Part shown: positions 1 through 64,000 of the stretch, one piece after another
Position numbering within the stretch: the first letter of the stretch is position 1
Layout: each line of letters begins with the position of its first letter
Source of the DNA: Cellulomonas sp. WB94
Lineage (GTDB): Bacteria; Actinomycetota; Actinomycetes; Actinomycetales; Cellulomonadaceae
Assembly: GCF_003115775.1 (NCBI RefSeq)
Contig: NZ_QEES01000002.1
Span: forward strand, 434,001-498,000
Reading direction: 5' to 3'
DNA: 64,000 nucleotides
Program-made: the position numbers and the translations under genes
Notes under the pieces: model-generated
What the model was told of the DNA's origin: nothing
Database searches by the model: none
The model's input: the letters and a program-made list of their open reading frames with translations, nothing else

Positions 1-910
1 CCGCTCCGCCGCTCGACGGCGACGCGGCCGCGAGCAGCCGGGCGACCGCACGCAGCGTCTCGGCGGGGACGCCGCTGACCTGCTCGGCGCGCTCGGGCCA
101 CCACGACGCGACGGAGCGACGCAGGTCGTCCAGCCCCGTGGTGCGGCGCTCGACGTACGCCGCGTCCTCCAGCCCTTCCGCGAGCACGACGTGCATGAGC
201 GCGAGCAGGACGACAAGGTCCGTCCCCGGCACCGGCTGCACGTGGGTCCCCCGGCCGTCCGACGTGAGGTCGGCCGTCGCGGACCGCCGCGGGTCGACGA
301 CGACGAGCCCGCCCGCGGCCCGGACGCCCGCCAGGTGCTGCACCGACGGTGGCATCGTCTCGGCGACGTTCGAGCCCAGCAGCAGCACGGCCTGCGCTCC
401 ACCGAGGTCCTCGAGCGGGAACGGCAGCCCGCGGTCGATGCCGAGCGTCCGGTTCGCGCCGGCCGCCGCGCTCGCCATGCAGAACCGACCGTTGTAGTCG
501 ATGTTCGGCGTGGCGAGCACGGCACGGGCGAACTTGCCGAGCGTGTAGGCCTTCTCGTTCGTCAGGGCGCCGCCGCCGAACACCGCCACGGTCTCCGGGC
601 CGCTCTCGGCCCGCAGCTCACGCAGCCTGCGAGCCACGAACCCGAGGGCCTCGTCCCAGGTCGCGAGACGCAGCCGGCCGTCGGTCCGCAGCAGCGGCGT
701 CGTCAGCCGGTCCGGGGTGCGCAGGAGGCTCGCGCTCGTCCAGCCCTTCTGGCACAGGCCGCCCCGGTTCGTCGGGAAGTCGCGTCCTGACACCGTGACC
801 GGGCTCCCGCCGGCCGCCGCGACGGAGGCGTCCGTCGAGACGGCCGGCGTGAGCTGCATCGCGCACTGCAGCGCGCAGTACGGGCAGTGCGTGTCGGCGG
901 CGCCCGTCAT
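1..910 (-). CDS. Molybdopterin nitrate reductase, catalytic subunit (partial)
   Basis: Catalytic subunit of a molybdopterin oxidoreductase, most likely the cytoplasmic assimilatory nitrate reductase that turns nitrate into nitrite. Only about the first 303 residues are here; the frame is still open at the window edge. The N-terminal [4Fe-4S] motif is visible as C9-x2-C12-x3-C16-x36-C53, followed by the KGW step typical of the family, and further on by GSNVAE and VVVDPRR segments of the molybdopterin fold. No twin-arginine signal precedes it. The ATG overlaps the stop of the nitrate transporter by one base (TGATG), so the two are probably translationally coupled. Formate dehydrogenases share this fold; the transporter neighbour is the reason for choosing nitrate. 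Confidence 0.83.
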   Translation of the reverse strand, partial: MTGAADTHCPYCALQCAMQLTPAVSTDASVAAAGGSPVTVSGRDFPTNRGGLCQKGWTSASLLRTPDRLTTPLLRTDGRLRLATWDEALGFVARRLRELRAESGPETVAVFGGGALTNEKAYTLGKFARAVLATPNIDYNGRFCMASAAAGANRTLGIDRGLPFPLEDLGGAQAVLLLGSNVAETMPPSVQHLAGVRAAGGLVVVDPRRSATADLTSDGRGTHVQPVPGTDLVVLLALMHVVLAEGLEDAAYVERRTTGLDDLRRSVASWWPERAEQVSGVPAETLRAVARLLAAASPSSGGA

Positions 911-2298
911 CAGACCGCCGCCGCCGCCATCGCCGCGCCACGCCGGTGGTAGACGGCCCACGCGACGACCGACATGACGACATAGAGGCCGATGAACACC
1001 CAGAGCGCCGCCTCGAGGCCGCCCGTGCGCGACGTCGACATCGCGAAGCCGCGCGGGATGAGGAAGCCGCCCAGCGCGCCGATCGCCCCCGCGATGCCGA
1101 TGCACCCGGCGGCCGCCTTGGCAGCCCGGTCGAGCGCCGCCGCGCCGACGACCCCGGCCCGGAAGACCGCCGGGATCATGCGGTACGTCGACCCGTTGCC
1201 GACTCCCGTCGCGACGAACAGGACGAGGAACGACGTGAGGAAGAGCCCGAACGAGTGCGACCGCAGCGCGGCGATCGCCCCGAGCGCCCCGAGCGCCATC
1301 GCGACGAACGAGGCGATCGTCACGCGCGTGCCGCCGAGCCGGTCGGCCAGCTTGCCACCGAGGGGCCGTGCGAGCGAGCCGACGAGCGCGCCCAGGAACG
1401 CGATCGACGCGGTGACCTCGGGGAACTGGCCCTTGAGAAGCGTCGGGAAGGCACCCGAGTAGCCGATGAACGAGCCGAACGTGCCGATGTACAGGAACGA
1501 GATGATCCACGTGTGCCGCGTGCGGGTCGCCGCGGCGAACGCCCGGTAGTCAGCCTTGGCACTCGTCAGGTTGTCCATGAACCGCCACGCGACGAACGCC
1601 GCGAGCAGCACGAACGGGATGAACATCAGGCCGGCCCGCTCGAGCGAGAGCCCCGCGCCCGCGACGATCACGAGCGGCACGGCGAACTGCACCGCGGCGG
1701 TCCCGAGGTTGCCGCCCGCCGCGTTGAGGCCGAGCGCCGTGCCCTTCTCGCGAGCCGGGTAGAAGAACGAGATGTTCGCCATCGAGGACGCGAAGTTGCC
1801 GCCGCCGACCCCCGCGAGCGCCGCGATCGCGAGCATGACGCCGAACGGCGTCTCGGGTCGCTGCACGGCCCACGCGATCGCCGACGTCGGCAGGAGCAGG
1901 AGCAGCGCGGACACGATCGTCCAGTTGCGGCCGCCGAAGCGCGGGACGGCGAACGTGTACGGGATCCGCAGCGTCGCACCGACGAGGCTCGGCACCGCGA
2001 TGAGCCAGAACATCTGGTCCACGCTGAAGGCGAAGCCCGCAGCGGGCAGCTGCGGCACGACGATGCTCCAGACCGCCCACACCGCGAAGCCGAGGAACTC
2101 CGCCAACACGGAGGCTGCGAGGTTGCGCTGGGCGATGCGGCGGCCGCCGTCGGCCCAGAACGTCGGGTCCTCGGGATCCCAGCGGTCGATCCAGCGCCCG
2201 CGCGCCGAGTGCGTCCTGCCGAGCGGGACGACGGGGTCGGTGATCGTCGTGGGTCCGGCGACCGTGCCGACGGGGGTCACGGTGGTGGGAGTCGCCAT
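910..2298 (-). CDS. narK: NarK/NasA-type nitrate/nitrite transporter
   Basis: Major facilitator protein of 462 residues with about 12 membrane segments that moves nitrate and/or nitrite across the cytoplasmic membrane. Family signatures are visible: a glycine-rich GVGGGNFASSMANISFF segment and, shortly after, GLNAAGGNLG, which match the nitrate signature of the NNP family, plus conserved arginines in the RIPYTF and RFGGRNW stretches. ATG at 2298 is preferred over the in-frame GTG at 2301 because AGGAGG (2304-2309) lies five bases before the ATG and only two before the GTG. It is followed directly by the nitrate reductase gene, so uptake and reduction form one unit. Confidence 0.92.
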   Translation of the reverse strand: MATPTTVTPVGTVAGPTTITDPVVPLGRTHSARGRWIDRWDPEDPTFWADGGRRIAQRNLAASVLAEFLGFAVWAVWSIVVPQLPAAGFAFSVDQMFWLIAVPSLVGATLRIPYTFAVPRFGGRNWTIVSALLLLLPTSAIAWAVQRPETPFGVMLAIAALAGVGGGNFASSMANISFFYPAREKGTALGLNAAGGNLGTAAVQFAVPLVIVAGAGLSLERAGLMFIPFVLLAAFVAWRFMDNLTSAKADYRAFAAATRTRHTWIISFLYIGTFGSFIGYSGAFPTLLKGQFPEVTASIAFLGALVGSLARPLGGKLADRLGGTRVTIASFVAMALGALGAIAALRSHSFGLFLTSFLVLFVATGVGNGSTYRMIPAVFRAGVVGAAALDRAAKAAAGCIGIAGAIGALGGFLIPRGFAMSTSRTGGLEAALWVFIGLYVVMSVVAWAVYHRRGAAMAAAAV

Positions 2299-2456
2299 CA
2301 CTGCCTCCTGGAGGGTCGGCCCCGGTCGGGCCGTCGCCTCGACGTTAGGAAGCGGTTGTTACGCCTCGCTCCCTCGCTCGTGACGCGCGTGGAAACCTCC
2401 GCGCACACCCGGCGCGCGCCGTCCGTGAGATCCCGCGAGAGCACGGGGCCGCCGGG

Positions 2457-2933
2457 TCAGTCGGCGGGACGCTCCGTCGGGGTCTCGTCGTGCGGGGTCA
2501 CGGCGTCCGGGGCCGCGTCGTGCGCCGCGAGTGCCTCGTCCAGCTCGGCCATGAGGCGCCGGCACTCCTCGACGTCCCACGGCGTCCCGGACAGCTCGAA
2601 CTCGAAGAGCACCGGCCGGCCCGAGCGCGCCGCCACGACCCGGCACGCGCGCTGGTAGTGCACCCCGAAGTTCCGGTTGCCGCTGCCGATGACCCCGACC
2701 ATGCGCCGACGGTTGACGTCGGACGCGAGGAAGCGCAGGACGCCCTCGGGCACGGTGTCGTTGCGGTCGTTGCCGGACTTGTACGACGGTGTGAGCAGCA
2801 CCCACGGACCGTCGGCCTCGCTCAGCCGGTGCTCCCGGTCCGCGAGGTTGAACACGGGCCGACCGAGACGCTCGGCGAACGAGCGGACCAGGCCGCTCGA
2901 CGACGAGTAGTAGTAGATCGGTGTCTGGCGCAT
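2457..2933 (-). CDS. nrdI: NrdI, flavodoxin-like protein of class Ib ribonucleotide reductase
   Basis: Small flavoprotein of 158 residues. NrdI proteins supply the oxidant used to build the dimanganese-tyrosyl cofactor of NrdF. The N-terminus reads YYYSSSSG, the FMN phosphate loop position, and the diagnostic GNRNFG motif follows in the middle. The C-terminus has a short Asp/Glu-rich tail not needed for the fold. The usual partners nrdH, nrdE and nrdF are not adjacent, which is unusual because they normally form one operon; they may lie elsewhere. The ribosome binding site is weak. It points the same way as narK, separated by 158 bases that probably hold the narK promoter. Confidence 0.8.
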   Translation of the reverse strand: MRQTPIYYYSSSSGLVRSFAERLGRPVFNLADREHRLSEADGPWVLLTPSYKSGNDRNDTVPEGVLRFLASDVNRRRMVGVIGSGNRNFGVHYQRACRVVAARSGRPVLFEFELSGTPWDVEECRRLMAELDEALAAHDAAPDAVTPHDETPTERPAD

Positions 2934-3022
2934 GGCCTGCCCAGCAAACCAGCCCTGGGACCCCGCCGCGAGGACGATGGTCCTCGACTCAGCACCCCGG
3001 CAGGCTCAGCGCCCCGGCAGAC

Positions 3023-3655
3023 TCAGAGCCCCGCGATGAGGTCGGCGAACGAGGTGGGGTTCGCGAACGGGTCGGAGACGCGGTGCGGCGACCGTGCGGC
3101 GACGAGGTCGGCGAGCTCACCGGCGGCGCGCTCGACCCGCACCTGGAGCGGCGGGACGTCGTCGGGCACCTGCTCGGCGCTCGTCGCGCCGAAGTCCTCG
3201 GTCGCGCCGAACACCGACGTCGGCACCACGACGGCGTGCAGGTACGTGAACAGCGGGCGCAGGGCGTGCTCGAGCGCGAGCGAGTGCCGGGCGGTCCCCG
3301 CGGTCGCGCCGAGCAGCACCGGCATGGCGGCCAACGAGCCGGGCTCGAGGACGTCGAAGAAGGTCTTGAACAGCCCGCTGTAGGAGCCCGAGAAGATCGG
3401 CGAGACGGCGATGACGCCGTCCGCCTGCACGACTGTGTCGATCGCTCGCTTCAGGTCCGCGGACGCCAGGCCGGTCAGCAGCATGTTCGTCAGGTCGTGC
3501 GCGTGCTCGCGCAGCTCGACGACCTGGACGTCCACGTCGATCCCCCGCTCACGCAGCGAGGTCGCGGTCGCCTCGGCGAGCCGGTCGGCGAGCAGCCGCG
3601 TCGAGGACGGCTGGCGCAGCCCGCCCGCGACGACGGCGATGGTGCGGCGGCTCAT
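3023..3655 (-). CDS. CE1759-type NAD(P)H-dependent FMN reductase
   Basis: Flavodoxin-fold reductase of 210 residues that uses NAD(P)H to reduce FMN for the partner monooxygenase. The N-terminus AVVAGGLRQPSSTRLLAD is the nucleotide phosphate loop; SPIFSGSYSGLFKTFFD is the second flavin-contact loop typical of SsuE/MsuE-like reductases. The ATG at 3655 overlaps the stop of the LLM gene by four bases (ATGA), so translation is coupled. The pairing and order match the known CE1758/CE1759 'LLM duo' of actinobacteria. The substrate of the pair is unknown. Confidence 0.9.
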   Translation of the reverse strand: MSRRTIAVVAGGLRQPSSTRLLADRLAEATATSLRERGIDVDVQVVELREHAHDLTNMLLTGLASADLKRAIDTVVQADGVIAVSPIFSGSYSGLFKTFFDVLEPGSLAAMPVLLGATAGTARHSLALEHALRPLFTYLHAVVVPTSVFGATEDFGATSAEQVPDDVPPLQVRVERAAGELADLVAARSPHRVSDPFANPTSFADLIAGL

Positions 3656-4809
3656 CGCGAGACCCCCGCGCTCTCGGGCTCCGGAGACGCGCCGGTGACG
3701 TCGTCGGGCGCGGCGTAGACCGTCGCGTCCTTCGAGCCGCCGGCCGCCGCCACGAGCGACGTGTGCGTCGGGGCGTCCGGCACGTGCGCCGGGCGGCCGA
3801 TCGCGAGCTCCTTGCGCAGCACCGGGACGACCTCCCCACCGAGGATGTCGAGCTGCTCGAGGACCGTCTTGAGCGGCAGGCCCGCGTGGTCCATGAGGAA
3901 CAGCTGGCGCTGGTAGTCGCCGACGTGGACGCGCATCGCGGCGTACCGGTCGATGACCTCCTGCGGGCTGCCGACCGTGAGCGGCGTCTGGGCGGTGAAC
4001 TCCTCCATCGTCGGGCCGTGGCCGTAGACGGGGGCGTTGTCGAAGTACGGGCGGAACTCGCGCTTGGCGTCCTGGCTGTTCGCGCGCATGAAGACCTGAC
4101 CGCCGAGGCCGACGATGGCCTGGTCGGCGGACCCGTGGCCGTAGTGCTCGAAGCGGCGGCGGTACAGCGCGACCATCTGCTGCGTGTGCTCGATGGGCCA
4201 GAAGATGTTGTTGTGGAAGAACCCGTCGCCGTAGAAGGCGGCCTGCTCGGCGATCTCGGGGCTGCGGATGGAGCCGTGCCACACGAACGGCGCGACGCCG
4301 TCGAGCGGGCGCGGGGTCGCGGTGAAGGACTGCAGCGGCGTGCGGAACTTGCCCGACCAGTCGACGACCTCCTCGTCCCAGAGCCGGCGCAGCAGCGCGT
4401 AGTTCTCGATCGCGAGGTTGAGGCCCTGGCGGATGTCCTTGCCGAACCACGGGTAGACCGGGCCGGTGTTGCCGCGGCCCATGATGAGGTCGATGCGGCC
4501 GTCCGCGAGGTGCTGGAGCATCGCGTAGTCCTCGGCGATCTTCACCGGGTCGTTCGTCGTGATCAGCGTCGTGGCCGTCGACAGCTGCAGCGTCGTGGTC
4601 TTCGCGGCGATCCAGCCGAGCATCGTGGTCGGCGACGAGGGCACGAACGGCGGGTTGTGGTGCTCACCGGTCGCGAAGACGTCGAGCCCGACCTCCTCGG
4701 CGTGCAGGGCGATCGTCATCATCGCCTTGATGCGCTCGTTCTCGGTCGGGGTGCGACCCGACACCGGGTCGGTGGTGAGATCCCCGACGGTGAAGATTCC
4801 GAACTGCAT
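3652..4809 (-). CDS. CE1758-family LLM-class flavin monooxygenase
   Basis: Luciferase-like TIM-barrel oxidoreductase of 385 residues, first gene of a two-gene operon with its flavin reductase. It begins MQFGIFTVGD and carries the GEHHNPPF and GRGNTGPVYPWF segments of the CE1758 family, then a variable C-terminal tail rich in Ala, Pro and Ser. The frame is open to 4851, but the ATG at 4809 has AGGAGC about six bases upstream and matches the family N-terminus, while the extension would cover a perfect palindrome that looks like an operator. The reaction is presumably FMNH2- and O2-dependent oxidation of a small organic compound; the substrate cannot be read from sequence. Confidence 0.9.
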   Translation of the reverse strand: MQFGIFTVGDLTTDPVSGRTPTENERIKAMMTIALHAEEVGLDVFATGEHHNPPFVPSSPTTMLGWIAAKTTTLQLSTATTLITTNDPVKIAEDYAMLQHLADGRIDLIMGRGNTGPVYPWFGKDIRQGLNLAIENYALLRRLWDEEVVDWSGKFRTPLQSFTATPRPLDGVAPFVWHGSIRSPEIAEQAAFYGDGFFHNNIFWPIEHTQQMVALYRRRFEHYGHGSADQAIVGLGGQVFMRANSQDAKREFRPYFDNAPVYGHGPTMEEFTAQTPLTVGSPQEVIDRYAAMRVHVGDYQRQLFLMDHAGLPLKTVLEQLDILGGEVVPVLRKELAIGRPAHVPDAPTHTSLVAAAGGSKDATVYAAPDDVTGASPEPESAGVSR

Positions 4810-4829
4810 GTGACCGCTCCTGCCATCCG

Positions 4830-4843
4830 ATGTTGTACAACAT
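4830..4843. promoter_or_regulatory. 14-bp palindromic operator ATGTTGTACAACAT
   Basis: A perfect 14-bp palindrome, strikingly AT-rich against the local background, sits 20 bases before the start of the LLM gene. This is where a dimeric repressor of the TetR, MarR or GntR type would block transcription of the monooxygenase/reductase pair. No such regulator is adjacent, so the controlling protein is unknown. Confidence 0.5.
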
Positions 4844-4920
4844 TCAACCATCTGGTCAGCAGAACCTCAACCCCTGCGGCGGTATTCCCCGATCGGCAGT
4901 CCGGCGGGCCGTCGCGCGGG

Positions 4921-5931
4921 CTACACGACGAGCGCGCGCAGCCGCGGCAGGACCTCGGTCGCGTACAGCTCGAGGAACCGCGGCTGGTCCGGGCCGGGCG
5001 CATGGAACACCAGGTGCCGGAACCCGAGGTCCAGGTACTCCTGCGCGCGCCGGACGTGCTCCTCGGGGTCGGTCGAGACGATCCAGCGGGACGCGACGCG
5101 CTCGATCGGCAGCGCGTCGGCCAGGCGCTGCATCTCGACCGGGTCCTCGACCCCCGTCTTCTCCTCCGGGGTGAGCGCGAGCGCGCCCCAGAACCGCGTG
5201 TCCGCGAGCGCGCGGTCGGGGTCGTCGTCGAACGACACCTTCATCTCGATGAGCGTGTCGACGTCGCCCGCGACGCGTCCCGCCTTCTCGAGCCCCTCGG
5301 CCAGGGCCGGCACGAGCGTGTCTTCGTACAGCGTGCGCGGCTTGCCTGACGTCGTGATGAAGCCGTCCGCCATCCGCCCCGCGAGCCGTGTCGCGGCCGG
5401 GCCGGACGCACCGATGTAGATCGGCACGGGCGACTCGGGGCGGTCGTACACCGTCGCGTTCTCGGTGCGGAAGTACGTGCCCTCGAACGTGACGCGGTCC
5501 TCACGCCACAGCTGCTGGATGAGCTGCACCGACTCCTTCAGCCGGGCGAACCGCTCCTTCATGTCGGGCCACTCGATGCCCAGCGGCACCTCGTTGAGCG
5601 ACTCCCCCGAGCCCACGCCGAGCACGATCCGACCCGGGAACATCACGCCGAGCGTCCCGAACGCCTGCGCGACGACCGCGGGGTGGTACCGGAAGCTCGG
5701 CGTGAGCACCGACGTGCCGAGGATGATCCGCTCGGTCCGCGCGCCAACGGCCCCGAGCCACGGGATCGCCGCCGGCGCATGCCCGTCGTCGTGCCGCCAC
5801 GGCTGGAAGTGGTCGGAGATGAACACCGAGTCGAACCCCGCCTGCTCGGCCAGCACCGCGTAGTCGGCGAGCTGCGCCGGCCCGAACTGCTCTGCGGACG
5901 CCTTGTACCCGAACCGGACCTGACCCGTCAT
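4921..5931 (-). CDS. fgd: F420-dependent glucose-6-phosphate dehydrogenase
   Basis: TIM-barrel LLM-class enzyme of 336 residues that oxidises glucose 6-phosphate while reducing coenzyme F420. It aligns from end to end with mycobacterial Fgd1: it starts with the same LGYKASAEQF-like stretch (here FGYKASAEQF), has SDHFQPW with the putative catalytic His at residue 41 and Trp at 45, and GVGSGE with the acid at Glu110, then TSGK, FWGALALT and ASRWIV further on, which hold the phosphate-binding residues in Fgd1. The presence of this gene implies the organism makes F420, although no F420 biosynthesis gene is in view. It lies downstream of, but 112 bases from, the LLM operon start, with no shared overlap. 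Confidence 0.93.
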   Translation of the reverse strand: MTGQVRFGYKASAEQFGPAQLADYAVLAEQAGFDSVFISDHFQPWRHDDGHAPAAIPWLGAVGARTERIILGTSVLTPSFRYHPAVVAQAFGTLGVMFPGRIVLGVGSGESLNEVPLGIEWPDMKERFARLKESVQLIQQLWREDRVTFEGTYFRTENATVYDRPESPVPIYIGASGPAATRLAGRMADGFITTSGKPRTLYEDTLVPALAEGLEKAGRVAGDVDTLIEMKVSFDDDPDRALADTRFWGALALTPEEKTGVEDPVEMQRLADALPIERVASRWIVSTDPEEHVRRAQEYLDLGFRHLVFHAPGPDQPRFLELYATEVLPRLRALVV

Positions 5932-6019
5932 CGTGATCTCCCTCGTGCGTCGACGTCGCGTCCATCATCGTCGCCGACGCAGGTGAACGGCGTGTTGCAC
6001 GCCGGGATCGTCGGAGGCG

Positions 6020-6796
6020 TCAGGCCGCCGCGGGCAGGTGCGGTGCGGGCAGGTGCAGAGCCGGCAGGTGCAGCGAGGGCAGGTGCAGCTCGTGGAGCGC
6101 GTCGAGCAGGATCCGGTTGAACGCGACCGGCTGGTGGGTGTTGACGTCGTGACCCGCGCCGGGCACGACCAACAGCCGGGTCCCCGGCCGGGCGGCGCCG
6201 AGGTACCGCCGCTCGTCGAGCCGCAGCGGGTCGCGCCGACCGTTGACGAGCCACACGGGCACGTCGAGGCCGCGGAGGTCCGCGAGCGGCGAGTACCCCG
6301 TGAGCACCCTCAGCATGTCGGTGACGACCGACCAGTCGTCGCCGCCGATGTCGAGGGTCCGCGTCACGTGGCCGGCGAGCCGGCGGTACGCGCCGATCGG
6401 CTTGCCGCGGATCTCCGTCGAGCACCCCGCGAGGACGACGCCCGCCAGCGCGCCCTCGCGCCGCGCGGCGTACGCGAGCGAGGTGTACCCGCCGAGGGAG
6501 AGGCCGACGAGCAGCGGCGGGACGGCGCAGCCGGCCACGGCCTCGTCGATCGCCGCGAACGCAGCCTCGGCCGTGAACCGCTCACCGGCACGCGCACCGT
6601 GACCGGGCAGGTCGATCGCGACGCCGCGGTGCCCACGCCGAGCGATCGCGTCGACCTGGGAGGACCAGATCGCCGACGACGTGCGGACTCCGTGGACGAA
6701 GATGACGGGACGCGGGATGACGGGGCTCTTCTCGGGGGCTGGCGGGGCTGCTGGCTCGATGGTAAGCCGCGCTCCTGGGCGGACCCTGGGTGCCAT
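6020..6796 (-). CDS. Alpha/beta hydrolase with a C-terminal HLPxL repeat
   Basis: Serine hydrolase of 258 residues. The fold is clear: oxyanion loop FVHG near residue 34, nucleophile elbow GLSLGG, acid in NGRRDPL and catalytic His in PGAGHDVN. The substrate is unknown. The last ~22 residues are unusual: a five-residue motif LHLPx is repeated four times and is encoded by a 15-bp tandem repeat in the DNA. The first ~26 residues, rich in Pro and Ala, are poorly conserved in such enzymes, so the true start may be a little downstream; the ATG at 6796 stands only 14 bases from the divergent small gene, leaving little space for two promoters. Confidence 0.8.
   Translation of the reverse strand: MAPRVRPGARLTIEPAAPPAPEKSPVIPRPVIFVHGVRTSSAIWSSQVDAIARRGHRGVAIDLPGHGARAGERFTAEAAFAAIDEAVAGCAVPPLLVGLSLGGYTSLAYAARREGALAGVVLAGCSTEIRGKPIGAYRRLAGHVTRTLDIGGDDWSVVTDMLRVLTGYSPLADLRGLDVPVWLVNGRRDPLRLDERRYLGAARPGTRLLVVPGAGHDVNTHQPVAFNRILLDALHELHLPSLHLPALHLPAPHLPAAA
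6032..6091. repeat. 4 x 15-bp in-frame tandem repeat
   Basis: Four consecutive 15-bp units of the form GGGCAGGTGCAGNNC (6032-6046, 6047-6061, 6062-6076, 6077-6091) with few differences. The period is a multiple of three, and the array encodes the LHLPx repeats at the end of the hydrolase. A change in copy number would lengthen or shorten the protein tail without breaking the frame. Confidence 0.8.
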
Positions 6797-6810
6797 GGCA
6801 TCCTGCGGGC

Positions 6811-7101
6811 ATGCCGTCGTACCGCATCACCCTCGGCGTCGGCGCCCTGCGCGCCGGGACCGACCCGCAGACCGTCCTGCCCGCCGCTGCTGCCGCCGCG
6901 CGCGAGCTGACGGTCGTCGAGGCCTGGGACCTGGCCGTCGTGCGCGGCGAGCCCCGCATCACCGTCCGCTTCACGGCCGACGACGACGAGGGCGCGACGC
7001 ACGTCGGCCGCCACACGAACGCGGTCGTCGAGACGCTCGCGGACGTGCTCGCCCCGCAGCTGACCCGCAGGTGGGGAGCACGCTGGTACCCGGTGCGCTG
7101 A
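6811..7101 (+). CDS. Small conserved-looking protein of unknown function
   Basis: A 96-residue protein I do not recognise. It starts MPSYRITLGV, is Ala/Val/Arg-rich, and shows an alternation of beta-like stretches (YRITLGVGAL, PRITVRF) around a central helix (AAAAARELTVVEAWDL), with Arg/His-rich later segments. It has no signal peptide, no membrane span and no cysteines. It is divergent from the hydrolase. The ATG at 6811 is chosen over an upstream in-frame GTG at 6790, which would overlap the opposite gene. Good reading-frame statistics but no clear homologue make this a moderate call. Confidence 0.6.
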   Translation: MPSYRITLGVGALRAGTDPQTVLPAAAAAARELTVVEAWDLAVVRGEPRITVRFTADDDEGATHVGRHTNAVVETLADVLAPQLTRRWGARWYPVR

Positions 7102-7140
7102 CCCCCCGGACGCCGGGCGCAGACCCCGGCACGTCGGGCG

Positions 7141-10100
7141 TCAGCCCGCGTCGACCCGCTCGGCGATGTGCCCGAACCGGTGCGCGGTGCGGCTGATCGC
7201 CTGCTCGCGCAGGACGCACAGCAGCTCACGGCGACCGCTCGCCAGGACCGGCTGGTCGAGCACCGTGACGTCGCCGACCCGGGTCCGGGCCGCCTCGCGC
7301 AGGCCGGGCGCGGTCCCGATGACCCGGATGCGCCCGTGCACGCGACCTGCCGCGACCCGTGCCGCGAACGCCGCATCGTCCTCGTTGCCCTCGCGGCTGA
7401 TCGCGACGGGCACCCGGGCCCGGGCCGCCGCCGCGAGCACCCGCATGACCTCGCGCTCGCGCGCGCCGGCGCCGACCCGCAGGGTCAGGTGCGGCACCGG
7501 GCGGTAGCGGAAGATGTTGGCCTCCGCGCGCAGCCCGCTCGGGTCGTGCTCGCGGCCGAGCTCGAGGTCCCAGCACCGCTCGTCGTCGGCCTCGGCCCAC
7601 GCCAGCCAGGCCGCGTCGTCGGTCGGGACGTCCGGAGCGTCGGACCAGAGGCCGAGCTGGGCGACATAGTTCGGGCCGCCGGCCTTGGCCCCGGGCCCCA
7701 CGACGGACGCCTTCCACCCACCGAACGGCTGCCGGTTCACGATCGCCCCCGTGATGTGCCGGTTGACGTAGGCGTTGCCCACCTCGACCCGGTCGAGCCA
7801 GTGGTCGATCTCGTGCTCGTCGAGCGAGTGCAGCCCGCCCGTGAGACCGAACGCGACGGCGTTCTGCAGCTCGATGGCCTCGTCGAGCGTCGCGGCCCGC
7901 ATGACCCCGAGCACAGGCCCGAACACCTCGGTCGTGTGGAAGAACGAGCCGGCCTCGACGCCGCTCTTGACCCCGGGCGTCCACAGCCGCCCCTCGTCGT
8001 CGAGCTGTCGCGGCTGCACGAGCCACTGCTCCCCCGGGTCGAGCGTGGTGAGGGCGCGCAGGAGCTTGCCGGCGGCGGGCTCGGTGAGCGGGCCCATGGT
8101 GGTCGCCAGGTCCGTCGCGGGCCCGACGGCGAGCGAGGCGACCGCGTCCGCGAGCTGGCGGCGCAGCCGCCGGGACGTCCCGGCCGACCCGACGAGGATC
8201 AGCAGCGACGCCGCCGAGCACTTCTGGCCCGCGTGGCCGAACGCCGACCGCACGACGTCGGCGACCGCGAGGTCGTGGTCGGCCGAGGGCGTCACGATGA
8301 TCGCGTTCTTGCCCGACGTCTCCGCGAGCACGTCGAGGTCGGTGCGCCACGACGAGAACAGCCGCGCGGTGTCGATCGACCCGGTCAGGACGACGCGCGC
8401 GACGGCAGGGTGGGTCACGAGTCGCCGGCCGGCGCTGCTCTCGGTCGCGAGCAGCACCTGCAGCAGGTCGCGCGGCACCCCGAGCTCGTCCATGGCGCGG
8501 TGGATCGCCCCGACAGCCACCTGCACGCATCGCGGGGTCACGTGGGACGGCTTGACGAGCACCGGGGACCCGGCCACGAGCGCCGAGAGGATCGAGCCGA
8601 CGGGGATCGCCACCGGGAAGTTCCACGGCGGCGTCACGACCGTCAGGCCGTGCGGACGGTAGGTCGCCCCGGGCACGCTCCCGTCGGCGAGGAGCTCGGC
8701 CTGGTCGGCGTAGTACCGGGCGAAGTCGACGGCCTCGCTGACCTCGGGGTCGGCCTCGGCGACGGTCTTGCCCGCCTCCTGGACCATCGTCGCGACGAGG
8801 TCGCCGCGCGCCTCCTCGAGGTGGACGGCGGCGCGGCGCAGCACGTGGGCGCGCTCGGCGGGCGACGTGCTCGCCCAGACCTCCTGGTGCAGCTCGGCGC
8901 GCGCGACGGCCGCGTCGACGTCGTCGGTCGTCGCCACGGGGGTTCCCGGGGGACGACGACCTGGCGCACGAGCACGTCGGCGGCCCAGTCGCGGGACGCG
9001 GCGACCGCAGGGTCGGTGTCGGCGGCGTTGACGAACGGGTCGCCCGGTGCGGCCTCGACCGGTGCGGGACGCGGACCGCGCCGCGGCGTCGTCGCCGGCT
9101 CCTCGAGCCGCCGCACCGAGGAGATGAAGGCTGCGCGCTGCCCCGCGAGCCCGTGGCCGGCTTCATCCTCCGGGGTGAACATCGCTGCCAGGAAGTTCTG
9201 CGGCGCGGCGTTCTCCTCGAGCCGCCGGACCAGGTAGGAGATCGCGACGTCGAAGTCGGACCGCGCGACGACGGGCGTGTAGAGCAGGACGGGACCGACG
9301 ACGTCCCGCACCGCACGGGCCTGCGCGGGCGCCATCCCCTGGAGCATCTCGATGTCGAGCGCCTCCGAGACACCGCGGTCGTCCGCCAGGAGGTGCGCGA
9401 GCGCGATGTCGAACAGGTTGTGGCTCGCGACACCGACCCGGACGTCGCGCGTGCGCTCGGGCCGCAGCGCGCGGTCGAGCAGGCGCACGTAGTTGGCGTC
9501 GACGTCGGGCTTGTCGGGGTAGGGCGCCTGCTCCCAGCCGTGCAGCTCGGCCTCGACCTGCTCCATCGCGAGGTTCGCCCCCTTGACCAGACGGACCTTG
9601 ATCCGCGCACCGCCGAGCGCGCGCCGTCGGGCCGCGATCTCGCTCAGCTCGTCGAGCGCCCCCGACGCGTCGGGAAGGTACGCCTGCAGGACGATCCCCG
9701 CCTCGAGCCCCAGCAGCTCGGGGTCGAGGAGCAGCCGCTCGAACACCTGCACCGTGAGCGCGAGGTCGCGGTACTCCTCCATGTCGAGGTTGAGGAACGT
9801 CGCGTGCCGGGCGGCGGCGAGGTACAGCGGGCGCAGCCGCGCGACGACCCGGTCTCGGCTGCCCGCGGTGTCCCACGTGGACAGCTGGCTCGCCACGGAT
9901 GACACCTTGACCGACACGTAGTCGACGTCGGGCCGCCGGACCAGCTCCTGCACCCGCTCGAGCCGCCGGACAGCCTCGGTCTCCCCGAGGACGGCCTCGC
10001 CCAGCAGGTTGAGGTTGAGCCGGAACCCGTCGGACGCGGCCCGCGCGATGTGCACCGCGAGGTCGTCGCCCGCATCGGCGACGAGGTGCCCGACGATCTG

Positions 10101-10448
10101 CCGCAGCCGGAGCCGCGCCGCCGGCACGACGGCCCGGGGCAGCAGCGGTGCCAACGGCGCACCGAGCGTGAGCAGCGTCCGGTCGACCGGGCCGAGGAAC
10201 CCGCGCGCCGCAGAGGCGTAGCCCGTCAGGGCGGCGAGCTCGCGCGCGGCGACGCGCTCGTCGTCGGGGCGCGCGACGCGGTCGATGAACCGGACCGCGA
10301 GCTCGAGGCCCGCCGGGTCGGAGACGAGGGCGGCGAGCCGGCCGGTCGTCCGCTGCTCGCTCGCGGTCTGGCCCGCGGCGCTCGCCGCGATCCACCGCTC
10401 GGCGAGCTCGAGGGCGGCCACGGTCAGGGAGGTCGGGCTGGTCTGCAT
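7141..10448 (-). pseudogene. putA: putA, bifunctional proline / P5C dehydrogenase, one frameshift
   Basis: Two-step oxidation of proline to glutamate. The upstream half (start ATG 10448, preceded by GAGGTGAG) is a complete proline dehydrogenase barrel of about 500 residues with YVSVKVSS, FLNLDMEEYRD, VRLVKGAN and VASHNLFD motifs. The downstream half is a complete P5C dehydrogenase of the aldehyde dehydrogenase fold, with the Cys nucleophile in GHAGQKCSA (near corrected residue 743) and the acid in LAETSGKN. The halves are in different frames: adding one C to the five-base run at 8948-8952 joins them into about 1102 residues, the normal size of the fused enzyme. Either the assembly lost a base or the gene is broken. 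A separate P5C gene beginning at the GTG at 8937 is possible but less likely, since it would lack the usual linker. Confidence 0.87.
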
Positions 10449-10589
10449 ACTCACCTCTTCTACTCCCTGTGGGTGCCGTCCGCGAGAGGCCGCGCCCGGT
10501 CGGTGCTGCTCGGCGGCTGCTCGGCGGCTGCTCGGCGCGAGCGACAGCCCCCAGGGACACCGACCGGGCCGACCCTGCATGATGGTCCG

Positions 10590-11378
10590 GTGACTGCTGC
10601 ACCGATCCCGACCCTGGCGCTGCGAGGCGCCGACATCCCGCTCCTCGGACTCGGCACCTGGCGGGCCGAGGGCGACGGCGCCGTGCTCGCCACGGCGACC
10701 GCCCTCGAGCTCGGCTACCGCCACATCGACACCGCGACCGGCTACGGCAACGAGGCCCAGGTCGGTCGCGGGCTGCGGTCGTCGGGCGTGCCGCCCGACG
10801 AGGTGTTCCTCACCACGAAGCTCCCACCGGAGCGCGCCGGCCGCGAGCGCGCGACGCTCGAGGAGTCGCTGATCGACCTCGGCACCGACCACGTCGACCT
10901 GTGGCTCGTCCACTGGCCGCCGAACAAGCAGGCCACGCCCTCCACGTGGGAGAAGTTCATCGAGCTGCGCGACGAGGGCCTCGTCCGCGCGATCGGCGTG
11001 TCGAACTACTCGGTCGCGCAGATCGACGAGCTCATCGCCGCGACGGGCGAGGCGCCCGCGATCAACCAGGTCCCGTGGAGCCCCACGGACTACGACGCGC
11101 AGCTGGTGGCCGACCATGCCGCACGCGGGGTCGAGCTCGAGGGGTACAGCCCGCTGCGGCGCACCGACCTCACGCACCCGACCCTCGTCGAGGTCGCGGC
11201 CACCCACGGGGTGAGCCCCGCGCAGGTCGTGCTGCGCTGGCACCTCGACCACCACGTCGTCGTCATCCCCAAGTCGGTCCACCGCGACCGCATCGCCGCC
11301 AACCTCGACATCCTCGGGTTCGCGCTCACGGCCGCCGAGCTGGCGCGCATCGACGAGATCGGCGTGCGGGCAGGCTGA
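10590..11378 (+). CDS. Aldo/keto reductase
   Basis: NADPH-dependent carbonyl reductase of 262 residues with the complete catalytic tetrad: Asp47 and Tyr52 (HIDTATGYGNE), Lys77 (LTTKL) and His108 (LWLVHWP). The C-terminal NADPH phosphate-binding stretch IPKSVHRDRIAAN is intact. It belongs with the 2,5-diketogluconate reductase-like group; the natural substrate is unknown. Start is GTG at 10590; upstream frame has no better codon. The stop directly abuts the ATG of the next gene (TGAATG), so they are probably co-transcribed although functionally unrelated. Divergent from putA. Confidence 0.9.
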   Translation: MTAAPIPTLALRGADIPLLGLGTWRAEGDGAVLATATALELGYRHIDTATGYGNEAQVGRGLRSSGVPPDEVFLTTKLPPERAGRERATLEESLIDLGTDHVDLWLVHWPPNKQATPSTWEKFIELRDEGLVRAIGVSNYSVAQIDELIAATGEAPAINQVPWSPTDYDAQLVADHAARGVELEGYSPLRRTDLTHPTLVEVAATHGVSPAQVVLRWHLDHHVVVIPKSVHRDRIAANLDILGFALTAAELARIDEIGVRAG

Positions 11379-12542
11379 ATGGCGAGCCACGAGAGGCCCG
11401 ACACCGCATCGAGGGACGCTCAGCGCTCCTCGACCGGCCCCGCGCGGCGCGGACTGCTGACGTGGGTGGCTCCGGTCGTCGCGCTCGCCGTCGTGCTCGT
11501 CGTCGTCGCGGCGTCGTTCGCGGTGGTGCAGGTCCGCGCAGCGCGTGCGGCGGATGTCCGGGCGGCGACGCAGCGAGCAGCCGAGGCCGACGCGACGCTC
11601 GCGGCCCAGGTCGCCGCCGAGGCGGCCGCTGCGCGCACCGAGGCGGCTCGGCTCGCGCGCGAGGCCGGCCTCGCCGCCGAGCGCGGCGCCGCCGTCACGA
11701 CGGTCCAGGCCCAGGTCGCGGCAGCCGAGCCGGTCCTCACGGCATCCGACGGCAAGGTCGAGGACGACACCGTGCGGCAGGCGCTCGCGACCGCCATCGA
11801 GGCGGCGCGCGCGGCGATCACGGCCGCCGCCGAACCGGCGGCCCCGACGGCACCCGACGCCGCAGCGATCCTCGCCGCGGGCACGGCCGTCGACACGGCC
11901 CGCGCCGCCGTCGAGGCCGCTCAGGCAACCTGGCAGCAGGCCGCAGATGCTGCCGCGGCCGCCGCCGCTGCGAAGAAGTCGTCGACCGCGAGCCCGCAGC
12001 CCGAGACCGGCACGTCGGCAGGCGACCTCGCTGCCGCAGCAGCAGCCGCGAAGGCCAAGGCGGCCGCACGGGGCGTGCCGGTCTGGGTGACGTCGGTCCC
12101 CACGGCGCCCGGCGACGGCTCGAACGGCCACATGCCGATGTCGTCGATGTGCCTGATCGGCTGGGGAACCGATCAGATCGGCAGCCCGCAGTACCTGCGC
12201 TGCGACGCAGCGGATGCGCTGACGCGGCTCAACGACGCGTTCCGCGCCCGCTTCGGCGAGCAGCTCGCGATGGATCTCACCTACCGCTCGTACGACGAGC
12301 AGGTGCGGATCGCCGCCTACTACGGCGCACTCGCGGCGAAACCCGGCACGTCGTCGCACGGTCTCGGCACTGCCCTCGACGTCCAGGAGTGGCCCGACGT
12401 GTACGGGTTCGGGACCGAGCGGTACGCGTGGCTCGTGGCGAACGCGCCGACGTTCGGATGGTTCGCGCCGGCCCGGGTGCGCGAGTCCGGCGCGTACCCC
12501 GAGTACTGGCACTACGAGTACGGCCCGGGCCGTACGAGCTGA
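11379..12542 (+). CDS. Membrane-anchored VanY-family D-Ala-D-Ala carboxypeptidase
   Basis: Peptidoglycan-trimming zinc peptidase of 387 residues. Order: short cytoplasmic N-terminus, one membrane span (about 27-49), a long Ala/Glu/Arg-rich helical region (about 50-200) that looks like a coiled-coil stalk, an Ala/Lys-rich linker, and the catalytic domain (about 230-387). The domain has YRSYDEQ, the zinc ligands in SSHGLGTALD (His327, Asp334) and the EYWHYEY end (Glu375, His378). It is therefore expected to act outside the membrane on wall peptides. The stalk is longer than in the minimal enzyme. Confidence 0.88.
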   Translation: MASHERPDTASRDAQRSSTGPARRGLLTWVAPVVALAVVLVVVAASFAVVQVRAARAADVRAATQRAAEADATLAAQVAAEAAAARTEAARLAREAGLAAERGAAVTTVQAQVAAAEPVLTASDGKVEDDTVRQALATAIEAARAAITAAAEPAAPTAPDAAAILAAGTAVDTARAAVEAAQATWQQAADAAAAAAAAKKSSTASPQPETGTSAGDLAAAAAAAKAKAAARGVPVWVTSVPTAPGDGSNGHMPMSSMCLIGWGTDQIGSPQYLRCDAADALTRLNDAFRARFGEQLAMDLTYRSYDEQVRIAAYYGALAAKPGTSSHGLGTALDVQEWPDVYGFGTERYAWLVANAPTFGWFAPARVRESGAYPEYWHYEYGPGRTS

Positions 12543-12623
12543 CCGACGCGCCCACCTGCGTGGAAGCGCGCTCGGGCGCGCCGAATGTCACGGTCCGATA
12601 ACGATCTGGGGCACTAGGACCAA

Positions 12624-12636
12624 AGTACCTAGTACT
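12624..12636. promoter_or_regulatory. Inverted repeat AGTAC-CTA-GTACT in the promoter region
   Basis: In the 228-bp gap before the membrane protein gene there is an AT-richer patch with a 13-bp inverted repeat (five-base arms, three-base spacer) flanked by further CTAGG-containing half motifs at 12613-12619 and 12643-12649. This is a plausible binding site for a dimeric regulator of the downstream two-gene unit. The rest of the gap shows no gene. Confidence 0.3.
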
Positions 12637-12770
12637 CACTGTGCTAGGTGTCTGGGCCGCTGGTAGACATTGGCTCCACTTCCCCGGGGGGCTCCCGAGA
12701 CCGGCAACGCCGCCGGTCCGCGCCCCCGGACGACCGCTCCTTCCGCGCCCTTCACCACAACGAGGTGGTC

Positions 12771-13412
12771 ATGAATCGACACGTGCTCGCGGGGATCTTC
12801 CTCGCCGTCCTGGCTGCACTGATCGTCCTGCTCTCCGGATTCCTCGGACCCGACGTCCAGGGGGTCGCGCTGCTCGGCGCAGCCCTCGGCGGCGCGCTGG
12901 GCCTCGTCCCGGACCGCTCCCCCGCGCAGCGCGCCGGAGCGTTCGCTGTCGGTTTCGTCGCCGCCTGGATCGGCTACCTGCTGCGTGCCGCGACCCTGCC
13001 CGACGCGCCGAGCGGCCGCGCCGTGGCCGTCCTCGTCGTCCTGCTCGTGTGCCTCGCCGTCGCGGCAGCGACCCGCGGCCGGCTCCCCCTGTGGGCCGCG
13101 CTCGTCGGTGCCGGTGCGATGGCCGGCTCGTACGAGGCGGCCTACGCCGCCGACCCGACCGCGTTCCTCGCGTCGTCCCCCGCGTCGGCGACTGCCGTCC
13201 TGCTCACGGCCGGGGCCGGGTTCGTGGCCACCTCACTCCTGGGTCCGAGCGTCGCCGACGACCGCGCGCAGGAGCGAGCGACGTCAGCCACGGCCGAGCA
13301 GGTTCACGAGGACGTCCGCGAGCCTGCCCGCGAGCCCATCCGGGACCGCGACCGCCAGCGGGTGGAACCCTCCCCCGTCTTCCGCTCCTTCGAGCCCACC
13401 CCGGAGGCCTGA
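12771..13412 (+). CDS. Multi-span membrane protein of unknown function
   Basis: A 213-residue protein with about five hydrophobic segments in the first 155 residues (for example LAGIFLAVLAALIVLLSGF at the N-terminus) and a hydrophilic, Arg/Glu-rich cytoplasmic-looking tail of about 55 residues. I do not recognise a family. The ATG at 12771 is preceded by GAGGTGG; an upstream in-frame start at 12648 would add a Pro/Arg-rich stretch that looks non-coding. It ends two bases before the heptad-repeat gene, which has its own ribosome site inside the end of this gene, so they form an operon and probably work together at the membrane. Confidence 0.7.
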   Translation: MNRHVLAGIFLAVLAALIVLLSGFLGPDVQGVALLGAALGGALGLVPDRSPAQRAGAFAVGFVAAWIGYLLRAATLPDAPSGRAVAVLVVLLVCLAVAAATRGRLPLWAALVGAGAMAGSYEAAYAADPTAFLASSPASATAVLLTAGAGFVATSLLGPSVADDRAQERATSATAEQVHEDVREPAREPIRDRDRQRVEPSPVFRSFEPTPEA

Positions 13413-13413
13413 C

Positions 13414-16086
13414 GTGACCGCACGGACCACCGCCCCGCGCCCGCCCCGCCGTTCCGTCGTCAGCTCGCGCTCGCTCCGCCGCGTCGGGACAGCCGGCTTC
13501 GCCCTGCCCCTCGCGATCCTCGTCGCCTCGACGCCCGCGAGCGCCACCAGTGCGGCGACCACAGCCTCTACCGGTGACGTCGTCGTGACCAACACCGAGA
13601 CCGTGCAGGCCCGGCTCGACGCGACCGGCAAGCAGCAGGAGGCCCGCGTCTACGAGCAGCTCACCTTCACGGGCCAGGGCAAGACCCACGTCACCAACCC
13701 CGTGTCGACCAAGGGCCTGCGCAACCTCGACGGCTTCGGCGGCTTCACGGTGGCCGACGGCGCGCTCACGACGGACGTCACCGTCGACGGCGAGCAGCGC
13801 CTGCGCACCGTCAGCGACCTCGACCACGCACTGCCGCTCGGCCTGTCCGTCGTCTACACGCTCGACGGCAAGGTCGTCAGCCCCGGCAGCGTGCTGGGGA
13901 AGTCGGGCACGCTCGAGGTCCGGTACACCGTCACGAACAAGACCACCCGGCAGGACACGGTCTCCTACGACGACGGCACCGGGACGCAGGTCTCGACGAC
14001 CGCCGAGACGGTCGTGCCGATGATCGGTCAGCTCGTCACGACGCTGCCCTCGACGTTCACGGCGGTCACGTCGGGCGAGGCCAGCATCGCGGGCGACGGC
14101 CGCGGCGGCACGCTCATGACATTCCAGATGACCCTGTTCCCGCCGATCGGCTCCGCGACCGCCGAGTTCGGGTACACGGCGCAGATCACCCACGGGTTCG
14201 TCCCGCCCGCCAAGATGACCGCGCTGCCGGTCTCGCCGCTGACCAGCACGTCGTTCAAGGGCGGCTCGGCGAGCTACGCGAGCGGTGCTCAGGCCGGCGT
14301 CGACCTCACCGCGGGCGCGATCACGATCGACTCGAGCGTCCTCAAGCTGCGCGACGGCGCCGCGACCCTGCTCGACGGCCTCGTCCAGCTCCGCGACGGT
14401 GCCGGTCAGCTGTCCGCCGGCCTCAACGACGAGGCGGCGCCCGGTGCGGCGCAGCTCGCCGCGGGCCTGACGACGGCACACTCGGGTGCCGCCCGGCTGG
14501 CCGGCGGTGCGTCCACGCTCGCCGGCGGGCTCCTCCGGCTCCGCGACGGCGCCACCCAGCTGTCCACGGGGCTGAGCGCCACAGCGGTGCCCGGTGCCGC
14601 GCAGCTGGCAGCGGGCCTGACCACCGCGCACACCGGCGCATCGGCTCTCGCCGGCGGTGCGAAGCAGGTCGACACCGGCGCGCAGCAGCTCGCCGCCGGG
14701 AGCGCCCAGCTCGACGACGGGCTCAAGTCGGCAGGCAGCAAGGTGCCCGCGCTGCTCGCCGGGCTGACCCAGGTCGACGGGGGGCTCGCCAAGATCGACG
14801 CGGGGCTCGCTCAGCTCCAGGGCTCCGAGGGGCTGGCCAAGATGTCGGCCGGCATCGGCTCGAAGACGACGGCCGGGACACTCCTGTACGGCATCGACCA
14901 GCTCCGCACGCAGATCGCGGCAGCGGTCACCGGCCTCACGAACCTGCAGGGTGCAGCCGGCGCGGCGACCTCGTACGTCGGCAACGGCAGCGACCTGCGC
15001 GCGACGGCGACGGACGTCACGGCCGCCGCAGCCGACCCCGCCATGTCGTCGGCGACGAAGGACTCCCTGCTCGCCATCGCAGCGGCGCTCGGGACCCGCG
15101 CCACCGGGCTCGACAACGCAGCCACCTACCTGGCGGCAGTCAACGGCGGCCTGACGTCGCTCAAGTCCCAGATCGACCCCGCAGCGAACACCGCCCTGCT
15201 CACCATGGGCTGCGGCCTGAGCTCGGTGTCGTACGTCGGCGTCTGCGACCCGGCCAAGCCCGGGCTGCTCGAGGGCCTGAGCTCCGCGATCGCGGCGATC
15301 GGCAGCCCGGTCACGTCACCCACCGACCCGAAGGCCGCGACGTTGCGCGGCGGCCTCAGCCTGGCGCGCGGCGGTGTCGGGCAGATCTCGGCAGGCGGCC
15401 AGACGCTCGTCGACGGCCTCGGCCAGCTCTCGAGCGGCGCGTCCGCGCTCCGCACCGGTGCGGGCACGCTGGTCGGCGGGACGGGTCAGCTCGTGGCCGG
15501 GTCCGCCCAGCTCTCGGGCGGCACGGCGCAGCTCGAGACCGGTGCGGGAGCCCTGGCCTCCGGCCTGCGCACCGCGACCGCAGGGTCGACGACGCTCACC
15601 GAGGGACTCGCGACGGCGGCCGGCGGCGCACCCGCGCTCGCCGACGGCGCCGCGCAGCTCTCAGGTGGCACGGCCCTCCTGGCGACCGGTGCGGGCAGCC
15701 TCGCGTCCGGTCTCCGGACAGCCGCTTCGGGGTCGACGACCCTCGCCGACGGCCTCACGACCGCGGCGGACGGGGCACCTGCGCTCGTCGACGGCGCCGG
15801 GCAGCTCTCGGCGGAGGGCACCTCGGTGCTCGTGTCGAACGGGAAGGAGACCGCGGCCGACTACGGCGTGAAGTACGCGGTCATCGCAGCCGGCGCTCAG
15901 CGCGCGACGGACGAGGGCATGGCGTACGGGGCGCCGTCGGGCGCTGCGGGGGCCACCGCCTACTCGATCGAGATCGCCGGGGTCGACGGCGCGGGTGCCG
16001 GCAACGTGGGCCGGGGCTTCGCCTCGATCGCGCTGTTCGGCATCGGCTCGGTCGTCGCGACGCTCGTCCGGCGCCGCTTCGCCTGA
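13414..16086 (+). CDS. Exported, C-terminally anchored xxxLxxG heptad-repeat protein
   Basis: An 890-residue extracytoplasmic protein. Order: signal peptide (cleavage likely after ASA at 42-44); a beta-rich domain to about residue 300; two long blocks (about 309-490 and 648-804) built from a heptad x-x-x-L-x-x-G with Ala/Gly/Asp fillers, the pattern called xxxLxxG_by_4 and seen in YhgE/Pip-like and MMPL-associated proteins; a region with a few cysteines near 610-620; and a C-terminal membrane span (about 866-884) ending in RRRF. The repeats predict a long helical or beta-helical rod. Start GTG at 13414 has GGAGG six bases upstream. The function is unknown; a cell-surface or envelope-spanning role is inferred from the topology. 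Confidence 0.76.
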   Translation: MTARTTAPRPPRRSVVSSRSLRRVGTAGFALPLAILVASTPASATSAATTASTGDVVVTNTETVQARLDATGKQQEARVYEQLTFTGQGKTHVTNPVSTKGLRNLDGFGGFTVADGALTTDVTVDGEQRLRTVSDLDHALPLGLSVVYTLDGKVVSPGSVLGKSGTLEVRYTVTNKTTRQDTVSYDDGTGTQVSTTAETVVPMIGQLVTTLPSTFTAVTSGEASIAGDGRGGTLMTFQMTLFPPIGSATAEFGYTAQITHGFVPPAKMTALPVSPLTSTSFKGGSASYASGAQAGVDLTAGAITIDSSVLKLRDGAATLLDGLVQLRDGAGQLSAGLNDEAAPGAAQLAAGLTTAHSGAARLAGGASTLAGGLLRLRDGATQLSTGLSATAVPGAAQLAAGLTTAHTGASALAGGAKQVDTGAQQLAAGSAQLDDGLKSAGSKVPALLAGLTQVDGGLAKIDAGLAQLQGSEGLAKMSAGIGSKTTAGTLLYGIDQLRTQIAAAVTGLTNLQGAAGAATSYVGNGSDLRATATDVTAAAADPAMSSATKDSLLAIAAALGTRATGLDNAATYLAAVNGGLTSLKSQIDPAANTALLTMGCGLSSVSYVGVCDPAKPGLLEGLSSAIAAIGSPVTSPTDPKAATLRGGLSLARGGVGQISAGGQTLVDGLGQLSSGASALRTGAGTLVGGTGQLVAGSAQLSGGTAQLETGAGALASGLRTATAGSTTLTEGLATAAGGAPALADGAAQLSGGTALLATGAGSLASGLRTAASGSTTLADGLTTAADGAPALVDGAGQLSAEGTSVLVSNGKETAADYGVKYAVIAAGAQRATDEGMAYGAPSGAAGATAYSIEIAGVDGAGAGNVGRGFASIALFGIGSVVATLVRRRFA

Positions 16087-16124
16087 GCCGCGAGCGCTCG
16101 GTCGGGGATCGGCCCGACCGTGAC

Positions 16125-16161
16125 CACCTGCCGCCAGACCTCCCGGGTCTGGCGGCAGGTG
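16125..16161. terminator. Bidirectional hairpin terminator
   Basis: Perfect 16-bp stem (16125-16140 with 16146-16161) and a five-base loop, lying in the 78-bp gap between two convergent genes, the heptad-repeat gene and the nickel transporter. No U-tract follows, as is common in this kind of genome. Confidence 0.75.
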
Positions 16162-16164
16162 CTG

Positions 16165-17130
16165 TCATGCGCCGCGCACGAGCTGCACGACCTCGACCGT
16201 CGCGATCCCGGCCGCCAGCGCGACCGACAGGCCCGTCAGGGTGAGGTTGTAGCCGATGCGCCGCAGCGGGTGACCCGCCGCCCAGCCGTAGGCACGCGTC
16301 ATGAGCACCCCGTCGGTCGTGTCCCACAGGGTCATGCCGGCCGCGAACAGCAACGGCAGGGCGAGGATCGCGAGCGGTGGCAGGCTCCCGCCCGCTGCCG
16401 ATCCCGCAGCCAGGCCGATCGCGCCGATCTGGGTCGCGGTGTCGAACCCGAGGCCGAAGAGGAGCCCGACCGCGTACACCTGCCAGGGGTGGTCGATCAG
16501 GCGGTCGTAGCGACCGCGGAACAGCCGGTTGAGCAGCCCGCGCCGGGCGAGCAGCTCGGCGAGGTCGACGTCGTCGTACCGGCCGCTTCGTGCGGCGCGC
16601 CACGTCCGCACCAGCCCGACCAGGACAGCACCGTTGAGCACCGCGAGCAGGTACAAGAAGCATGCCGACACGACCGGCCCGAGGACCTCGCTCGCGCCGG
16701 CGAAGCCCGCCTGCACGCGCGCGGCCGCCTGGGCTGCGAAGGCGATCCCCAGGGACAGTGCCAGGACGACCGTCGAGTGCCCGAGCGAGAACGCGAGACC
16801 GACACCGAGCGGGCGGCGGCCCTTCTGCAGCAGGTAGCGGGTCGTGTCGTCGATCGCGGCGACGTGGTCGGCGTCGAACGCGTGCCGCACGCCGAGCAGG
16901 TACGCGGTGAGCCCCGCGCCCGCATACACCGCCGACGAGCCGCCCGCGCCGCCGAGTCGCAGCTGTCCCCCGTAGTGCACGAACAGCCCGAACCCCACGA
17001 CGTGCAGCGCGAGCACGACGCCGTACAGGGGGACGATCCGAGCGGCGTCCGACCGGGGCGCGGCAGGGGCGTCCGACCGCGCTGCGACGTCGACGTCCGT
17101 GAACGCCTCGTCCCGGACCGCCTCGCTCAT
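16165..17130 (-). CDS. NiCoT-family nickel/cobalt permease
   Basis: High-affinity Ni2+/Co2+ transporter of 321 residues (HoxN/NixA/NicT type). The metal-binding signature in the second membrane segment is complete, HAFDADHVAAIDDTTR (about residues 83-98), and the later LGFDTATQI and LFAAGMTLWDTTDG motifs are present. About eight membrane spans. It is the last gene of the leftward hydrogenase locus, 28 bases after the preceding gene, and would supply nickel for the NiFe active site. That functional link is inferred from position, and is strong for this family. Confidence 0.92.
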   Translation of the reverse strand: MSEAVRDEAFTDVDVAARSDAPAAPRSDAARIVPLYGVVLALHVVGFGLFVHYGGQLRLGGAGGSSAVYAGAGLTAYLLGVRHAFDADHVAAIDDTTRYLLQKGRRPLGVGLAFSLGHSTVVLALSLGIAFAAQAAARVQAGFAGASEVLGPVVSACFLYLLAVLNGAVLVGLVRTWRAARSGRYDDVDLAELLARRGLLNRLFRGRYDRLIDHPWQVYAVGLLFGLGFDTATQIGAIGLAAGSAAGGSLPPLAILALPLLFAAGMTLWDTTDGVLMTRAYGWAAGHPLRRIGYNLTLTGLSVALAAGIATVEVVQLVRGA

Positions 17131-17158
17131 CGACCTGTCCCGCTCGTGGACGACCCGG

Positions 17159-17929
17159 TCATGCGAGCACGCTAGCCGGGGCGGAGAACGGCAGCGCGTT
17201 GACCGCGGAGAGCTGCCGGGCGGACCGCGAGCGCAGCGCGACGAGGCGCGGGCGGTCCAGCCGCTCGCACACCCAGTCCCAGTGCAGAGAGCACCAGTCG
17301 CCGGGCGCGACGGTCCCCGCCAGGCCGAGCCCGTCGACGGCGGTCACGACCTGCTCCAGGCGGGGCGCACCCTCGCGCAGGACGCGGCCGTCCCACTCGA
17401 GGGGACGGCTGAGCACGAGCGCACGCTCCCCCGTGACCTCGACGACCTTGCCCCAGCGGATGCGGCACCGGTTGAGCACCCGGAGCGGCTCGTCGTGCCG
17501 TCCCTCACGCAGCAGCCCCACCCACGGGTACACGCCGAAGACATGGAAGCTGTGGTGCGGCTGCGCGCCCGGGATCTCCTCGGCGAGCCGCGACCACGAC
17601 CGGCCGACGCGCACGCGGAACCTGTCGTCGAGCGAGCGCCCCGTCATGGCGACCGGCACGTGGTCGAGCAGCGCGTTGCCCAGCCAGTACGCCTCGACGA
17701 CGCGGGCGTCGAGCGGGTCGCCGATCCCGTTGGCGGCGGCGATGAGCTCGAGGTACGGCCAGGCACCCTCGAAGCCGCGCGCGAGGTGGCGCAGGTCGGC
17801 GTCGTCCTGGCCCGCGCTGACCTGCTCGAGGAGCTGGCGGGACGCGTCCGGGCCGCAGTAGCCGAGCGCGTTCGGCGGGTAGGCGTACCGGGTGAACAGC
17901 AGCGCGCCGCTCACCTGCCCGCCGGTCAC
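17159..17929 (-). CDS. Hydrogenase-locus protein of unknown function (DUF6390-like)
   Basis: A 256-residue soluble protein that starts from GTG at 17929. It is rich in Trp, Tyr and His, with the N-terminal segment GALLFTRYAYPPNALGYCGP, then AYWLGNALLD, HHSFHVFGVYPW and a C-terminal GDWCSLHWDWVC stretch. From memory this resembles proteins labelled DUF6390 that travel with NiFe hydrogenases; no function is established to my knowledge. There is no membrane span or signal. It lies between the EamA transporter and the nickel transporter, nine bases after the former, so it is co-expressed with the hydrogenase. A role in maturation or electron supply is only a guess. Confidence 0.72.
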   Translation of the reverse strand: MTGGQVSGALLFTRYAYPPNALGYCGPDASRQLLEQVSAGQDDADLRHLARGFEGAWPYLELIAAANGIGDPLDARVVEAYWLGNALLDHVPVAMTGRSLDDRFRVRVGRSWSRLAEEIPGAQPHHSFHVFGVYPWVGLLREGRHDEPLRVLNRCRIRWGKVVEVTGERALVLSRPLEWDGRVLREGAPRLEQVVTAVDGLGLAGTVAPGDWCSLHWDWVCERLDRPRLVALRSRSARQLSAVNALPFSAPASVLA

Positions 17930-17938
17930 GACCGCCCC

Positions 17939-18856
17939 CTAGGCCGTGGCCACGGCGGTCAGCGGGTCGCGTGCGCGCCACGCCTGCAGCGAGACGATGA
18001 GCCCGCCCGCGAGCAGCATCGCGAGCCAGATGAGCTGCGGGCCGAGCGCGGCGCCGTCGACCGTCGCCTGCAGGCCGGCGGTCACGAGGGCCGCCAGGAC
18101 GAGCACCGCGGTGACGTCGAGCGCCTGCGCGCGGGCCAGCGCCGCGAACCACGTCGCGACGTAGGCCGCGAGGATCACCCCGGTCAGCAGCACCCACCCC
18201 CACTGCGTGGCGTCCATGGTGAGCAGCTTGCCCGCCTGGCCACGGGCCACGGCCCACGCCACGAGCACGACGGAGCCGCCGCCCATCCGGGCCACGCCGA
18301 CCGTCCACGACGACAGCCCCGACAGCAGCTTCTTGGCGAGCACGACCTCGACCGCCCACAGCAGGGTCGCGGTCAGGATCATGAGCTCCCCCGAGCCCAG
18401 CGCGGCCGAGACGCCGCCGACCAGCCCGATCTGGCCCCCGACGAGCAAGGCGATCGCGCCGACATGGGCCCAGGTCAGCCGCTCGCCGAGGAGCGGGACG
18501 GCGAGCATTGCGACCCAGACCACGAGGGTCTTGTGGATGAAGGCCGACTGGGTCGACGACGCCCGGGCGAGTCCCTCGAAGAAGAGCAGGAACGGAACGC
18601 TCCCCCCGATGACCGCCACCGCTGCGAGCCCGAGCCACTGCCGCGGCCCCGTCGGCCGGTCCAGGCGCGCCCCACCGCGGGAGCCCACCGCGACGACGAC
18701 GAGCAGCACGAGGGCCGCGACGATGTTCTTGGCCGTCGTGTACAGCGACGCGTTGCCGAACGCGCGCACGCCGTTGCCGTTGAGGAACACAGCCACGCCG
18801 CTGATGCCGGCGGTGCTGAGGGCGAGGAGCAGTCCCGCTCGTCGGGTCTTCGTCAT
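17939..18856 (-). CDS. EamA/DMT-family transporter
   Basis: Ten-span drug/metabolite transporter of 305 residues built from two EamA repeats; the first covers about residues 10-145 and the second about 160-290. Its ATG overlaps the HypC stop by four bases, so it is embedded in the hydrogenase operon. Such a transporter is not a standard hydrogenase accessory; substrate unknown, possibly a metabolite or precursor linked to the redox function. The N-terminus contains GISGVAVFLNGNGVRAFGN, which is typical of this branch. Confidence 0.87.
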   Translation of the reverse strand: MTKTRRAGLLLALSTAGISGVAVFLNGNGVRAFGNASLYTTAKNIVAALVLLVVVAVGSRGGARLDRPTGPRQWLGLAAVAVIGGSVPFLLFFEGLARASSTQSAFIHKTLVVWVAMLAVPLLGERLTWAHVGAIALLVGGQIGLVGGVSAALGSGELMILTATLLWAVEVVLAKKLLSGLSSWTVGVARMGGGSVVLVAWAVARGQAGKLLTMDATQWGWVLLTGVILAAYVATWFAALARAQALDVTAVLVLAALVTAGLQATVDGAALGPQLIWLAMLLAGGLIVSLQAWRARDPLTAVATA

Positions 18857-19134
18857 GGTGCTGCCTCCATCGGGACGGGGCTGGACGGGCGGGGGTCGGA
18901 CGAGCGGGGGTCGGGCTGAGCCGGGACGCTGCCGCGGAGCGTGCGGGCCTCGAGCGCCTCGGCGGCGCTGAGCCGGGCCAGCGCGAACCCGGAGTGCGCG
19001 AGGACCCAGTCGCCGGGCGCGACCGGTCCGTCGAGGGCCAGGAGCGAGATCTGCAGCGTCCGAGTCTCTGCGCTGGCGAGCACGACGCCGTCAGGTGTGA
19101 CCTCGACGACCTGCACGACCTCACCCAGGCACAC
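18853..19134 (-). CDS. hypC: HypC/HupF hydrogenase maturation chaperone
   Basis: Small 93-residue OB-fold chaperone that carries the Fe(CN)2CO unit to the large subunit together with HypD. The diagnostic N-terminus MCLG with Cys2 is present, followed by the VVQVVEV strand and VAPGDWVLAHSGFALARL. The C-terminus has an extra Pro/Ser/Arg-rich tail of about 20 residues. It overlaps the protease gene by 14 bases. HypA, B, D, E and F are not in this window and must be encoded elsewhere if the enzyme is matured. Confidence 0.88.
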   Translation of the reverse strand: MCLGEVVQVVEVTPDGVVLASAETRTLQISLLALDGPVAPGDWVLAHSGFALARLSAAEALEARTLRGSVPAQPDPRSSDPRPSSPVPMEAAP

Positions 19135-19645
19135 GGCAGACCCCCTCGACCTGCGGCGAGGCCGTCGGCGGCGTCGCCGTGCCCACGAGCCCGACGACCG
19201 TCGCCACGACGGCGTCGAGCGCCGCCACGACGGGAGCGCCGAGCGCGGTGCCGTGCTCGAACGCCGTCGCCTCGACCCCGACGAGCACGAGCCGGCGCGG
19301 CAGCCGGTTCAGGGCCCGAGCGAGCTCGACCGCGGCCGCGAGCCCGAACGCGTGCGTGCCGCCGCGTCCGGTACGCGCCCAGGCCTGGTCAGCGAGCGGC
19401 CCGGCGTCCGCCCCCGCCTCCACGACGAGCAGCGAGCCGGCTGCGGAACCCGACCGGACCGCGTCGACGACGACGGCCAGGTCGACGGTGTCCCACAGAT
19501 CGATCAGGCCCGTCGGGTCCTCGTGCTCGACGAGCATGACCCCGGGCAGGTGCAGGGCGGCCACACGGCGCGCGACCTCGGGACCGACGGCGTCGTCGCC
19601 GCGGTCGGGGCTGCCGAGCCCGATGACGATCCGGCTCGGCGTCAC
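19121..19645 (-). CDS. NiFe hydrogenase maturation protease
   Basis: HyaD/HoxM-type endopeptidase of 174 residues that removes the C-terminal peptide of the large subunit after nickel insertion. The metal-binding acid in GLGSPDRGDDAVGPEVA and the later VDAVRSG and THAFGL segments are typical. Start is GTG at 19645, overlapping the large-subunit stop by four bases (GTGA), exactly where such proteases sit. The C-terminal ~20 residues run into the HypC start. Confidence 0.88.
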   Translation of the reverse strand: MTPSRIVIGLGSPDRGDDAVGPEVARRVAALHLPGVMLVEHEDPTGLIDLWDTVDLAVVVDAVRSGSAAGSLLVVEAGADAGPLADQAWARTGRGGTHAFGLAAAVELARALNRLPRRLVLVGVEATAFEHGTALGAPVVAALDAVVATVVGLVGTATPPTASPQVEGVCRVPG

Positions 19646-20949
19646 GACCGCTCCACCGTGAGGTCGAGGAAGTGGGTCGCGCACGAGATGCACGGGTCGT
19701 AGTTGCGGATGGCGTGCTCGCAGCGGTGGGACAGGTCGTGGTCGGACAGCTCGATCCACTGCTCGACGAGGGTGCGCAGGTCGGCCTCGATGCTCGGCTG
19801 GTTCTGGGAGGTCGGCGGCACGATCTGCGCGTCGAGGATCGTCCCGTCGGCGTCCAGGCGGTAGCGGTGGAACAGGACGCCGCGCGGCGCCTCGGTCGCC
19901 CCGAACCCCTCGCCGGCCCGCGCGGGCACGGGCACCGACGGCGCGACGCCGTCCTGCCAGGCGTCGATGATCCGGATCGCCTCGACGAAGATCTCGACGA
20001 GCTCGACGGCCCGCACGATGATCGACTTGAACGGGTTGCGGCAGGTCACGTCGAGCCCGCCCTCGCGGGCGGCCTCCCGCGCGAGCGGCGAGAGCCGGTC
20101 GTGGTTGAGCGTGTACCGCGCGAGCGGGCCGACGACATAGGGCCCGCCGCCGTCGAGGCTCGCGTGCAACGCGTTCGAGTGGGGGACGTGGAACTCCTTG
20201 ATGTGCGCGGTGAAGTCGCGCACGTCGAACGCCGTGCCGTCGGAGGTCACGACGTCGCCGGACTCGATCGGGTAGCCGTGCTCGGGCCGCAGCGAGAGGT
20301 AGGTCCAGGGCTGCTCCATGTCCGGGAAGTCGAACGTCGACACCAGCCGCACGGTCTCGAGCGCGTCCTCGAGCCCGCGCTCGAGCGCCGGCCGCAGCCC
20401 GTGCAGCTCGGCGACGGTCGGCATCCGGTAGAACCCGCCGAGCCGGACGTTGACGGGGTGGACGGACCGACCGCCGACGAGCGTCATGAGCTGGTTGCCG
20501 ACCTTCTTGAGCCGCAGTCCGCGCTCGACGACCGGGCCGAAGTCCTTCGCCATCTCGATGGCGCCGGGGTAGCCGAGGAAGTCGGGGGCGTGCAGCAGGT
20601 AGATGTGCAGCGCGTGGCTCTCGATCCACTCCCCGCAGTACAGCAGCCGGCGCATGGTCCGGATCGCGTCGGGCACGACGACCCCGCACGCGTCCTCGAT
20701 CGCGAGACACGAGCTGAACTGGTAGGCGACCGGGCAGATCCCGCAGATCCGCGCGGTGATGTCCGGCGGCTCGGTCCAGGCCCGTCCGCGCAGGAACGCC
20801 TCGTAGAACCGCGGCGGCTCGAAGATCCGCAGCTGGACCTGCTTGACGCGCCCGTCCTTGATCTCGATGTGCATCGCGCCCTCGCCCTCGACCCGGGCGA
20901 GGGTCCCCACGTGCAGCACCTGGCCGCCGTCGGTCAGCTTGTGGCTCAT
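19642..20949 (-). CDS. hyhL: Group 3b NiFe hydrogenase large subunit
   Basis: Catalytic subunit (435 residues) that holds the NiFe(CN)2CO centre. Both ligand pairs are intact: C69 and C72 in ARICGICP and C420 and C423 in [11 protein letters not shown]-terminal extension of nine residues follows His426 and is the expected substrate of the adjacent protease. Sequence features (short L1 region, gene order beta-gamma-small-large) fit the cytoplasmic NADP-linked group 3b or sulfhydrogenase type, which couples H2 and NADP(H). ATG at 20949 overlaps the small-subunit stop by four bases. Confidence 0.95.
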
Positions 20950-21749
20950 GAGCCCACCTCCTCGGGCTGGGGGGCCTCGTGCCGTTCGCTCTCGCGGCGG
21001 AACGGCTCGGAGGCGGCGTTGAAGGTCCGGTAGATGCGCATGACCTGGTCGTCGTCCATCCCGAGGGCCAGCAGCCGGTCGGCGAGGGACGACGTGTTGG
21101 GGGTGTCCTGCGGTCCGAAGCAGCCGTAGCAGCCGCGCGCGAACGCCGGGCAGAGCGCGCCGCACCCCGCCTGGGTCACCGGGCCGAGGCACGGTGTGCC
21201 GTGCGCGACCGCGACGCACACCGCTCCCCGCCGCTTGCACTCGACGCACACGCTGGTGGTCGGGATGCGGGGGCGGCGGCGCTGGATGTAGGCGGACAGG
21301 ACCTCGAGCAGCTGGTGCTTGTCGATCGGGCAGCCACGCAGCTCGAAGTCGACGCTCACGTGCGCCGAGATCGGCGTCGACCGCGCCAGGGTCGACAGGT
21401 ACTCGGGGTGCGCGTAGACGACGGACCGGAACTCCGCGATGTCACCGAAGTTGCGCAGCGCCTGGATCCCGCCGCTCGTGGCGCACGCCCCGATCGTCAC
21501 GAGGGTGCGCGACATCGCCCGCACCTGCCCGATGCGCTCGATCTCGTCCGGCGTGGTCACCGAGCCCTCGACGAGCGACACGTCGTACGGCCCCTCGACG
21601 ACGGCGCGCGTCGCCTCGGGGAAGTACGCGATCTGGACCTGGCCCGCGAGCGCCATGAGCTCGTCCTCGCAGTTGAGCAGGGTCAGCTGGCACCCGTCGC
21701 ACGACGCGAACTTCCACACGGCCAACGTGGGCAACGCACCGGTGGTCAT
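20946..21749 (-). CDS. hyhS: Group 3b NiFe hydrogenase small subunit
   Basis: Electron-transfer subunit of 267 residues with three iron-sulfur clusters. The proximal cluster ligands are seen in FASCDGCQ (C17, C20), GACATSGG and RGCPID; the two further clusters are in [11 protein letters not shown] and the Cys-rich stretch [14 protein letters not shown] with GCYGC after it. There is no twin-arginine signal, consistent with a cytoplasmic enzyme. It starts one base after the gamma-subunit stop. The last ~20 residues are acidic and variable. Confidence 0.95.
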
Positions 21750-21750
21750 C

Positions 21751-22620
21751 TCACAGCTCCCGGCTCGACAGCAGGGGGGCGAGCCGGTCGTAGGTGAGCA
21801 CCGGCCCGTCGACGCACACGAAGAGCTCGCGGAGCTGGCAGTGCCCGCAGAGCCCGACGCCGCACTTCATGTTGCGTTCCATGGACAGGCGGATCCGGTT
21901 CTCCCGAACACCGCGGTCCACGAGCGCGGAGGCCACGTACCGCATCATCACCTCGGGCCCGCACACGAAGGCCGTCGTGCGGCGGGCGTCGAAGCCCGCG
22001 CGCGGCACGAGCTGGGTGACCAGGCCGACCCGGCCCCGCCACGCGTGCTGCGCGTTGTCGACCGTGACCTCGACGACGATGCCGTTGTCCTTGGCCCAGG
22101 TGCGCAGCTCGTCCCCGAACAGGATGTCCTCGGGCGTGCGCACGCCGTACAGCAGCACGACGCGCTCGTACCGGTCCCGCTGGGCGATCAGCTCGAGGAT
22201 CGCCCCGCGCAGCGGCGCCAGCCCGATGCCGCCGGCGACGAAGACGACATCGCCGCCCGCAGCGTCCGTCACGTCCCACGACGTCCCGAAGGGCCCCCGC
22301 ACGCCCAGCACGGCGCCCGTCGGGGCGGTGATCAGCGCATGCGTGACGACCCCCACGTCGCGGATCGTGTGCTCGACAGGGCCCAGCGCGAGCGGGTTGC
22401 CGCTGATCGAGATCGGCGCCTCACCGACCCCGAACGCGTCGAGCATCGTGAACTGCCCGGCGGCGTAGACGAGCGGTTCCCCCTCGACGGGTTCGAGCTC
22501 GAACGTGTAGGTGTCCCGCGTGTCCTGGCGGGTCCGCCCGATCCGGAACCGCCGCGGCAGCATCGGGTCGAGGACGGCGACGGGGCTTCCGCCGGGCTCT
22601 CGGCTGTCGACCATGCTCAT
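21751..22620 (-). CDS. hyhG: Hydrogenase gamma subunit (FAD/NAD(P)-binding)
   Basis: Ferredoxin-NADP reductase-fold subunit of about 289 residues. The FAD domain comes first (YAAGQFTML), then the NAD(P) domain with [14 protein letters not shown] and [10 protein letters not shown], and a C-terminal [2Fe-2S] site of four cysteines in [13 protein letters not shown] and FVCVDGP. ATG at 22620 is preferred because AGGAG lies ten bases before it; an upstream in-frame GTG at 22629 would leave only one base of spacing. It exchanges electrons with NADP(H). Confidence 0.92.
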
Positions 22621-22651
22621 CGTGTCCACGCTCCTGCGGGTCCGGGTGGTC

Positions 22652-23797
22652 TCAGGTGGTGACGGCGGGTTGCGGGGTCCAGCTCAGCGCTGCGGCCTCG
22701 GCGGTGATGTCGATCGCCGCGGGGCACCACGTGATGCACCGGCCGCAGCCGACGCACCCCGACGTGCCGAACTGGTCGATCCAGGCGGCGAGCTTGTGGG
22801 TCATCCACTGGCGGTACCGCGACCGGATCTCGGGCCGGATGCTGCCGCCGTGGATGTAGGAGAAGTCCTGGGTGAAGCACGAGTCCCAGACCCGGCGCCG
22901 CTCGGCCACGTCGCCCGTGAGGTCGGCGACGTCCTCGACCGACGTGCAGAAGCACGTGGGGCAGACGAGCGTGCAGTTGGTGCACGCGAGGCACCGCGAC
23001 GCGACGTCGTCCCAGCGCGGGCTCTCGGCGTTCGCGTACAGCACGTCCTTGATGCCCTCCGTGTCGAGGGTCCGTCCCATGTGCGCGGCCGCCCAGGCGG
23101 CGACGTCGTCCGCACCCTGCACGTCGACCGGGAGCGCCTCGGCCGACTCCACCTCCTCGAGGACCTCGGCCCCGCGCGGGGTCCCGACCTCGACGAGGAA
23201 CCGGTGCGGCCCTCCGACCAGCAGCTCGGTGAGCGCCAGGTCGTACCCGGCGTCGGGTCGCGGTCCGGTGCCCATCGACGCGCAGAAGCACGTGCCGCTC
23301 GGGCTGCTGCAGGTCGCCGCGACCACGAAGGTGCCCTCGCGGCGGGCGGCGTAGCGGACGTCGACATGGTTCCGGCCGAGCAGGACGACGTCGTGGATGG
23401 CGAGCGCGTGCAGGTCGCACGAGCGCACCCCGAGCAGCGCGTACGGACCGAGACCGTGGCCGTCGGCCTCCGGTCCCTCCTCGTTGACGGTGAACTCCTC
23501 GCCGGTCCGCCGCCCGCGCCAGAACAGCTCGGAGGCGGGGAAGAACACGGGCTTGGGCGACTGGGCGCCCGCCGCGAAGCCGAACACCGCGTCGTCGTCG
23601 CGTCGCGTGAGGCGGTAGTGCGCGGCGTCCTGCTCGTCACCCCAGCCCCGAGGCAGGTCGTCGACCGTGCGGACCGGACCGGGGACGATCGCCCCGTCAC
23701 GGACCGTCGGCCCGACGACCGAGTACCCGTGCCCGGCGAGCACGTCGATGAGCTGCTGAAGGCCGTCCATACCGAGAACCCGCACGTCGTCCGCCAT
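22652..23797 (-). CDS. hyhB: Hydrogenase beta subunit (two 4Fe-4S clusters)
   Basis: First gene of the operon, 381 residues. The N-terminal ~240 residues form the sulfhydrogenase beta domain with RSCDLHAL and [10 protein letters not shown] cysteines; the C-terminal third holds two ferredoxin-like sites, [14 protein letters not shown] and [12 protein letters not shown]. It probably links the flavin subunit to the small subunit and underlies the S0-reductase activity known for this family. A good ribosome site (GAGAGGTGAGG) precedes the ATG. A DosR-like half palindrome lies about 57 bases upstream. Confidence 0.92.
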
Positions 23798-23853
23798 TGG
23801 ACCTCACCTCTCGGGAATCACTTCACCGTGGCGCGCGCAGCCGTGAGGTACCA

Positions 23854-23867
23854 GGGACCTACGTCAT
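23854..23867. promoter_or_regulatory. DosR-like box upstream of the hydrogenase operon
   Basis: GGGACCTACGTCAT lies 57-70 bases before the start of the beta subunit gene. It keeps GGGAC-n4-GTC of the mycobacterial DosR box (GGGACTTTNGTCCC) but not the final CCC. Group 3b hydrogenases are known hypoxia/DosR targets in mycobacteria, which makes the position sensible, but the match is partial. The same gap holds the divergent promoter of the nitroreductase-like gene. Confidence 0.33.
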
Positions 23868-23937
23868 ACCCGACATGTCGCGTGTTTTCGCCGCAACCCG
23901 GCCCACGCGAACGACGGGCCCGGTGTTGACTGTCCCC

Positions 23938-24372
23938 ATGCCTCTTGTCGGTGAGTACGAGCCCAGCCCGCAGAAGTGGGTCCGCGACCAGGTCGACCTC
24001 TACGAGAGCTCGGGCGGCACGCAGGGGCTGACCCTGCGCGGGATGCCGGTGGTCATCCTCACGACGGTCGGCGCGAAGTCCGGCAAGCTGCGCAAGGCCG
24101 CCCTCATGCGCGTCGCGCACGAGGGCACCTACGCCGTCATCGCCTCACTCGGCGGCGCTCCGGCCAACCCCGTGTGGTTCGCCAACGTCAAGGCCCACCC
24201 CGCGGTCGAGCTGCAGGACGGCCCGCAGAAGTGGGACCTGGTCGCGCGCGAGGTCCATGGCGAGGAGAAGGCGCTGTGGTGGGAGCGCGCGGTCGCGGCG
24301 TTCCCGGACTACGCCGGCTACCAGCGCAAGACGACGCGTGAGATCCCCGTCGTGGTGCTCAAGCACCCCTGA
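23938..24372 (+). CDS. Deazaflavin (F420)-dependent nitroreductase-family protein
   Basis: Split-barrel protein of 144 residues of the Ddn/FDOR-A kind, which use reduced F420 to reduce quinones or nitro compounds. Typical features are the helix [19 protein letters not shown], then [19 protein letters not shown] with the cofactor-phosphate binding Lys/Ser/Arg, and the [11 protein letters not shown] stretch. ATG at 23938 is the only sensible start. It is divergent from the hydrogenase and fits the F420 theme set by fgd. Substrate not known. Confidence 0.88.
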
Positions 24373-24377
24373 GGGGG

Positions 24378-25370
24378 TCAGCCCACGCGGTAGGTGTCGA
24401 CGAGCTGGTCCATGAGCGCGTCCAGCCGCGGGTCGACCCGCTTGCGGGTCGGGTCCTCGTCGTGCCACGCGACGATCTCGCGAGCACCCTGCTCGAACGG
24501 GATCGTCGCGGTGAACTCGGGGACGACGCTGCGCAGCTTGGAGTTGTCGAACACCATCGAGTGCGCCTTGTCGCCGAGCAGTCCCGCGCCCCACTCGGGG
24601 TCGGCCGCGGCGATCGCGTCCGACGGGACGTGCACGATCCTCACCTCGACCCCGGCCGCGAACGCGAGCGCGTCGGCGATCTGGTTCCAGGTCAGCGCGT
24701 CGTCCGACGTGATGTGGAACGTGTCGCCGATCGTGCGCGCATGGCCGAGCAGCGGCACGAACCCCTTCGCGAAGTCGTCATGGTGGGTCAGCGTCCACAG
24801 CGACGTGCCGTCGCCGTGCACGACGACCTCCTTGCCCTGCCGCATGCGCTCGACAGCCGTCCAGCCCCCGTCGAACGGGACGAGCGTGCGGTCGTAGGTG
24901 TGCGAGGGGCGCACGATCGTCGCGGGGAACCCCGCGTCGCGGTAGGCCGTCACGAGCACGTCCTCGCACGCGATCTTGTCGCGCGAGTACTGCCAGAACG
25001 GGTTGCGCAGAGGCGTCGACTCGACGACCGGGATGCGCGCGGGCGGCGTCTGGTATGCCGAGGCGGAGCTGATGAACACGTACTGCGCGGTCCGGCCCGT
25101 GAAGAGCTCGACGTCGGCGCGGACGTGCTCGGGGGTGAACGCGACCCAGTCGACGACGGCGTCGAACTCGCTGTCGCCCAGTGCCGCCCGGACCGACGCC
25201 GCGTCGCGGATGTCACCGTGCAGGGCGGTGACGCCGTCGGGCAGCGGGTGGGCGTTGCTCGACCCGCGGTTGAGGACGTGCAGGTCGATGCCCCGCTCCA
25301 CCGCGAGCCGCGTGCTCGCCGAGCTGATGACACCGCTGCCGCCGATGAACAAGACCTTGAGAGCGCTCAT
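24378..25370 (-). CDS. NAD-dependent epimerase/dehydratase family protein
   Basis: Extended short-chain dehydrogenase of 330 residues. Nucleotide loop GGSGVISS near residue 10, then HGDIRDA, the ISSASAYQ serine and the YSRDK Tyr-Lys pair. It starts MSALKVLFIGG at ATG 25370; the frame is open to 25454 but the extension looks non-coding. Enzymes of this branch act on nucleotide sugars or similar; substrate unassigned. It converges with the nitroreductase gene, ending five bases from it. Confidence 0.88.
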   Translation of the reverse strand: MSALKVLFIGGSGVISSASTRLAVERGIDLHVLNRGSSNAHPLPDGVTALHGDIRDAASVRAALGDSEFDAVVDWVAFTPEHVRADVELFTGRTAQYVFISSASAYQTPPARIPVVESTPLRNPFWQYSRDKIACEDVLVTAYRDAGFPATIVRPSHTYDRTLVPFDGGWTAVERMRQGKEVVVHGDGTSLWTLTHHDDFAKGFVPLLGHARTIGDTFHITSDDALTWNQIADALAFAAGVEVRIVHVPSDAIAAADPEWGAGLLGDKAHSMVFDNSKLRSVVPEFTATIPFEQGAREIVAWHDEDPTRKRVDPRLDALMDQLVDTYRVG

Positions 25371-25526
25371 GACCTGCACGCTAACCGGTCCGGTCGAACC
25401 TTGCGCCCGCACGGTCTTGGAGGTCGGGCAATTGCGCACGTAAGGTCTCCGCACGCCCGTGCCCGCGCTTCGGCGCGCTCGTGCCCGCCTGTGCCCGCCC
25501 GTGCCCGGCCGCCCGAAGGGGACGGT

Positions 25527-26777
25527 GTGACCAGCAGCTCGCTCGCAGCCGGCCGCCCGGTCCGACCCTGGCGGTCACGCCTCGTTCTGCTCGGGCCCGC
25601 GTTCGTCGCCTCGGTGGCCTACGTCGACCCGGGCAACGTCGCGGCGAACATCACGGCCGGGTCGCGGTACGGCTACACGCTCGTCTGGGTCCTGGTCATG
25701 GCCAACGCCATGGCCGTCATTGTCCAGTACCAGTCGGCCAAGCTCGGCCTCGCGACCGGGCACAGCCTGCCCGAGCTGCTCGGGCAGCGCCTGCGGACGA
25801 CGCCTCGGCGGCTGTACTGGGTGCAGGCCGAGGTCGTCGCGGGCGCGACCGACCTCGCGGAGGTCATCGGCGGGGCGGTCGCGCTCCACCTGCTGCTCGG
25901 GCTTCCGCTGCTGGCGGGTGGCGTCATCATCGGGATCGCGTCGATGCTCCTCCTCGCGGTGCAGTCGACGCGCGGTCAGCGACGCTTCGAGGTCATCGTC
26001 ATGACGCTCCTCGTGATCATCGCCGCGGGCTTCCTCGCGCCGCTGGTGGTCAGCCCGTTCGACCTGCGGGGCGCCCTGGCCGGGCTGGTCCCGCGGATGC
26101 ACAGCGCCGACATGGTGCTGCTCGCGGCGTCGATGCTCGGCGCGACGGTGATGCCGCACGCGATCTACCTGCACTCGGCGCTCGCTCGCGACCGGCACGG
26201 GTACCACCCCGCGGCCGAGATCCGCAGGCGGCTCATCCGCGTCACGCGCTGGGACGTCGCCCTCGCGCTGCTCGTCGCCGGCGCGGTCAACATCGGCATG
26301 CTGCTCGTCGCGGCGTCGAGCCTGGCCGGGACCGCGGGCACCGACACGATCGCGGGCACGCACGCGGCGATCACCGCCGCCCTCGGACCGACCATCGGCG
26401 TCGTGTTCGCGCTCGGCCTGCTGGCCTCGGGGCTCGCGTCGACGTCGGTGGGCTCCTACGCGGGCGCGGCGATCATGAGCGGCCTGCTGCACAAGCGCGT
26501 GCCGCTGCTGCTCCGCCGCCTCGTCACCCTCATCCCGGCCCTCGCGGTGCTCGCCGTCGGCGTCGAGCCGACGTCGGCGCTCGTGCTCAGCCAGGTCCTC
26601 CTGAGCTTCGGGATCCCGTTCGCGCTCATCCCGCTGATCCGGCTCACGGGCAACCGCGAGGTCATGGGCGAGAACGTGGACTCCCCCGCGCTGCGGGTCG
26701 CGAGCTGGACGAGCGCCTTCCTCATCGTCGCGCTCAACGTGGTGCTGCTCGCGCTGACGCTGGGGGTCGGGCGCTAG
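25527..26777 (+). CDS. mntH: Nramp-family Mn2+/Fe2+ transporter
   Basis: Proton-coupled divalent metal importer of 416 residues with about 11 membrane segments. Both metal-site motifs are intact: DPGN in the first segment (YVDPGNVAAN) and the MPHAIYLHS motif in the sixth. GTG at 25527 is chosen because AAGGGG precedes it and because the upstream frame is Pro/Arg-rich. The upstream gap carries several GTGCCCG repeats. The gene overlaps the convergent AsnC-type regulator by four bases. Confidence 0.92.
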   Translation: MTSSSLAAGRPVRPWRSRLVLLGPAFVASVAYVDPGNVAANITAGSRYGYTLVWVLVMANAMAVIVQYQSAKLGLATGHSLPELLGQRLRTTPRRLYWVQAEVVAGATDLAEVIGGAVALHLLLGLPLLAGGVIIGIASMLLLAVQSTRGQRRFEVIVMTLLVIIAAGFLAPLVVSPFDLRGALAGLVPRMHSADMVLLAASMLGATVMPHAIYLHSALARDRHGYHPAAEIRRRLIRVTRWDVALALLVAGAVNIGMLLVAASSLAGTAGTDTIAGTHAAITAALGPTIGVVFALGLLASGLASTSVGSYAGAAIMSGLLHKRVPLLLRRLVTLIPALAVLAVGVEPTSALVLSQVLLSFGIPFALIPLIRLTGNREVMGENVDSPALRVASWTSAFLIVALNVVLLALTLGVGR

Positions 26778-27802
26778 ATCGGCCCGCCCTTGAGGTAGGA
26801 CGGCAGAGGGACGAACCCGCGGGCCGCGCCGGTGTCGTCGAGCAGGCGGCCCATCAGCTTGACGGTGCGCAGCACGACGGCGCGGTCGGCGATCTCGACG
26901 CCGGGCATCCGCTCCTCGAGCGTCGCCTCGAGCCGCTGGACGTCGTCGAGCGTCCGGGTCCACACGTCGACGGCCAGGTCGTACCGGCCGATGATCGCGA
27001 CCACGGCGCGGGCCTCGGAGAGCGTGGCGATCCGCTGGGCCGCCTTGTCGCGCTGCGACGCCGGGGTCCGCAGGAAGTACCACGCGGACATCGGGTACCC
27101 GGAGTGGCGGCGTGCGAGCTCGGCCCGGAACCGGAGCCGCCCGGTCCCGACCACCTCGGCGATGAGCTCGCGGGCGCGCCGTGGACGCACTCCCAGCACC
27201 TCGGCCAGCTGCGGTGCGGTCACCCTGCCGTCGCGGGCGAGCTCGCGGGCGACGTCTTCCATGAGCGGGGTCACCCGCGCGCGGTGGGACGGGGTCGGGT
27301 GGTGCGTGCCGAGACGCGCGCGTTCGGGTTCCGTGAGGCCGGGCAGACGCCAGCCGCTGCCGTCGACGTAGGTGCGCGTGACGGGGTGCGAGTGCACCGA
27401 CATGACCGTTCCGACGGGGTGCAGCCGCTCGAGCAGGAGCTGCGCGAGGGAGTCCTCGTCGCCGGCGATGACCGTGAGGACCAGCTCCCGGCTGCCGGCC
27501 GTCACGTCGATCGTGGCGATCTCGGGAACCTTGGCGAGCTCAGCCGCGATCGGCAGCACCTGGCCGGGCGGGATGCGCATCTCGACGAGCGCGACCCCGT
27601 GCCCCAGTGCCGCCGTCCCGGCCTGGAGGTTGGGCGCGGCGGTCAACCAGGCCACCCCGCTCCCCGACAGCCGGGCCCAGCGCCGCGCGAGGGTGAGCGG
27701 GCTCGGTCCCAGGACGGCGCCGAGCTCGGTCCAGGACGCGCGCGGTCGGACCTGCAGAGCGGCGATCAGACGTCGATCGTCGTCGTCCAGGACGGAATCC
27801 AT
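26774..27802 (-). CDS. Tandem AsnC/Lrp-type transcriptional regulator
   Basis: A 342-residue regulator with two copies of the AsnC architecture: helix-turn-helix plus ligand-binding half at about 5-145, then a second one at about 175-335. The first HTH reads DDDDRRLIAALQVRP and the second VAPQLAEVLGV-like. ATG at 27802 is used; the alternative GTG at 27817 falls inside an operator. It faces an amidohydrolase/MFS operon across a shared gap, so it likely controls that operon and itself, with an amino-acid-like effector. Confidence 0.85.
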   Translation of the reverse strand: MDSVLDDDDRRLIAALQVRPRASWTELGAVLGPSPLTLARRWARLSGSGVAWLTAAPNLQAGTAALGHGVALVEMRIPPGQVLPIAAELAKVPEIATIDVTAGSRELVLTVIAGDEDSLAQLLLERLHPVGTVMSVHSHPVTRTYVDGSGWRLPGLTEPERARLGTHHPTPSHRARVTPLMEDVARELARDGRVTAPQLAEVLGVRPRRARELIAEVVGTGRLRFRAELARRHSGYPMSAWYFLRTPASQRDKAAQRIATLSEARAVVAIIGRYDLAVDVWTRTLDDVQRLEATLEERMPGVEIADRAVVLRTVKLMGRLLDDTGAARGFVPLPSYLKGGPI

Positions 27803-27803
27803 C

Positions 27804-27831
27804 GGAAGTGCGGTCACTTCCGACCACTTCC
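27804..27831. promoter_or_regulatory. Three-part GGAAGTG operator between regulator and amidohydrolase
   Basis: Three copies of the same half-site: GGAAGTG at 27804-27810, CACTTCC at 27815-27821 and CACTTCC at 27825-27831. The first two form an 18-bp inverted repeat with a four-base spacer; the third repeats in direct orientation ten bases further, one helical turn. It lies immediately upstream of the regulator ATG and within the shared promoter region of the divergent amidohydrolase, as expected for autoregulation. Confidence 0.6.
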
Positions 27832-27914
27832 ATCGTCCATGTTCCCGATCGTAACGCTCTCCCTAGCCTGGAATCGTCCGAGACCGCCAGATCCGTCCTT
27901 CGAGAGGAGTCACC

Positions 27915-29135
27915 GTGCCCTCACTGGACCAGGTGCTCAGCCGCCTGGGTGCCACGCGCGCCTGGCAGGAGGAGCTCTACCTGCACCTGCACGCCCATCC
28001 CGAGCTGAGCCTTCACGAGGAGAAGACCCGAGCTCTTGTCGCCACCCGCCTGGGCGAGCTCGGCTACGAGGTCCGCACCCTCGGCGGCGGCGTCGTGGGG
28101 GTCCTCGCCAACGGCCCCGGGCCGGTGGTCCTCAGCCGCGCGGACATCGACGGGCTTCCCGTCACCGAGCAGACGGGACTGCCCTACGCCTCGACCGACA
28201 CCACGGTCGACGAGTCGGGCGACACCGTCGGTCTGATGCACGCGTGCGGTCACGACGTGCACATCACGAGCCTGCTCGGTGCCGCCGCGCTGCTCGCCGC
28301 GGAGCCCGGCGCATGGTCGGGGACGTTCGTCGCGCTCTTCCAGCCGGCCGAGGAGATCGCGGCGGGTGCGCGGGCGATGGTGGACGGCGGCCTGGTCGAT
28401 GCCGTCCCGCGCCCGGACGTGGTGTTCGGCCAGCACGTCCTCGGTCACACCGCAGGCGTGCTGGCCACCCAGGCCGGACCGGTCCTGTCCGCCGGCGACA
28501 GCGTGAAGGTCACCGTGTTCGGCAAGGGCTCGCACGGGTCCATGCCGCACCTGGGCGTCGACCCCGTCGTGCTGGCCTCGGCCATCGTCCTGCGCCTGCA
28601 GGCGATCGTGTCGCGCGAGGTCCCGCCCGGGGAGTTCGCCGTGGTGACGGTCGGTGCGCTCAACGCGGGGACCAAGAGCAACGTCATCCCCGACCGGGCC
28701 ACGCTGCTGGTCAACCTGCGCACCTACGACACCGAGACCAGGGCGCGTGTGGTCGCGGCCGTCGAGCGGGTGGTCCGCGGCGAGTGCGCCGCCGCCGGCT
28801 CGCCCCAGGAGCCGACGTTCGACTACTACGACCAGTTCCCCCTGACCGACAACGATCCTGACGTGACCAGCAAGGTCACCGACGCGTTCCGGGCCCACTT
28901 CGGCGCCGACCGCGTCGTGCCGCTGGGCCGGGTGCCCGCGAGCGAGGACTTCAGCCGGATCCCCGACGCGTTCGACGCGCCCTACACCTACTGGGGAGTC
29001 GGCGGCTTCGCGCCCGGGACCGCCGTGCCCAACCACTCGCCGTTCTTCGCACCACTCCTCCAGCCCACGCTCGACGCCGGTACCGAAGCCGTCGTCGTCG
29101 CCGCGATGGCCTACCTCGGAAAGGACCTCTCGTGA
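27915..29135 (+). CDS. M20-family amidohydrolase
   Basis: Metal-dependent N-acyl amino acid amidohydrolase / aminoacylase-like peptidase of 406 residues. The metal ligands are present: Cys and His in HACGHDVH, Glu-Glu in PAEEIAAG, His in GQHVLGH and the distal His in PNHSPFFAP. The dimerisation lid lies between about 180 and 300. GTG start at 27915 has GAGAGGAG upstream. The stop overlaps the MFS start by four bases. With the transporter and the AsnC-type regulator it suggests uptake and cleavage of an acylated or conjugated amino acid. Confidence 0.92.
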   Translation: MPSLDQVLSRLGATRAWQEELYLHLHAHPELSLHEEKTRALVATRLGELGYEVRTLGGGVVGVLANGPGPVVLSRADIDGLPVTEQTGLPYASTDTTVDESGDTVGLMHACGHDVHITSLLGAAALLAAEPGAWSGTFVALFQPAEEIAAGARAMVDGGLVDAVPRPDVVFGQHVLGHTAGVLATQAGPVLSAGDSVKVTVFGKGSHGSMPHLGVDPVVLASAIVLRLQAIVSREVPPGEFAVVTVGALNAGTKSNVIPDRATLLVNLRTYDTETRARVVAAVERVVRGECAAAGSPQEPTFDYYDQFPLTDNDPDVTSKVTDAFRAHFGADRVVPLGRVPASEDFSRIPDAFDAPYTYWGVGGFAPGTAVPNHSPFFAPLLQPTLDAGTEAVVVAAMAYLGKDLS

Positions 29136-30643
29136 ACGCCTCGCAGGCCGTCACCACGCCGGCCAAGCCCACCTACCAGGGCAACGACAAGCTCCTGGTC
29201 GGCATCGTCCTCGGCGTCCTCACGTTCTGGATGTTTGCCGGGACCGTCGGCACGGTCGCACGCACCATGCTGACCGACCTCAACGGAGGGCCGATCGACC
29301 AGATCACCCACCCGACGGTCAGCCTCAACCAGATGAACCTCGCGGTGTCGATCACCGCGCTGTTCTCCGGCCTGTTCATCGTCTTCATGGGCGGCCTGGC
29401 CGACCGGATCGGCCGCGTGCGGATCGCGATCGCCGGGAACGTGCTGGGGATCGCGGGGTCGCTCCTCCTCGTCTTCGCGGCCGGCGGTGCGGCGCTGCCC
29501 ATGCTTCTCACCGGTCGCGCCCTGCAGGGCCTCTCGGCAGCGTGCATCATGCCGGCGACCATGGCCCTGCTGAAGAGCTACTGGGACGGCGCAGAACGCC
29601 AGCGCGCGGTCTCGATGTGGTCGATCGGGTCGTGGGGCGGCTCGGGCGTCGCGGCGCTCTTCGGCGGCTTCGTCGCGTCGAACTACAACTGGCGGGCGAT
29701 CTTCTACGTGTCGATCGTCGTGTCGTTGGCGGCGATCGCGCTCATGTGGGGCACCCCCGAGAGCAAGGCCGAGGCCACGGCCCACCGGCGCTTCGACGCG
29801 CCCGGTCTGCTGATCTTCATGGTGACGGTCCTCGCCCTCATGGTCGTGCTCATCTTCGGGCGCCAGATCGGCTGGTCGAGCCCCAGCACGCTCGCCCTCG
29901 TCGCGGTCGCCGTCGTCGGCGCCGTGGTGTTCTTCCTGGTCGAGCGCTCGCGGTCCGGGCCGTTCATCGACTTCGGGCTGTTCAAGAACACGACCTTCAC
30001 CGGCGCGACCCTGTCGAACTTCCTGCTCAACGCCACCATCGGGTTGCTCATCGTGAGCCAGCAGATGCTGCAGATCGCCCGGCCCGAGCTGTTCGACCCG
30101 TGGAAGGCCGGCCTGCTCACCATCGGCTACGCCGTGGCGATCATCGGCTTCATCCGTGTCGGCGAGAAGCTGCTGCGCCGGTTCGGCCCGCGCAAGCCGA
30201 TGGTCTGGGGCGCGAGCATCGTCGCCCTCGCCTGCGTCGCGCTCGTCCCGACCAACCTGCTCGTCGGGCAGTACGAGGTCCTGGCCGTGATCGCGTACAC
30301 GCTGTTCGGCATCGGGCTCGCGTTCTACGCGACTCCGTCCACGGATGCGGCGCTGGCCAACCTCCCGCCGGCCCAGGCCGGGTCGGGCGCCGGCATCTAC
30401 AAGATGGCGTCCTCTCTCGGCGGGGCGATCGGTGCGGCTCTCTCGCTGACGATCTTCAGCTCGTTCCTCGGGTCCGGCGTCTCGATCGTCGGCGAGCTGC
30501 TCGTGACCCAGGGCATCCAGGAGAACGCCGCCGTACGGCAGGCCGGGATGGTGACGTTCCTGTTCAACCTCGTCCTGGCCCTCATCGCGGTCATCTCGAT
30601 CCTGGCGACGGTGCCCAAGGGCCGCACGTACAACAACGACTGA
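29132..30643 (+). CDS. MFS transporter of the multidrug (DHA2-like) type
   Basis: Membrane transporter of 503 residues with about 12-14 segments. It carries the family loop motif GGLADRIGRVRIA and an antiporter-like GRALQGLSAACIMPA segment in the fifth span. It begins at GTG 29132 overlapping the amidohydrolase stop (GTGA). The natural role is probably import or export of the compound handled by that enzyme, as both share a promoter. Confidence 0.9.
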   Translation: MNASQAVTTPAKPTYQGNDKLLVGIVLGVLTFWMFAGTVGTVARTMLTDLNGGPIDQITHPTVSLNQMNLAVSITALFSGLFIVFMGGLADRIGRVRIAIAGNVLGIAGSLLLVFAAGGAALPMLLTGRALQGLSAACIMPATMALLKSYWDGAERQRAVSMWSIGSWGGSGVAALFGGFVASNYNWRAIFYVSIVVSLAAIALMWGTPESKAEATAHRRFDAPGLLIFMVTVLALMVVLIFGRQIGWSSPSTLALVAVAVVGAVVFFLVERSRSGPFIDFGLFKNTTFTGATLSNFLLNATIGLLIVSQQMLQIARPELFDPWKAGLLTIGYAVAIIGFIRVGEKLLRRFGPRKPMVWGASIVALACVALVPTNLLVGQYEVLAVIAYTLFGIGLAFYATPSTDAALANLPPAQAGSGAGIYKMASSLGGAIGAALSLTIFSSFLGSGVSIVGELLVTQGIQENAAVRQAGMVTFLFNLVLALIAVISILATVPKGRTYNND

Positions 30644-30655
30644 CCGCTCGTCCAG

Positions 30656-30681
30656 GGGCGCGGCTCGACGGCCGCGCCCCC
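30656..30681. terminator. Hairpin terminator after the amidohydrolase/MFS operon
   Basis: A 10-bp G/C stem (30656-30665 with 30672-30681) with a six-base loop starts 13 bases after the MFS stop. No U-tract. Confidence 0.6.
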
Positions 30682-30715
30682 GCCGTCCGCACGGTGTGCA
30701 CAGGAGGCCCCCGAC

Positions 30716-31354
30716 ATGACCGGTACTCAGGTCGTCCTAGCGCTCGACCTGCTCGGGACGGTGACCTTCGCGCTCAACGGCGCGTTGACCGCGTCCCGAC
30801 GGGTCCGGCTCGACATCGTCGGCGTCCTGTCGCTCGGGGTGATCACGGCCGTCGGCGGTGGCCTGGTCCGCGACGTCCTGCTCGGCGCGACCCCACCGGC
30901 GGCGTTCGAGCACTGGTACTACCTCGCGGCTGCCGGCGCCGGCGCTGCCGCAGCCTGGGTGATCGCCCGACCGCCCCGGGGACTGCACCGGGCGATCGTC
31001 GTGCTGGACGCGATCGGCTTGTCGGTCTTCTGCGTCACCGGGGCGCACAAGGCGATCGAGCTCGGCCTCCAGCCTGCTCCCGCGATCCTCCTGGGAGCGA
31101 TCACCGCGGTGGGCGGCGGCACCCTGCGCGACGTCCTGGTGGGCGACGTGCCGTCGGTCCTGACCAGCGAGCTGTACGCCATCCCCGCCCTGGCGGGCGC
31201 CACGGTCGCAGCCCTCGCCGGCACGTCGACGGCCGCAGCCGCGCCCGCAGCCGTCCTCGGTGCTGTGCTGTGCTTCGCGATCAGGATGGTCGGGGTGCAC
31301 TTCGACCTGCACGCCCCCGCCCGCGACCCGCATGAGGCGCCGACCGACGAGTGA
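30716..31354 (+). CDS. TRIC-type (UPF0126/YicG) cation channel family protein
   Basis: Integral membrane protein of 212 residues with about seven segments and two internal repeats. The repeated signature GGGLVRDVLLG (near residue 48) and GGGTLRDVLVG (near 133) is diagnostic. Bacterial members are homotrimeric K+-type channels by comparison with animal TRIC. The C-terminus is a short His/Asp/Pro-rich tail. It stands alone, downstream of a terminator. Confidence 0.9.
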   Translation: MTGTQVVLALDLLGTVTFALNGALTASRRVRLDIVGVLSLGVITAVGGGLVRDVLLGATPPAAFEHWYYLAAAGAGAAAAWVIARPPRGLHRAIVVLDAIGLSVFCVTGAHKAIELGLQPAPAILLGAITAVGGGTLRDVLVGDVPSVLTSELYAIPALAGATVAALAGTSTAAAAPAAVLGAVLCFAIRMVGVHFDLHAPARDPHEAPTDE

Positions 31355-31370
31355 TCGAACCAGCGGTTCG

Positions 31371-32297
31371 CTACACCGAGCTCCGCACAGCGAGTGCGGC
31401 CCCGACCGCCGCGACCGGGGCGCCGGTTGGCGCGAGCAGCACCCGGTCGGCGATCGCCAGGCTGCGCAGCAGCCCGGAGACGTCGGCCTGCCGGCGCAGC
31501 ACGGCGCGGACCGCGTCGAGCAGCGGCTCCCCGACCTCAGCGACGCCGCCGCCGAGCACGACCCGCTCGACGTCGTACGTGAGGACGACCAGCCGCACGG
31601 CCGCCGCGACCGCCTCGACGAACGCGTCCCGGACGCCGACGGCCCGGGGGTCGCCCGCTGCCGCGGCCTCGAAGACCTCGTGCGAGGCCCGCAGCCCGGG
31701 ACCGACCGGCCAGGCCGCGTCGAGCGTCGAACCCGACGCGTAGAGCTCGAGGCAGCCGCGCTGACCGCAGGCGCACAGCGGCCCGGCCGGCTCGTAGGGC
31801 ACGTGGCCGATCTCGCCCGCGCCGCCCCGATAGCCGCGCCGGAGCCGCCCGTCGAGCACGACCCCGACCGCGACGCCCGTCCCGAGGGCGAGGTAGGCGA
31901 GGTCCGCGCCGAGCCCGAGCAGGTGCGCCGCACCGAGGGCCGCAGCGTTGACGTCGTTCTCGACCCGCACCGTGACCCCGTCCAGCGCGGTCGCAAGAAA
32001 CGCACCCAGCGGCACGTCACTCAGGTCCATGCCGAGGTTCACGGCATGCGACACGCTGCCCGTGCGCGGGTCGACCAGACCCGGAACCCCGACGCCCACG
32101 CCCGTGAGGTCGGCGGTGTCGATCCCCGCCGCGGCGGCCAGCTCACGGACCACCTGCGAGGCGCAAGCCACGACGCCGTCGGTGCCGCGCACGGTCGCTG
32201 CCCGCAACGTGCCGCGCACCGAGGACGTGGCGTCGAGCAGCACCCCGTCCACCTTGGTGCCCCCGATGTCGAGGCCGACGGACCAGCCGCTGCTCAT
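31371..32297 (-). CDS. ROK-family sugar kinase
   Basis: Glucokinase-like sugar kinase of 308 residues. ATP loop GLDIGGTKVDG at the start, the catalytic Asp region VENDVNAAALG, the substrate/zinc signature CACGQRGCLE with the upstream His in GEIGHVPYE. No DNA-binding domain, so it is the enzyme rather than the regulator. Its ATG overlaps the permease stop by four bases, making it the last gene of the sugar import operon and likely to phosphorylate the imported sugar. Confidence 0.9.
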   Translation of the reverse strand: MSSGWSVGLDIGGTKVDGVLLDATSSVRGTLRAATVRGTDGVVACASQVVRELAAAAGIDTADLTGVGVGVPGLVDPRTGSVSHAVNLGMDLSDVPLGAFLATALDGVTVRVENDVNAAALGAAHLLGLGADLAYLALGTGVAVGVVLDGRLRRGYRGGAGEIGHVPYEPAGPLCACGQRGCLELYASGSTLDAAWPVGPGLRASHEVFEAAAAGDPRAVGVRDAFVEAVAAAVRLVVLTYDVERVVLGGGVAEVGEPLLDAVRAVLRRQADVSGLLRSLAIADRVLLAPTGAPVAAVGAALAVRSSV

Positions 32298-33121
32298 CCC
32301 TTCACCGCCCCCGCCACGAGCCCGGAGGTCATGCGGTTCTGCACGACGAGGAAGAAGAGGATCACGGGCACGGCGATGAGTGTCGCACCCGCCATCACGA
32401 CGCCCCAGTCGGTGGCCCGGTCCGCCTCGACCAGACCCTGCAGCCAGAGCGGCAGCGTGCGCTGGGCCGGGTCGGTCATGACGACGAGCGCGAGGGTGTA
32501 CTCGTTCCACGCCTGCAGGAACCCGTAGACCCCGGCAGCCACGAGGCCCGGCGCGAGCAGGGGGAACGTGATGCGGAAGAAGGCGCCGGTGCGCGAGAGC
32601 CCGTCGACCATGCCCGCCTCCTCGAGCTCGATCGGGACGCCAGCGACGAACCCGCGCAGCATCCAGATCGTGAACGGCAGGATCGCTGCGACGTAGACGA
32701 TCGTCAGCCCGAGCACGGAGTTCACCAGCCGCCAGCTGTCGAGCATCTTGTACTGCGAGATGAACAGCCCCTCGGCCGGGATCATCTGCACGACGAGGAT
32801 CGCGACGATGAAGCCCTTGCGACCGCGGAAGCGGAACCGGCTCACCGCCAGGGCCGCGACGAACGCGAAGAGGATCGAGGCGACGACGGACAGCGCCGTC
32901 ACCGCGAGCGACACCCGGAACGACGTGACGAACGTCGAGTCCGCGAGCACGCGCCGGAAGTTCGACAGCGTGCCGTGCAGGGGGAAGAACGTCGGGGTCG
33001 GGGTCTGCAGCTTGTTGGTCGGCAGGAACGCGCTGGAGACCATCCAGTAGATCGGGAACGACCACGCGAGCGCGACGACCACCGCGAGGCTGCCGAGCAG
33101 CCAGCGCCCGACGCGGTTCAC
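32294..33121 (-). CDS. Sugar ABC transporter permease (MalG type)
   Basis: Inner-membrane permease of 275 residues with six segments. The EAA loop that docks the ATPase is visible as EEAGMVDGLSRTGAFFRIT near residue 165-183. It overlaps both neighbours by four bases. The ATPase subunit is not in the operon, as is usual for actinobacterial sugar importers that share a MsiK-like ATPase. Confidence 0.92.
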   Translation of the reverse strand: MNRVGRWLLGSLAVVVALAWSFPIYWMVSSAFLPTNKLQTPTPTFFPLHGTLSNFRRVLADSTFVTSFRVSLAVTALSVVASILFAFVAALAVSRFRFRGRKGFIVAILVVQMIPAEGLFISQYKMLDSWRLVNSVLGLTIVYVAAILPFTIWMLRGFVAGVPIELEEAGMVDGLSRTGAFFRITFPLLAPGLVAAGVYGFLQAWNEYTLALVVMTDPAQRTLPLWLQGLVEADRATDWGVVMAGATLIAVPVILFFLVVQNRMTSGLVAGAVKG

Positions 33122-34080
33122 AGCTCCTCCTCGCGCAGCATGCGGCGGATGTAGAGCCCCGTGAGCGCGAGGGTCAGGACGAGCATGATCGTCGCCATGG
33201 CTCCGGCCATCGAGAACTCCTTGGCGAGCGAGTAGATGTAGGTGCCCAGCAGGTGCGTCTCACGGGTGGGCGCCCCGGCCCGTTGCAGGACGTAGATCTG
33301 GGTGAAGACGCGCAGGTCCCAGATGACCTGCAGCAGCGCGACGACGAACAGCACGGGCTTGACCATCGGCACGGTTATGAGCCAGAACCGCTGCCAGCCG
33401 CCCGCACCGTCGAGCTCCGCGGCCTCCATCGTCTCCTCGGGCACCTGGAGCAGCCCCGCGAACACGGTGAAGACGACGAACGGCACGCTCATCCACACGA
33501 CGATGACGGTTGCGACGAAGTAGAACGACAGCGGCTGGATGAGCCACGAGTGGTACCGCATGCCGTCCATGCCGAACGGCTCCGCGAGCAGCCAGTTGAC
33601 GACGCCGTACTGCGAGTCGAACAGCCACTGCCAGACCGTCATCGTGGCCAGCACCGGCGTCCCCCACGCCAGCAGCATCCCCACCTGGAGCGTGATGCGC
33701 GCGGCCCTGCCCACCTTGGCCATGAGCACCGCGAGCGCCATCCCGATCGCCATCGTCACGACGGCATTGACCAGGCAGAACGCGAGCGACCGGGCTATCA
33801 CGCCCCACACGTACGGGTCGGTCAGCAGCTCGGTGTAGTTGCGCAGCCCGACCCACTCGGCCGGTCGGCCGAACTGCTGGGCCAGGCCGTACTCCTGGAA
33901 CGAGATGACCAGCTGGCGGGCGAGCGGGTAGCCGAGGCCGACCACCATCGCGACGGTCGCGGGGACGAGCAAGAGGTACACGCCGACGGGTCGGCGTCGC
34001 CGACGCGGGACCTGGTCGGCGGCGGTCCCGGTGAGCGGGACGGGTGGTGCGGGCACCGCGGCGGCGCGTGGCCGGGTCAT
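33118..34080 (-). CDS. Sugar ABC transporter permease (MalF type)
   Basis: Partner permease of 320 residues with six membrane segments and the EAA loop MEAAELDGAGGWQRFWLIT. The N-terminal ~45 residues are Pro/Arg-rich and cytoplasmic. ATG at 34080 is chosen; an upstream start at 34131 would only add Pro/Arg sequence. A gap of 147 bases, mostly a tandem repeat, separates it from the binding protein gene. Confidence 0.92.
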   Translation of the reverse strand: MTRPRAAAVPAPPVPLTGTAADQVPRRRRRPVGVYLLLVPATVAMVVGLGYPLARQLVISFQEYGLAQQFGRPAEWVGLRNYTELLTDPYVWGVIARSLAFCLVNAVVTMAIGMALAVLMAKVGRAARITLQVGMLLAWGTPVLATMTVWQWLFDSQYGVVNWLLAEPFGMDGMRYHSWLIQPLSFYFVATVIVVWMSVPFVVFTVFAGLLQVPEETMEAAELDGAGGWQRFWLITVPMVKPVLFVVALLQVIWDLRVFTQIYVLQRAGAPTRETHLLGTYIYSLAKEFSMAGAMATIMLVLTLALTGLYIRRMLREEEL

Positions 34081-34156
34081 GGCTGCTCCAGGGTGCGGTC
34101 GCGGGCTGGCCGGGGGTGGGGTGCGTCGCACAGGCGAGGCACCCCACCCTTCCGTA

Positions 34157-34241
34157 CGGTCGGTCGGGCTGGACGGTAGGTCGAGCCCGACGGTCGGTCG
34201 AGCGTGTCGGTCAGTCGAGCGGGCCGGTCAGTTGAGCGTGT
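34157..34241. repeat. 5 x 17-bp tandem repeat between binding protein and permease
   Basis: Five consecutive 17-bp units with core CGGTCGGTCGAGCG (starting 34157, 34174, 34191, 34208 and 34225), one to five changes per unit. The stop codon of the binding protein (34228-34230) falls inside the last unit. The array occupies most of the gap in the operon, where mRNA processing or expression differences between binding protein and permease are often set. Confidence 0.8.
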
Positions 34242-35586
34242 CGGCGATCAGCTTGTCGGCGTCGGCGGCCGTCGAGGCGAGGTCCGCCCCGCCGGCGATC
34301 TTCTGGAAGAAGTCCTCCAGGATCCGGGCGCCCTCGACGTCGGCCCACTTCTCGGCCGCGGGCGTCAGCTTTGCCCCGAGAGCCGCCGAGATCGCGGTGG
34401 TCGCGTACACGTCGGTGCCCATGGCTGCCGCGTCGTCGCTGTTCGCCGGGATCAGGCCGTTCTTGGCGAGCATGGTCTGGTAGTCCGTGCCGAACATGAT
34501 CCGCAGCAGGTTCTTGGCGAGCTCCTGGTGCGAGGACTTCGCCGGGATGGCGATGTTCGAGCCGCCGGCGAAGACGGTCGCGGACGTGCCCTTGGTCAGG
34601 CCCGGCAGCGGGAAGATGCCGGTCTTGTCCTCGTTGCACTTCTGCTGGTCGGCCAGGAGCGCCTTGGCGGCGTCGGACTTGTCGTCGGCGGCGACACCCT
34701 TGTTGCACTCGGGCAGGTCGATGCTCCACCGTGCCCAGGTCGGCGCGGAGAACATCGCGGCCTCACCGTTGTTGAACGGGACCCACGGCTCGTTCGAGTC
34801 GGCGTCCTTCGGTGCCTTGGTGCCCTCGGTGAACAGCTTCTGCACCTGGGCGAGCGCCTCCTGGGACTTCGGGCTGGACAGCGCGCCCTTCCAGGACGAG
34901 CCGTCCTTGACGGCCAGGTCGCCGCCGTACGTGTAGATCCACGCGGTGCCGTTGTACCAGTCCTGGCCGGGGAGCCAGAAGCCCGAGAAGTTCGGGGTGC
35001 CGGCCGGGTTCGCCGTCTGCAGCGCGATCGCCGCGGCGGTGAACTCGTCGAGCGTCGTCGGGACGGTGACGTTCGCGGCGGCGAAGAGGTCCTTGCGGTA
35101 GAAGACCGCGCGCGCACCGGAGTAGTACGGGACGGCGTAGAGCTTGCCGTCCGCCGAGCCGGCCGCCACGAAGCCGGGGAGCAGCTTGTCGCCACCGAGC
35201 TCGTCGTACATGCTCGAGATGTCGCTGAAGGCGCCCGCGTAGGTGAACGTCGGGGCCTGGGTGTTGCCGATCTCGACGAGGTCAGGGGTCTGGGACTCGG
35301 AGGCCAGCGCCGTCTGCAGGCGGGGCACCAGACCGTTCCAGTCCTGCTCCTCGATCACGAGCGTGGAGCCGGGGTTCTCGGCCGCGAAGGTGGTCGTCAG
35401 GTAGTCGCGCAGCTCCTGCGGCGTGTCCGTGCCGTTGAGCCAGAGCCGGATCTGGGCCGCGTCGGGGGTCGCCGCGCTCCCGGGTCCCGTGGTCGTGGCG
35501 GTCGTGCCGGTCGCTCCCGTGCTGCTGCACGCGGCGAGCGCGAGCATGCCTGCGACAGCGACAGTTCCAAGTCGTGCAGTTCTCAC
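34228..35586 (-). CDS. Sugar ABC transporter substrate-binding lipoprotein
   Basis: Extracellular solute-binding protein family 1 member, 452 residues. A lipoprotein signal with lipobox LAAC (Cys20) is followed by a Thr/Gly-rich linker and the two-lobe fold; characteristic segments are DLVEIGNTQAPTF, YAVPYYSGARAVFYRKD and GIFPLPG. First gene of the importer operon (binding protein, two permeases, ROK kinase). The nearby GH95 gene suggests a fucosylated or galactosylated oligosaccharide as ligand, which is inference. Confidence 0.93.
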   Translation of the reverse strand: MRTARLGTVAVAGMLALAACSSTGATGTTATTTGPGSAATPDAAQIRLWLNGTDTPQELRDYLTTTFAAENPGSTLVIEEQDWNGLVPRLQTALASESQTPDLVEIGNTQAPTFTYAGAFSDISSMYDELGGDKLLPGFVAAGSADGKLYAVPYYSGARAVFYRKDLFAAANVTVPTTLDEFTAAAIALQTANPAGTPNFSGFWLPGQDWYNGTAWIYTYGGDLAVKDGSSWKGALSSPKSQEALAQVQKLFTEGTKAPKDADSNEPWVPFNNGEAAMFSAPTWARWSIDLPECNKGVAADDKSDAAKALLADQQKCNEDKTGIFPLPGLTKGTSATVFAGGSNIAIPAKSSHQELAKNLLRIMFGTDYQTMLAKNGLIPANSDDAAAMGTDVYATTAISAALGAKLTPAAEKWADVEGARILEDFFQKIAGGADLASTAADADKLIADTLN

Positions 35587-35674
35587 GTTGCGGTCCTTCC
35601 CGGGGGTGTGCGGTGCACCAGAGGCACCGTCACGAGGTGTGGGTCGTCGGGGGTGCGGATCGACCGTCCGGTGG

Positions 35675-36834
35675 TCACGAGACCCCCAGCTGGCCGGAGA
35701 GGACGAGCACGGCAGCCCCCGAGAGGGCGCCGTCCTCGCCGAGAGCGGTCATGCGCAGCCGCAGCTCGCTGCCGATGACCGGCATCGTTCGCTCCTGGAT
35801 GGTCTGCAGCGCAGCGTCGCGCAGCGGTCCGTCGAGGAGATCGGGGGGCCCACCAGGACCACCTCGAAGAGGTTGAGCGCGCTCGCGACCGGCGCCAGCA
35901 CGATCCCGAGCCGGCGGCCGACCGCCGCGAGGGCGGCATCGGCGGCGGCGCGGTCCAGGCCGGCGACGCGTCGGCGCAGCGCCGGGACGGACAGCAAGGT
36001 CTCGAGGCAGCCGCGGCGGCCGCACGCGCACAGCTCGGCGCTCCCGAACCCGGTGCCCTCGGCGGCGTCGCGCTCGTCGACGGCGGTCACGTGCCCGATC
36101 TCCCCGGCGGCGTGCCGGTGACCCTGGACGAGGGCGCCGTCGAGCACGATCCCTGCGCCGACGCCCTGCCCGACGGAGAGCACGAGGAGCCCGCTGCCCG
36201 ACGCTCCCCCGTACGTGTACTCGCCGAGCACCGCGACGTTCGCGTCGTTGGCGACGTGCACCGGGAGGTCGAGCTCCGCGGAGAGCTGCTTGGCGAGCGG
36301 GACGTCGTACCAGCCGCGGTTGGGCGCCTCGACGACGGTCCCGTCGGCGTCGATGACGCCGGGCGACCCGACGCCGACGCCGAGAACCGGGCAGGTGGCG
36401 AGGGCGACGAGCTCGCGGCACAGGCCGAGCAGCGCGTCGACGGCGTCCTCGCCGGTCCGGCCGCCCAGCGCTGTCGACCGTCGGTGCACGACGGCGCCGG
36501 AGACGTCCAGGACGGCGCCGTGCATCGACTCGTCGTCGGTGAGGTCGACCGCGACGATCTCGAAGGCGTCGGGACGGATGCCGACGAGCGTCGCGGGCTT
36601 GCCGACCCGGCCCTCGGACCGCACTCCCATCTCCGCGACCAGTCCCTCGCTCATGAGCGACGCGACGAGGTCGGAGATGGTGACCCGCGTGAGCCCCGTG
36701 GTGCGGGCCAGGTCGGCGCGCGAGACGGGTCCGGCGTGGAAGAGCTGCTGGAGGATGAGGGACCGGTTGTGGGCGCGGCCGTCCTCCGGCAGCACCTTGG
36801 CCACCGGGCGGAGCCTGCGACCGATCCCGTTCAT
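35675..36834 (-). pseudogene. ROK-family transcriptional repressor, one frameshift
   Basis: NagC/XylR-like sugar-responsive repressor. N-terminal winged helix (about residues 25-85, SRADLARTTGLTRVTISDLV) and ROK domain with VANDANVAVLGE, GEIGHVTAV and the zinc site CACGRRGCLE. The frame changes near the C-terminus: after EVVLVGP the continuing frame gives Ser/Arg-rich nonsense, while one frame over gives PDLLDGPLRDAALQTIQERT and a normal family ending. Adding one C to the six-base run (35843-35848 on the plus strand) repairs it to about 387 residues. As read, the protein would be truncated and altered only in its last ~30 residues. Confidence 0.85.
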
Positions 36835-36841
36835 CACATTT

Positions 36842-36860
36842 GTTAGTAGACCTTCCTTAC
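36842..36860. promoter_or_regulatory. ROK-type operator upstream of the repressor gene
   Basis: GTTAGTAGACCTTCCTTAC is an imperfect inverted repeat (GTTAG with CTTAC) in an AT-richer patch starting five bases before the repressor ATG. It resembles known ROK repressor boxes of the GTTAGGAAA-TTTCCTAAC type. It could serve autoregulation of the repressor. Confidence 0.45.
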
Positions 36861-36906
36861 ATACTCGTCGTCAAGGCTCGTCGGGCAGCCGTGACCGGTT
36901 TGTGAC

Positions 36907-39336
36907 CTACCCGGCGAAGTCGACGGCCCGCACCATCACGGCCGCACCGTCCGTCAGGTCGACCAGGACCTCCCGGTCGCCCCACACCACCCGGTGGCGC
37001 GCGCGACCAGGAGCCCGCAACGGCGCGAACGTCGCCTCGACGAGCGTGGGGACTCCCCCGCCGTCCGGGGCCCACCGCAGCGCGACCTCGACGCCGGGTC
37101 GCGCGACCAGCCCGGCGGCCGAGCCCCTGCTGAGCTCACGCGGCACCGCAGGCAGCAGCTCGATCACCCCGGCATGGCTCTGCACGAGGCACTCGGTGAG
37201 CGCCGCGACGAACCCGAAGTTGCCGTCGATCTGGAACGGCGGGTGCGCGGCGAACAGGTTCGGGTACAGCCCGCCGCTCCACTCGCCGTGCTCCGAACCC
37301 ATGTCCCGTAGCGCGAGCCGCAGCGGGTCGCTCACCTTCTCGGGCTGACGCAGCCGCGCTCGCAGCGCCGTCTTCCAGGCCAGCGACCAGCCCGTCGACT
37401 CGTCGCCGCGCGCGTCGAGGCTCGCCCCGACAGCAGCGCCGAGCTCGGGCGTGAGCGCGTGGTCGCCCGGGAACGCGAAGTACAGGTGGGAGACGTGCCG
37501 GTGCGCCGGGTCGACCTGGGGCCGGTCCGCGAGCCACTCGGGGACCAGCCCGCCGTGGCCCGGTCGCGGCCGAGGGATCCGGTCGGCCGCGGCGGCAGCC
37601 CGGTGGACGACGGCGTCGTCGGTCACCCCGAGCCGGGCGGCGAGCGCCCCGACCATGGCGAACAGGTCGGCGACCAGGACGAGGTCCAGGGTGGACGACG
37701 CATCGACCGCTGCCTCGCGACCGTCGGGCGTGCGGAACACGTTCTCCGGGGACGTCGACGGCACGGTCCCGAGGGTGCCGTCGGGCAGCTCGACGAGCCA
37801 CGACAGGAAGAACTCCGCCGCCGACCGGATCGGCACCCACGCGCGCCGGGCGAACGCGTCGTCGGCGCCGAACAGCAGGTGCTCCCACAGGTGGCGGACG
37901 AGCCACGCGCCCGCGAGCGGCCAGAACGCCCACCGAGGGTCGTGGCTGCCCTCGCCCACGGGGAGGCTGTACGCCCAGGGATCGGTGTTGTGGTGCGCGA
38001 CCCACCCCGGCGCGCCGTACAGCCGCGCGGCGGTGGCGGCCCCGGTGACCGTGAGCCCGTCGACCAGGTCGAACAGCGGCTCGGCCAGCTCGGCGAGGTT
38101 CGCGACCTCGGCGGGCCAGTAGTTCATCTCGACGTTGATGTTCGTCGTGTAGTTGGCGCTCCACGGCGCCTGCAGCTGGTCGTTCCAGAGACCCTGCAGG
38201 TTGGCCGGCACCCCGCCCGGGCGCGAGCTCGCGATGAGCAGGTAGCGCCCGTAGGAGTACAGCAGCCCGACGAGCCCGGGGTCGGCGGCGAGCACGCCAC
38301 GGGCGTCGGCATTGGCGCGGCGCAGTCGTTCGTCGGTCGGCACGTCGGTGGTCGCCGTGTCGGTGCCCGACGGCGGGGCGGTGGTGACCCGGGCCCGCGC
38401 GAACAGGGCCCCGTGGTCGGCGACGTGCGCGCGGCGGACCGTCCCGACGCCGTCGTCGAGCGCCCGCGCGACAGCGGCCCGCGCCGCGGCGAGCGCGTCG
38501 GACCCGGACCCCTGGGGCTCGCGGGCGATCCCCGCGAACGTCGTCCGGGTCGCCAGCACGACGGTCGCCGCGTGGACGCCCGTCGCACCGTTCGTCCGCG
38601 CGTCGAGGCTGCCGTCGTGCGTCCACCCGACCGCGAGGGCACCCTCGAGGCACGACCCCGGCTCGTCCGAGTACGTCAGGGGCTCGGCGTCACCCGAGTC
38701 GGTCGACACGTCCGAGGGCATGCGCAGCGTCATCCAGGCCCCGCCCGGGTCGGCCCCGGTGCCGGTGACGCGCAGCAGCGAGGTCGCCGCGATGGTCAGG
38801 TCGAGCCCGGCAGGGTGGTCGGTCGTGATCTCGAGCACCGCGACCCCGTGGCGGTGGCTCACGATGACCCGACGGCTGACGTCGTGGCCGTCGACCTGGT
38901 AGGTCACCGTGCACGTCGCTGTGGCCAGGTCCAGGCTGCGCCGATACCCGGTGACGACGGGCTCGCTCCCCTCGGCACCGTCCGCGACTCCTGCGCTGCC
39001 GCTGACCTTCGACGTCACGCGCACGTCGGCGAGCGGCAGGTACGACTGGGTGTGCCGGTGCTGCAGCAGCTGCACCTGGCGGGCCGCCTCGTCGAAGTCC
39101 GCGGCGAGCACCGCGGCCCGGGCTGCGGCGATCGCCGCGGCGGCCGCGGACCGTTCGACGACGTGGCCCGCGTGCTCGCTGCGCGGGCTCCCCGACCACG
39201 CCGTCGCGTCGTTCACCTGCAGGTGCTCGACCGCGACGCCGCCGTGCACCATGAGCCCGGTGCGGCCGTTGCCCAGCGGCAGCGCCTCGAGCCACTCCGT
39301 CGCCGGGCGGTCGAACCAGAGCTCGTCGGGTGGCAT
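36907..39336 (-). CDS. Glycoside hydrolase family 95 (alpha-L-fucosidase type)
   Basis: Inverting glycosidase of 809 residues acting on alpha-1,2-linked L-fucose or, in some members, L-galactose. Order: N-terminal beta domain starting LWFDRPATEWLEALPLGNGR, then the (alpha/alpha)6 barrel. Active-site motifs are intact: NYTTNINVEMNYWPA (the two Asn), STSPENVF (the acid) and QIDGNFG (the Asp). No signal peptide, so it is cytoplasmic and would act on sugars brought in by the adjacent ABC importer. It is divided from the repressor by about 70 bases in the same orientation. Confidence 0.92.
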   Translation of the reverse strand: MPPDELWFDRPATEWLEALPLGNGRTGLMVHGGVAVEHLQVNDATAWSGSPRSEHAGHVVERSAAAAAIAAARAAVLAADFDEAARQVQLLQHRHTQSYLPLADVRVTSKVSGSAGVADGAEGSEPVVTGYRRSLDLATATCTVTYQVDGHDVSRRVIVSHRHGVAVLEITTDHPAGLDLTIAATSLLRVTGTGADPGGAWMTLRMPSDVSTDSGDAEPLTYSDEPGSCLEGALAVGWTHDGSLDARTNGATGVHAATVVLATRTTFAGIAREPQGSGSDALAAARAAVARALDDGVGTVRRAHVADHGALFARARVTTAPPSGTDTATTDVPTDERLRRANADARGVLAADPGLVGLLYSYGRYLLIASSRPGGVPANLQGLWNDQLQAPWSANYTTNINVEMNYWPAEVANLAELAEPLFDLVDGLTVTGAATAARLYGAPGWVAHHNTDPWAYSLPVGEGSHDPRWAFWPLAGAWLVRHLWEHLLFGADDAFARRAWVPIRSAAEFFLSWLVELPDGTLGTVPSTSPENVFRTPDGREAAVDASSTLDLVLVADLFAMVGALAARLGVTDDAVVHRAAAAADRIPRPRPGHGGLVPEWLADRPQVDPAHRHVSHLYFAFPGDHALTPELGAAVGASLDARGDESTGWSLAWKTALRARLRQPEKVSDPLRLALRDMGSEHGEWSGGLYPNLFAAHPPFQIDGNFGFVAALTECLVQSHAGVIELLPAVPRELSRGSAAGLVARPGVEVALRWAPDGGGVPTLVEATFAPLRAPGRARHRVVWGDREVLVDLTDGAAVMVRAVDFAG

Positions 39337-39350
39337 GCCGCGGATTCTGC

Positions 39351-39391
39351 CATCTGCCCCGCACGGCGAACGTCGCCGTGCGGGGCAGATG
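39351..39391. terminator. 19-bp perfect hairpin between oxidoreductase and GH95
   Basis: Perfect 19-bp arms (39351-39369 and 39373-39391) with a three-base loop. It lies between the end of the F420/NADP-type oxidoreductase gene and the GH95 start and should stop transcription coming from upstream. No U-tract follows in either direction. Confidence 0.75.
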
Positions 39392-39399
39392 CGCAGGTG

Positions 39400-40038
39400 T
39401 CAGGCGCGCGCGGCGGCCGCGAGTGCCTCGCGCAGCGTGTCCGCGTCGTACCGCTGGACGTACGCGGGCGTGTCCGGCTGGAAGCGCCAGCCCTCCGCGA
39501 GGGGTCCGGCGTCCACGACGTCGTACCCGAACTGGTCGAGCAGAGCGACGACCCGGTCCTTGGCCTCGACGTCGTCGCCCGCGACCGGCAGCGCGCGGCG
39601 CCCGGGGGTCCCGGCGGGGGTGCCGTCGACCGCGAGGTCGTCGAAGCGGATGTTGTTGAACGCCTTGACCACGCGGGAGGTCGGCAGGTGCGTCTGCAGC
39701 AGCTCGGCCGAGGTCGTGGAGTTCGCGTCGAGCTCGGGCAGGTGCCCGTCGCGCTGCGAGTAGTAGTTGTTGGTGTCGATCACGATCTTGCCCGCGAGCG
39801 GCTCGACCGGGACCTGCAGGTACGCCTTGAGCGGGACCGTCACCACGACGACGTCGCCACCGTCGGCCGCCTCGTGCGCGGTGCCGGCGCGCGCCCGGTC
39901 GCCGAGCTCGTCCACAAGATCCGTGAGGGTCTCCGGTCCGCGTGAGTTGGACACGATCACGTCATATCCGTGCGCGACGGCGAGGCGCGCCAGGGCGCTG
40001 CCGATGTGTCCGCTGCCGATGAGTCCCAGTGTTGTCAT
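39400..40038 (-). CDS. NADP/F420-dependent oxidoreductase-like Rossmann protein
   Basis: Protein of 212 residues of the family that includes NADPH:F420 reductase (Fno). The nucleotide loop GLIGSGHIGSALARLA starts at residue 5, SNSRGPETL follows as the 2'-phosphate pocket, then IDTNNYYSQRDGHLP and VKAFNNIRFDDL, which are typical of actinobacterial members. The C-terminal helix carries a Trp/Arg segment. Whether it really uses F420 cannot be read; many homologues are simply NADP-binding. Start is ATG 40038; the 42 bases upstream belong to no gene. Confidence 0.82.
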   Translation of the reverse strand: MTTLGLIGSGHIGSALARLAVAHGYDVIVSNSRGPETLTDLVDELGDRARAGTAHEAADGGDVVVVTVPLKAYLQVPVEPLAGKIVIDTNNYYSQRDGHLPELDANSTTSAELLQTHLPTSRVVKAFNNIRFDDLAVDGTPAGTPGRRALPVAGDDVEAKDRVVALLDQFGYDVVDAGPLAEGWRFQPDTPAYVQRYDADTLREALAAAARA

Positions 40039-40111
40039 GCCGTGCCCAACCCCCGTGCCGCCGCCGATGTTCCTTCGGACGGTCGTGGTGACCGGCCCCA
40101 CGCTCGGACCG

Positions 40112-41050
40112 TCAGCGCGCCAGCCGGTCCCCGAGCTGCGCGACCAGGGCGTTCTCGGTCGACGACCCGGCGGGGACGACGAGCTCGAGGGCGGAGCGGC
40201 CGCAGTGCAGCGTGAGCACCCGGACCCCTGCGTTGCGCGGGTCATCGGCGAGCACCGCGCGGTCGACGCGGGCGAGCAGCAGCACCGTGCACGCGAGCGA
40301 GTACTCGGGGTGTCGGCCGCGGGTCACCCAGTCCCGGCGGTGCAGGACCTGCAGCTCGGAGTCGTCGCCGCACACGACCACGGCGTGGAGCACGACCGGG
40401 CGCACGAGGCGGATGAGCCGGCGCAGTCCCCCGCCCTCGCGGGCCGCGAGGAGCTGTCGGCGGTGGTAGCCGAGCAGCCGCATGCTGGGCTCGGCACGGA
40501 GCACCGCGAGCTGGTGCGTCACGAGCGCGATGTCCTTGTCCCCCAGGTCGCGCTGCCCGAGCGGCGGCAGGGCAGCGGCGCCGCCCGCGGCACGGCCCGT
40601 CGACCCGTCGCCGTCGGGGTCGGGCTCGGACCGGTACAGCGAGCGGACCAGCGACACGAGCCCCTCGACGACGTCCTGCGACGTCCCCACATAGGAGAGC
40701 GTCAGCGCCGCCGGTCCGCCCGCACCCACGCTCTGCACCGTGATCCACCCGTCGAGCAGGTCGGTGCCGTAGTCGATCGCGCAGATCGCGTCGTGCGGGA
40801 TCACCCGCTCGTCGTACCCGCCGGGTCGGCGGCTGAGGACTGTCAGCGCTGCGTCGTCCACGATCACGAGGTGGTCGTAGAGGTCCATCGACGGCGTCGC
40901 GTCGCGGCGAGCGACGTTGCGCGGGAGCTTGAGCACGAGCCGCGCGCCGGCGAGGTCGAACCCGTGCGCCCGGTACAGCGGCGGAATCTCCTCGCGGACC
41001 GTCACGGGCATGATCCACGGACCGAACGCGTCGTACTCGGCTGACCTCAC
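40112..41050 (-). CDS. Protein of unknown function, 312 residues
   Basis: I do not recognise a family. It is soluble, without signal or membrane segments, Arg/Leu/Val-rich, with beta-strand patterns such as HLVIVDDAALTVLSR and ITVQSV in the first half that recall PH-like domains, a Gly/Asp-rich linker near residue 150 (PDPDGDGSTGRAAGGA) and a second beta-rich half. Two halves of similar size may be a duplication. It stands divergent from the cytochrome b operon, with a 184-bp gap between the two starts. Confidence 0.6.
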   Translation of the reverse strand: MRSAEYDAFGPWIMPVTVREEIPPLYRAHGFDLAGARLVLKLPRNVARRDATPSMDLYDHLVIVDDAALTVLSRRPGGYDERVIPHDAICAIDYGTDLLDGWITVQSVGAGGPAALTLSYVGTSQDVVEGLVSLVRSLYRSEPDPDGDGSTGRAAGGAAALPPLGQRDLGDKDIALVTHQLAVLRAEPSMRLLGYHRRQLLAAREGGGLRRLIRLVRPVVLHAVVVCGDDSELQVLHRRDWVTRGRHPEYSLACTVLLLARVDRAVLADDPRNAGVRVLTLHCGRSALELVVPAGSSTENALVAQLGDRLAR

Positions 41051-41234
41051 AGGACGACGCTACCGCCGCGTCGCTCCGCCGCATTTCACAGCCGCCTCAC
41101 GCGCGGCTCACAGCATTCTTCTTCCGCGGACGAGACCCGCCCGAGCGTATTCCCGATAACGGGGTTACCGTCACATTGTTCGGTTTTCGATGCCGCGCCC
41201 GCAGAGGGCGGATCGTCCTTCCGAGAGGTGACCC

Positions 41235-41411
41235 ATGCGTCCCACGATCCTGCTCGCCGACGGCGCCGGGCGGTACGTCAGCTCGGGTGCCATCCAGATC
41301 TCCGTCACCAACCTGATCATCATCGCGGCGATGGTCCTGGTGTTCGTCCTCGCCCTCGTCCTGCCCTTCCCCGGGCGGCGCCACCACGACTCCTCGGGCC
41401 GCGACTCATGA
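41235..41411 (+). CDS. 58-residue single-span membrane protein of the cytochrome b operon
   Basis: Small protein starting at ATG 41235 behind GAGAGGTG. Residues 1-22 are outside or peripheral, about 23-45 form one very hydrophobic segment (LIIIAAMVLVFVLALVLPF), and the end is Arg/His-rich. It overlaps the cytochrome b gene by four bases (ATGA). Its size and position are those of a small accessory subunit of an electron-transfer complex, but no family is recognised. Confidence 0.75.
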   Translation: MRPTILLADGAGRYVSSGAIQISVTNLIIIAAMVLVFVLALVLPFPGRRHHDSSGRDS

Positions 41412-42058
41412 CCGCCGTGCACGCGGGCCGGCCGCCCGCCGCGACGCCGACGAGCTGGACGGCGCGCCTCCGGGAGCGCCTCTCGCACGTCGTCCCGCCC
41501 GGGCAGGCGCTGCCCGACCGGCAGCCCGCCTACATGTCGTCGTGGATCTACGTCTTCGGCGTCCTGACTCTCGCCGCGCTGGTGGTGGTCGTCGCCTCGG
41601 GCGTCCTGCTCACCCTCGGCGGAGTCACGTGGTGGCACGTCTCGAGCCTGGGCCGGTTCGTGAACTCGCTCCACCTGTGGAGCGTCGAGCTGTTCTTCGC
41701 ATTCATGGTCATCCACCTGTGGGGCAAGTTCTGGATGGCCGCGTGGCGCGGCAACCGGGCCCTGACGTGGATGACCGGCGTCGTCGCGTTCGTCGGATCC
41801 ATCGGGACCGCTTTCACCGGATACCTGTCGCAGTCGAACTTCGCCTCGCAATGGATCAGCACGCAGGCCAAGGACGGACTCAACTCGGTGGGGGTCGGCG
41901 CGTTCTTCAACGTGCTGAACCCGGCCCAGATGCTGCTGTGGCACGTCGTGCTGCTGCCGCTGGTGCTCGGCGTGATCGTCGTCCTGCACGTCGTCCTCGT
42001 CCGCCGCCACGGCATCGTGCCGCCGATCGACGCCGACGAGGAGGAGGTCGCACCATGA
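41408..42058 (+). CDS. Cytochrome b6-like diheme subunit (N-terminal four-helix half)
   Basis: Membrane protein of 216 residues equal to the four-helix half of cytochrome b. The four heme-ligand histidines are in place: H89 and H103 in the second span (14 apart) and H179 and H194 in the fourth (15 apart), the spacing known from cytochrome b6. There is no C-terminal subunit-IV part; the next gene overlaps by four bases. No Rieske protein or cytochrome c gene is present, so the electron donor and acceptor are open questions. Confidence 0.87.
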   Translation: MTAVHAGRPPAATPTSWTARLRERLSHVVPPGQALPDRQPAYMSSWIYVFGVLTLAALVVVVASGVLLTLGGVTWWHVSSLGRFVNSLHLWSVELFFAFMVIHLWGKFWMAAWRGNRALTWMTGVVAFVGSIGTAFTGYLSQSNFASQWISTQAKDGLNSVGVGAFFNVLNPAQMLLWHVVLLPLVLGVIVVLHVVLVRRHGIVPPIDADEEEVAP

Positions 42059-43026
42059 CGACGTCGACCGAACCCCGCCGCGTCACCCGCACGGGCCGAC
42101 GCAGCACCCCCGACTCCCACGGCTTCGCCGCGCGCCCCTACGACCTGGTCAAGGAGTTCGTCGTCGCGCTGATCGTCGTGACGCTGCTCACCGTCGGCCT
42201 CGCCGCGGCCTTCTCCTCCCCGGACGAGAAGGCCATCACGATGCGCGACTGGGCGAACGCTGCCCCGAACGACGTCGTCGCGACGGCCGCGGGCGAGCTC
42301 GCGGGCACGACGACGAGCGCGGGCTTCGGACCGCCGTACAACACGGCGGCGGACGGCGCCTCGCTCGGACCCCTCACCCTTCAGAAGTGGGCCGGCGTCA
42401 CGATCCCGCTGGACTCGGCCCAGGACCTGGTGCTGACCCCTCTCGGGGGCGTCACCGACAACAGCACGCTCACCGACGCGCTCGCCACGTGGCAGTCCGC
42501 CGACGCCGACCAGCGCACGCAGTGGGCCACCGACTACAGCGACGCGCTCGCCCAGGCACCCGACGGCGACCCCTCCGCCGTGGCGACCGGTGACTACGGT
42601 CCTGTGCCGGTCATCACCGCGAGCTTCCTCACGTTCGCCCAGACCGGGGGGCTCGAGGGCGCGCTCACGTCGTCCGGCAACTTCTACGGGGGCGACCAGA
42701 CGAGGTCGCTCCTGCTGCTCGCCGACGGTGCGTACCTCGAGGACCAGGCCCGGGCCCGGAACCTCGGCGGCGACCAGTGGGGAATGATGAACGAGACCGG
42801 CAACTACCCCGGTCAGCCCTGGATGTGGCTGTACACGTTCTGGTACCAGGTCCCGCCGTTCTCGACGTCCGAGAACGCCGACGCCCTCGTCTGGGGCCTG
42901 ATGATGCTGCTGACCCTCGGGCTCGTCCTCGTCCCGTTCATCCCCGGTCTGCGCTCGATCCCTCGCTGGGTCCCGGTGCACCGGCTGATCTGGCGGGACT
43001 ACTACCGGGACCACCCGCGGCGCTGA
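42055..43026 (+). CDS. Two-span membrane partner of the cytochrome b subunit
   Basis: Protein of 323 residues. One membrane span near 33-53, a large outside domain of about 220 residues without any cysteine (so no heme c or Rieske site), and a second span near 280-300, followed by a basic tail ending RDYYRDHPRR. The segment PWMWLYTFWYQVPPF before the second span recalls the quinone-side loop of cytochrome b subunit IV, but the topology is different. Third gene of the operon; its last 89 bases overlap the convergent kinase gene. Function unknown; a redox complex partner is inferred. Confidence 0.72.
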   Translation: MTTSTEPRRVTRTGRRSTPDSHGFAARPYDLVKEFVVALIVVTLLTVGLAAAFSSPDEKAITMRDWANAAPNDVVATAAGELAGTTTSAGFGPPYNTAADGASLGPLTLQKWAGVTIPLDSAQDLVLTPLGGVTDNSTLTDALATWQSADADQRTQWATDYSDALAQAPDGDPSAVATGDYGPVPVITASFLTFAQTGGLEGALTSSGNFYGGDQTRSLLLLADGAYLEDQARARNLGGDQWGMMNETGNYPGQPWMWLYTFWYQVPPFSTSENADALVWGLMMLLTLGLVLVPFIPGLRSIPRWVPVHRLIWRDYYRDHPRR

Positions 43027-44542
43027 CGGCCGCCGCCCCGGCCAGGTCCGCGAAGACGGACTTCAGCTGGGGGTACAGCGTGCGGTACACGGCGTAGAGC
43101 GCGCCGTACGCCGTGGCCGTCGACGCGTCGGGCGTCACGTCGTAGCCGGCGGGCTCGGCGATCACCTCCGCCGCGGGCCGGTCGTCGGGCGCGCGACCCC
43201 GACCGTCCAGGTAGCCGCGCGCCAGCAGGGCCGCACCGGCCGCGCTCACCTCGCCGTCGGAGCAGACCCGCACCGGGCGACCCGTGATGTCGCTGACGAG
43301 GCGCACCCACAGCGGGCTGCGCGCGCCGCCCCCGACCATCCGGATCGTCGTGACCGGCTGCCCGGTGACCTCCTCGAGCCGCTCGAGGTGCAGGCGCAGC
43401 TCGAAACCGACCCCCTCGAGGATCGAGCGGTACAGGTGCGCCCGGGTGTGCCGGCCGTGCCAGCCGACGACCGCGCCGCGGGCGAGCGGGTCCCAGTACG
43501 GGGTCTGCGCCGCGTTCCAGTACGGCAGCGTGAGCAGCCCCTCGGCCCCGCACGGCAGGTCCGCCGCGGCGGCCTCGAGACCGCTGCCGACGACGCCGTC
43601 GACCCCCGTCTCGCCGAACTGCTCGCGGCACCACGTGGCGACGTACGCCGCCGCGTTGAGGACGGTCTCGAGCGTGTACGCACCCGGCTGCGCACCGGCG
43701 AGCGTGCGGAACGCCGGGTCCCACCGGTAGGTCGCCGAGTGCACCCCGAGCACCATCGACGTGCCGAGGTTGAGGTAGGCGACCCCGGGGACCGTCGCGC
43801 CCAGCGCGAGGCCCGCGGCCTGACCGTCGCCGATGCCCGCGACGAGCGGCACGGGTCCGGGCAGGCCGAGTGCCGCCGCGACGTCCGCCGTGATCATCCC
43901 GATCGGCTGACCGGCCGGCACCAGCTCGGGCAGCTGACCCGGGCGCACCCCGGCCAGCTCGAGCAGCTCGGGCGAGTAGTCGAGGCGTTGGAGGTCGAAC
44001 AGGCCGAGGGTGTCGGCCGACCCGGGGCTCGTGGCCCAGCGCCCGCTGAGCCGCCACGACAGGTACGCCTGCACGTCGCCGACCCGGTCGGCGTCGCGCA
44101 GCACGTCGGGCTCGTGCCGGGCCAGCCACGCGAGCTTGTAGATCGCGGGGGTCGTGTCCGGCGGCTTGCCGGACAGCTCGTGCACGCGCGCGGTGCCGAG
44201 CGCGGCGATCTCCTCGTGGGCACGCCCGTCGAGCCACAGGATCGCCGGGCGCAGCGGTCGGCCCGCGGCGTCGAGGCACACGAACGACTCGCGCTGGTGC
44301 GTCAGGCAGACGGCCCGCACCAGTGCCGGGTCCGGCAGGGCGGCGACGGCCGCGGCCACGGCGTCCCGGGTCGCCGACCACCACTCCTCGGCGTCCTGCT
44401 CGTGCCACGACGCGCGCGGCTGCTGCAGCTGCAGAGGTCGCGCGGCCTGGGCGACGACCTGGCCCGCGGGGTCGTGGATGACTGCCTTGGCTGCCGTCGT
44501 CGAGCAGTCGACCGCGACGACCAGGCCGGCGTCGCGCGTCAT
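42938..44542 (-). CDS. FGGY-family carbohydrate kinase (xylulokinase-like)
   Basis: Two-domain sugar kinase of 534 residues. ATP/substrate motifs: VAVDCSTTAAKAV at the start, the catalytic Asp in GIGDGQAAGLA, GTSMVLGVHS, and the FGGY second signature region VGGGARSPLW. The C-terminal ~25 residues (Ala/Gly/Ser-rich) lie over the end of the cytochrome operon and may be non-essential. It is downstream of, and coupled by ATGA to, a polyol dehydrogenase, so the pair probably oxidises a pentitol or hexitol to the ketose and phosphorylates it. Confidence 0.88.
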   Translation of the reverse strand: MTRDAGLVVAVDCSTTAAKAVIHDPAGQVVAQAARPLQLQQPRASWHEQDAEEWWSATRDAVAAAVAALPDPALVRAVCLTHQRESFVCLDAAGRPLRPAILWLDGRAHEEIAALGTARVHELSGKPPDTTPAIYKLAWLARHEPDVLRDADRVGDVQAYLSWRLSGRWATSPGSADTLGLFDLQRLDYSPELLELAGVRPGQLPELVPAGQPIGMITADVAAALGLPGPVPLVAGIGDGQAAGLALGATVPGVAYLNLGTSMVLGVHSATYRWDPAFRTLAGAQPGAYTLETVLNAAAYVATWCREQFGETGVDGVVGSGLEAAAADLPCGAEGLLTLPYWNAAQTPYWDPLARGAVVGWHGRHTRAHLYRSILEGVGFELRLHLERLEEVTGQPVTTIRMVGGGARSPLWVRLVSDITGRPVRVCSDGEVSAAGAALLARGYLDGRGRAPDDRPAAEVIAEPAGYDVTPDASTATAYGALYAVYRTLYPQLKSVFADLAGAAAVSAAGGPGSSPARSAGAPGPSEGSSADRG

Positions 44543-45552
44543 GCGGACGGTGTCACGATCACCTTGAGACCGACCCGCTCGTCGGCGGCGCGGAACGCCT
44601 CGAGGCTCTGCTCGAGCGGCAGCGTGTGCGACACGAGGGACCGGACGTCCACCAGACCGCGCACGACGACGGCGGTCGCCCGCGGGTACATCTCCTTCAT
44701 GCGGCGGGACATCTTGATCGTGAGGCCCTTGCGCCGCGCGACGGCCGCGGGGAACGACGTGCTCTCCGTGGCCGGGATCCCCGCCAGGACGACCGTCCCG
44801 CCGGGCCGGGCCGCGACGACCGCGAGGCGGACGGCGTCGTCGTTGCCGGCCACCTCGAGCGCGACGTCGACGCCGCGCCCGTTCGTCGCCCGGTCGATGC
44901 GGTCGAGGACGTCGTCGGCCCCCGGGTCCAGGACCAGGTCGGCGCCCACCGCGGCGGCCGCCTGGCGCCGGTGCTCGAGCGGCTCGACGGCGATCACCTG
45001 CGTGGCTCCCGCCGCGCGTGCGAGCTGGACGACGCACAGCCCGATCGGCCCGCAGCCGACGACCGCGACGGTGCCCCCGAGGCGCAGGCCCGCGAGGTCC
45101 ATCGCATGCATCGCGACGCCGAGCGGCTCGAGCATGGCCGCGTCCGCGTCACTGAGGGAGTCCGGCACCCGGTGGAGCAGGGAGGTCGGCCACGCGACCA
45201 GCTCCCGAAGCCCGCCGTCGTTCGTCCCGTGCCCCGCGAAGACCACCGACGGGCACAGGTTGCGGTTGCCCTCGAGGCACTCCTCGCACTCGCCGCACGG
45301 CCAGGCAGGGTCCACGGCGACGCGGACACCGTCGTGCGGACCTCCCTGGATCACTCCCGCGAACTCGTGACCGAGCACGAGCGGCGACGACAGCGTGGCG
45401 TCACCGATGTTGCCCTCGCTGAACCAGTGCAGGTCGGACCCGCACAGGCCCACCGCCGTCACGCGGACGAGCGTCTCACCGGCGGTCGGCACCGGGGCCG
45501 GCTCGTCGGCGACGCGGACGTCGCCCGGTCCGTGCAGCCGCGCCGCCCTCAC
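44539..45552 (-). CDS. Zinc-dependent polyol (sorbitol/L-idonate-like) dehydrogenase
   Basis: Medium-chain dehydrogenase of about 337 residues. Catalytic zinc in GLCGSDLHWF and GHEFAG; structural zinc in CGECEECLEGNRNLC (four Cys); Rossmann loop VVGCGPIGLCVVQLA. The HWFSEG segment fits the sorbitol/xylitol dehydrogenase branch. The frame is open to 45681, but family N-termini start close to VRAARLHGPGDV, so GTG 45552 is the likely start; this leaves a long 5' region with a direct-repeat operator. Confidence 0.86.
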   Translation of the reverse strand: MRAARLHGPGDVRVADEPAPVPTAGETLVRVTAVGLCGSDLHWFSEGNIGDATLSSPLVLGHEFAGVIQGGPHDGVRVAVDPAWPCGECEECLEGNRNLCPSVVFAGHGTNDGGLRELVAWPTSLLHRVPDSLSDADAAMLEPLGVAMHAMDLAGLRLGGTVAVVGCGPIGLCVVQLARAAGATQVIAVEPLEHRRQAAAAVGADLVLDPGADDVLDRIDRATNGRGVDVALEVAGNDDAVRLAVVAARPGGTVVLAGIPATESTSFPAAVARRKGLTIKMSRRMKEMYPRATAVVVRGLVDVRSLVSHTLPLEQSLEAFRAADERVGLKVIVTPSA

Positions 45553-45723
45553 GGTGCGCTCGGCTTGTCGACCGACGATGAGCTCGACGCGCGCAGGGGC
45601 ATGGCGAAGCCTTCCGTTCCGAGCCAGGCCGCACCACCCGGGCCGGGTGGACCTCGCGGCGAGGCGGGACCAGATTCTCACGACCGACAGCCGTCAGGCG
45701 TCGGCGGGGTCGCGCGCCGGCCC

Positions 45724-45752
45724 GTGTGTGAATCGGCCAGTGTGCGAATCGG
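45724..45752. promoter_or_regulatory. Direct-repeat operator upstream of the polyol dehydrogenase
   Basis: GTGTGTGAATCGG (45724-45736) and GTGTGCGAATCGG (45740-45752) differ at one base and are spaced 16 bases apart, in a patch poorer in G+C than its surroundings. It stands upstream of the leftward dehydrogenase/kinase pair, with no other gene between, and is probably the site of a sugar-responsive regulator. Confidence 0.4.
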
Positions 45753-45791
45753 GGCTCCGGCGTCGCGGCGCCGGGTATGCCCGCGCGTCGG

Positions 45792-45908
45792 TCAGCGGCA
45801 GGTGCACCGCTCCGCGGGCGGGACGCTCGCCATCACCTCGTCGACGTGCAGGCCGCAGCCCGTCCAGGTGACCTTGCCGCAACGCGGGCAGCGGGCAGGA
45901 CTGCACAT
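45792..45908 (-). CDS. 38-residue Cys-rich protein of the CGK-TW-GCG-H family
   Basis: Small protein too short for most gene finders: MCSPARCPRCGKVTW, then TGCGLHVDEVMASV and a CTCR end. GAGGAG stands seven bases upstream. Actinobacteria carry many such proteins with a CxxCGK-x-TWxGCGxHV pattern, which look like one zinc ribbon (ligands probably Cys7, Cys10, Cys18, His21). No function is known to me. It is oriented leftward, between the aldehyde dehydrogenase and the polyol dehydrogenase. Confidence 0.8.
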   Translation of the reverse strand: MCSPARCPRCGKVTWTGCGLHVDEVMASVPPAERCTCR

Positions 45909-45972
45909 GGGCGACTCCTCGTCGTTCAGCGGATCGCCTGACCTTACCGGCAGGGACATGGAGCGGCACGTG

Positions 45973-46014
45973 GGCGTGGGCCCTCCCGCGACGTGCTGCG
46001 GAAGGGCCCACGCC
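45973..46014. terminator. Hairpin terminator after the aldehyde dehydrogenase
   Basis: A 12-bp perfect stem (45973-45984 with 46003-46014) and an 18-base loop start 13 bases beyond the stop of the aldehyde dehydrogenase gene. Confidence 0.55.
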
Positions 46015-46026
46015 GTGCGAACGGGG

Positions 46027-47550
<1,524 letters not shown>

Positions 47551-47705
47551 CGTTGACCTCCGAAGGACGCGCGTCGGGCGCTCGACTCGCTTGTCGAGCC
47601 GGCGTTGCCGGCGTCACACGCTCTTCACGCTAATCCGCGGCGAGGTCGCAGCCAGGGACGTTCGGCCCTTGCCTCCGCCGCATCTGTCGGCTGGGGCTCC
47701 GAGCG

Positions 47706-47746
47706 GAGAGGCCCGCGTCCGGCGTGCTGCCGGACGCGGGCCTCTC
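47706..47746. terminator. 18-bp perfect hairpin after gntP
   Basis: Perfect 18-bp arms (47706-47723 and 47729-47746) with a five-base loop in the gap following the gluconate transporter gene. The remaining bases between 47551 and 47761 hold nothing else I can recognise except the aldehyde dehydrogenase promoter. Confidence 0.78.
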
Positions 47747-47761
47747 AGGCGATCGGAGGGC

Positions 47762-49228
47762 TCAGACGACGATGCCGAGCAGCAGCACCAGCACGAGGCC
47801 GGCCACCGAGATGACCGTCTCCATGACCGACCAGCTGCGGATCGTCTCCCCGACGCTCAGGCCGAAGTACTCCTTGACGAGCCAGAAGCCCGCGTCGTTG
47901 ACGTGGCTGAAGAACAGCGACCCCGAGCCGATGGCGAGCACGAGCAGCGAGGTCTCCCCGGTCGAGAGGGTCAGGGCGACGGGCGCGAGGATCCCGGACG
48001 CCGTGACGGTGGCGACGGTGGCCGACCCCGTCGCGAGGCGGATCAGCACGGCGACCACCCAGGCCAGGATGAGCGGCGACACGCTGCTGCCGGCGATGGC
48101 CTTGGCCAGCACCCCGCCGATCCCGGTGTCGATCAGGGTCTGCTTGAACCCGCCACCCGCACCGACGATCAGGAGGATCCCGGCGATCGGCGGCAGGGAC
48201 TTCTCGAGCGAGGCGGCGATCTCCTTGCGGTCCATGCCCGACCCGACACCGAAGGTGAACATCGCGACCAGCACGGCCAGCAGCAGCGCGACGAGCGGCG
48301 TCCCGATGAAGTCGAGAGCCATGCGCAGGCTGCTCGTGTCGGGCAGGAAGATGTCGACGAGCGCCTTGCCCATCATCAGGACGACGGGGAGCAGAACCGT
48401 GGACAGGGTCGTCGCGAAGCTCGGTCGGCGGGTGACGACCTCGGCCTCCGGGGCGAGGGTCTCGACGGCCGTGCCGGTGCCCGCGCTGCCGCCCGTCCGA
48501 CCGTCCGCACGCACCGCAGCCGAGGCGGGAGCGCCGCTCGTGACGAACAGGGCCGGCGCGGCGACGGGGACCCAGCGGGCCACGTACCTCGCGAGAACCG
48601 GGCCGGCGAGGACGACGACGGGGATCGCGACGAGCACGCCGAGCGCCATGGTGATGCCCAGGTTGGCGTTGAGCGCCGCGATTGCCACGAGCGGACCGGG
48701 GTGCGGCGGCACGAGCCCGTGCATCACCGACAGACCTGCGAGGGCCGGGATGCCGATCTTCATGAGGGGCAGGCCCGACCGGCGGGAGACGAGCAGGATG
48801 ACCGGGATCAGCAGGACGAGCCCGATCTCGAAGAACATCGGCAGGCCGATCAGGGCGCCGACCAGGGCCATCGCCCAGGGCAGCGTCCGCGTCGTGGCAC
48901 GCCGGATGATCGTGTCGACGATCTGGTCCGCACCGCCCGAGTCGGCGAGCAGCCGGCCGAACATCGCGCCCAGGGCGATCAGCGTGCCGACGCCCGCGAC
49001 GGTGGCTCCGACACCGGTGCCGAAGCTGGTCAGGGTGTCCTTGAGCTGCATCCCCGCGAGCGCCCCGACGCTGATCGAGCCGATCGTCAGGGACAGGAAC
49101 GGGTGGAGCTTGAACTTCGTGATGAGCACGACGATGACGGCGATGCCGAGCAGCGCAGCAAGAATGAGCTGGGTGCTGCCGGCGTCCGTCAGCGCCTGGG
49201 CGGCTGCGGCCAGGGCGGTCGATCTCAT
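47762..49228 (-). CDS. gntP: Gluconate:H+ symporter, GntP family
   Basis: Membrane transporter of 488 residues with about 12-14 segments; imports gluconate. Family stretches GLPMFFEIGLVLLIPV, GLVPPHPGPLVA and FFSHVNDAGFWLVKEYFGLS are present. A Gly/Ala/Thr-rich loop of about 40 residues in the middle is longer than in E. coli GntP. Its ATG overlaps the gluconokinase stop by four bases. Confidence 0.93.
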   Translation of the reverse strand: MRSTALAAAAQALTDAGSTQLILAALLGIAVIVVLITKFKLHPFLSLTIGSISVGALAGMQLKDTLTSFGTGVGATVAGVGTLIALGAMFGRLLADSGGADQIVDTIIRRATTRTLPWAMALVGALIGLPMFFEIGLVLLIPVILLVSRRSGLPLMKIGIPALAGLSVMHGLVPPHPGPLVAIAALNANLGITMALGVLVAIPVVVLAGPVLARYVARWVPVAAPALFVTSGAPASAAVRADGRTGGSAGTGTAVETLAPEAEVVTRRPSFATTLSTVLLPVVLMMGKALVDIFLPDTSSLRMALDFIGTPLVALLLAVLVAMFTFGVGSGMDRKEIAASLEKSLPPIAGILLIVGAGGGFKQTLIDTGIGGVLAKAIAGSSVSPLILAWVVAVLIRLATGSATVATVTASGILAPVALTLSTGETSLLVLAIGSGSLFFSHVNDAGFWLVKEYFGLSVGETIRSWSVMETVISVAGLVLVLLLGIVV

Positions 49229-49755
49229 GGGCGTGCTCCTGTGGGGTCGAGGCGGGTGATGAAGTCGTTGACGATGTCGTCGACGGGAGCGGTCAGGTCG
49301 GCCGCGCGGCCGGGCTCGTCCGCCTCGAGCGGCTCGAGCGTCTCGAGCTGGGACGCGATGAGCGAGGCGGGCATGAAGTGCCCGGGCCGTTCGGAGATGC
49401 GCTGCGTCAGCACGGCCGGGTCGCCGTCGAGGTGCAGCAGCTGCAGACGAGGTGCTGCGGTGCGGAGCACGTCGCGGTAACGACGGCGCAGGGCGGAGCA
49501 GCCCACGACGCCCCCCTGCTCGTCGTGGTCGGCGAGCCAGGCGCCGATGGCGACGAGCCACGGCGCGCGGTCGCTGTCATTGAGAGGGTGGCCCGAGGCC
49601 ATCTTCGCGATGTTGGCCTCGCTGTGGAAGGCGTCGGCGTCGGCGAACTCCACTCCGAGCCTCTCGGCGAGAGCCTGGCCGACGGTCGTCTTGCCCGAGC
49701 CCGCCACGCCCATGACCACGACCAGCGGCGGCCGCCTGGTGGCTTCTTCGTCCAT
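49225..49755 (-). CDS. gntK: Gluconokinase
   Basis: P-loop kinase of 176 residues converting gluconate to 6-phosphogluconate. ATP loop GVAGSGKTT; then FADADAFHSEANIAKMASGHPL and CSALRRRYRDVLR, typical GntK motifs. ATG 49755 has GAGGAGAG at good spacing; the frame is open to 49821 but the extension would cover the operator. First gene of the gluconate operon, feeding the pentose phosphate pathway. Confidence 0.93.
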   Translation of the reverse strand: MDEEATRRPPLVVVMGVAGSGKTTVGQALAERLGVEFADADAFHSEANIAKMASGHPLNDSDRAPWLVAIGAWLADHDEQGGVVGCSALRRRYRDVLRTAAPRLQLLHLDGDPAVLTQRISERPGHFMPASLIASQLETLEPLEADEPGRAADLTAPVDDIVNDFITRLDPTGARP

Positions 49756-49819
49756 GCTCGCTCTCCTCAGCTCTGAGGTCTTGGCGCTGATCCCAGCGCC
49801 CTCCGATGGAGGATGCGTC

Positions 49820-49829
49820 ATTGGTACTA
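49820..49829. promoter_or_regulatory. GntR-type operator TAGTACCAAT (minus strand)
   Basis: ATTGGTACTA on the plus strand lies in the divergent promoter region between gntK and the GntR-type regulator. TAGTACCAAT is, as I recall, the core of the gluconate-responsive GntR1/GntR2 box described in Corynebacterium glutamicum. Confidence 0.5.
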
Positions 49830-49902
49830 CGAAATCAAATCAGTCCGGTCAAAGATGTGATCTGTGGTCGAAGTCGACGCGCGCGTCCGGCAGAATGAGC
49901 AC

Positions 49903-50616
49903 GTGACGGCGACGGAGACGGCGAGCGGCCTGCACGAGCGCGTGCTCTCACAGCTCGGTCCAGCCCTGGTGGCGGGTGAGCTCGCCGAGGGCGACGTGAT
50001 CACGATCGACCAGATCTCGCAGCAGTTCGGCGTCTCGAGGACGGTGGCCCGCGACGTCGTCAAGGTGCTCGAGTCGCTGCAGGTCGTCACGACCCGGCGA
50101 CACGTCGGCGTCACCGTCAGGCCCCGCTCCTCGTGGAACGCGTTCGACCCGCGCCTCGTCCGGTGGCGGCTCGCGGGGCCCGACCGGGCGAGCCAGCTGC
50201 GCACCCTGAGCGAGCTGCGCCGAGGGGTCGAACCCGTCGCGGCCGCCCTGGCCGCCGCCCATGCGACCCCCGCGCAGTGCGGCGAGCTCACGGCGGCCGT
50301 CATCGGGATGTCGATGACCGGCCGTCAGGGCGACCTCGAGGCCTACCTCCAGCACGACATCCGCTTCCACTGCATCCTGCTCGCCGCCTCAGGGAACGAC
50401 ATGTTCGCCGCTCTGTCCTCGGTCGTCAGCGAGGTCCTCGCCGGCCGGACGCATCACGACCTCATGCCGGCGCACCCCGAACCCGGCGCGATCCGCCTCC
50501 ACGGCGACGTCGCCGAGGCCGTGGCCGCGGGCGACGCCGCGCGCGCCGAGCAGGCGATGCGAGCGATCGCGGTCGAGGCCCAGGCGGCCATGGAGGCCGC
50601 GGCGCCTTCTCACTGA
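49903..50616 (+). CDS. FadR/GntR-family regulator of gluconate genes
   Basis: Regulator of 237 residues: winged helix with ITIDQISQQFGVSRTVARDVV in the N-terminal 70 residues and an all-helical FCD ligand domain with the metal/ligand His positions in YLQHDIRFHC and RLHGDVAEAV. GTG 49903 is preferred to the in-frame GTG 49864. Divergent to gntKP, it presumably represses them and is relieved by gluconate or 6-phosphogluconate. Confidence 0.88.
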   Translation: MTATETASGLHERVLSQLGPALVAGELAEGDVITIDQISQQFGVSRTVARDVVKVLESLQVVTTRRHVGVTVRPRSSWNAFDPRLVRWRLAGPDRASQLRTLSELRRGVEPVAAALAAAHATPAQCGELTAAVIGMSMTGRQGDLEAYLQHDIRFHCILLAASGNDMFAALSSVVSEVLAGRTHHDLMPAHPEPGAIRLHGDVAEAVAAGDAARAEQAMRAIAVEAQAAMEAAAPSH

Positions 50617-50627
50617 GCCGCTTCGGC

Positions 50628-50675
50628 GCCGCCGGTGACCCCCGCCGCCGGTGCCCCCTGCCGCCGGTGCACCCT
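50628..50675. repeat. 3 x 16-bp tandem repeat
   Basis: Three 16-bp units beginning GCCGCCGGTG (50628, 50644 and 50660) immediately after the regulator stop, followed by a degenerate fourth. Non-coding and in the 183-bp gap before the alcohol dehydrogenase. Confidence 0.7.
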
Positions 50676-50799
50676 GCCGCGGGCGGGAGCCGTTCGGGCG
50701 AAGTCGCCGGTCCAGACGGGTTCGGCGACCGAGACGGAGCAGAGTGGGCAGAGCCGGGACGCCGGCACAGGAGTCGCATCCCTCAAGGAAGGGAAGACC

Positions 50800-51833
50800 A
50801 TGAAGGCGCTGCAGTACCGCACGATCGGATCGCCCCCCGAGGTCGTCACCGTCGACACCCCGAGCCCGGACCGGGTGAGATCAGGCTCAAGGTCACCGCC
50901 GCCGGCGTGTGCCACTCGGACGCATTCATCATGGGGCTGACCGCGGAGCAGTACATCTACGGCCTGCCGCTGACCCTCGGCCACGAGGGCGCCGGCATCG
51001 TCGACAAGCTCGGCGACGGCGCGCACGGCCTGCAGGTCGGCGAGTCGGTCGCGGTGTACGGACCCTGGGGCTGCGGCCACTGCTACGCGTGCGCGCAGGG
51101 CAAGGAGAACTACTGCGAGAACGCCGCCGCCGAGGGCATCGCCCCTCCCGGGCTCGGCGCCCCAGGCTCGATGGCCGAGTACATGATCGTGGACGATGCC
51201 CGCCACCTGGTGCCCCTGGGTGACCTCGACCCCGTGGCCAACGTGTCGTTGACCGATGCGGGCCTGACGCCGTACCACGCGATCAAGGGCTCGCTCAGCA
51301 AGCTCGTGCCCGGGTCGACCGCCGTCGTCATCGGGGCCGGCGGACTCGGTCACGTGGCGATCCAGATCCTGCGGGCCCTGACGTCTGCGACTGTGATCGC
51401 GCTCGACGTCAACGACGACAAGCTCGCGCTCGCGCGGGACGTCGGCGCGCACCACGTCGCGGCGTCCGACGACGCCGCGGCCAGCACGATCAGGACGCTG
51501 ACGGGTGGCAAGGGCGCCGACGCGGTCTTCGACTTCGTCGTCGTGCAGCCGACGATCGACCTCGGTCAGTCGGTCATCCGGGTCGACGGGGACCACGTCC
51601 TGGTGGGCGTCGGCGGTGGGAGGGCCAACGCGGGCGTGCTCGCCACGCCGTACGACGCCTCCGTCCGCTCGCCGTACTGGGGCTCGCGGTCCGAGCTGTT
51701 CGAGGTGCTCGAGCTCGCCCGCTCCGGCTCCATCCGCGTCGAGACCGAGGTCTTCTCGCTCGACGACGCCCCTCGCGCGTACGAGCGGCTCCACGAGGGC
51801 ACGCTGCGGGGACGCGCGGTCATCGTTCCCTGA
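50800..51833 (+). pseudogene. Zinc-dependent alcohol dehydrogenase, one frameshift
   Basis: NAD(P)-dependent medium-chain dehydrogenase of about 344 residues after repair. The start MKALQYRTIGSPPEVV (ATG 50800 behind AAGGAAGGGAAG) is in one frame; from GEIRLKV on, all motifs (GVCHSDAF, GHEGAG, four-Cys CGHCYACAQGKENYC, GAGGLGHVAIQ) are in another. Adding one G near 50868-50869 joins them as SPGPGEIRLKV. Single-base assembly error is the simplest cause. Substrate probably a simple alcohol. Confidence 0.84.
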
Positions 51834-51839
51834 CGGTCC

Positions 51840-51880
51840 CCGCGTCCGCCCCGGCCGTCGGTCGGTCGAGGCGGACGCGG
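51840..51880. terminator. Hairpin terminator after the alcohol dehydrogenase
   Basis: An 11-bp perfect stem (51840-51850 with 51870-51880) with a 19-base loop, starting a few bases after the stop. Confidence 0.6.
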
Positions 51881-51924
51881 CCCGGCGGAGCGGCCCGCCC
51901 GGCGTCGGGACCTAGCATGGCGCC

Positions 51925-52695
51925 GTGACGAGCGAGCGGCCGGGGACGACGATCCAGTCGGTCGAGCGTGCTGCCCGCCTGCTCCTGGAGATCGCCGCTG
52001 CACCGGACGGCCTCAGCGCCAAGGAGCTCGCGGCCCGCTTCGACCTGACGGTCCCGACCGCGCACAACCTGCTCCGGACCCTCGCCGCCGAGGGGCTGCT
52101 CGAGAAGGACGACGCGCACCGCTACGTGCTCGGCCCGCTCGCCGCCGTCATCGCCTACCGGGTGGCTGCCTCATCGCGGCCGCCGGCCGCCTACCGCGAC
52201 GCCATGAACGCCGTCGCGCGCGAGACCGGTGAGACCAGCTACCTCGGGACGTGGCGGGCCGGGCGGGTCGTGCTCGTCGCGTCCGCACCGAGCAGCCACA
52301 GCCTGCAGGTGGTCGCCTCGCCGCTCGGGTCGTCGGACGGGCTGCACGCCCGGGCGACCGGCAAGCTGATGCTCGCCCTCGCCCGGCCCGACGTGCGCGA
52401 GGCCGCGATGCGCGGCATGACCCTGACCCCGATCACCCCGCGCAGCATCACCGACCCGCAGGTCTTCGAAGCCGAGCTCGCGACGATCCGCGAGACCCAC
52501 GTCGCGCACGACGACGAGGAGTTCGTCACGGGCGCGCACGGCGTCTCGGTGCCGATCTGGGCCGGCGGCATCGCGGTGGCCTGCCTGTCGGTGCACGCCC
52601 CGGTGGACCGGTACCGCGCGAACGCCGAGCGCATCCTCGAGATCATGCAGCGCGAGGCACGACGCGCGAGCCGCCCGCTCCCGGGCGGCGGCTGA
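51925..52695 (+). CDS. IclR-family transcriptional regulator
   Basis: Regulator of 256 residues with an N-terminal winged helix (LSAKELAARFDLTVPTAHNLL) and a C-terminal GAF-like effector domain (AVARETGETSYLG, HARATGKLMLA, GVSVPIW). GTG start. It precedes, in the same orientation, a transporter and an SDR, with operator-like repeats in the gap, so it likely controls them. Confidence 0.9.
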   Translation: MTSERPGTTIQSVERAARLLLEIAAAPDGLSAKELAARFDLTVPTAHNLLRTLAAEGLLEKDDAHRYVLGPLAAVIAYRVAASSRPPAAYRDAMNAVARETGETSYLGTWRAGRVVLVASAPSSHSLQVVASPLGSSDGLHARATGKLMLALARPDVREAAMRGMTLTPITPRSITDPQVFEAELATIRETHVAHDDEEFVTGAHGVSVPIWAGGIAVACLSVHAPVDRYRANAERILEIMQREARRASRPLPGGG

Positions 52696-52738
52696 CGGTA
52701 CCTAGGTCCCATCCCGGCCGAACCATGCCCTCCTACAC

Positions 52739-52769
52739 TTCAGATGGCACTATTGCATTTCAGATAGTG
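52739..52769. promoter_or_regulatory. Operator-like repeats upstream of the OFA transporter
   Basis: Two direct copies of TTCAGAT (52739-52745 and 52759-52765), spaced exactly 20 bases, and an inverted pair CACTAT (52748-52753) / ATAGTG (52764-52769). The patch is markedly AT-rich. It is a plausible IclR-type site controlling the transporter/SDR pair. Confidence 0.45.
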
Positions 52770-52834
52770 AATCTCACCATCCATGGCGACTGCGGCGCAG
52801 CCGTCGCCGCCCCGTGTCCCAGGAGTCGTGGCAC

Positions 52835-54142
52835 ATGTCCTCCACGTCCGCACCCGCCCCCCGCAACCGATGGATCGTCTTCGCCGGCGCGTGGGTCATC
52901 ACCTTCTTCATCGCCGCCGTCGCCGTGTTCAGCGTCCTCGTCGGCCCGCTCGGCAAGGCCAACGGCTGGACGTCGTCCCAGACGGCGCTGGCGTTCTCGC
53001 TGTACACGCTGTGCCTCGCGGTCTGCGGGATCTTCTCCGGACGCTTCGCCGACACGTACGGCGCCCAGAAGCTCATGTACCTCGGCGGCGCCCTGTTCGG
53101 GCTCGGCTGGTTCCTCACCGGCTACGCCACGACGCCCGCGATGATGTACCTGACCTTCGGGGTCATCGCCGGCTCCGGCTGCGGCATCGTCTACAACCCG
53201 GCGCTCGCCACCACGCTGAAGTGGTTCCCGGACATCCGCGGCAAGGCGTCCGGGATGCTCCTGGCCGCCGCCGCGATCGGCCCGGCGCTGCTCGCCCCCG
53301 CGACCGTCCGGCTGCTCGACGCGACCGACGTCGGCACCACCCTGCGCACCCTCGGCATCGTGTTCTTCGTCGCCATCGCGGCCTGCGGCTGGCTCGTGAC
53401 GGCTCCCCCGGCCGGCTACCGCCCTGCTGGCTGGACCCCGACGCCGGCGCAGGCCGTCACGTCCGCGGGCCACCAGCTGACCTGGCGCCAGATGGTCGCG
53501 ACGCCGCGGTTCGGGGGCCTGATCGCCGCGTTCGCCTGCGCGGCGGCCGCCGGCACGATGATGGTCACCTCCATCTCCGGCATCGCCCAGTTCCAGATCG
53601 GCGCTGTCGGCGGCATGACCGCAGCGGCCTTCGGGGCGCTCGTCGTGTCGATCTCGACCGTCGCGAACTTCTGCGGCCGGCTGAGCTTCGGCGCGATCTT
53701 CGACCGCCTCGGCGGCTACCCGTCGCTGCTGATCAGCCTGGGCGTGACGATCGCCGCGATGCTCACCCTGACCGTCGCGCACGGCGTGGCGCTGTTCGTC
53801 GTCTGCGTCGTCGCCCTCGGCTTCGCGTTCGGCGGCATCCTCGTGATCTTCCCGCCGCTCACGGGTCACTCGTTCGGCATCGCCCACCTGGGGATCAACT
53901 ACGGGCTCATGTTCCTGGGCTACGCGATCGGCGGGTTCGTCGGGCCGCGGCTGACCGGGTCGTTCTTCGACGAGACCATCGGGTACCGCAACGCCTACAT
54001 CGGCGCGGTCGTCATCGGCCTCCTCGGCGTCGCCATCACCGTGGTCCTCATGCGCGCCGCGCGCCGCGAGTCGCTCGCCGTCACCCCCGTCGCCGCGCCC
54101 GTCGAGCTGCCCGACGCCGACGCCGTCGCCGTCACGCACTGA
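52835..54142 (+). CDS. OFA-type MFS transporter (oxalate/formate antiporter family)
   Basis: Twelve-span transporter of 435 residues. Family features: GSGCGIVYNPALATTLKWFP in the fourth/fifth segment region and a long central loop. ATG 52835 follows AGGAG; an in-frame GTG at 52814 is the alternative. Likely substrate is a monocarboxylate or dicarboxylate, not determinable here. Followed 37 bases later by the SDR gene. Confidence 0.86.
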   Translation: MSSTSAPAPRNRWIVFAGAWVITFFIAAVAVFSVLVGPLGKANGWTSSQTALAFSLYTLCLAVCGIFSGRFADTYGAQKLMYLGGALFGLGWFLTGYATTPAMMYLTFGVIAGSGCGIVYNPALATTLKWFPDIRGKASGMLLAAAAIGPALLAPATVRLLDATDVGTTLRTLGIVFFVAIAACGWLVTAPPAGYRPAGWTPTPAQAVTSAGHQLTWRQMVATPRFGGLIAAFACAAAAGTMMVTSISGIAQFQIGAVGGMTAAAFGALVVSISTVANFCGRLSFGAIFDRLGGYPSLLISLGVTIAAMLTLTVAHGVALFVVCVVALGFAFGGILVIFPPLTGHSFGIAHLGINYGLMFLGYAIGGFVGPRLTGSFFDETIGYRNAYIGAVVIGLLGVAITVVLMRAARRESLAVTPVAAPVELPDADAVAVTH

Positions 54143-54179
54143 CGCTCCCCCTTCCCACCCACCTGAGAGGTAACCCGAC

Positions 54180-54920
54180 ATGTCCCAGTTCGACGGACGG
54201 ACCATCGTCATCACCGGCGGCGCCGACGGCATCAGCAAGCGCACGGCCCAGCTCATGGCCGAGCGTGGCGCCGCCGCCATCGTCATCGGAGACATCAACG
54301 CCGACCTCGCCGCCCAGACCGCGGCCGAGATCACCGCAGCGACCTCGTGCGCCGTCACCGCGACCCGCGTCGACGTCTCCGACCCCGAGTCCATCGCAGC
54401 GCTCTTCACGACCGCCATCGAGCGCATGGGTCGCCTCGACGTGCTCGTCAACGGCGCCGGCATCATGCGCACGTCGACCATCGAGCAGTCCGACGCCGCG
54501 GCGTGGGACCTGACGTGCGACATCAACCTGCGCGGCACGTTCCTGTGCGCCCGCGAGGCGTTCACACTCATGAAGCCGCGCGGCTACGGCCGGATCGTCA
54601 ACGTCGCATCGGTCGCCGCGCGCATCGGCGGCATCGCCTCGGGCGTCGAGTACGCCGCCTCGAAGGGCGGCGTCGTGGCGGCCACGAAGTCGCTCGCCAA
54701 GCTCGGCGGACCGTTCGCGATCACCGTCAACGCCGTCGCACCGAGCGTCATCCGCACCAAGATGACCGAGGGCACCGCCTACTCGGCGGCGGGCATCCCG
54801 CTCGGCCGGCTCGGCGAGGTCGAGGACGTCGCGTACGCGATCGCGTTCCTCGCGTCCGACGAGGCCGCGTACATCACGGGCACGACGCTGGACGTCAACG
54901 GCGGGTCGTACATGAACTGA
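54180..54920 (+). CDS. Short-chain dehydrogenase/reductase
   Basis: Classical SDR of 246 residues. Cofactor loop TGGADGISKRTA (the usual TGxxxGIG), NGAG strand (LVNGAGIM), catalytic Ser in NVASVAARIGG and Tyr-Lys in YAASKGG. GGAxxYxTG-like end ITGTTLDVNGGSYMN. GAGAGG-type ribosome site. Probably oxidises or reduces the compound taken up by the preceding transporter. Confidence 0.9.
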   Translation: MSQFDGRTIVITGGADGISKRTAQLMAERGAAAIVIGDINADLAAQTAAEITAATSCAVTATRVDVSDPESIAALFTTAIERMGRLDVLVNGAGIMRTSTIEQSDAAAWDLTCDINLRGTFLCAREAFTLMKPRGYGRIVNVASVAARIGGIASGVEYAASKGGVVAATKSLAKLGGPFAITVNAVAPSVIRTKMTEGTAYSAAGIPLGRLGEVEDVAYAIAFLASDEAAYITGTTLDVNGGSYMN

Positions 54921-54958
54921 GCCGGTCCGGGCAGGTCCGGGTGGGTCCGTCGGCGTCG

Positions 54959-56347
54959 TCAGGCGATGCCGGTCGGGCCCACCCGCGCGCCGTCAGGGAC
55001 CGTCGACGGCGCCCCGCCGTCGGTGAGCACCGCGTCGCCCACGACGGCCACGTCGCGGCCGAACGTCCAGTCGCCCCGCACGCGCAGCGACGTCGCGCCG
55101 ACGAGCGACGGCGCCGCGGGCAGCCGCTGGTCGAACGCCCCGATCGTCTTGAAGTGGGCCGGGTCGAGGTCGACGTACGGCGCGTCGACGGTCGCGACGA
55201 GCCGCTGGTCCTCGGTCAGCCGGTACACGTCGGAGCGCAGCACCAGCAGGTCGTTCGTCGTCTTGACCGGGAGGAACCGCGACCGGTCGACCTCGAGCAC
55301 GACCGCGCCGTCGAACACCTCGATGGCCGCACCCATCGCGGACTCGATCTGGACGACCGGGGTCGAGGCCGGGTCGGTGGGGTCGACGGTCTTGTCGTTG
55401 CGGATCAGCGGCAGGTCGAGCACGCCGCCGCTGCGCTCGAGCTCGGCCGCGAGCGCGCGCAGGTCGAGCCACAGGTTGTTGGTGTTGAAGAAGGGGTGGG
55501 TCTCGATGTCCGCGGCGGCGTCGGCGTCCTCGGGCCGCGTCTGGGCGGTCTCGCGCAGCACGATGCGACCGTCCGCCGCGCGCACGACGAGGTGGCCACC
55601 CTTGCGGTCCGCCGGGGTGCGCCGGGCGACCTCGGCCGCGAAGGGCGCACCCGTGCCGGCGAACCAGCCGGCGATCCGCGCGTCGGGCGCCGCCCCGAGG
55701 TTGTCGGAGTTCGAGACGGTCGCGTACCGGAAGCCCGCCTCGACCAGCGCGGTCAGCGTGCCCGACGCGTGCAGCGCGGTGTACAGGTCGCCGTGGCCGG
55801 GCGGGCACCACTCGAGGTCCGGGTCGGCCGGCCACTCGACCGGGGTCAGGTCGTCGGCGCGGAGCTTGGGCTCCTGGTTCTGCGTGAAGTCGAGCGGCAG
55901 CCCGTCGACGCGCAGGTCCGGGTACGCGGCCAGGGCGGCCAGCGTGTCGTCCCGGGTGCGGAAGCTGTTCATCAGGACGAGCGGCAGCCGCGCGCCGGTG
56001 GTCGCGCGCGCGACGAGCACCTGCTCGGCGATGAGGTCGAGGAACGTCCGTTCGCCGCGGACCCGTAGCAGCGACTTGGCGCGGTCCATGCCCATCGACG
56101 TGCCGAGCCCGCCGTTGAGCTTGATGACGGCCGTGACCGCCAGCGCCCGGCGACCGGCCTTCTCGTCGACGTCGAGGTCCGCGAGGTGGGGCACGCGGGT
56201 CAGGGGCGTGATGTCGCGCTCCGCGATGAGGCCCGTCTCGCCGGACTCGAGCAGCCCGTAGAACCGGGTGAACGCGTCGACCGCCGTGGGCGGCACCCCC
56301 GCGTCCTTCATCTTGTGCCGGGCTCGGGCCAGTCCGTCAGCGCTCAT
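54959..56347 (-). CDS. UTP-glucose-1-phosphate uridylyltransferase (eukaryotic-like UDPGP)
   Basis: Enzyme of 462 residues that forms UDP-glucose. Unlike the common GalU, it belongs to the UDPGP superfamily: the nucleotide loop LNGGLGTSMG is near residue 78, followed by KSLLRVRGERTFLD, VLMNSFRT, the PPGHGDLY segment and FNTNNLWLDL. A left-handed helix domain closes it (LRVRGDWTFGRDVAV). It converges on the IS5 element's left end with 49 bases between. Confidence 0.9.
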   Translation of the reverse strand: MSADGLARARHKMKDAGVPPTAVDAFTRFYGLLESGETGLIAERDITPLTRVPHLADLDVDEKAGRRALAVTAVIKLNGGLGTSMGMDRAKSLLRVRGERTFLDLIAEQVLVARATTGARLPLVLMNSFRTRDDTLAALAAYPDLRVDGLPLDFTQNQEPKLRADDLTPVEWPADPDLEWCPPGHGDLYTALHASGTLTALVEAGFRYATVSNSDNLGAAPDARIAGWFAGTGAPFAAEVARRTPADRKGGHLVVRAADGRIVLRETAQTRPEDADAAADIETHPFFNTNNLWLDLRALAAELERSGGVLDLPLIRNDKTVDPTDPASTPVVQIESAMGAAIEVFDGAVVLEVDRSRFLPVKTTNDLLVLRSDVYRLTEDQRLVATVDAPYVDLDPAHFKTIGAFDQRLPAAPSLVGATSLRVRGDWTFGRDVAVVGDAVLTDGGAPSTVPDGARVGPTGIA

Positions 56348-56432
56348 GGCACCGATGCTAGGGGAGGCCCGAGCCCGTGACCCGTCGTCGCCCCTAGGGC
56401 GTGTTGATCAAGTCGGTCTTGATCCAGATGAG

Positions 56433-56646
56433 TAAGGGGCACGGGCTTGGTCGTTCGGTCGGTGAGATGAGAATGGTGGGGTCGCCCGGCGACGTCGCAT
56501 GACTCTGGTGCGGTTGAGCCCGCAGATGAGTACGACGCGGGGGCTCGGGGTGTGTCGCATTGTTGCCGTTGAGCACGCGGGTCTGTCTCCGACCGCAAGG
56601 GCCCCTCCGGGCGGCGCCTGTCGCCGAGCTCTCGGAGGTGGTCGTG
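56433..56646 (+). ncRNA. Candidate bridge RNA in the IS110 left end
   Basis: 214 non-coding bases before the recombinase. The stem GAGCC/CGC (56516-56523) with GCG/GGCTC (56537-56546) closes a 13-base loop (56524-56536) that begins AGATGAG, the same seven bases as the left target flank including the AG core (56426-56432); with the preceding C the match is eight bases. A second AGATGAG is at 56465-56471, followed by GGTGG, as in the right target flank. Several further stems follow (for example around 56577-56598). The donor loop could not be assigned. Confidence 0.5.
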
Positions 56647-57879
56647 ATGGAAGTGCTGGTTGAGCGGGTCGCTGGTCTGGACATCGGCAAGAAGATCGTC
56701 GTGGTCTGTGTGCGCATGCCCGGGCCCGGGGGCAGGCGGGTCTCCGAGACGCGCACGTTCCGCACGATGACCCGGTCGCTGGGGTTGATGGCCGACTGGC
56801 TGGTCGAGTGCGGGGTCGAGCTGGCGGCGATGGAGTCGACCTCGACGTACTGGAAGCCGGTGCTGTACTGCCTCGAAGAGCGGATGACGACCTGGCTGCT
56901 GAACGCGGCGCACATCAAGGCCGTGCCGGGACGCAAGTCCGACGTGCGGGACGCGGAGTGGATCGCCCAGCTCCTCGAGCATGGCCTGGTCGCCCCGTCG
57001 TTCGTCCCCGAGGCCCCGGTGCGCCGGCTGCGGAACCTGACCCGCTACCGGTTGCAGCTGCAAAGCGACCGGACCCGTGATGCCGGCCGGCTGGAGAAGT
57101 TGTTGGAGGACGCCTCGATCAAGATCTCCGCGGTCGCGTCGAACATCACCGGGACGTCCTCACGGGCGATGCTGTCCGCGTTGGTCGACGGGCAGCGCGA
57201 TCCGGTGGTGATGGCCGACCTGGCGCGCACCAAGCTGCGCCGCAAGATCCCCGACCTGGTCGAGGCCCTGACCGGGCACTTCGATGACCACCACGCACTG
57301 ATCGTCGGTCAGCTGCTGGCCCGGATCGCCGCGACCGAGCAAGCCCTCGCCGACCTGGATTTGCACCTGGAGGTCGCGATGGCTCCCTGGGCGCACGAGA
57401 TCGACCTGCTGACCACCATCCCGGGGGTCGGGCGGTTGGTCGCCTGGACGGTCATCGCCGAGACCGGTGGGGACATGTCTCGGTTCCCCAGCCCCGGACA
57501 CCTGGCTTCCTGGGCGGGGGTCGCACCCGCGATGCACGAGTCCGCCGGGCGTCGCCAACCGGTCGGCACCCGGCACGGGAACAGGTTCTTGACCTCGATG
57601 CTCGTCGAGGCCGCGCAGTCTGCCTCCCACACGAAGGACACCTATCTCGCCAGCCAGTTCGCGCACCTGACCTCTCGGCGCGGGCACAACCGTGCCGCGG
57701 TCGCGGTCGCGCACTCCATCCTCGTCTCGGCTTACTGGATGCTGGTCCGTGACCAGACCTACGTCGACCTCGGACCGGGCTGGCTCACCGACCACGCGGC
57801 CGAACAAGCCCGCACCCGCCGCCTGGTCAACCAGCTCGAGGCCCTCGGCCACACCGTCGTCCTCGACCCCGTCGCCTGA
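56647..57879 (+). CDS. IS110-family transposase/recombinase
   Basis: Protein of 410 residues with the RuvC-like DEDD domain at the N-terminus (Asp12 in GLDIGKK, Glu63 in AAMESTSTYW, Asp99 and Asp102 in KSDVRDAEW), a coiled helical middle and the Tnp domain with the catalytic Ser in MHESAGRRQPV. ATG 56647 follows CGGAGG. No frameshift or stop, so it may be active. Confidence 0.93.
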   Translation: MEVLVERVAGLDIGKKIVVVCVRMPGPGGRRVSETRTFRTMTRSLGLMADWLVECGVELAAMESTSTYWKPVLYCLEERMTTWLLNAAHIKAVPGRKSDVRDAEWIAQLLEHGLVAPSFVPEAPVRRLRNLTRYRLQLQSDRTRDAGRLEKLLEDASIKISAVASNITGTSSRAMLSALVDGQRDPVVMADLARTKLRRKIPDLVEALTGHFDDHHALIVGQLLARIAATEQALADLDLHLEVAMAPWAHEIDLLTTIPGVGRLVAWTVIAETGGDMSRFPSPGHLASWAGVAPAMHESAGRRQPVGTRHGNRFLTSMLVEAAQSASHTKDTYLASQFAHLTSRRGHNRAAVAVAHSILVSAYWMLVRDQTYVDLGPGWLTDHAAEQARTRRLVNQLEALGHTVVLDPVA

Positions 57880-58860
57880 CAGCCCCTCCCCATCAACGAC
57901 CATCCGGGCTCCGCCCGGAGCGGTCGCGCGCCCGCTTCCGGACATTCTCGGGTCAGGGTGGCGGCGAGGTGGATCGCGGCACGGTAGCTGCGGGCGCTCT
58001 TGTCGGTGCGCATCGCGATCCCGCGCCATTGCTTGAGCTTGTTGAAACACCGTTCGACGACGTTGCGGCCCCGGTAGCGCAGGCGCTGGTCTGGGCCGAA
58101 GTCGATCGGCCGTCCGGGCTTTTTGCGGCGGTGGGCGATCTGGTCGTTTCGTTCGGGGATCGTCGCGGCGATCCCGCGGGAACGCAGCCAGGCACGGTTC
58201 GCCTTGGAGGGGTAGCCCTTGTCGGCCAGGACCCGGTCCGGGCGGGTGCGTGGGCGCCCGGCCCCGGCCCGTGGGACGCGGACCTGGTCCAGCACGGCGG
58301 CCATCATCGTGGTGTCGTTGACGTTCCCACCGGTGAGCACCCAGCTCAGCGGGCGGCCCTTGCCGTCGGCGACAAGGTGAACCTTGCAGGTCAGGCCGCC
58401 GCGGGAGCGACCGATCGCGTGGTCAGGCGGTTCGGCCCACGGATTCTTGTGATTCGCCGACGCCCCCTGTGTCCCGCGCCAGGGTCGCGCCGTGCTGGTG
58501 GACACGCGTGATCGTCGAGTCGATCGAGACCACCCACTCCAGCCTTCCTGCCGCGTCGGACTGACGCTGCACCTCGGCCACAAGCCCGACCCAGGTGCCG
58601 TCGGCGGCCCAGCGCGTAAACCGCTTGTAGATCGAGTTCCACTTCCCGAACCGCTCCGGCACGTCCCGCCACGGCGCACCGGTGCGGTACTTCCACACCA
58701 TGCCCTCGACCGCCAGACGGTGATCCGTCCACGGACGCGACCGCCCCGACACCGCCGGCATCAGCGGCTCCAGGACAACCCACACCTCGTCAGAGATCTC
58801 GCGACGCGCCACCGATCAAGGGTCCCCGAACTACCCCCGAAACCTCTTGATCAACACGCC

Positions 58861-59886
58861 CTAGGGGACCAGGATCCCGCGGCCACGCAGGCGGCCCGCA
58901 TCGAGGTCGTCCATCGCGTCGTTGACCGCGTCGAGCGGGTAGGTCTGCGTGAGCATCTCGACCTTGCCGTCGGCGGCGAGCACCATGAGCTCGACCAGGT
59001 CGTTGTAGCTGCCCACGAGGTTCCCGACGACGTTGCGCTCGGTCGAGATGACGTCGATGGTCGGGATGTCGACGGTCCCCCCGTACCCGATGACGAAGTC
59101 GCTGCCGGCCCGCCGCGTCATCGCCCAGCTGTCGTGCTCGGCGCCGCGCTCCCCGACGAAGTCCAGCACGACCTCGGCGCCCTTGCCGTCGGTCAGCTCG
59201 AGGACCGTGGCGACGTGCGAGCCGTCCGCGACGACCGTCACGTCCGCCCCCCAGGCGCGCGTCAGGGCGAGCGCCTCCTCGTTGCGGTCGAGCACGACGA
59301 TCCGGGTGGCACTCATGGCCCGCAGCGCCTGGATGCCGAGGTGGCCGAGCCCGCCGGCACCCATCACGACGCACGTCGTGCCGGGATGGAGCAGCGGGAC
59401 CGCCTTCTTGACCGCGTGGTACGCCGTCAGGCCCGCGTCGGCGAGCGCCGCGACCGCAGCCGGCTCGACGCCCTTGCCGAGCTTGACCACGGAGCGCGCC
59501 GAGGTCTTGATCAGCTCGGCCATGCCGCCGTCGGTGTCGATGCCCGGGAACGCCTGCGCCTCGCAGTGCACGTCGTCCCCGGCCCGGCAGGCCCGGCAGA
59601 AGCCGCACGTGGCCAGCGGGTGCAGGATCACCGCGTCGCCGACCTGCACGTGCTCGACGGCGGAGCCCACCGCGTGCACCCAGCCGGCGTTCTCGTGGCC
59701 GAGCGTGTACGGGAGCGCCACGTTGCTCTTGGCCGCCCACTGACCCTCGACGATGTGCAGGTCGGTGCGGCACAGGCCCGCGCCGCCGACCCGGACCACG
59801 ACGTCGAAGGGATGGGTGATGACGGGCTCAGGGACGTCCTCGACCAGGGGCCGGACCTCGTACTGGTGCAGCCGAACCGCCTTCAT
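58861..59886 (-). CDS. Zinc-dependent alcohol dehydrogenase
   Basis: Medium-chain NAD(P)-dependent dehydrogenase of 341 residues. GLCRTDLH and GHENAG (catalytic zinc), CGFCRACRAGDDVHC (structural zinc), GAGGLGHLGIQAL (cofactor). ATG 59886 follows GGGAGG; the frame upstream to 59925 looks non-coding. The stop codon TAG lies at the IS5 insertion site: its last base is now the terminal base of the element, yet the protein is unchanged. Confidence 0.92.
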   Translation of the reverse strand: MKAVRLHQYEVRPLVEDVPEPVITHPFDVVVRVGGAGLCRTDLHIVEGQWAAKSNVALPYTLGHENAGWVHAVGSAVEHVQVGDAVILHPLATCGFCRACRAGDDVHCEAQAFPGIDTDGGMAELIKTSARSVVKLGKGVEPAAVAALADAGLTAYHAVKKAVPLLHPGTTCVVMGAGGLGHLGIQALRAMSATRIVVLDRNEEALALTRAWGADVTVVADGSHVATVLELTDGKGAEVVLDFVGERGAEHDSWAMTRRAGSDFVIGYGGTVDIPTIDVISTERNVVGNLVGSYNDLVELMVLAADGKVEMLTQTYPLDAVNDAMDDLDAGRLRGRGILVP

Positions 59887-60045
59887 GACGCCTCCCGACA
59901 GCGGGACGACGCCGTCGTCGTCCACTCGTCAGACCGTACCGAGATTTGACCCGACTTGGCATGGACAAGGGGGGCAATCGGAGGAAACTTGAGCCAGCCG
60001 GCAGCCCGGCCGCTCCGTCAGTCCCGATCGAGTGAAGGGAACGTC

Positions 60046-60393
60046 ATGACGACCACGAGGACACCCGAAGAGGTCTTTGCGCACCACGGCCAGACGCTGG
60101 GCGGCGAGGACCTCGAGGGGATCATCTCCGACTACGCCGACGACGCGATCCTCATCGTGCAGGGCAAGGTGTACCGCGGCAAGGACGGCGCACGGCAGGT
60201 CTTCATCCAGCTGCTCAGCGACGTCCCGCAGGCGCAGTGGGAGCTGGAGACCGTGTTCGCCGACGACGTGCTGTACCTCGGCTGGAAGGCGACCGGCGGT
60301 GGCCGCAAGGTCGAGAACGGCGTCGACACGTTCATCTTCGCCGACGGCATGATCCGCGTGCAGACCGTCGTCTACACGGTGCAGCCGGCCTGA
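60046..60393 (+). CDS. SnoaL/NTF2-like protein
   Basis: Protein of 115 residues with the cone-like alpha+beta fold: N-terminal helices (PEEVFAHHGQTLGGEDLEGI), then strands DAILIVQGKVYRG, WELETVFADDVLYLGWKAT and DTFIFADGMIRVQTVVYTV. Such domains are ligand-binding or small enzymes; the Asp/His pocket cannot be assigned to a reaction. ATG 60046 with GTGAAGGGAA. Confidence 0.83.
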   Translation: MTTTRTPEEVFAHHGQTLGGEDLEGIISDYADDAILIVQGKVYRGKDGARQVFIQLLSDVPQAQWELETVFADDVLYLGWKATGGGRKVENGVDTFIFADGMIRVQTVVYTVQPA

Positions 60394-60412
60394 CGCCCCG
60401 GTCGCGGCGCCG

Positions 60413-60442
60413 GCGGTCCGCTCGGTCGACCGGGCGGACCGC
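60413..60442. terminator. Hairpin terminator after the SnoaL-like gene
   Basis: A 9-bp perfect stem (60413-60421 with 60434-60442) with a 12-base loop, 20 bases after the stop. Confidence 0.55.
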
Positions 60443-60500
60443 TGGCGTCGCGCAGCGTCGCGCGTAGAGTCCGAAGGGACTCGTGACTCGGGGAGATGCC

Positions 60501-60750
60501 ATGGCGCGTCTGAGCATCCTCGACCGGTTCCGGCCGGTCGGAGCTCCCGGTCCCGCGGGCCCGGTCGGCGTCCCGGCCGTCGACGAGGGCACAAGGCCGA
60601 GCTGGCGCCCGTCTTCGCCGCTCTGGCCGCGGACGTCGAGACGTGCCGGCAGCTGGTCGAGGACGCGCAGCAGCAGGCCGACCGCACCGTGGCGGTGCCG
60701 TCTTCCTCACCGCGCTCGACCGCCTGCTGCAGGCACCGGAGGAGCTGTGA
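60501..60750 (+). pseudogene. Small helical protein before the acyl carrier protein, two frameshifts
   Basis: Starts MARLSILDRFRPVGAPGPAG at ATG 60501 (ribosome site GGGGAG), then the sense frame changes twice: near 60587-60589, into HKAELAPVFAALAADVETCRQ, and near 60705, into AVFLTALDRLLQAPEEL with stop TGA at 60748-60750. Each change equals one missing G in a short G run. Repaired it is about 84 residues, with a Gly/Pro-rich beginning and a helical, charged end. Family not recognised. Its stop overlaps the start of the acyl carrier protein (TGATG), so they are coupled. Confidence 0.6.
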
Positions 60751-61004
60751 TGGACGAGAACGCACTGCACGCGACGGTCCTGCGTGTCCTCGGCGAGGTC
60801 GCGCCGGAGGTGGACCTGACGAGCGTCGACCCGGGCGAGGACCTGCGCGACCAGCTCGACCTGGACTCGATGGACATCCTGAACCTGGCCATCGGGCTGT
60901 TCCAGGCGACCGGGGTCGAGGTGCCGGAGCGCGACTACAACCGCATCGTGACGGTCGACGGCGCCGTCGGCTACCTCGCGCAGGCGATGCCGCCACCGGC
61001 CTGA
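60750..61004 (+). CDS. Acyl carrier protein
   Basis: Acidic four-helix carrier of 84 residues. The phosphopantetheine Ser lies in QLDLDSMDILN, with Met in the DSL position; VPERDYNRIVTVDGAVGYL is the third/fourth helix region. No synthase or ligase lies next to it, so it does not belong to a visible fatty acid or polyketide cluster. Confidence 0.86.
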   Translation: MDENALHATVLRVLGEVAPEVDLTSVDPGEDLRDQLDLDSMDILNLAIGLFQATGVEVPERDYNRIVTVDGAVGYLAQAMPPPA

Positions 61005-61041
61005 CAGGACCAGCGACCGCCGAGAGCAGCGGCCGCCGGGA

Positions 61042-62223
61042 TCAGATGGTGAACGCTGCGACGCGGGTGCGGAGGTCGGCGGAGAGGCGGGCGAGCTCGG
61101 TCACCGAGTCCCCCATCTGCCCCAGCACGTGTGCGGAGGCGTCCGCGGACGTGGCGACCCCGGTGATGTTCGACGCGATCTCACTGGACCCCATCGCCGC
61201 CTCCTGCACCCCCCGAGACATCTCGTTCGTCGTGGCCGTCTGCTCCTCCACCGCCGAAGCAATCGTCAGCTGGTAGTCGTTGATCGACGCGATGATCGCC
61301 GAGATCTGCCCGATCGCCGCCACCGCCCCCGCCGTGTCCACCTGGATCGCCTCCACCCGCCGCGCAATGTCCTCCGTCGCCCGCGCCGTCTCCGACGCCA
61401 GCTCCTTGACCTCCCCCGCCACCACCGCGAACCCCTTCCCGGCCTCCCCCGCCCGCGCCGCCTCGATCGTCGCGTTCAACGCCAACAAGTTCGTCTGCGC
61501 CGCGATCCCCGTGATCACCTTCACCACGTTCCCGATCTCCTGCGACGACGTCCCCAGCTTCATCACCGTCACATTCGTCGCCGCCGCCACCCCCGTCGCC
61601 TGATTCGCGACCTTCGCCGCCTCATTCGCGTTCTGCGCGATCTCCCGGATCGAGGCACCCATCTGCTCCGCCCCCGCCGCCACCGTCTGCACATTCCGGC
61701 TCACCTGCTCCGCAGCAGCCGCCACCACCCCCGCCTGCACACTCGTCTCCGCCGACCCCGCCGACACCTGCGCCGACGACGCCGACATGTCCTGCGCGGT
61801 CGACGCCATCCCGTGCGCGGTCTGCATGAGCTGGGCCATCGTGTCGCGCAGCGCCTCCGTGGCGCGGTCGATCGACGAGGCTGCCTGACCGATCTCGTCG
61901 TCGCGGTCCAGGCCGGTGCTCCGGGTCAGGTCGCCCGACGCCAGCCCCTCGGCGACGTACTGGACGCGCCCGAGCGAGCGGCTGACCCGTCCGGCCATCC
62001 AGATGCCCACGCCGATCGGCATGACGACGCCGAACACCGCGACGGAGGTCGTGATCGCGTCGAGGCCCGCCCGCACGGCCACGACGACCAGCGGCACGAT
62101 GGACCAGCCGACCGTCAGCATGAGCTTCGTCAGGAAGGAGGCGTCCGAGAGCCAGCCGACGAACCCGCCGCTGCGCTGAGAGGTCGTCGTCGGCTGCGAG
62201 CCGCGCTGTGTCGAGCCGGCCAT
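61042..62223 (-). CDS. Methyl-accepting chemotaxis protein without a sensor domain
   Basis: Chemoreceptor of 393 residues. Two membrane segments near 33-52 and 58-78 with almost no outside loop, a HAMP domain (about 80-135), and the long antiparallel coiled coil with the CheA-binding tip [20 protein letters not shown]. Because there is no periplasmic ligand domain, it probably senses a membrane or cytoplasmic signal. Leftward; divergent from the patatin gene. Confidence 0.9.
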
Positions 62224-62361
62224 GAGTACTCCCTGGAGACCTGCATGAGTTAACCGTCCTTCCCGTCGGCCACGCGGGGCCGATCGTGAGTGATTCGGGG
62301 CTCCGACCGGGAGCGACCGGAACACCTGCCCGGGTTGTCGTGGGGTCGTAGTGTCGATGTC

Positions 62362-63369
62362 GTGGCACCCGGACAACGCGTCGCCCTCGCCCTCGGCAGC
62401 GGCGGTGCGCGCGGGTACGCCCACATCGGCGTCATCGCGGTCCTGGAGGAGCGCGGCTACGACATCGTCAGCGTCGCGGGCTCCTCGATGGGGGCCCTCG
62501 TGGGAGGCCTCCACGCCGCGGGCACCCTCGGCCCGTACGCCGAATGGGCTCGCACCGTCACCCATCGCGACGTCCTGCGCCTGCTTGACCTCTCGATCAA
62601 GGGCCCGGGTGCCATCCGTGGGGACAAGATCCTGGCCCGGGTCAGCGAGCTGCTCGGCACGGCGCTGATCGAGAACCTGGCGATCCCCTTCACCGCCGTG
62701 GCGACCGACCTGCTCGCCCGCCGGGAGGTCTGGTTCCAGCATGGCCGCATGGACGCGGCCATCCGGGCGTCGATCGCGCTGCCGGGCTTCTTCACCCCGG
62801 TGATGATCGGCGGCCGCCTGCTCGCCGACGGCGGGATGATCAACCCCGTCCCCGTCGCGGCCCTCACGGCGGCGCACGCCGACCTGACCGTGGCGGTGTC
62901 GCTCGGCGGGGAACGGACCGGTAGCCCGGGGCACGAGTACGCGGCGTTCCGCCCTGCCGAGGAGCTGCTGGGCCGGGTCCGCCGCACCGTCGGTCAGGTC
63001 CGCGAGTTCGAGCTGCCGCGGTTCCAGGCCGGCCATCGGGTCCCGGGACACGGCTCGCCGCCGGTCGTCATGCCGCCGATCGAACCCGTGGATCTCGTGC
63101 CGCCGTTCCCGCCCGGGCTGCGGACGGTCGACGTCATGAACCTGTCGCTCGAGGCGATGCAGAGCGTCCTGACGCGGTACCGGCTCTCCGGCTACCCGCC
63201 CGACGTGCTGGTCACCGTGCCGAGCGACGCGTGCCGGACGATGGACTTCCACCTGGCCACCGAGATGATCCAGCTCGGTCGCGACCTGGCGATCGAGGCG
63301 CTCGACATGCTCGAGGCGACCGCGGACCACGGGTCGCCGCGCGGGTCAGCACCTCCCATCGTGGGCTGA
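62362..63369 (+). CDS. Patatin-like phospholipase
   Basis: Serine lipase of 335 residues: oxyanion loop [13 protein letters not shown], nucleophile in [11 protein letters not shown] and catalytic Asp in [13 protein letters not shown] 62362 is the likely start. The C-terminal third is Pro/Val-rich and then helical. Bacterial RssA-type proteins are the closest group; the substrate is a membrane lipid by analogy. Confidence 0.88.
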
Positions 63370-63376
63370 CCGGCCC

Positions 63377-64000
63377 TCAGCGCAGCGTCCGGCCACCCCT
63401 GCTCCGCAGGCTCGAGCCGACGAGGTAGGCGCCGAGCGCGCCGAGCGCCGCGAACCCGGTGCGCACCAACGGCTCCTCCCACGAGCGGTACTGCCGCGAG
63501 TCGGCCGCTGACGACGTGGCCGACCCCCCCGATCAGCGCGGCGGCGATCGTGCCCGCGACGAGCCGGTTGCCGATCCGCTCGAGCTGCGTGACCAGGGGC
63601 CTGAGCTCGTCGGTCCGCAGGTGCACGTCGAAGCCGCCCTGCTCGAGGACCGCGAGCGCCCGGCGCAGGTGGTCGGGGCGTCGGCACCGAGCTGGAGGGC
63701 GTCGGTCAGGATCGCCCTGAGCGAGCGGGCGAGGGCGTCCGGCGCGAAGCTCTCGACCACGAGGCGGCGGATGAAGGGCGTCAGGATGCCCCACAGGTCG
63801 AACTCGGGGTCGAGCTGGCGGCCGAGCCCGTCGACCATGACGAGCACCTTGAGCAGCAGGGCCATCTCCCGCGGCAGCTGGAGGTGGTGGGCACGCAGCA
63901 CCGCGATGACCTCGGCGACGAGCTCTGCGGTCGGGATCTCGGCGAGCGGACGGGCTGCGTGGTGCCGGACAAGCCGGTCGAGCGAGGACCGCAGCGCGTC
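63377..64000 (-). pseudogene. ABC1/UbiB-family kinase-like protein, C-terminal part, two frameshifts
   Basis: The start lies beyond the right edge. Visible from the edge: LRSSLDRLVRHHAARPL, ALLLKVLVMVDGLGRQLDPEFDL (typical AarF/UbiB end) and FIRRLVVESFAPDALA. The sense frame jumps near 63676-63680, where one C seems missing before DHLRRALAVLEQGGFDVHL, and again in the seven-base run at 63524-63530, where one base seems extra, to end in a membrane span GFAALGALGAYLVG and RGGRTLR stop. Role of the family: coenzyme Q-type lipid handling; in actinobacteria uncertain. Confidence 0.8.

What the first reader, a model, noticed from the sequence alone, without database searches (positions are those of the whole stretch)
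56433..56646. Candidate bridge RNA whose hairpin loop repeats the target flank
The left end holds CAGATGAG (56523-56530) at the edge of a hairpin loop, an exact eight-base match to the target flank including the AG core (56425-56432). AGATGAG occurs a second time at 56465-56471, followed by GGTGG as in the right flank. Two hits of a 7-mer in 214 bases are unlikely by chance. Known: IS621-like elements encode a bridge RNA with target and donor guides in this place. The donor guide remains unassigned.
Basis: partly seen in the sequence, partly recalled or inferred. Interest (0 to 1): 0.75.

Follow-up and report, generated by a model that had tools for sequence, protein, structure and literature searches.

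The report
Mirror-image bridge RNA in IS110 element
A jumping gene in this genome carries an RNA that spells out where the element inserts, and in this group of elements the RNA's two address segments sit in the opposite order to the best-studied relative, which suggests an insertion machinery mounted the other way round.

Summary
56433-57956 is a 1,524-bp IS110-family element inserted near the end of an IS5-like transposase gene. Empty sites for two of its three genomic copies show that only the AG core is duplicated. Its left end encodes a bridge RNA: a covariance model built without the window hits 56481-56628 at 128.5 bits. CAGATGAG (56523-56530) is the left target guide; flank and guide co-vary across relatives (position-free test: 21 of 28 and 16 of 19 elements match at 7 or more of 8 bases, 0/10000 permutations each). 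The second AGATGAG (56465) is not a guide but overlaps a conserved subterminal inverted repeat. The left donor guide is CGGGTCTG (56578-56585); no right donor guide was found. Unexpected: in this clade the right target guide lies 5' of the left one (window 56498-56504; 18 later-fetched elements, 0/10000), the core is AG (reverse complement of IS621's CT), and two bases after the left guide match the element's own first bases (44 and 39 of 47), like handshake guides on the opposite strand. So the clade pairs an IS110-type upstream RNA with IS1111-type guide order. I found no text reporting this; one relevant published figure could not be seen.

The parts
56394..58864 (.). Host: IS5-like element with CTAG duplications and 15-bp perfect inverted repeats; transposase on the - strand, interrupted near its 3' end
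56425..56432 (+). Left target CAGATG + core AG
56433..57956 (+). IS110-family element, 1,524 bp (right copy of the core AG at 57955-57956)
   Evidence: three copies and empty sites
56433..56440 (+). Right donor (left tip of the element) TAAGGGGC; first two bases TA equal the two bases after the left target guide
56468..56475 (+).
56481..56628 (+). Bridge RNA: covariance-model match, 128.5 bits
56498..56504 (+). Right target guide CATGACT (clade-level evidence; at this insertion it matches the right target only at the core)
56506..56522 (+). Apical hairpin between the two target guides (TGGTGC...GAGCCCG)
56523..56530 (+). Left target guide CAGATG + core AG
56531..56532 (+). Handshake-like bases TA after the left target guide
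56539..56546 (+). Donor-arm closing helix, 5' strand GGGGGCTC
56560..56577 (+). Apical hairpin of the donor arm (TTGTTGC...GAGCACG)
56578..56585 (+). Left donor guide CGGGTCTG (core position reads TG, donor has AG)
56599..56606 (+). Donor-arm closing helix, 3' strand GGGCCCCT
56647..57879 (+). Recombinase gene, 410 aa, PF01548 + PF02371
57943..57950 (+). Right arm CATTCTCG of subterminal inverted repeat
57949..57956 (+). Left donor CGGGTC + core AG (right tip of the element)
57957..57962 (+). Right target GGTGGC

Best explanation
The left end of this IS110-family element is transcribed in the direction of its recombinase gene into a bridge RNA of about 150 nt with two arms. The target arm is an internal loop with a right target guide (CATGACT) on its 5' side and a left target guide (CAGATGAG) on its 3' side; [quoted passage not shown] The donor arm has a left donor guide (CGGGTCTG) on its 3' side for the element's right tip; the right donor guide is not resolved. 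Recombination occurs at the AG core shared by target and circular donor. Compared with IS621, left and right target guides have swapped places, the core is the reverse complement, and the handshake bases follow the left guides. At the RNA level it is the same machine (first guide ends in CU, second in AG plus handshake bases) but mounted on the element the other way round. Shown: element and empty sites, RNA homology and fold, left target guide, right target guide (at clade level), left donor guide, handshake-type match. Inferred: transcription and its direction, binding by the recombinase, circular intermediate, bottom strands exchanged first.
For: Empty sites with one AG. Model without the window hits 56481-56628, E 6.2e-24, 43 of 45 other loci at E < 0.01, three of them the window's own copies, and only the three copies in the genome at E up to 0.1. 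Fold: 97.4% of cells paired, 47 cells changed on both sides vs 14.7 shuffled, 0/500. Left target guide: z 11.7 in 28 families; position-free 21 of 28 and 16 of 19, 0/10000 each. Right target guide 5' of it: z 6.7, 0/2000 anywhere; later set z 5.9, without the core z 5.1, 0/10000 each; 4 or more contiguous bases in 23 of 48 vs 12% mispaired; 16 dissimilar elements 1/10000. L072 has a TG core with both target guides changed to fit. Left donor guide z 16.6. Handshake-type bases 44 and 39 of 47, 0/5000; base after the donor guide equals the first right-target base in 60% vs 33%, 0/5000.
Against: At the window's own insertion the right guide matches the right target only at the core; 13 of 48 families have 2 or fewer contiguous matches. 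In the discovery set with the core removed, the 6-base test was not significant (461/2000 anywhere) though the 4-base test was (0/2000). No right donor guide found. The left donor guide's core base does not fit the donor in 8 of the 9 families of the window's subclade. Many junctions were placed by eye with left and donor guides in view. The number of further pair types in the fold is not above shuffles (106/500). No expression or biochemical data.
Confidence: 0.88

Rival explanations
1. Ordinary IS621-type bridge RNA: left guide 5', right guide 3' of it; the upstream right-target signal is a by-product of the shared core and a conserved ACT motif.
For: IS621 and ISEc21 have that order (PMC11208160, PMC11187229, sections read). 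For this element itself the right-guide match is weak (2, 3 and 4 contiguous bases in its three copies).
Against: The scans found no significant complementarity to the right target 3' of the left guide. The 5' signal survives removal of the core in the later set (z 5.1, 0/10000) and reaches 7-8 contiguous bases in 4 of 48 families. In an IS621-type element read by eye (L141) the complementarity does lie 3' (6 of 7).
Confidence: 0.06
2. The two bases after the left guide serve recognition of the integrated left junction during excision, not strand exchange during insertion.
For: The match spans left target, core and element tip as found in the integrated copy. PMC11187229 (sections 12 and 14) reports that target flanks are needed for excision.
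Against: Only two bases match, the same length as IS621 handshake guides (PMC11208158, passages), and a parallel though weaker match links the donor guide to the right target.
Confidence: 0.3
3. No guide RNA: flank and left end agree because the element took up flanking sequence or because of chance.
For: A single 8-base match in 214 bases could be chance or capture.
Against: Co-variation over many families with different targets, a co-varying RNA fold, and copies at different sites with the same left end.
Confidence: 0.02

Closest known systems
IS621 / ISCro4-type bridge RNA (PMC11208160, PMC11208158)
   Same: DEDD recombinase with PF01548 and PF02371, RNA in the left end upstream of the gene, two arms with guide loops, core dinucleotide at both ends, handshake-type bases
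   Different: Guide order reversed, core AG instead of CT, handshake-type bases after the left guides instead of the right ones; recombinase 410 aa and very distant (ISCro4 E 4.5e-05); model R1 does not find four IS621-type loci
ISEc21 seekRNA (IS110; PMC11187229)
   Same: Upstream non-coding region, two target-matching stretches, lands in a transposase gene
   Different: ISEc21: bottom-strand match 5' of top-strand match; here the reverse
IS1111-group seekRNA (ISEc11, ISPa11, ISKpn4; PMC11187229)
   Same: Top-strand match (right guide) 5' of bottom-strand match (left guide); subterminal inverted repeats
   Different: IS1111 RNA lies downstream of the gene and the transposases are 330-350 aa; here upstream and 410 aa
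ISArsp3 (Arthrobacter sp. FB24, Glutamicibacter; loci L131, L130)
   Same: Same clade: the RNA model finds L130 (E 6.4e-09); AG core; guide positions the same
   Different: 47% protein identity, other guides and targets

Membership tests
IS110 family, broad sense (RNA-guided DEDD recombinase element) | Recombinase with DEDD_Tnp_IS110 (PF01548) and Transposase_20 (PF02371) | tested here: met
IS110 family, broad sense (RNA-guided DEDD recombinase element) | Structured non-coding end RNA with guides that match target and donor | tested here: met
   right donor guide not found
IS110 family, broad sense (RNA-guided DEDD recombinase element) | Site-specific insertion with only a core dinucleotide shared | tested here: met
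IS110 family, broad sense (RNA-guided DEDD recombinase element) | Circular intermediate, junction promoter, RNA bound by recombinase | not testable with these tools
   needs experiment
IS621/ISEc21-type IS110 bridge RNA | Long non-coding left end upstream of the gene | tested here: met
   left end 214 bases (56433-56646), right non-coding end 77 (57880-57956)
IS621/ISEc21-type IS110 bridge RNA | Left (bottom-strand) guide 5' of right (top-strand) guide | tested here: not met
   order reversed
IS621/ISEc21-type IS110 bridge RNA | CT core (IS621 and close relatives) | tested here: not met
   core AG; TG in L072
IS621/ISEc21-type IS110 bridge RNA | Handshake bases after the right guides (IS621) | tested here: not met
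   found after the left guides instead
IS1111 group | Non-coding RNA region downstream of the gene | tested here: not met
   RNA upstream
IS1111 group | Right (top-strand) guide 5' of left (bottom-strand) guide | tested here: met
IS1111 group | Subterminal inverted repeats of 7-17 bp | tested here: inconclusive
   7 of 8 bases match in the window and arms co-vary over 43 elements, but the left arm lies about 36 bases inside the element; equivalence not tested
IS1111 group | Recombinase in the IS1111 branch of the tree | not tested
   no tree was built; length 410 aa fits the IS110 subgroup of 395-455 aa given in PMC11187229, not 330-350

The most novel reading that the evidence does not exclude
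A broad lineage of IS110 elements (loci here from Actinomycetota, Betaproteobacteria and Bacillota) uses bridge RNAs of inverted polarity: guide order, core and handshake bases are the mirror image of IS621 although the RNA stays upstream of the gene. RNA position and guide polarity are then independent traits, this lineage combines IS110 position with IS1111 polarity, and it should exchange bottom strands first.
Probability: 0.55. Interest if true: 0.75.

Novelty: new variant of a known kind. Interest (0 to 1): 0.62.

Why it matters
Bridge RNAs are being developed as programmable recombination tools. The published rules for which loop segment reads which strand come from IS621, ISEc21 and IS1111-group elements, and guide order was one argument that IS110 and IS1111 work differently (PMC11187229, section 14). 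A clade with IS110-type position but IS1111-type order and moved handshake bases means the rules have to be read clade by clade. It also bears on how the two groups are linked in evolution and gives a direct prediction (bottom-strand-first exchange) that can be tested.

Tried and rejected
Rfam on the whole window gave 0 matches at gathering thresholds. Viral contigs gave no relatives; the genome-contig scan gave one.

My first guess for the right donor guide (GGGCCCCT, complementary to the left tip) was rejected: that stretch is one strand of a helix that co-varies with its partner in relatives, and scans for complementarity to the left tip found nothing significant.

A scan for the right target guide without tolerance for indels gave its best peaks at -29 to -32 (z 2.9-3.9), not above the largest value in shuffles (4.3). 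With 3 bases of tolerance it was clear. I had already seen the pattern by eye (note). In the discovery set the 6-base test without the core was not significant, the 4-base one was.

Other scans gave isolated peaks that were not followed up: right target in sense at -86 (7/3000), left donor in sense at +78 (22/3000) and antisense at -4 (19/3000). Many scans were run.

IS621-type control: of four elements fetched, an exact 9-base left-guide match with CT core was found in two (L141, L143); only L141 was read on, by eye. Distant elements L145-L148: ends not resolved; model R1 at best E 0.039. No tree and no structure prediction were made.

Rows dropped: the discovery table has 41 elements in 33 families (28 families with a left, 30 with a right target). 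Of the loci printed these were left out: L036 and L064 (same element as L034 and L005), L059 and L062 (further copies of L049), L046, L048, L056, L063, L066 (truncated, interrupted or unresolved ends). Fragments such as L007-L033, L050, L051, L069, L076, L079 were not tabulated. Later set: 20 fetched, 19 used (L131 is the same element as L130), 18 in the right-target test (L126 has a doubled right end). L052 had no anchor. Eight donor-guide anchors were set by eye, so the left-donor score is partly circular.

Full report
What is there. An IS5-like element (CTAG at 56394-56397 and 58861-58864, 15-bp perfect inverted repeats) has its transposase gene interrupted near the 3' end by an IS110-family element of 1,524 bp, 56433-57956. 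The recombinase (56647-57879, 410 aa) matches PF01548 and PF02371. The genome holds three copies: two at 100% and one at 98%. Left flanks are CCAGATGAG, CCAGATGAG and CAAGACGAG; after the shared GGGTCAG the right flanks read GGTGGC, TTGAATC and TCCCGAC. Uninterrupted relatives of two of the three sites (L099, 91% over the query, for the window; L091 and L092 for L002) have the AG once at the join. The L003 site was not tested for an empty form.

CAGATGAG is at 56425-56432 and 56523-56530. AGATGAG at 56465 is real, but AAT stands between it and GGTGG. It is part of GATGAGAATGG, seen in relatives whose guide differs. TGAGAATG (56468-56475) pairs in sequence with CATTCTCG (57943-57950) at 7 of 8 bases; over 43 elements such arms co-vary (mean best match 6.70 of 8 vs 5.92 shuffled, z 7.6, 0/5000), with the left arm mostly 28-38 bases inside the element. 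Whether this stretch is also a -10 promoter box, about 7 bases before the RNA model begins, is a guess from spacing only.

The RNA. Fourteen relatives without the window fold into a closed target arm and a donor arm: 30 pairs, 97.4% of cells paired against 33.7-56.6% when slid by 1-3 columns, 47 cells changed on both sides against 14.7 shuffled (0/500); the number of further pair types is not above shuffles (106/500). The donor-arm helix has both-sided changes in 8 of 11 pairs. The model from this alignment hits 56481-56628 with 128.5 bits, E 6.2e-24; next in the window E 0.27. It hits 43 of 45 further loci at E < 0.01 (three are the window's own copies; misses L046 and L069), only the three copies in the genome at E up to 0.1, and none of four IS621-type loci at E up to 1.

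Left target guide. In 28 discovery families the 8 bases up to the core match the left end at one offset: 6.78 of 8 vs 3.91 shuffled, z 11.7, 0/300. Many junctions were placed by eye with the guide in view, so I ran a position-free test, the best match of each guide anywhere in the upstream stretch: 21 of 28 at 7 or more (mispaired 9.1%), and 16 of 19 in the later set (mispaired 5.6%), 0/10000 each.

Right target guide. Right junctions were placed from core, repeat and donor guide, not from a right guide. A scan over all offsets for complementarity to core + right target gave one place, about 32 bases before the end of the left guide: z 6.7, 0/2000 anywhere, 30 families; 3' of the left guide nothing significant (best z 2.2, 1338/2000). 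Without the core, the 6-base test was not significant (461/2000 anywhere) and the 4-base test was (0/2000). With the offset fixed, 18 later-fetched plasmid elements gave z 5.9, and z 5.1 without the core, both 0/10000; 48 families together z 9.8, 0/3000. Contiguous complementarity from the core outward is 4 or more bases in 23 of 48 (11.9% when mispaired), 5 or more in 11 (3.3%), 7-8 in L084, L085, L120 and L137, and 2 or fewer in 13, the window among them; 16 elements with dissimilar left ends still give 1/10000. L072 has a TG core at target and donor, and both of its target guides fit TG; its donor guide also reads TG, but so do those of its relatives with AG donors.

Donor guides. The left donor guide follows the second conserved GAGCACG and matches the last 8 bases of the right end: 7.04 of 8 vs 4.50 shuffled, z 16.6, 47 families (eight anchors set by eye, so partly circular). 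In the window's subclade (11 elements, 9 families) it reads TG at the core while the donor reads AG in all but L072. No right donor guide was found.

Handshake-type bases. The two bases after the left target guide equal the first two bases of the element in 44 of 47 and 39 of 47 (46% and 29% expected from shuffles, 0/5000); the third is at chance. In the five families with several copies (L001, L043, L044/L061, L085, L049) this holds in 4 of 5 at the first and 5 of 5 at the second base. The base after the left donor guide equals the first right-target base in 60% of 42 vs 33% (0/5000); the next in 36% vs 22% (154/5000). In IS621, handshake guides follow the right guides and pair with the partner's top strand (PMC11208158, passages).

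Comparison. In IS621 (PMC11208160: abstract, sections 6, 7, 12, 13, 21 and passages; PMC11208158: abstract and passages) and ISEc21 (PMC11187229: abstract, sections 6, 12, 14 and passages) the left, bottom-strand guide comes first. In IS1111-group elements the right, top-strand guide comes first and the RNA lies downstream of the gene. Here the RNA is upstream, the right guide comes first, the core is the reverse complement of CT and the handshake-type bases follow the left guides. All this is expected if the same RNA machine is mounted on the element the other way round. That bottom strands are exchanged first is inferred, not shown.

How it works here. Target choice at the window rests on the left guide (8 of 8); the right guide adds only the core, and 3 and 4 contiguous bases at the other two copies. 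The insertion lies in the last codons of the IS5-like transposase: an intact relative ends LAATLIWIKTDLVNTA, the window gene reads LAATL and then runs into the IS110 right end.

Novelty. Seven searches brought up no text, in what I read of it, that describes reversed guide order in IS110 elements with upstream RNA. PMC11187229 says order differs between IS1111 and IS110, from one IS110 element. The figure of PMC11208160 with ISAar29, ISPpu10 and ISHne5 is known here by its legend only, so earlier depiction cannot be excluded; subscription papers and bioRxiv are largely not held.

Noticed in passing
56394-58864: IS5-like element with two overlapping transposase frames on the - strand (58423-58812 and 57759-58679), CTAG duplication and 15-bp inverted repeats; its last codons are replaced by IS110 sequence.
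   Followed up: partly
56578-56585 and loci L002, L003, L005, L080, L034, L037, L038, L039, L040: The left donor guide reads TG at the core although the donor core is AG in 10 elements of the window's subclade; only L072 has a TG donor. Unexplained.
   Followed up: partly
56433-56438 and left tips of L118, L119, L121, L122, L123, L124, L127: Bases 3-6 of the element's left tip read ATCC in these seven loci although no right donor guide was found; something else may recognise this side.
   Followed up: no
L003 (G000:C2:250652-255174): The 98% copy has a one-base deletion in the recombinase gene.
   Followed up: no
L044/L055, L136, L126: Tandem element copies (L044/L055), a second left end directly after the element (L136) and a doubled right end (L126).
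   Followed up: no
L130 and L131: The ISArsp3 copies in two plasmids share the gene on the left but differ on the right, as after a rearrangement at the element.
   Followed up: no
L145 and L146: Distant relatives (about 30% identity) in Bradyrhizobium and Citrobacter have an A-rich guide-like stretch resembling an A-rich left flank; their ends were not resolved.
   Followed up: no
L075, L123, L132, L135: Right target and right guide look complementary if one or two bases next to the core are skipped, which may mean flipped-out bases (read by eye).
   Followed up: no
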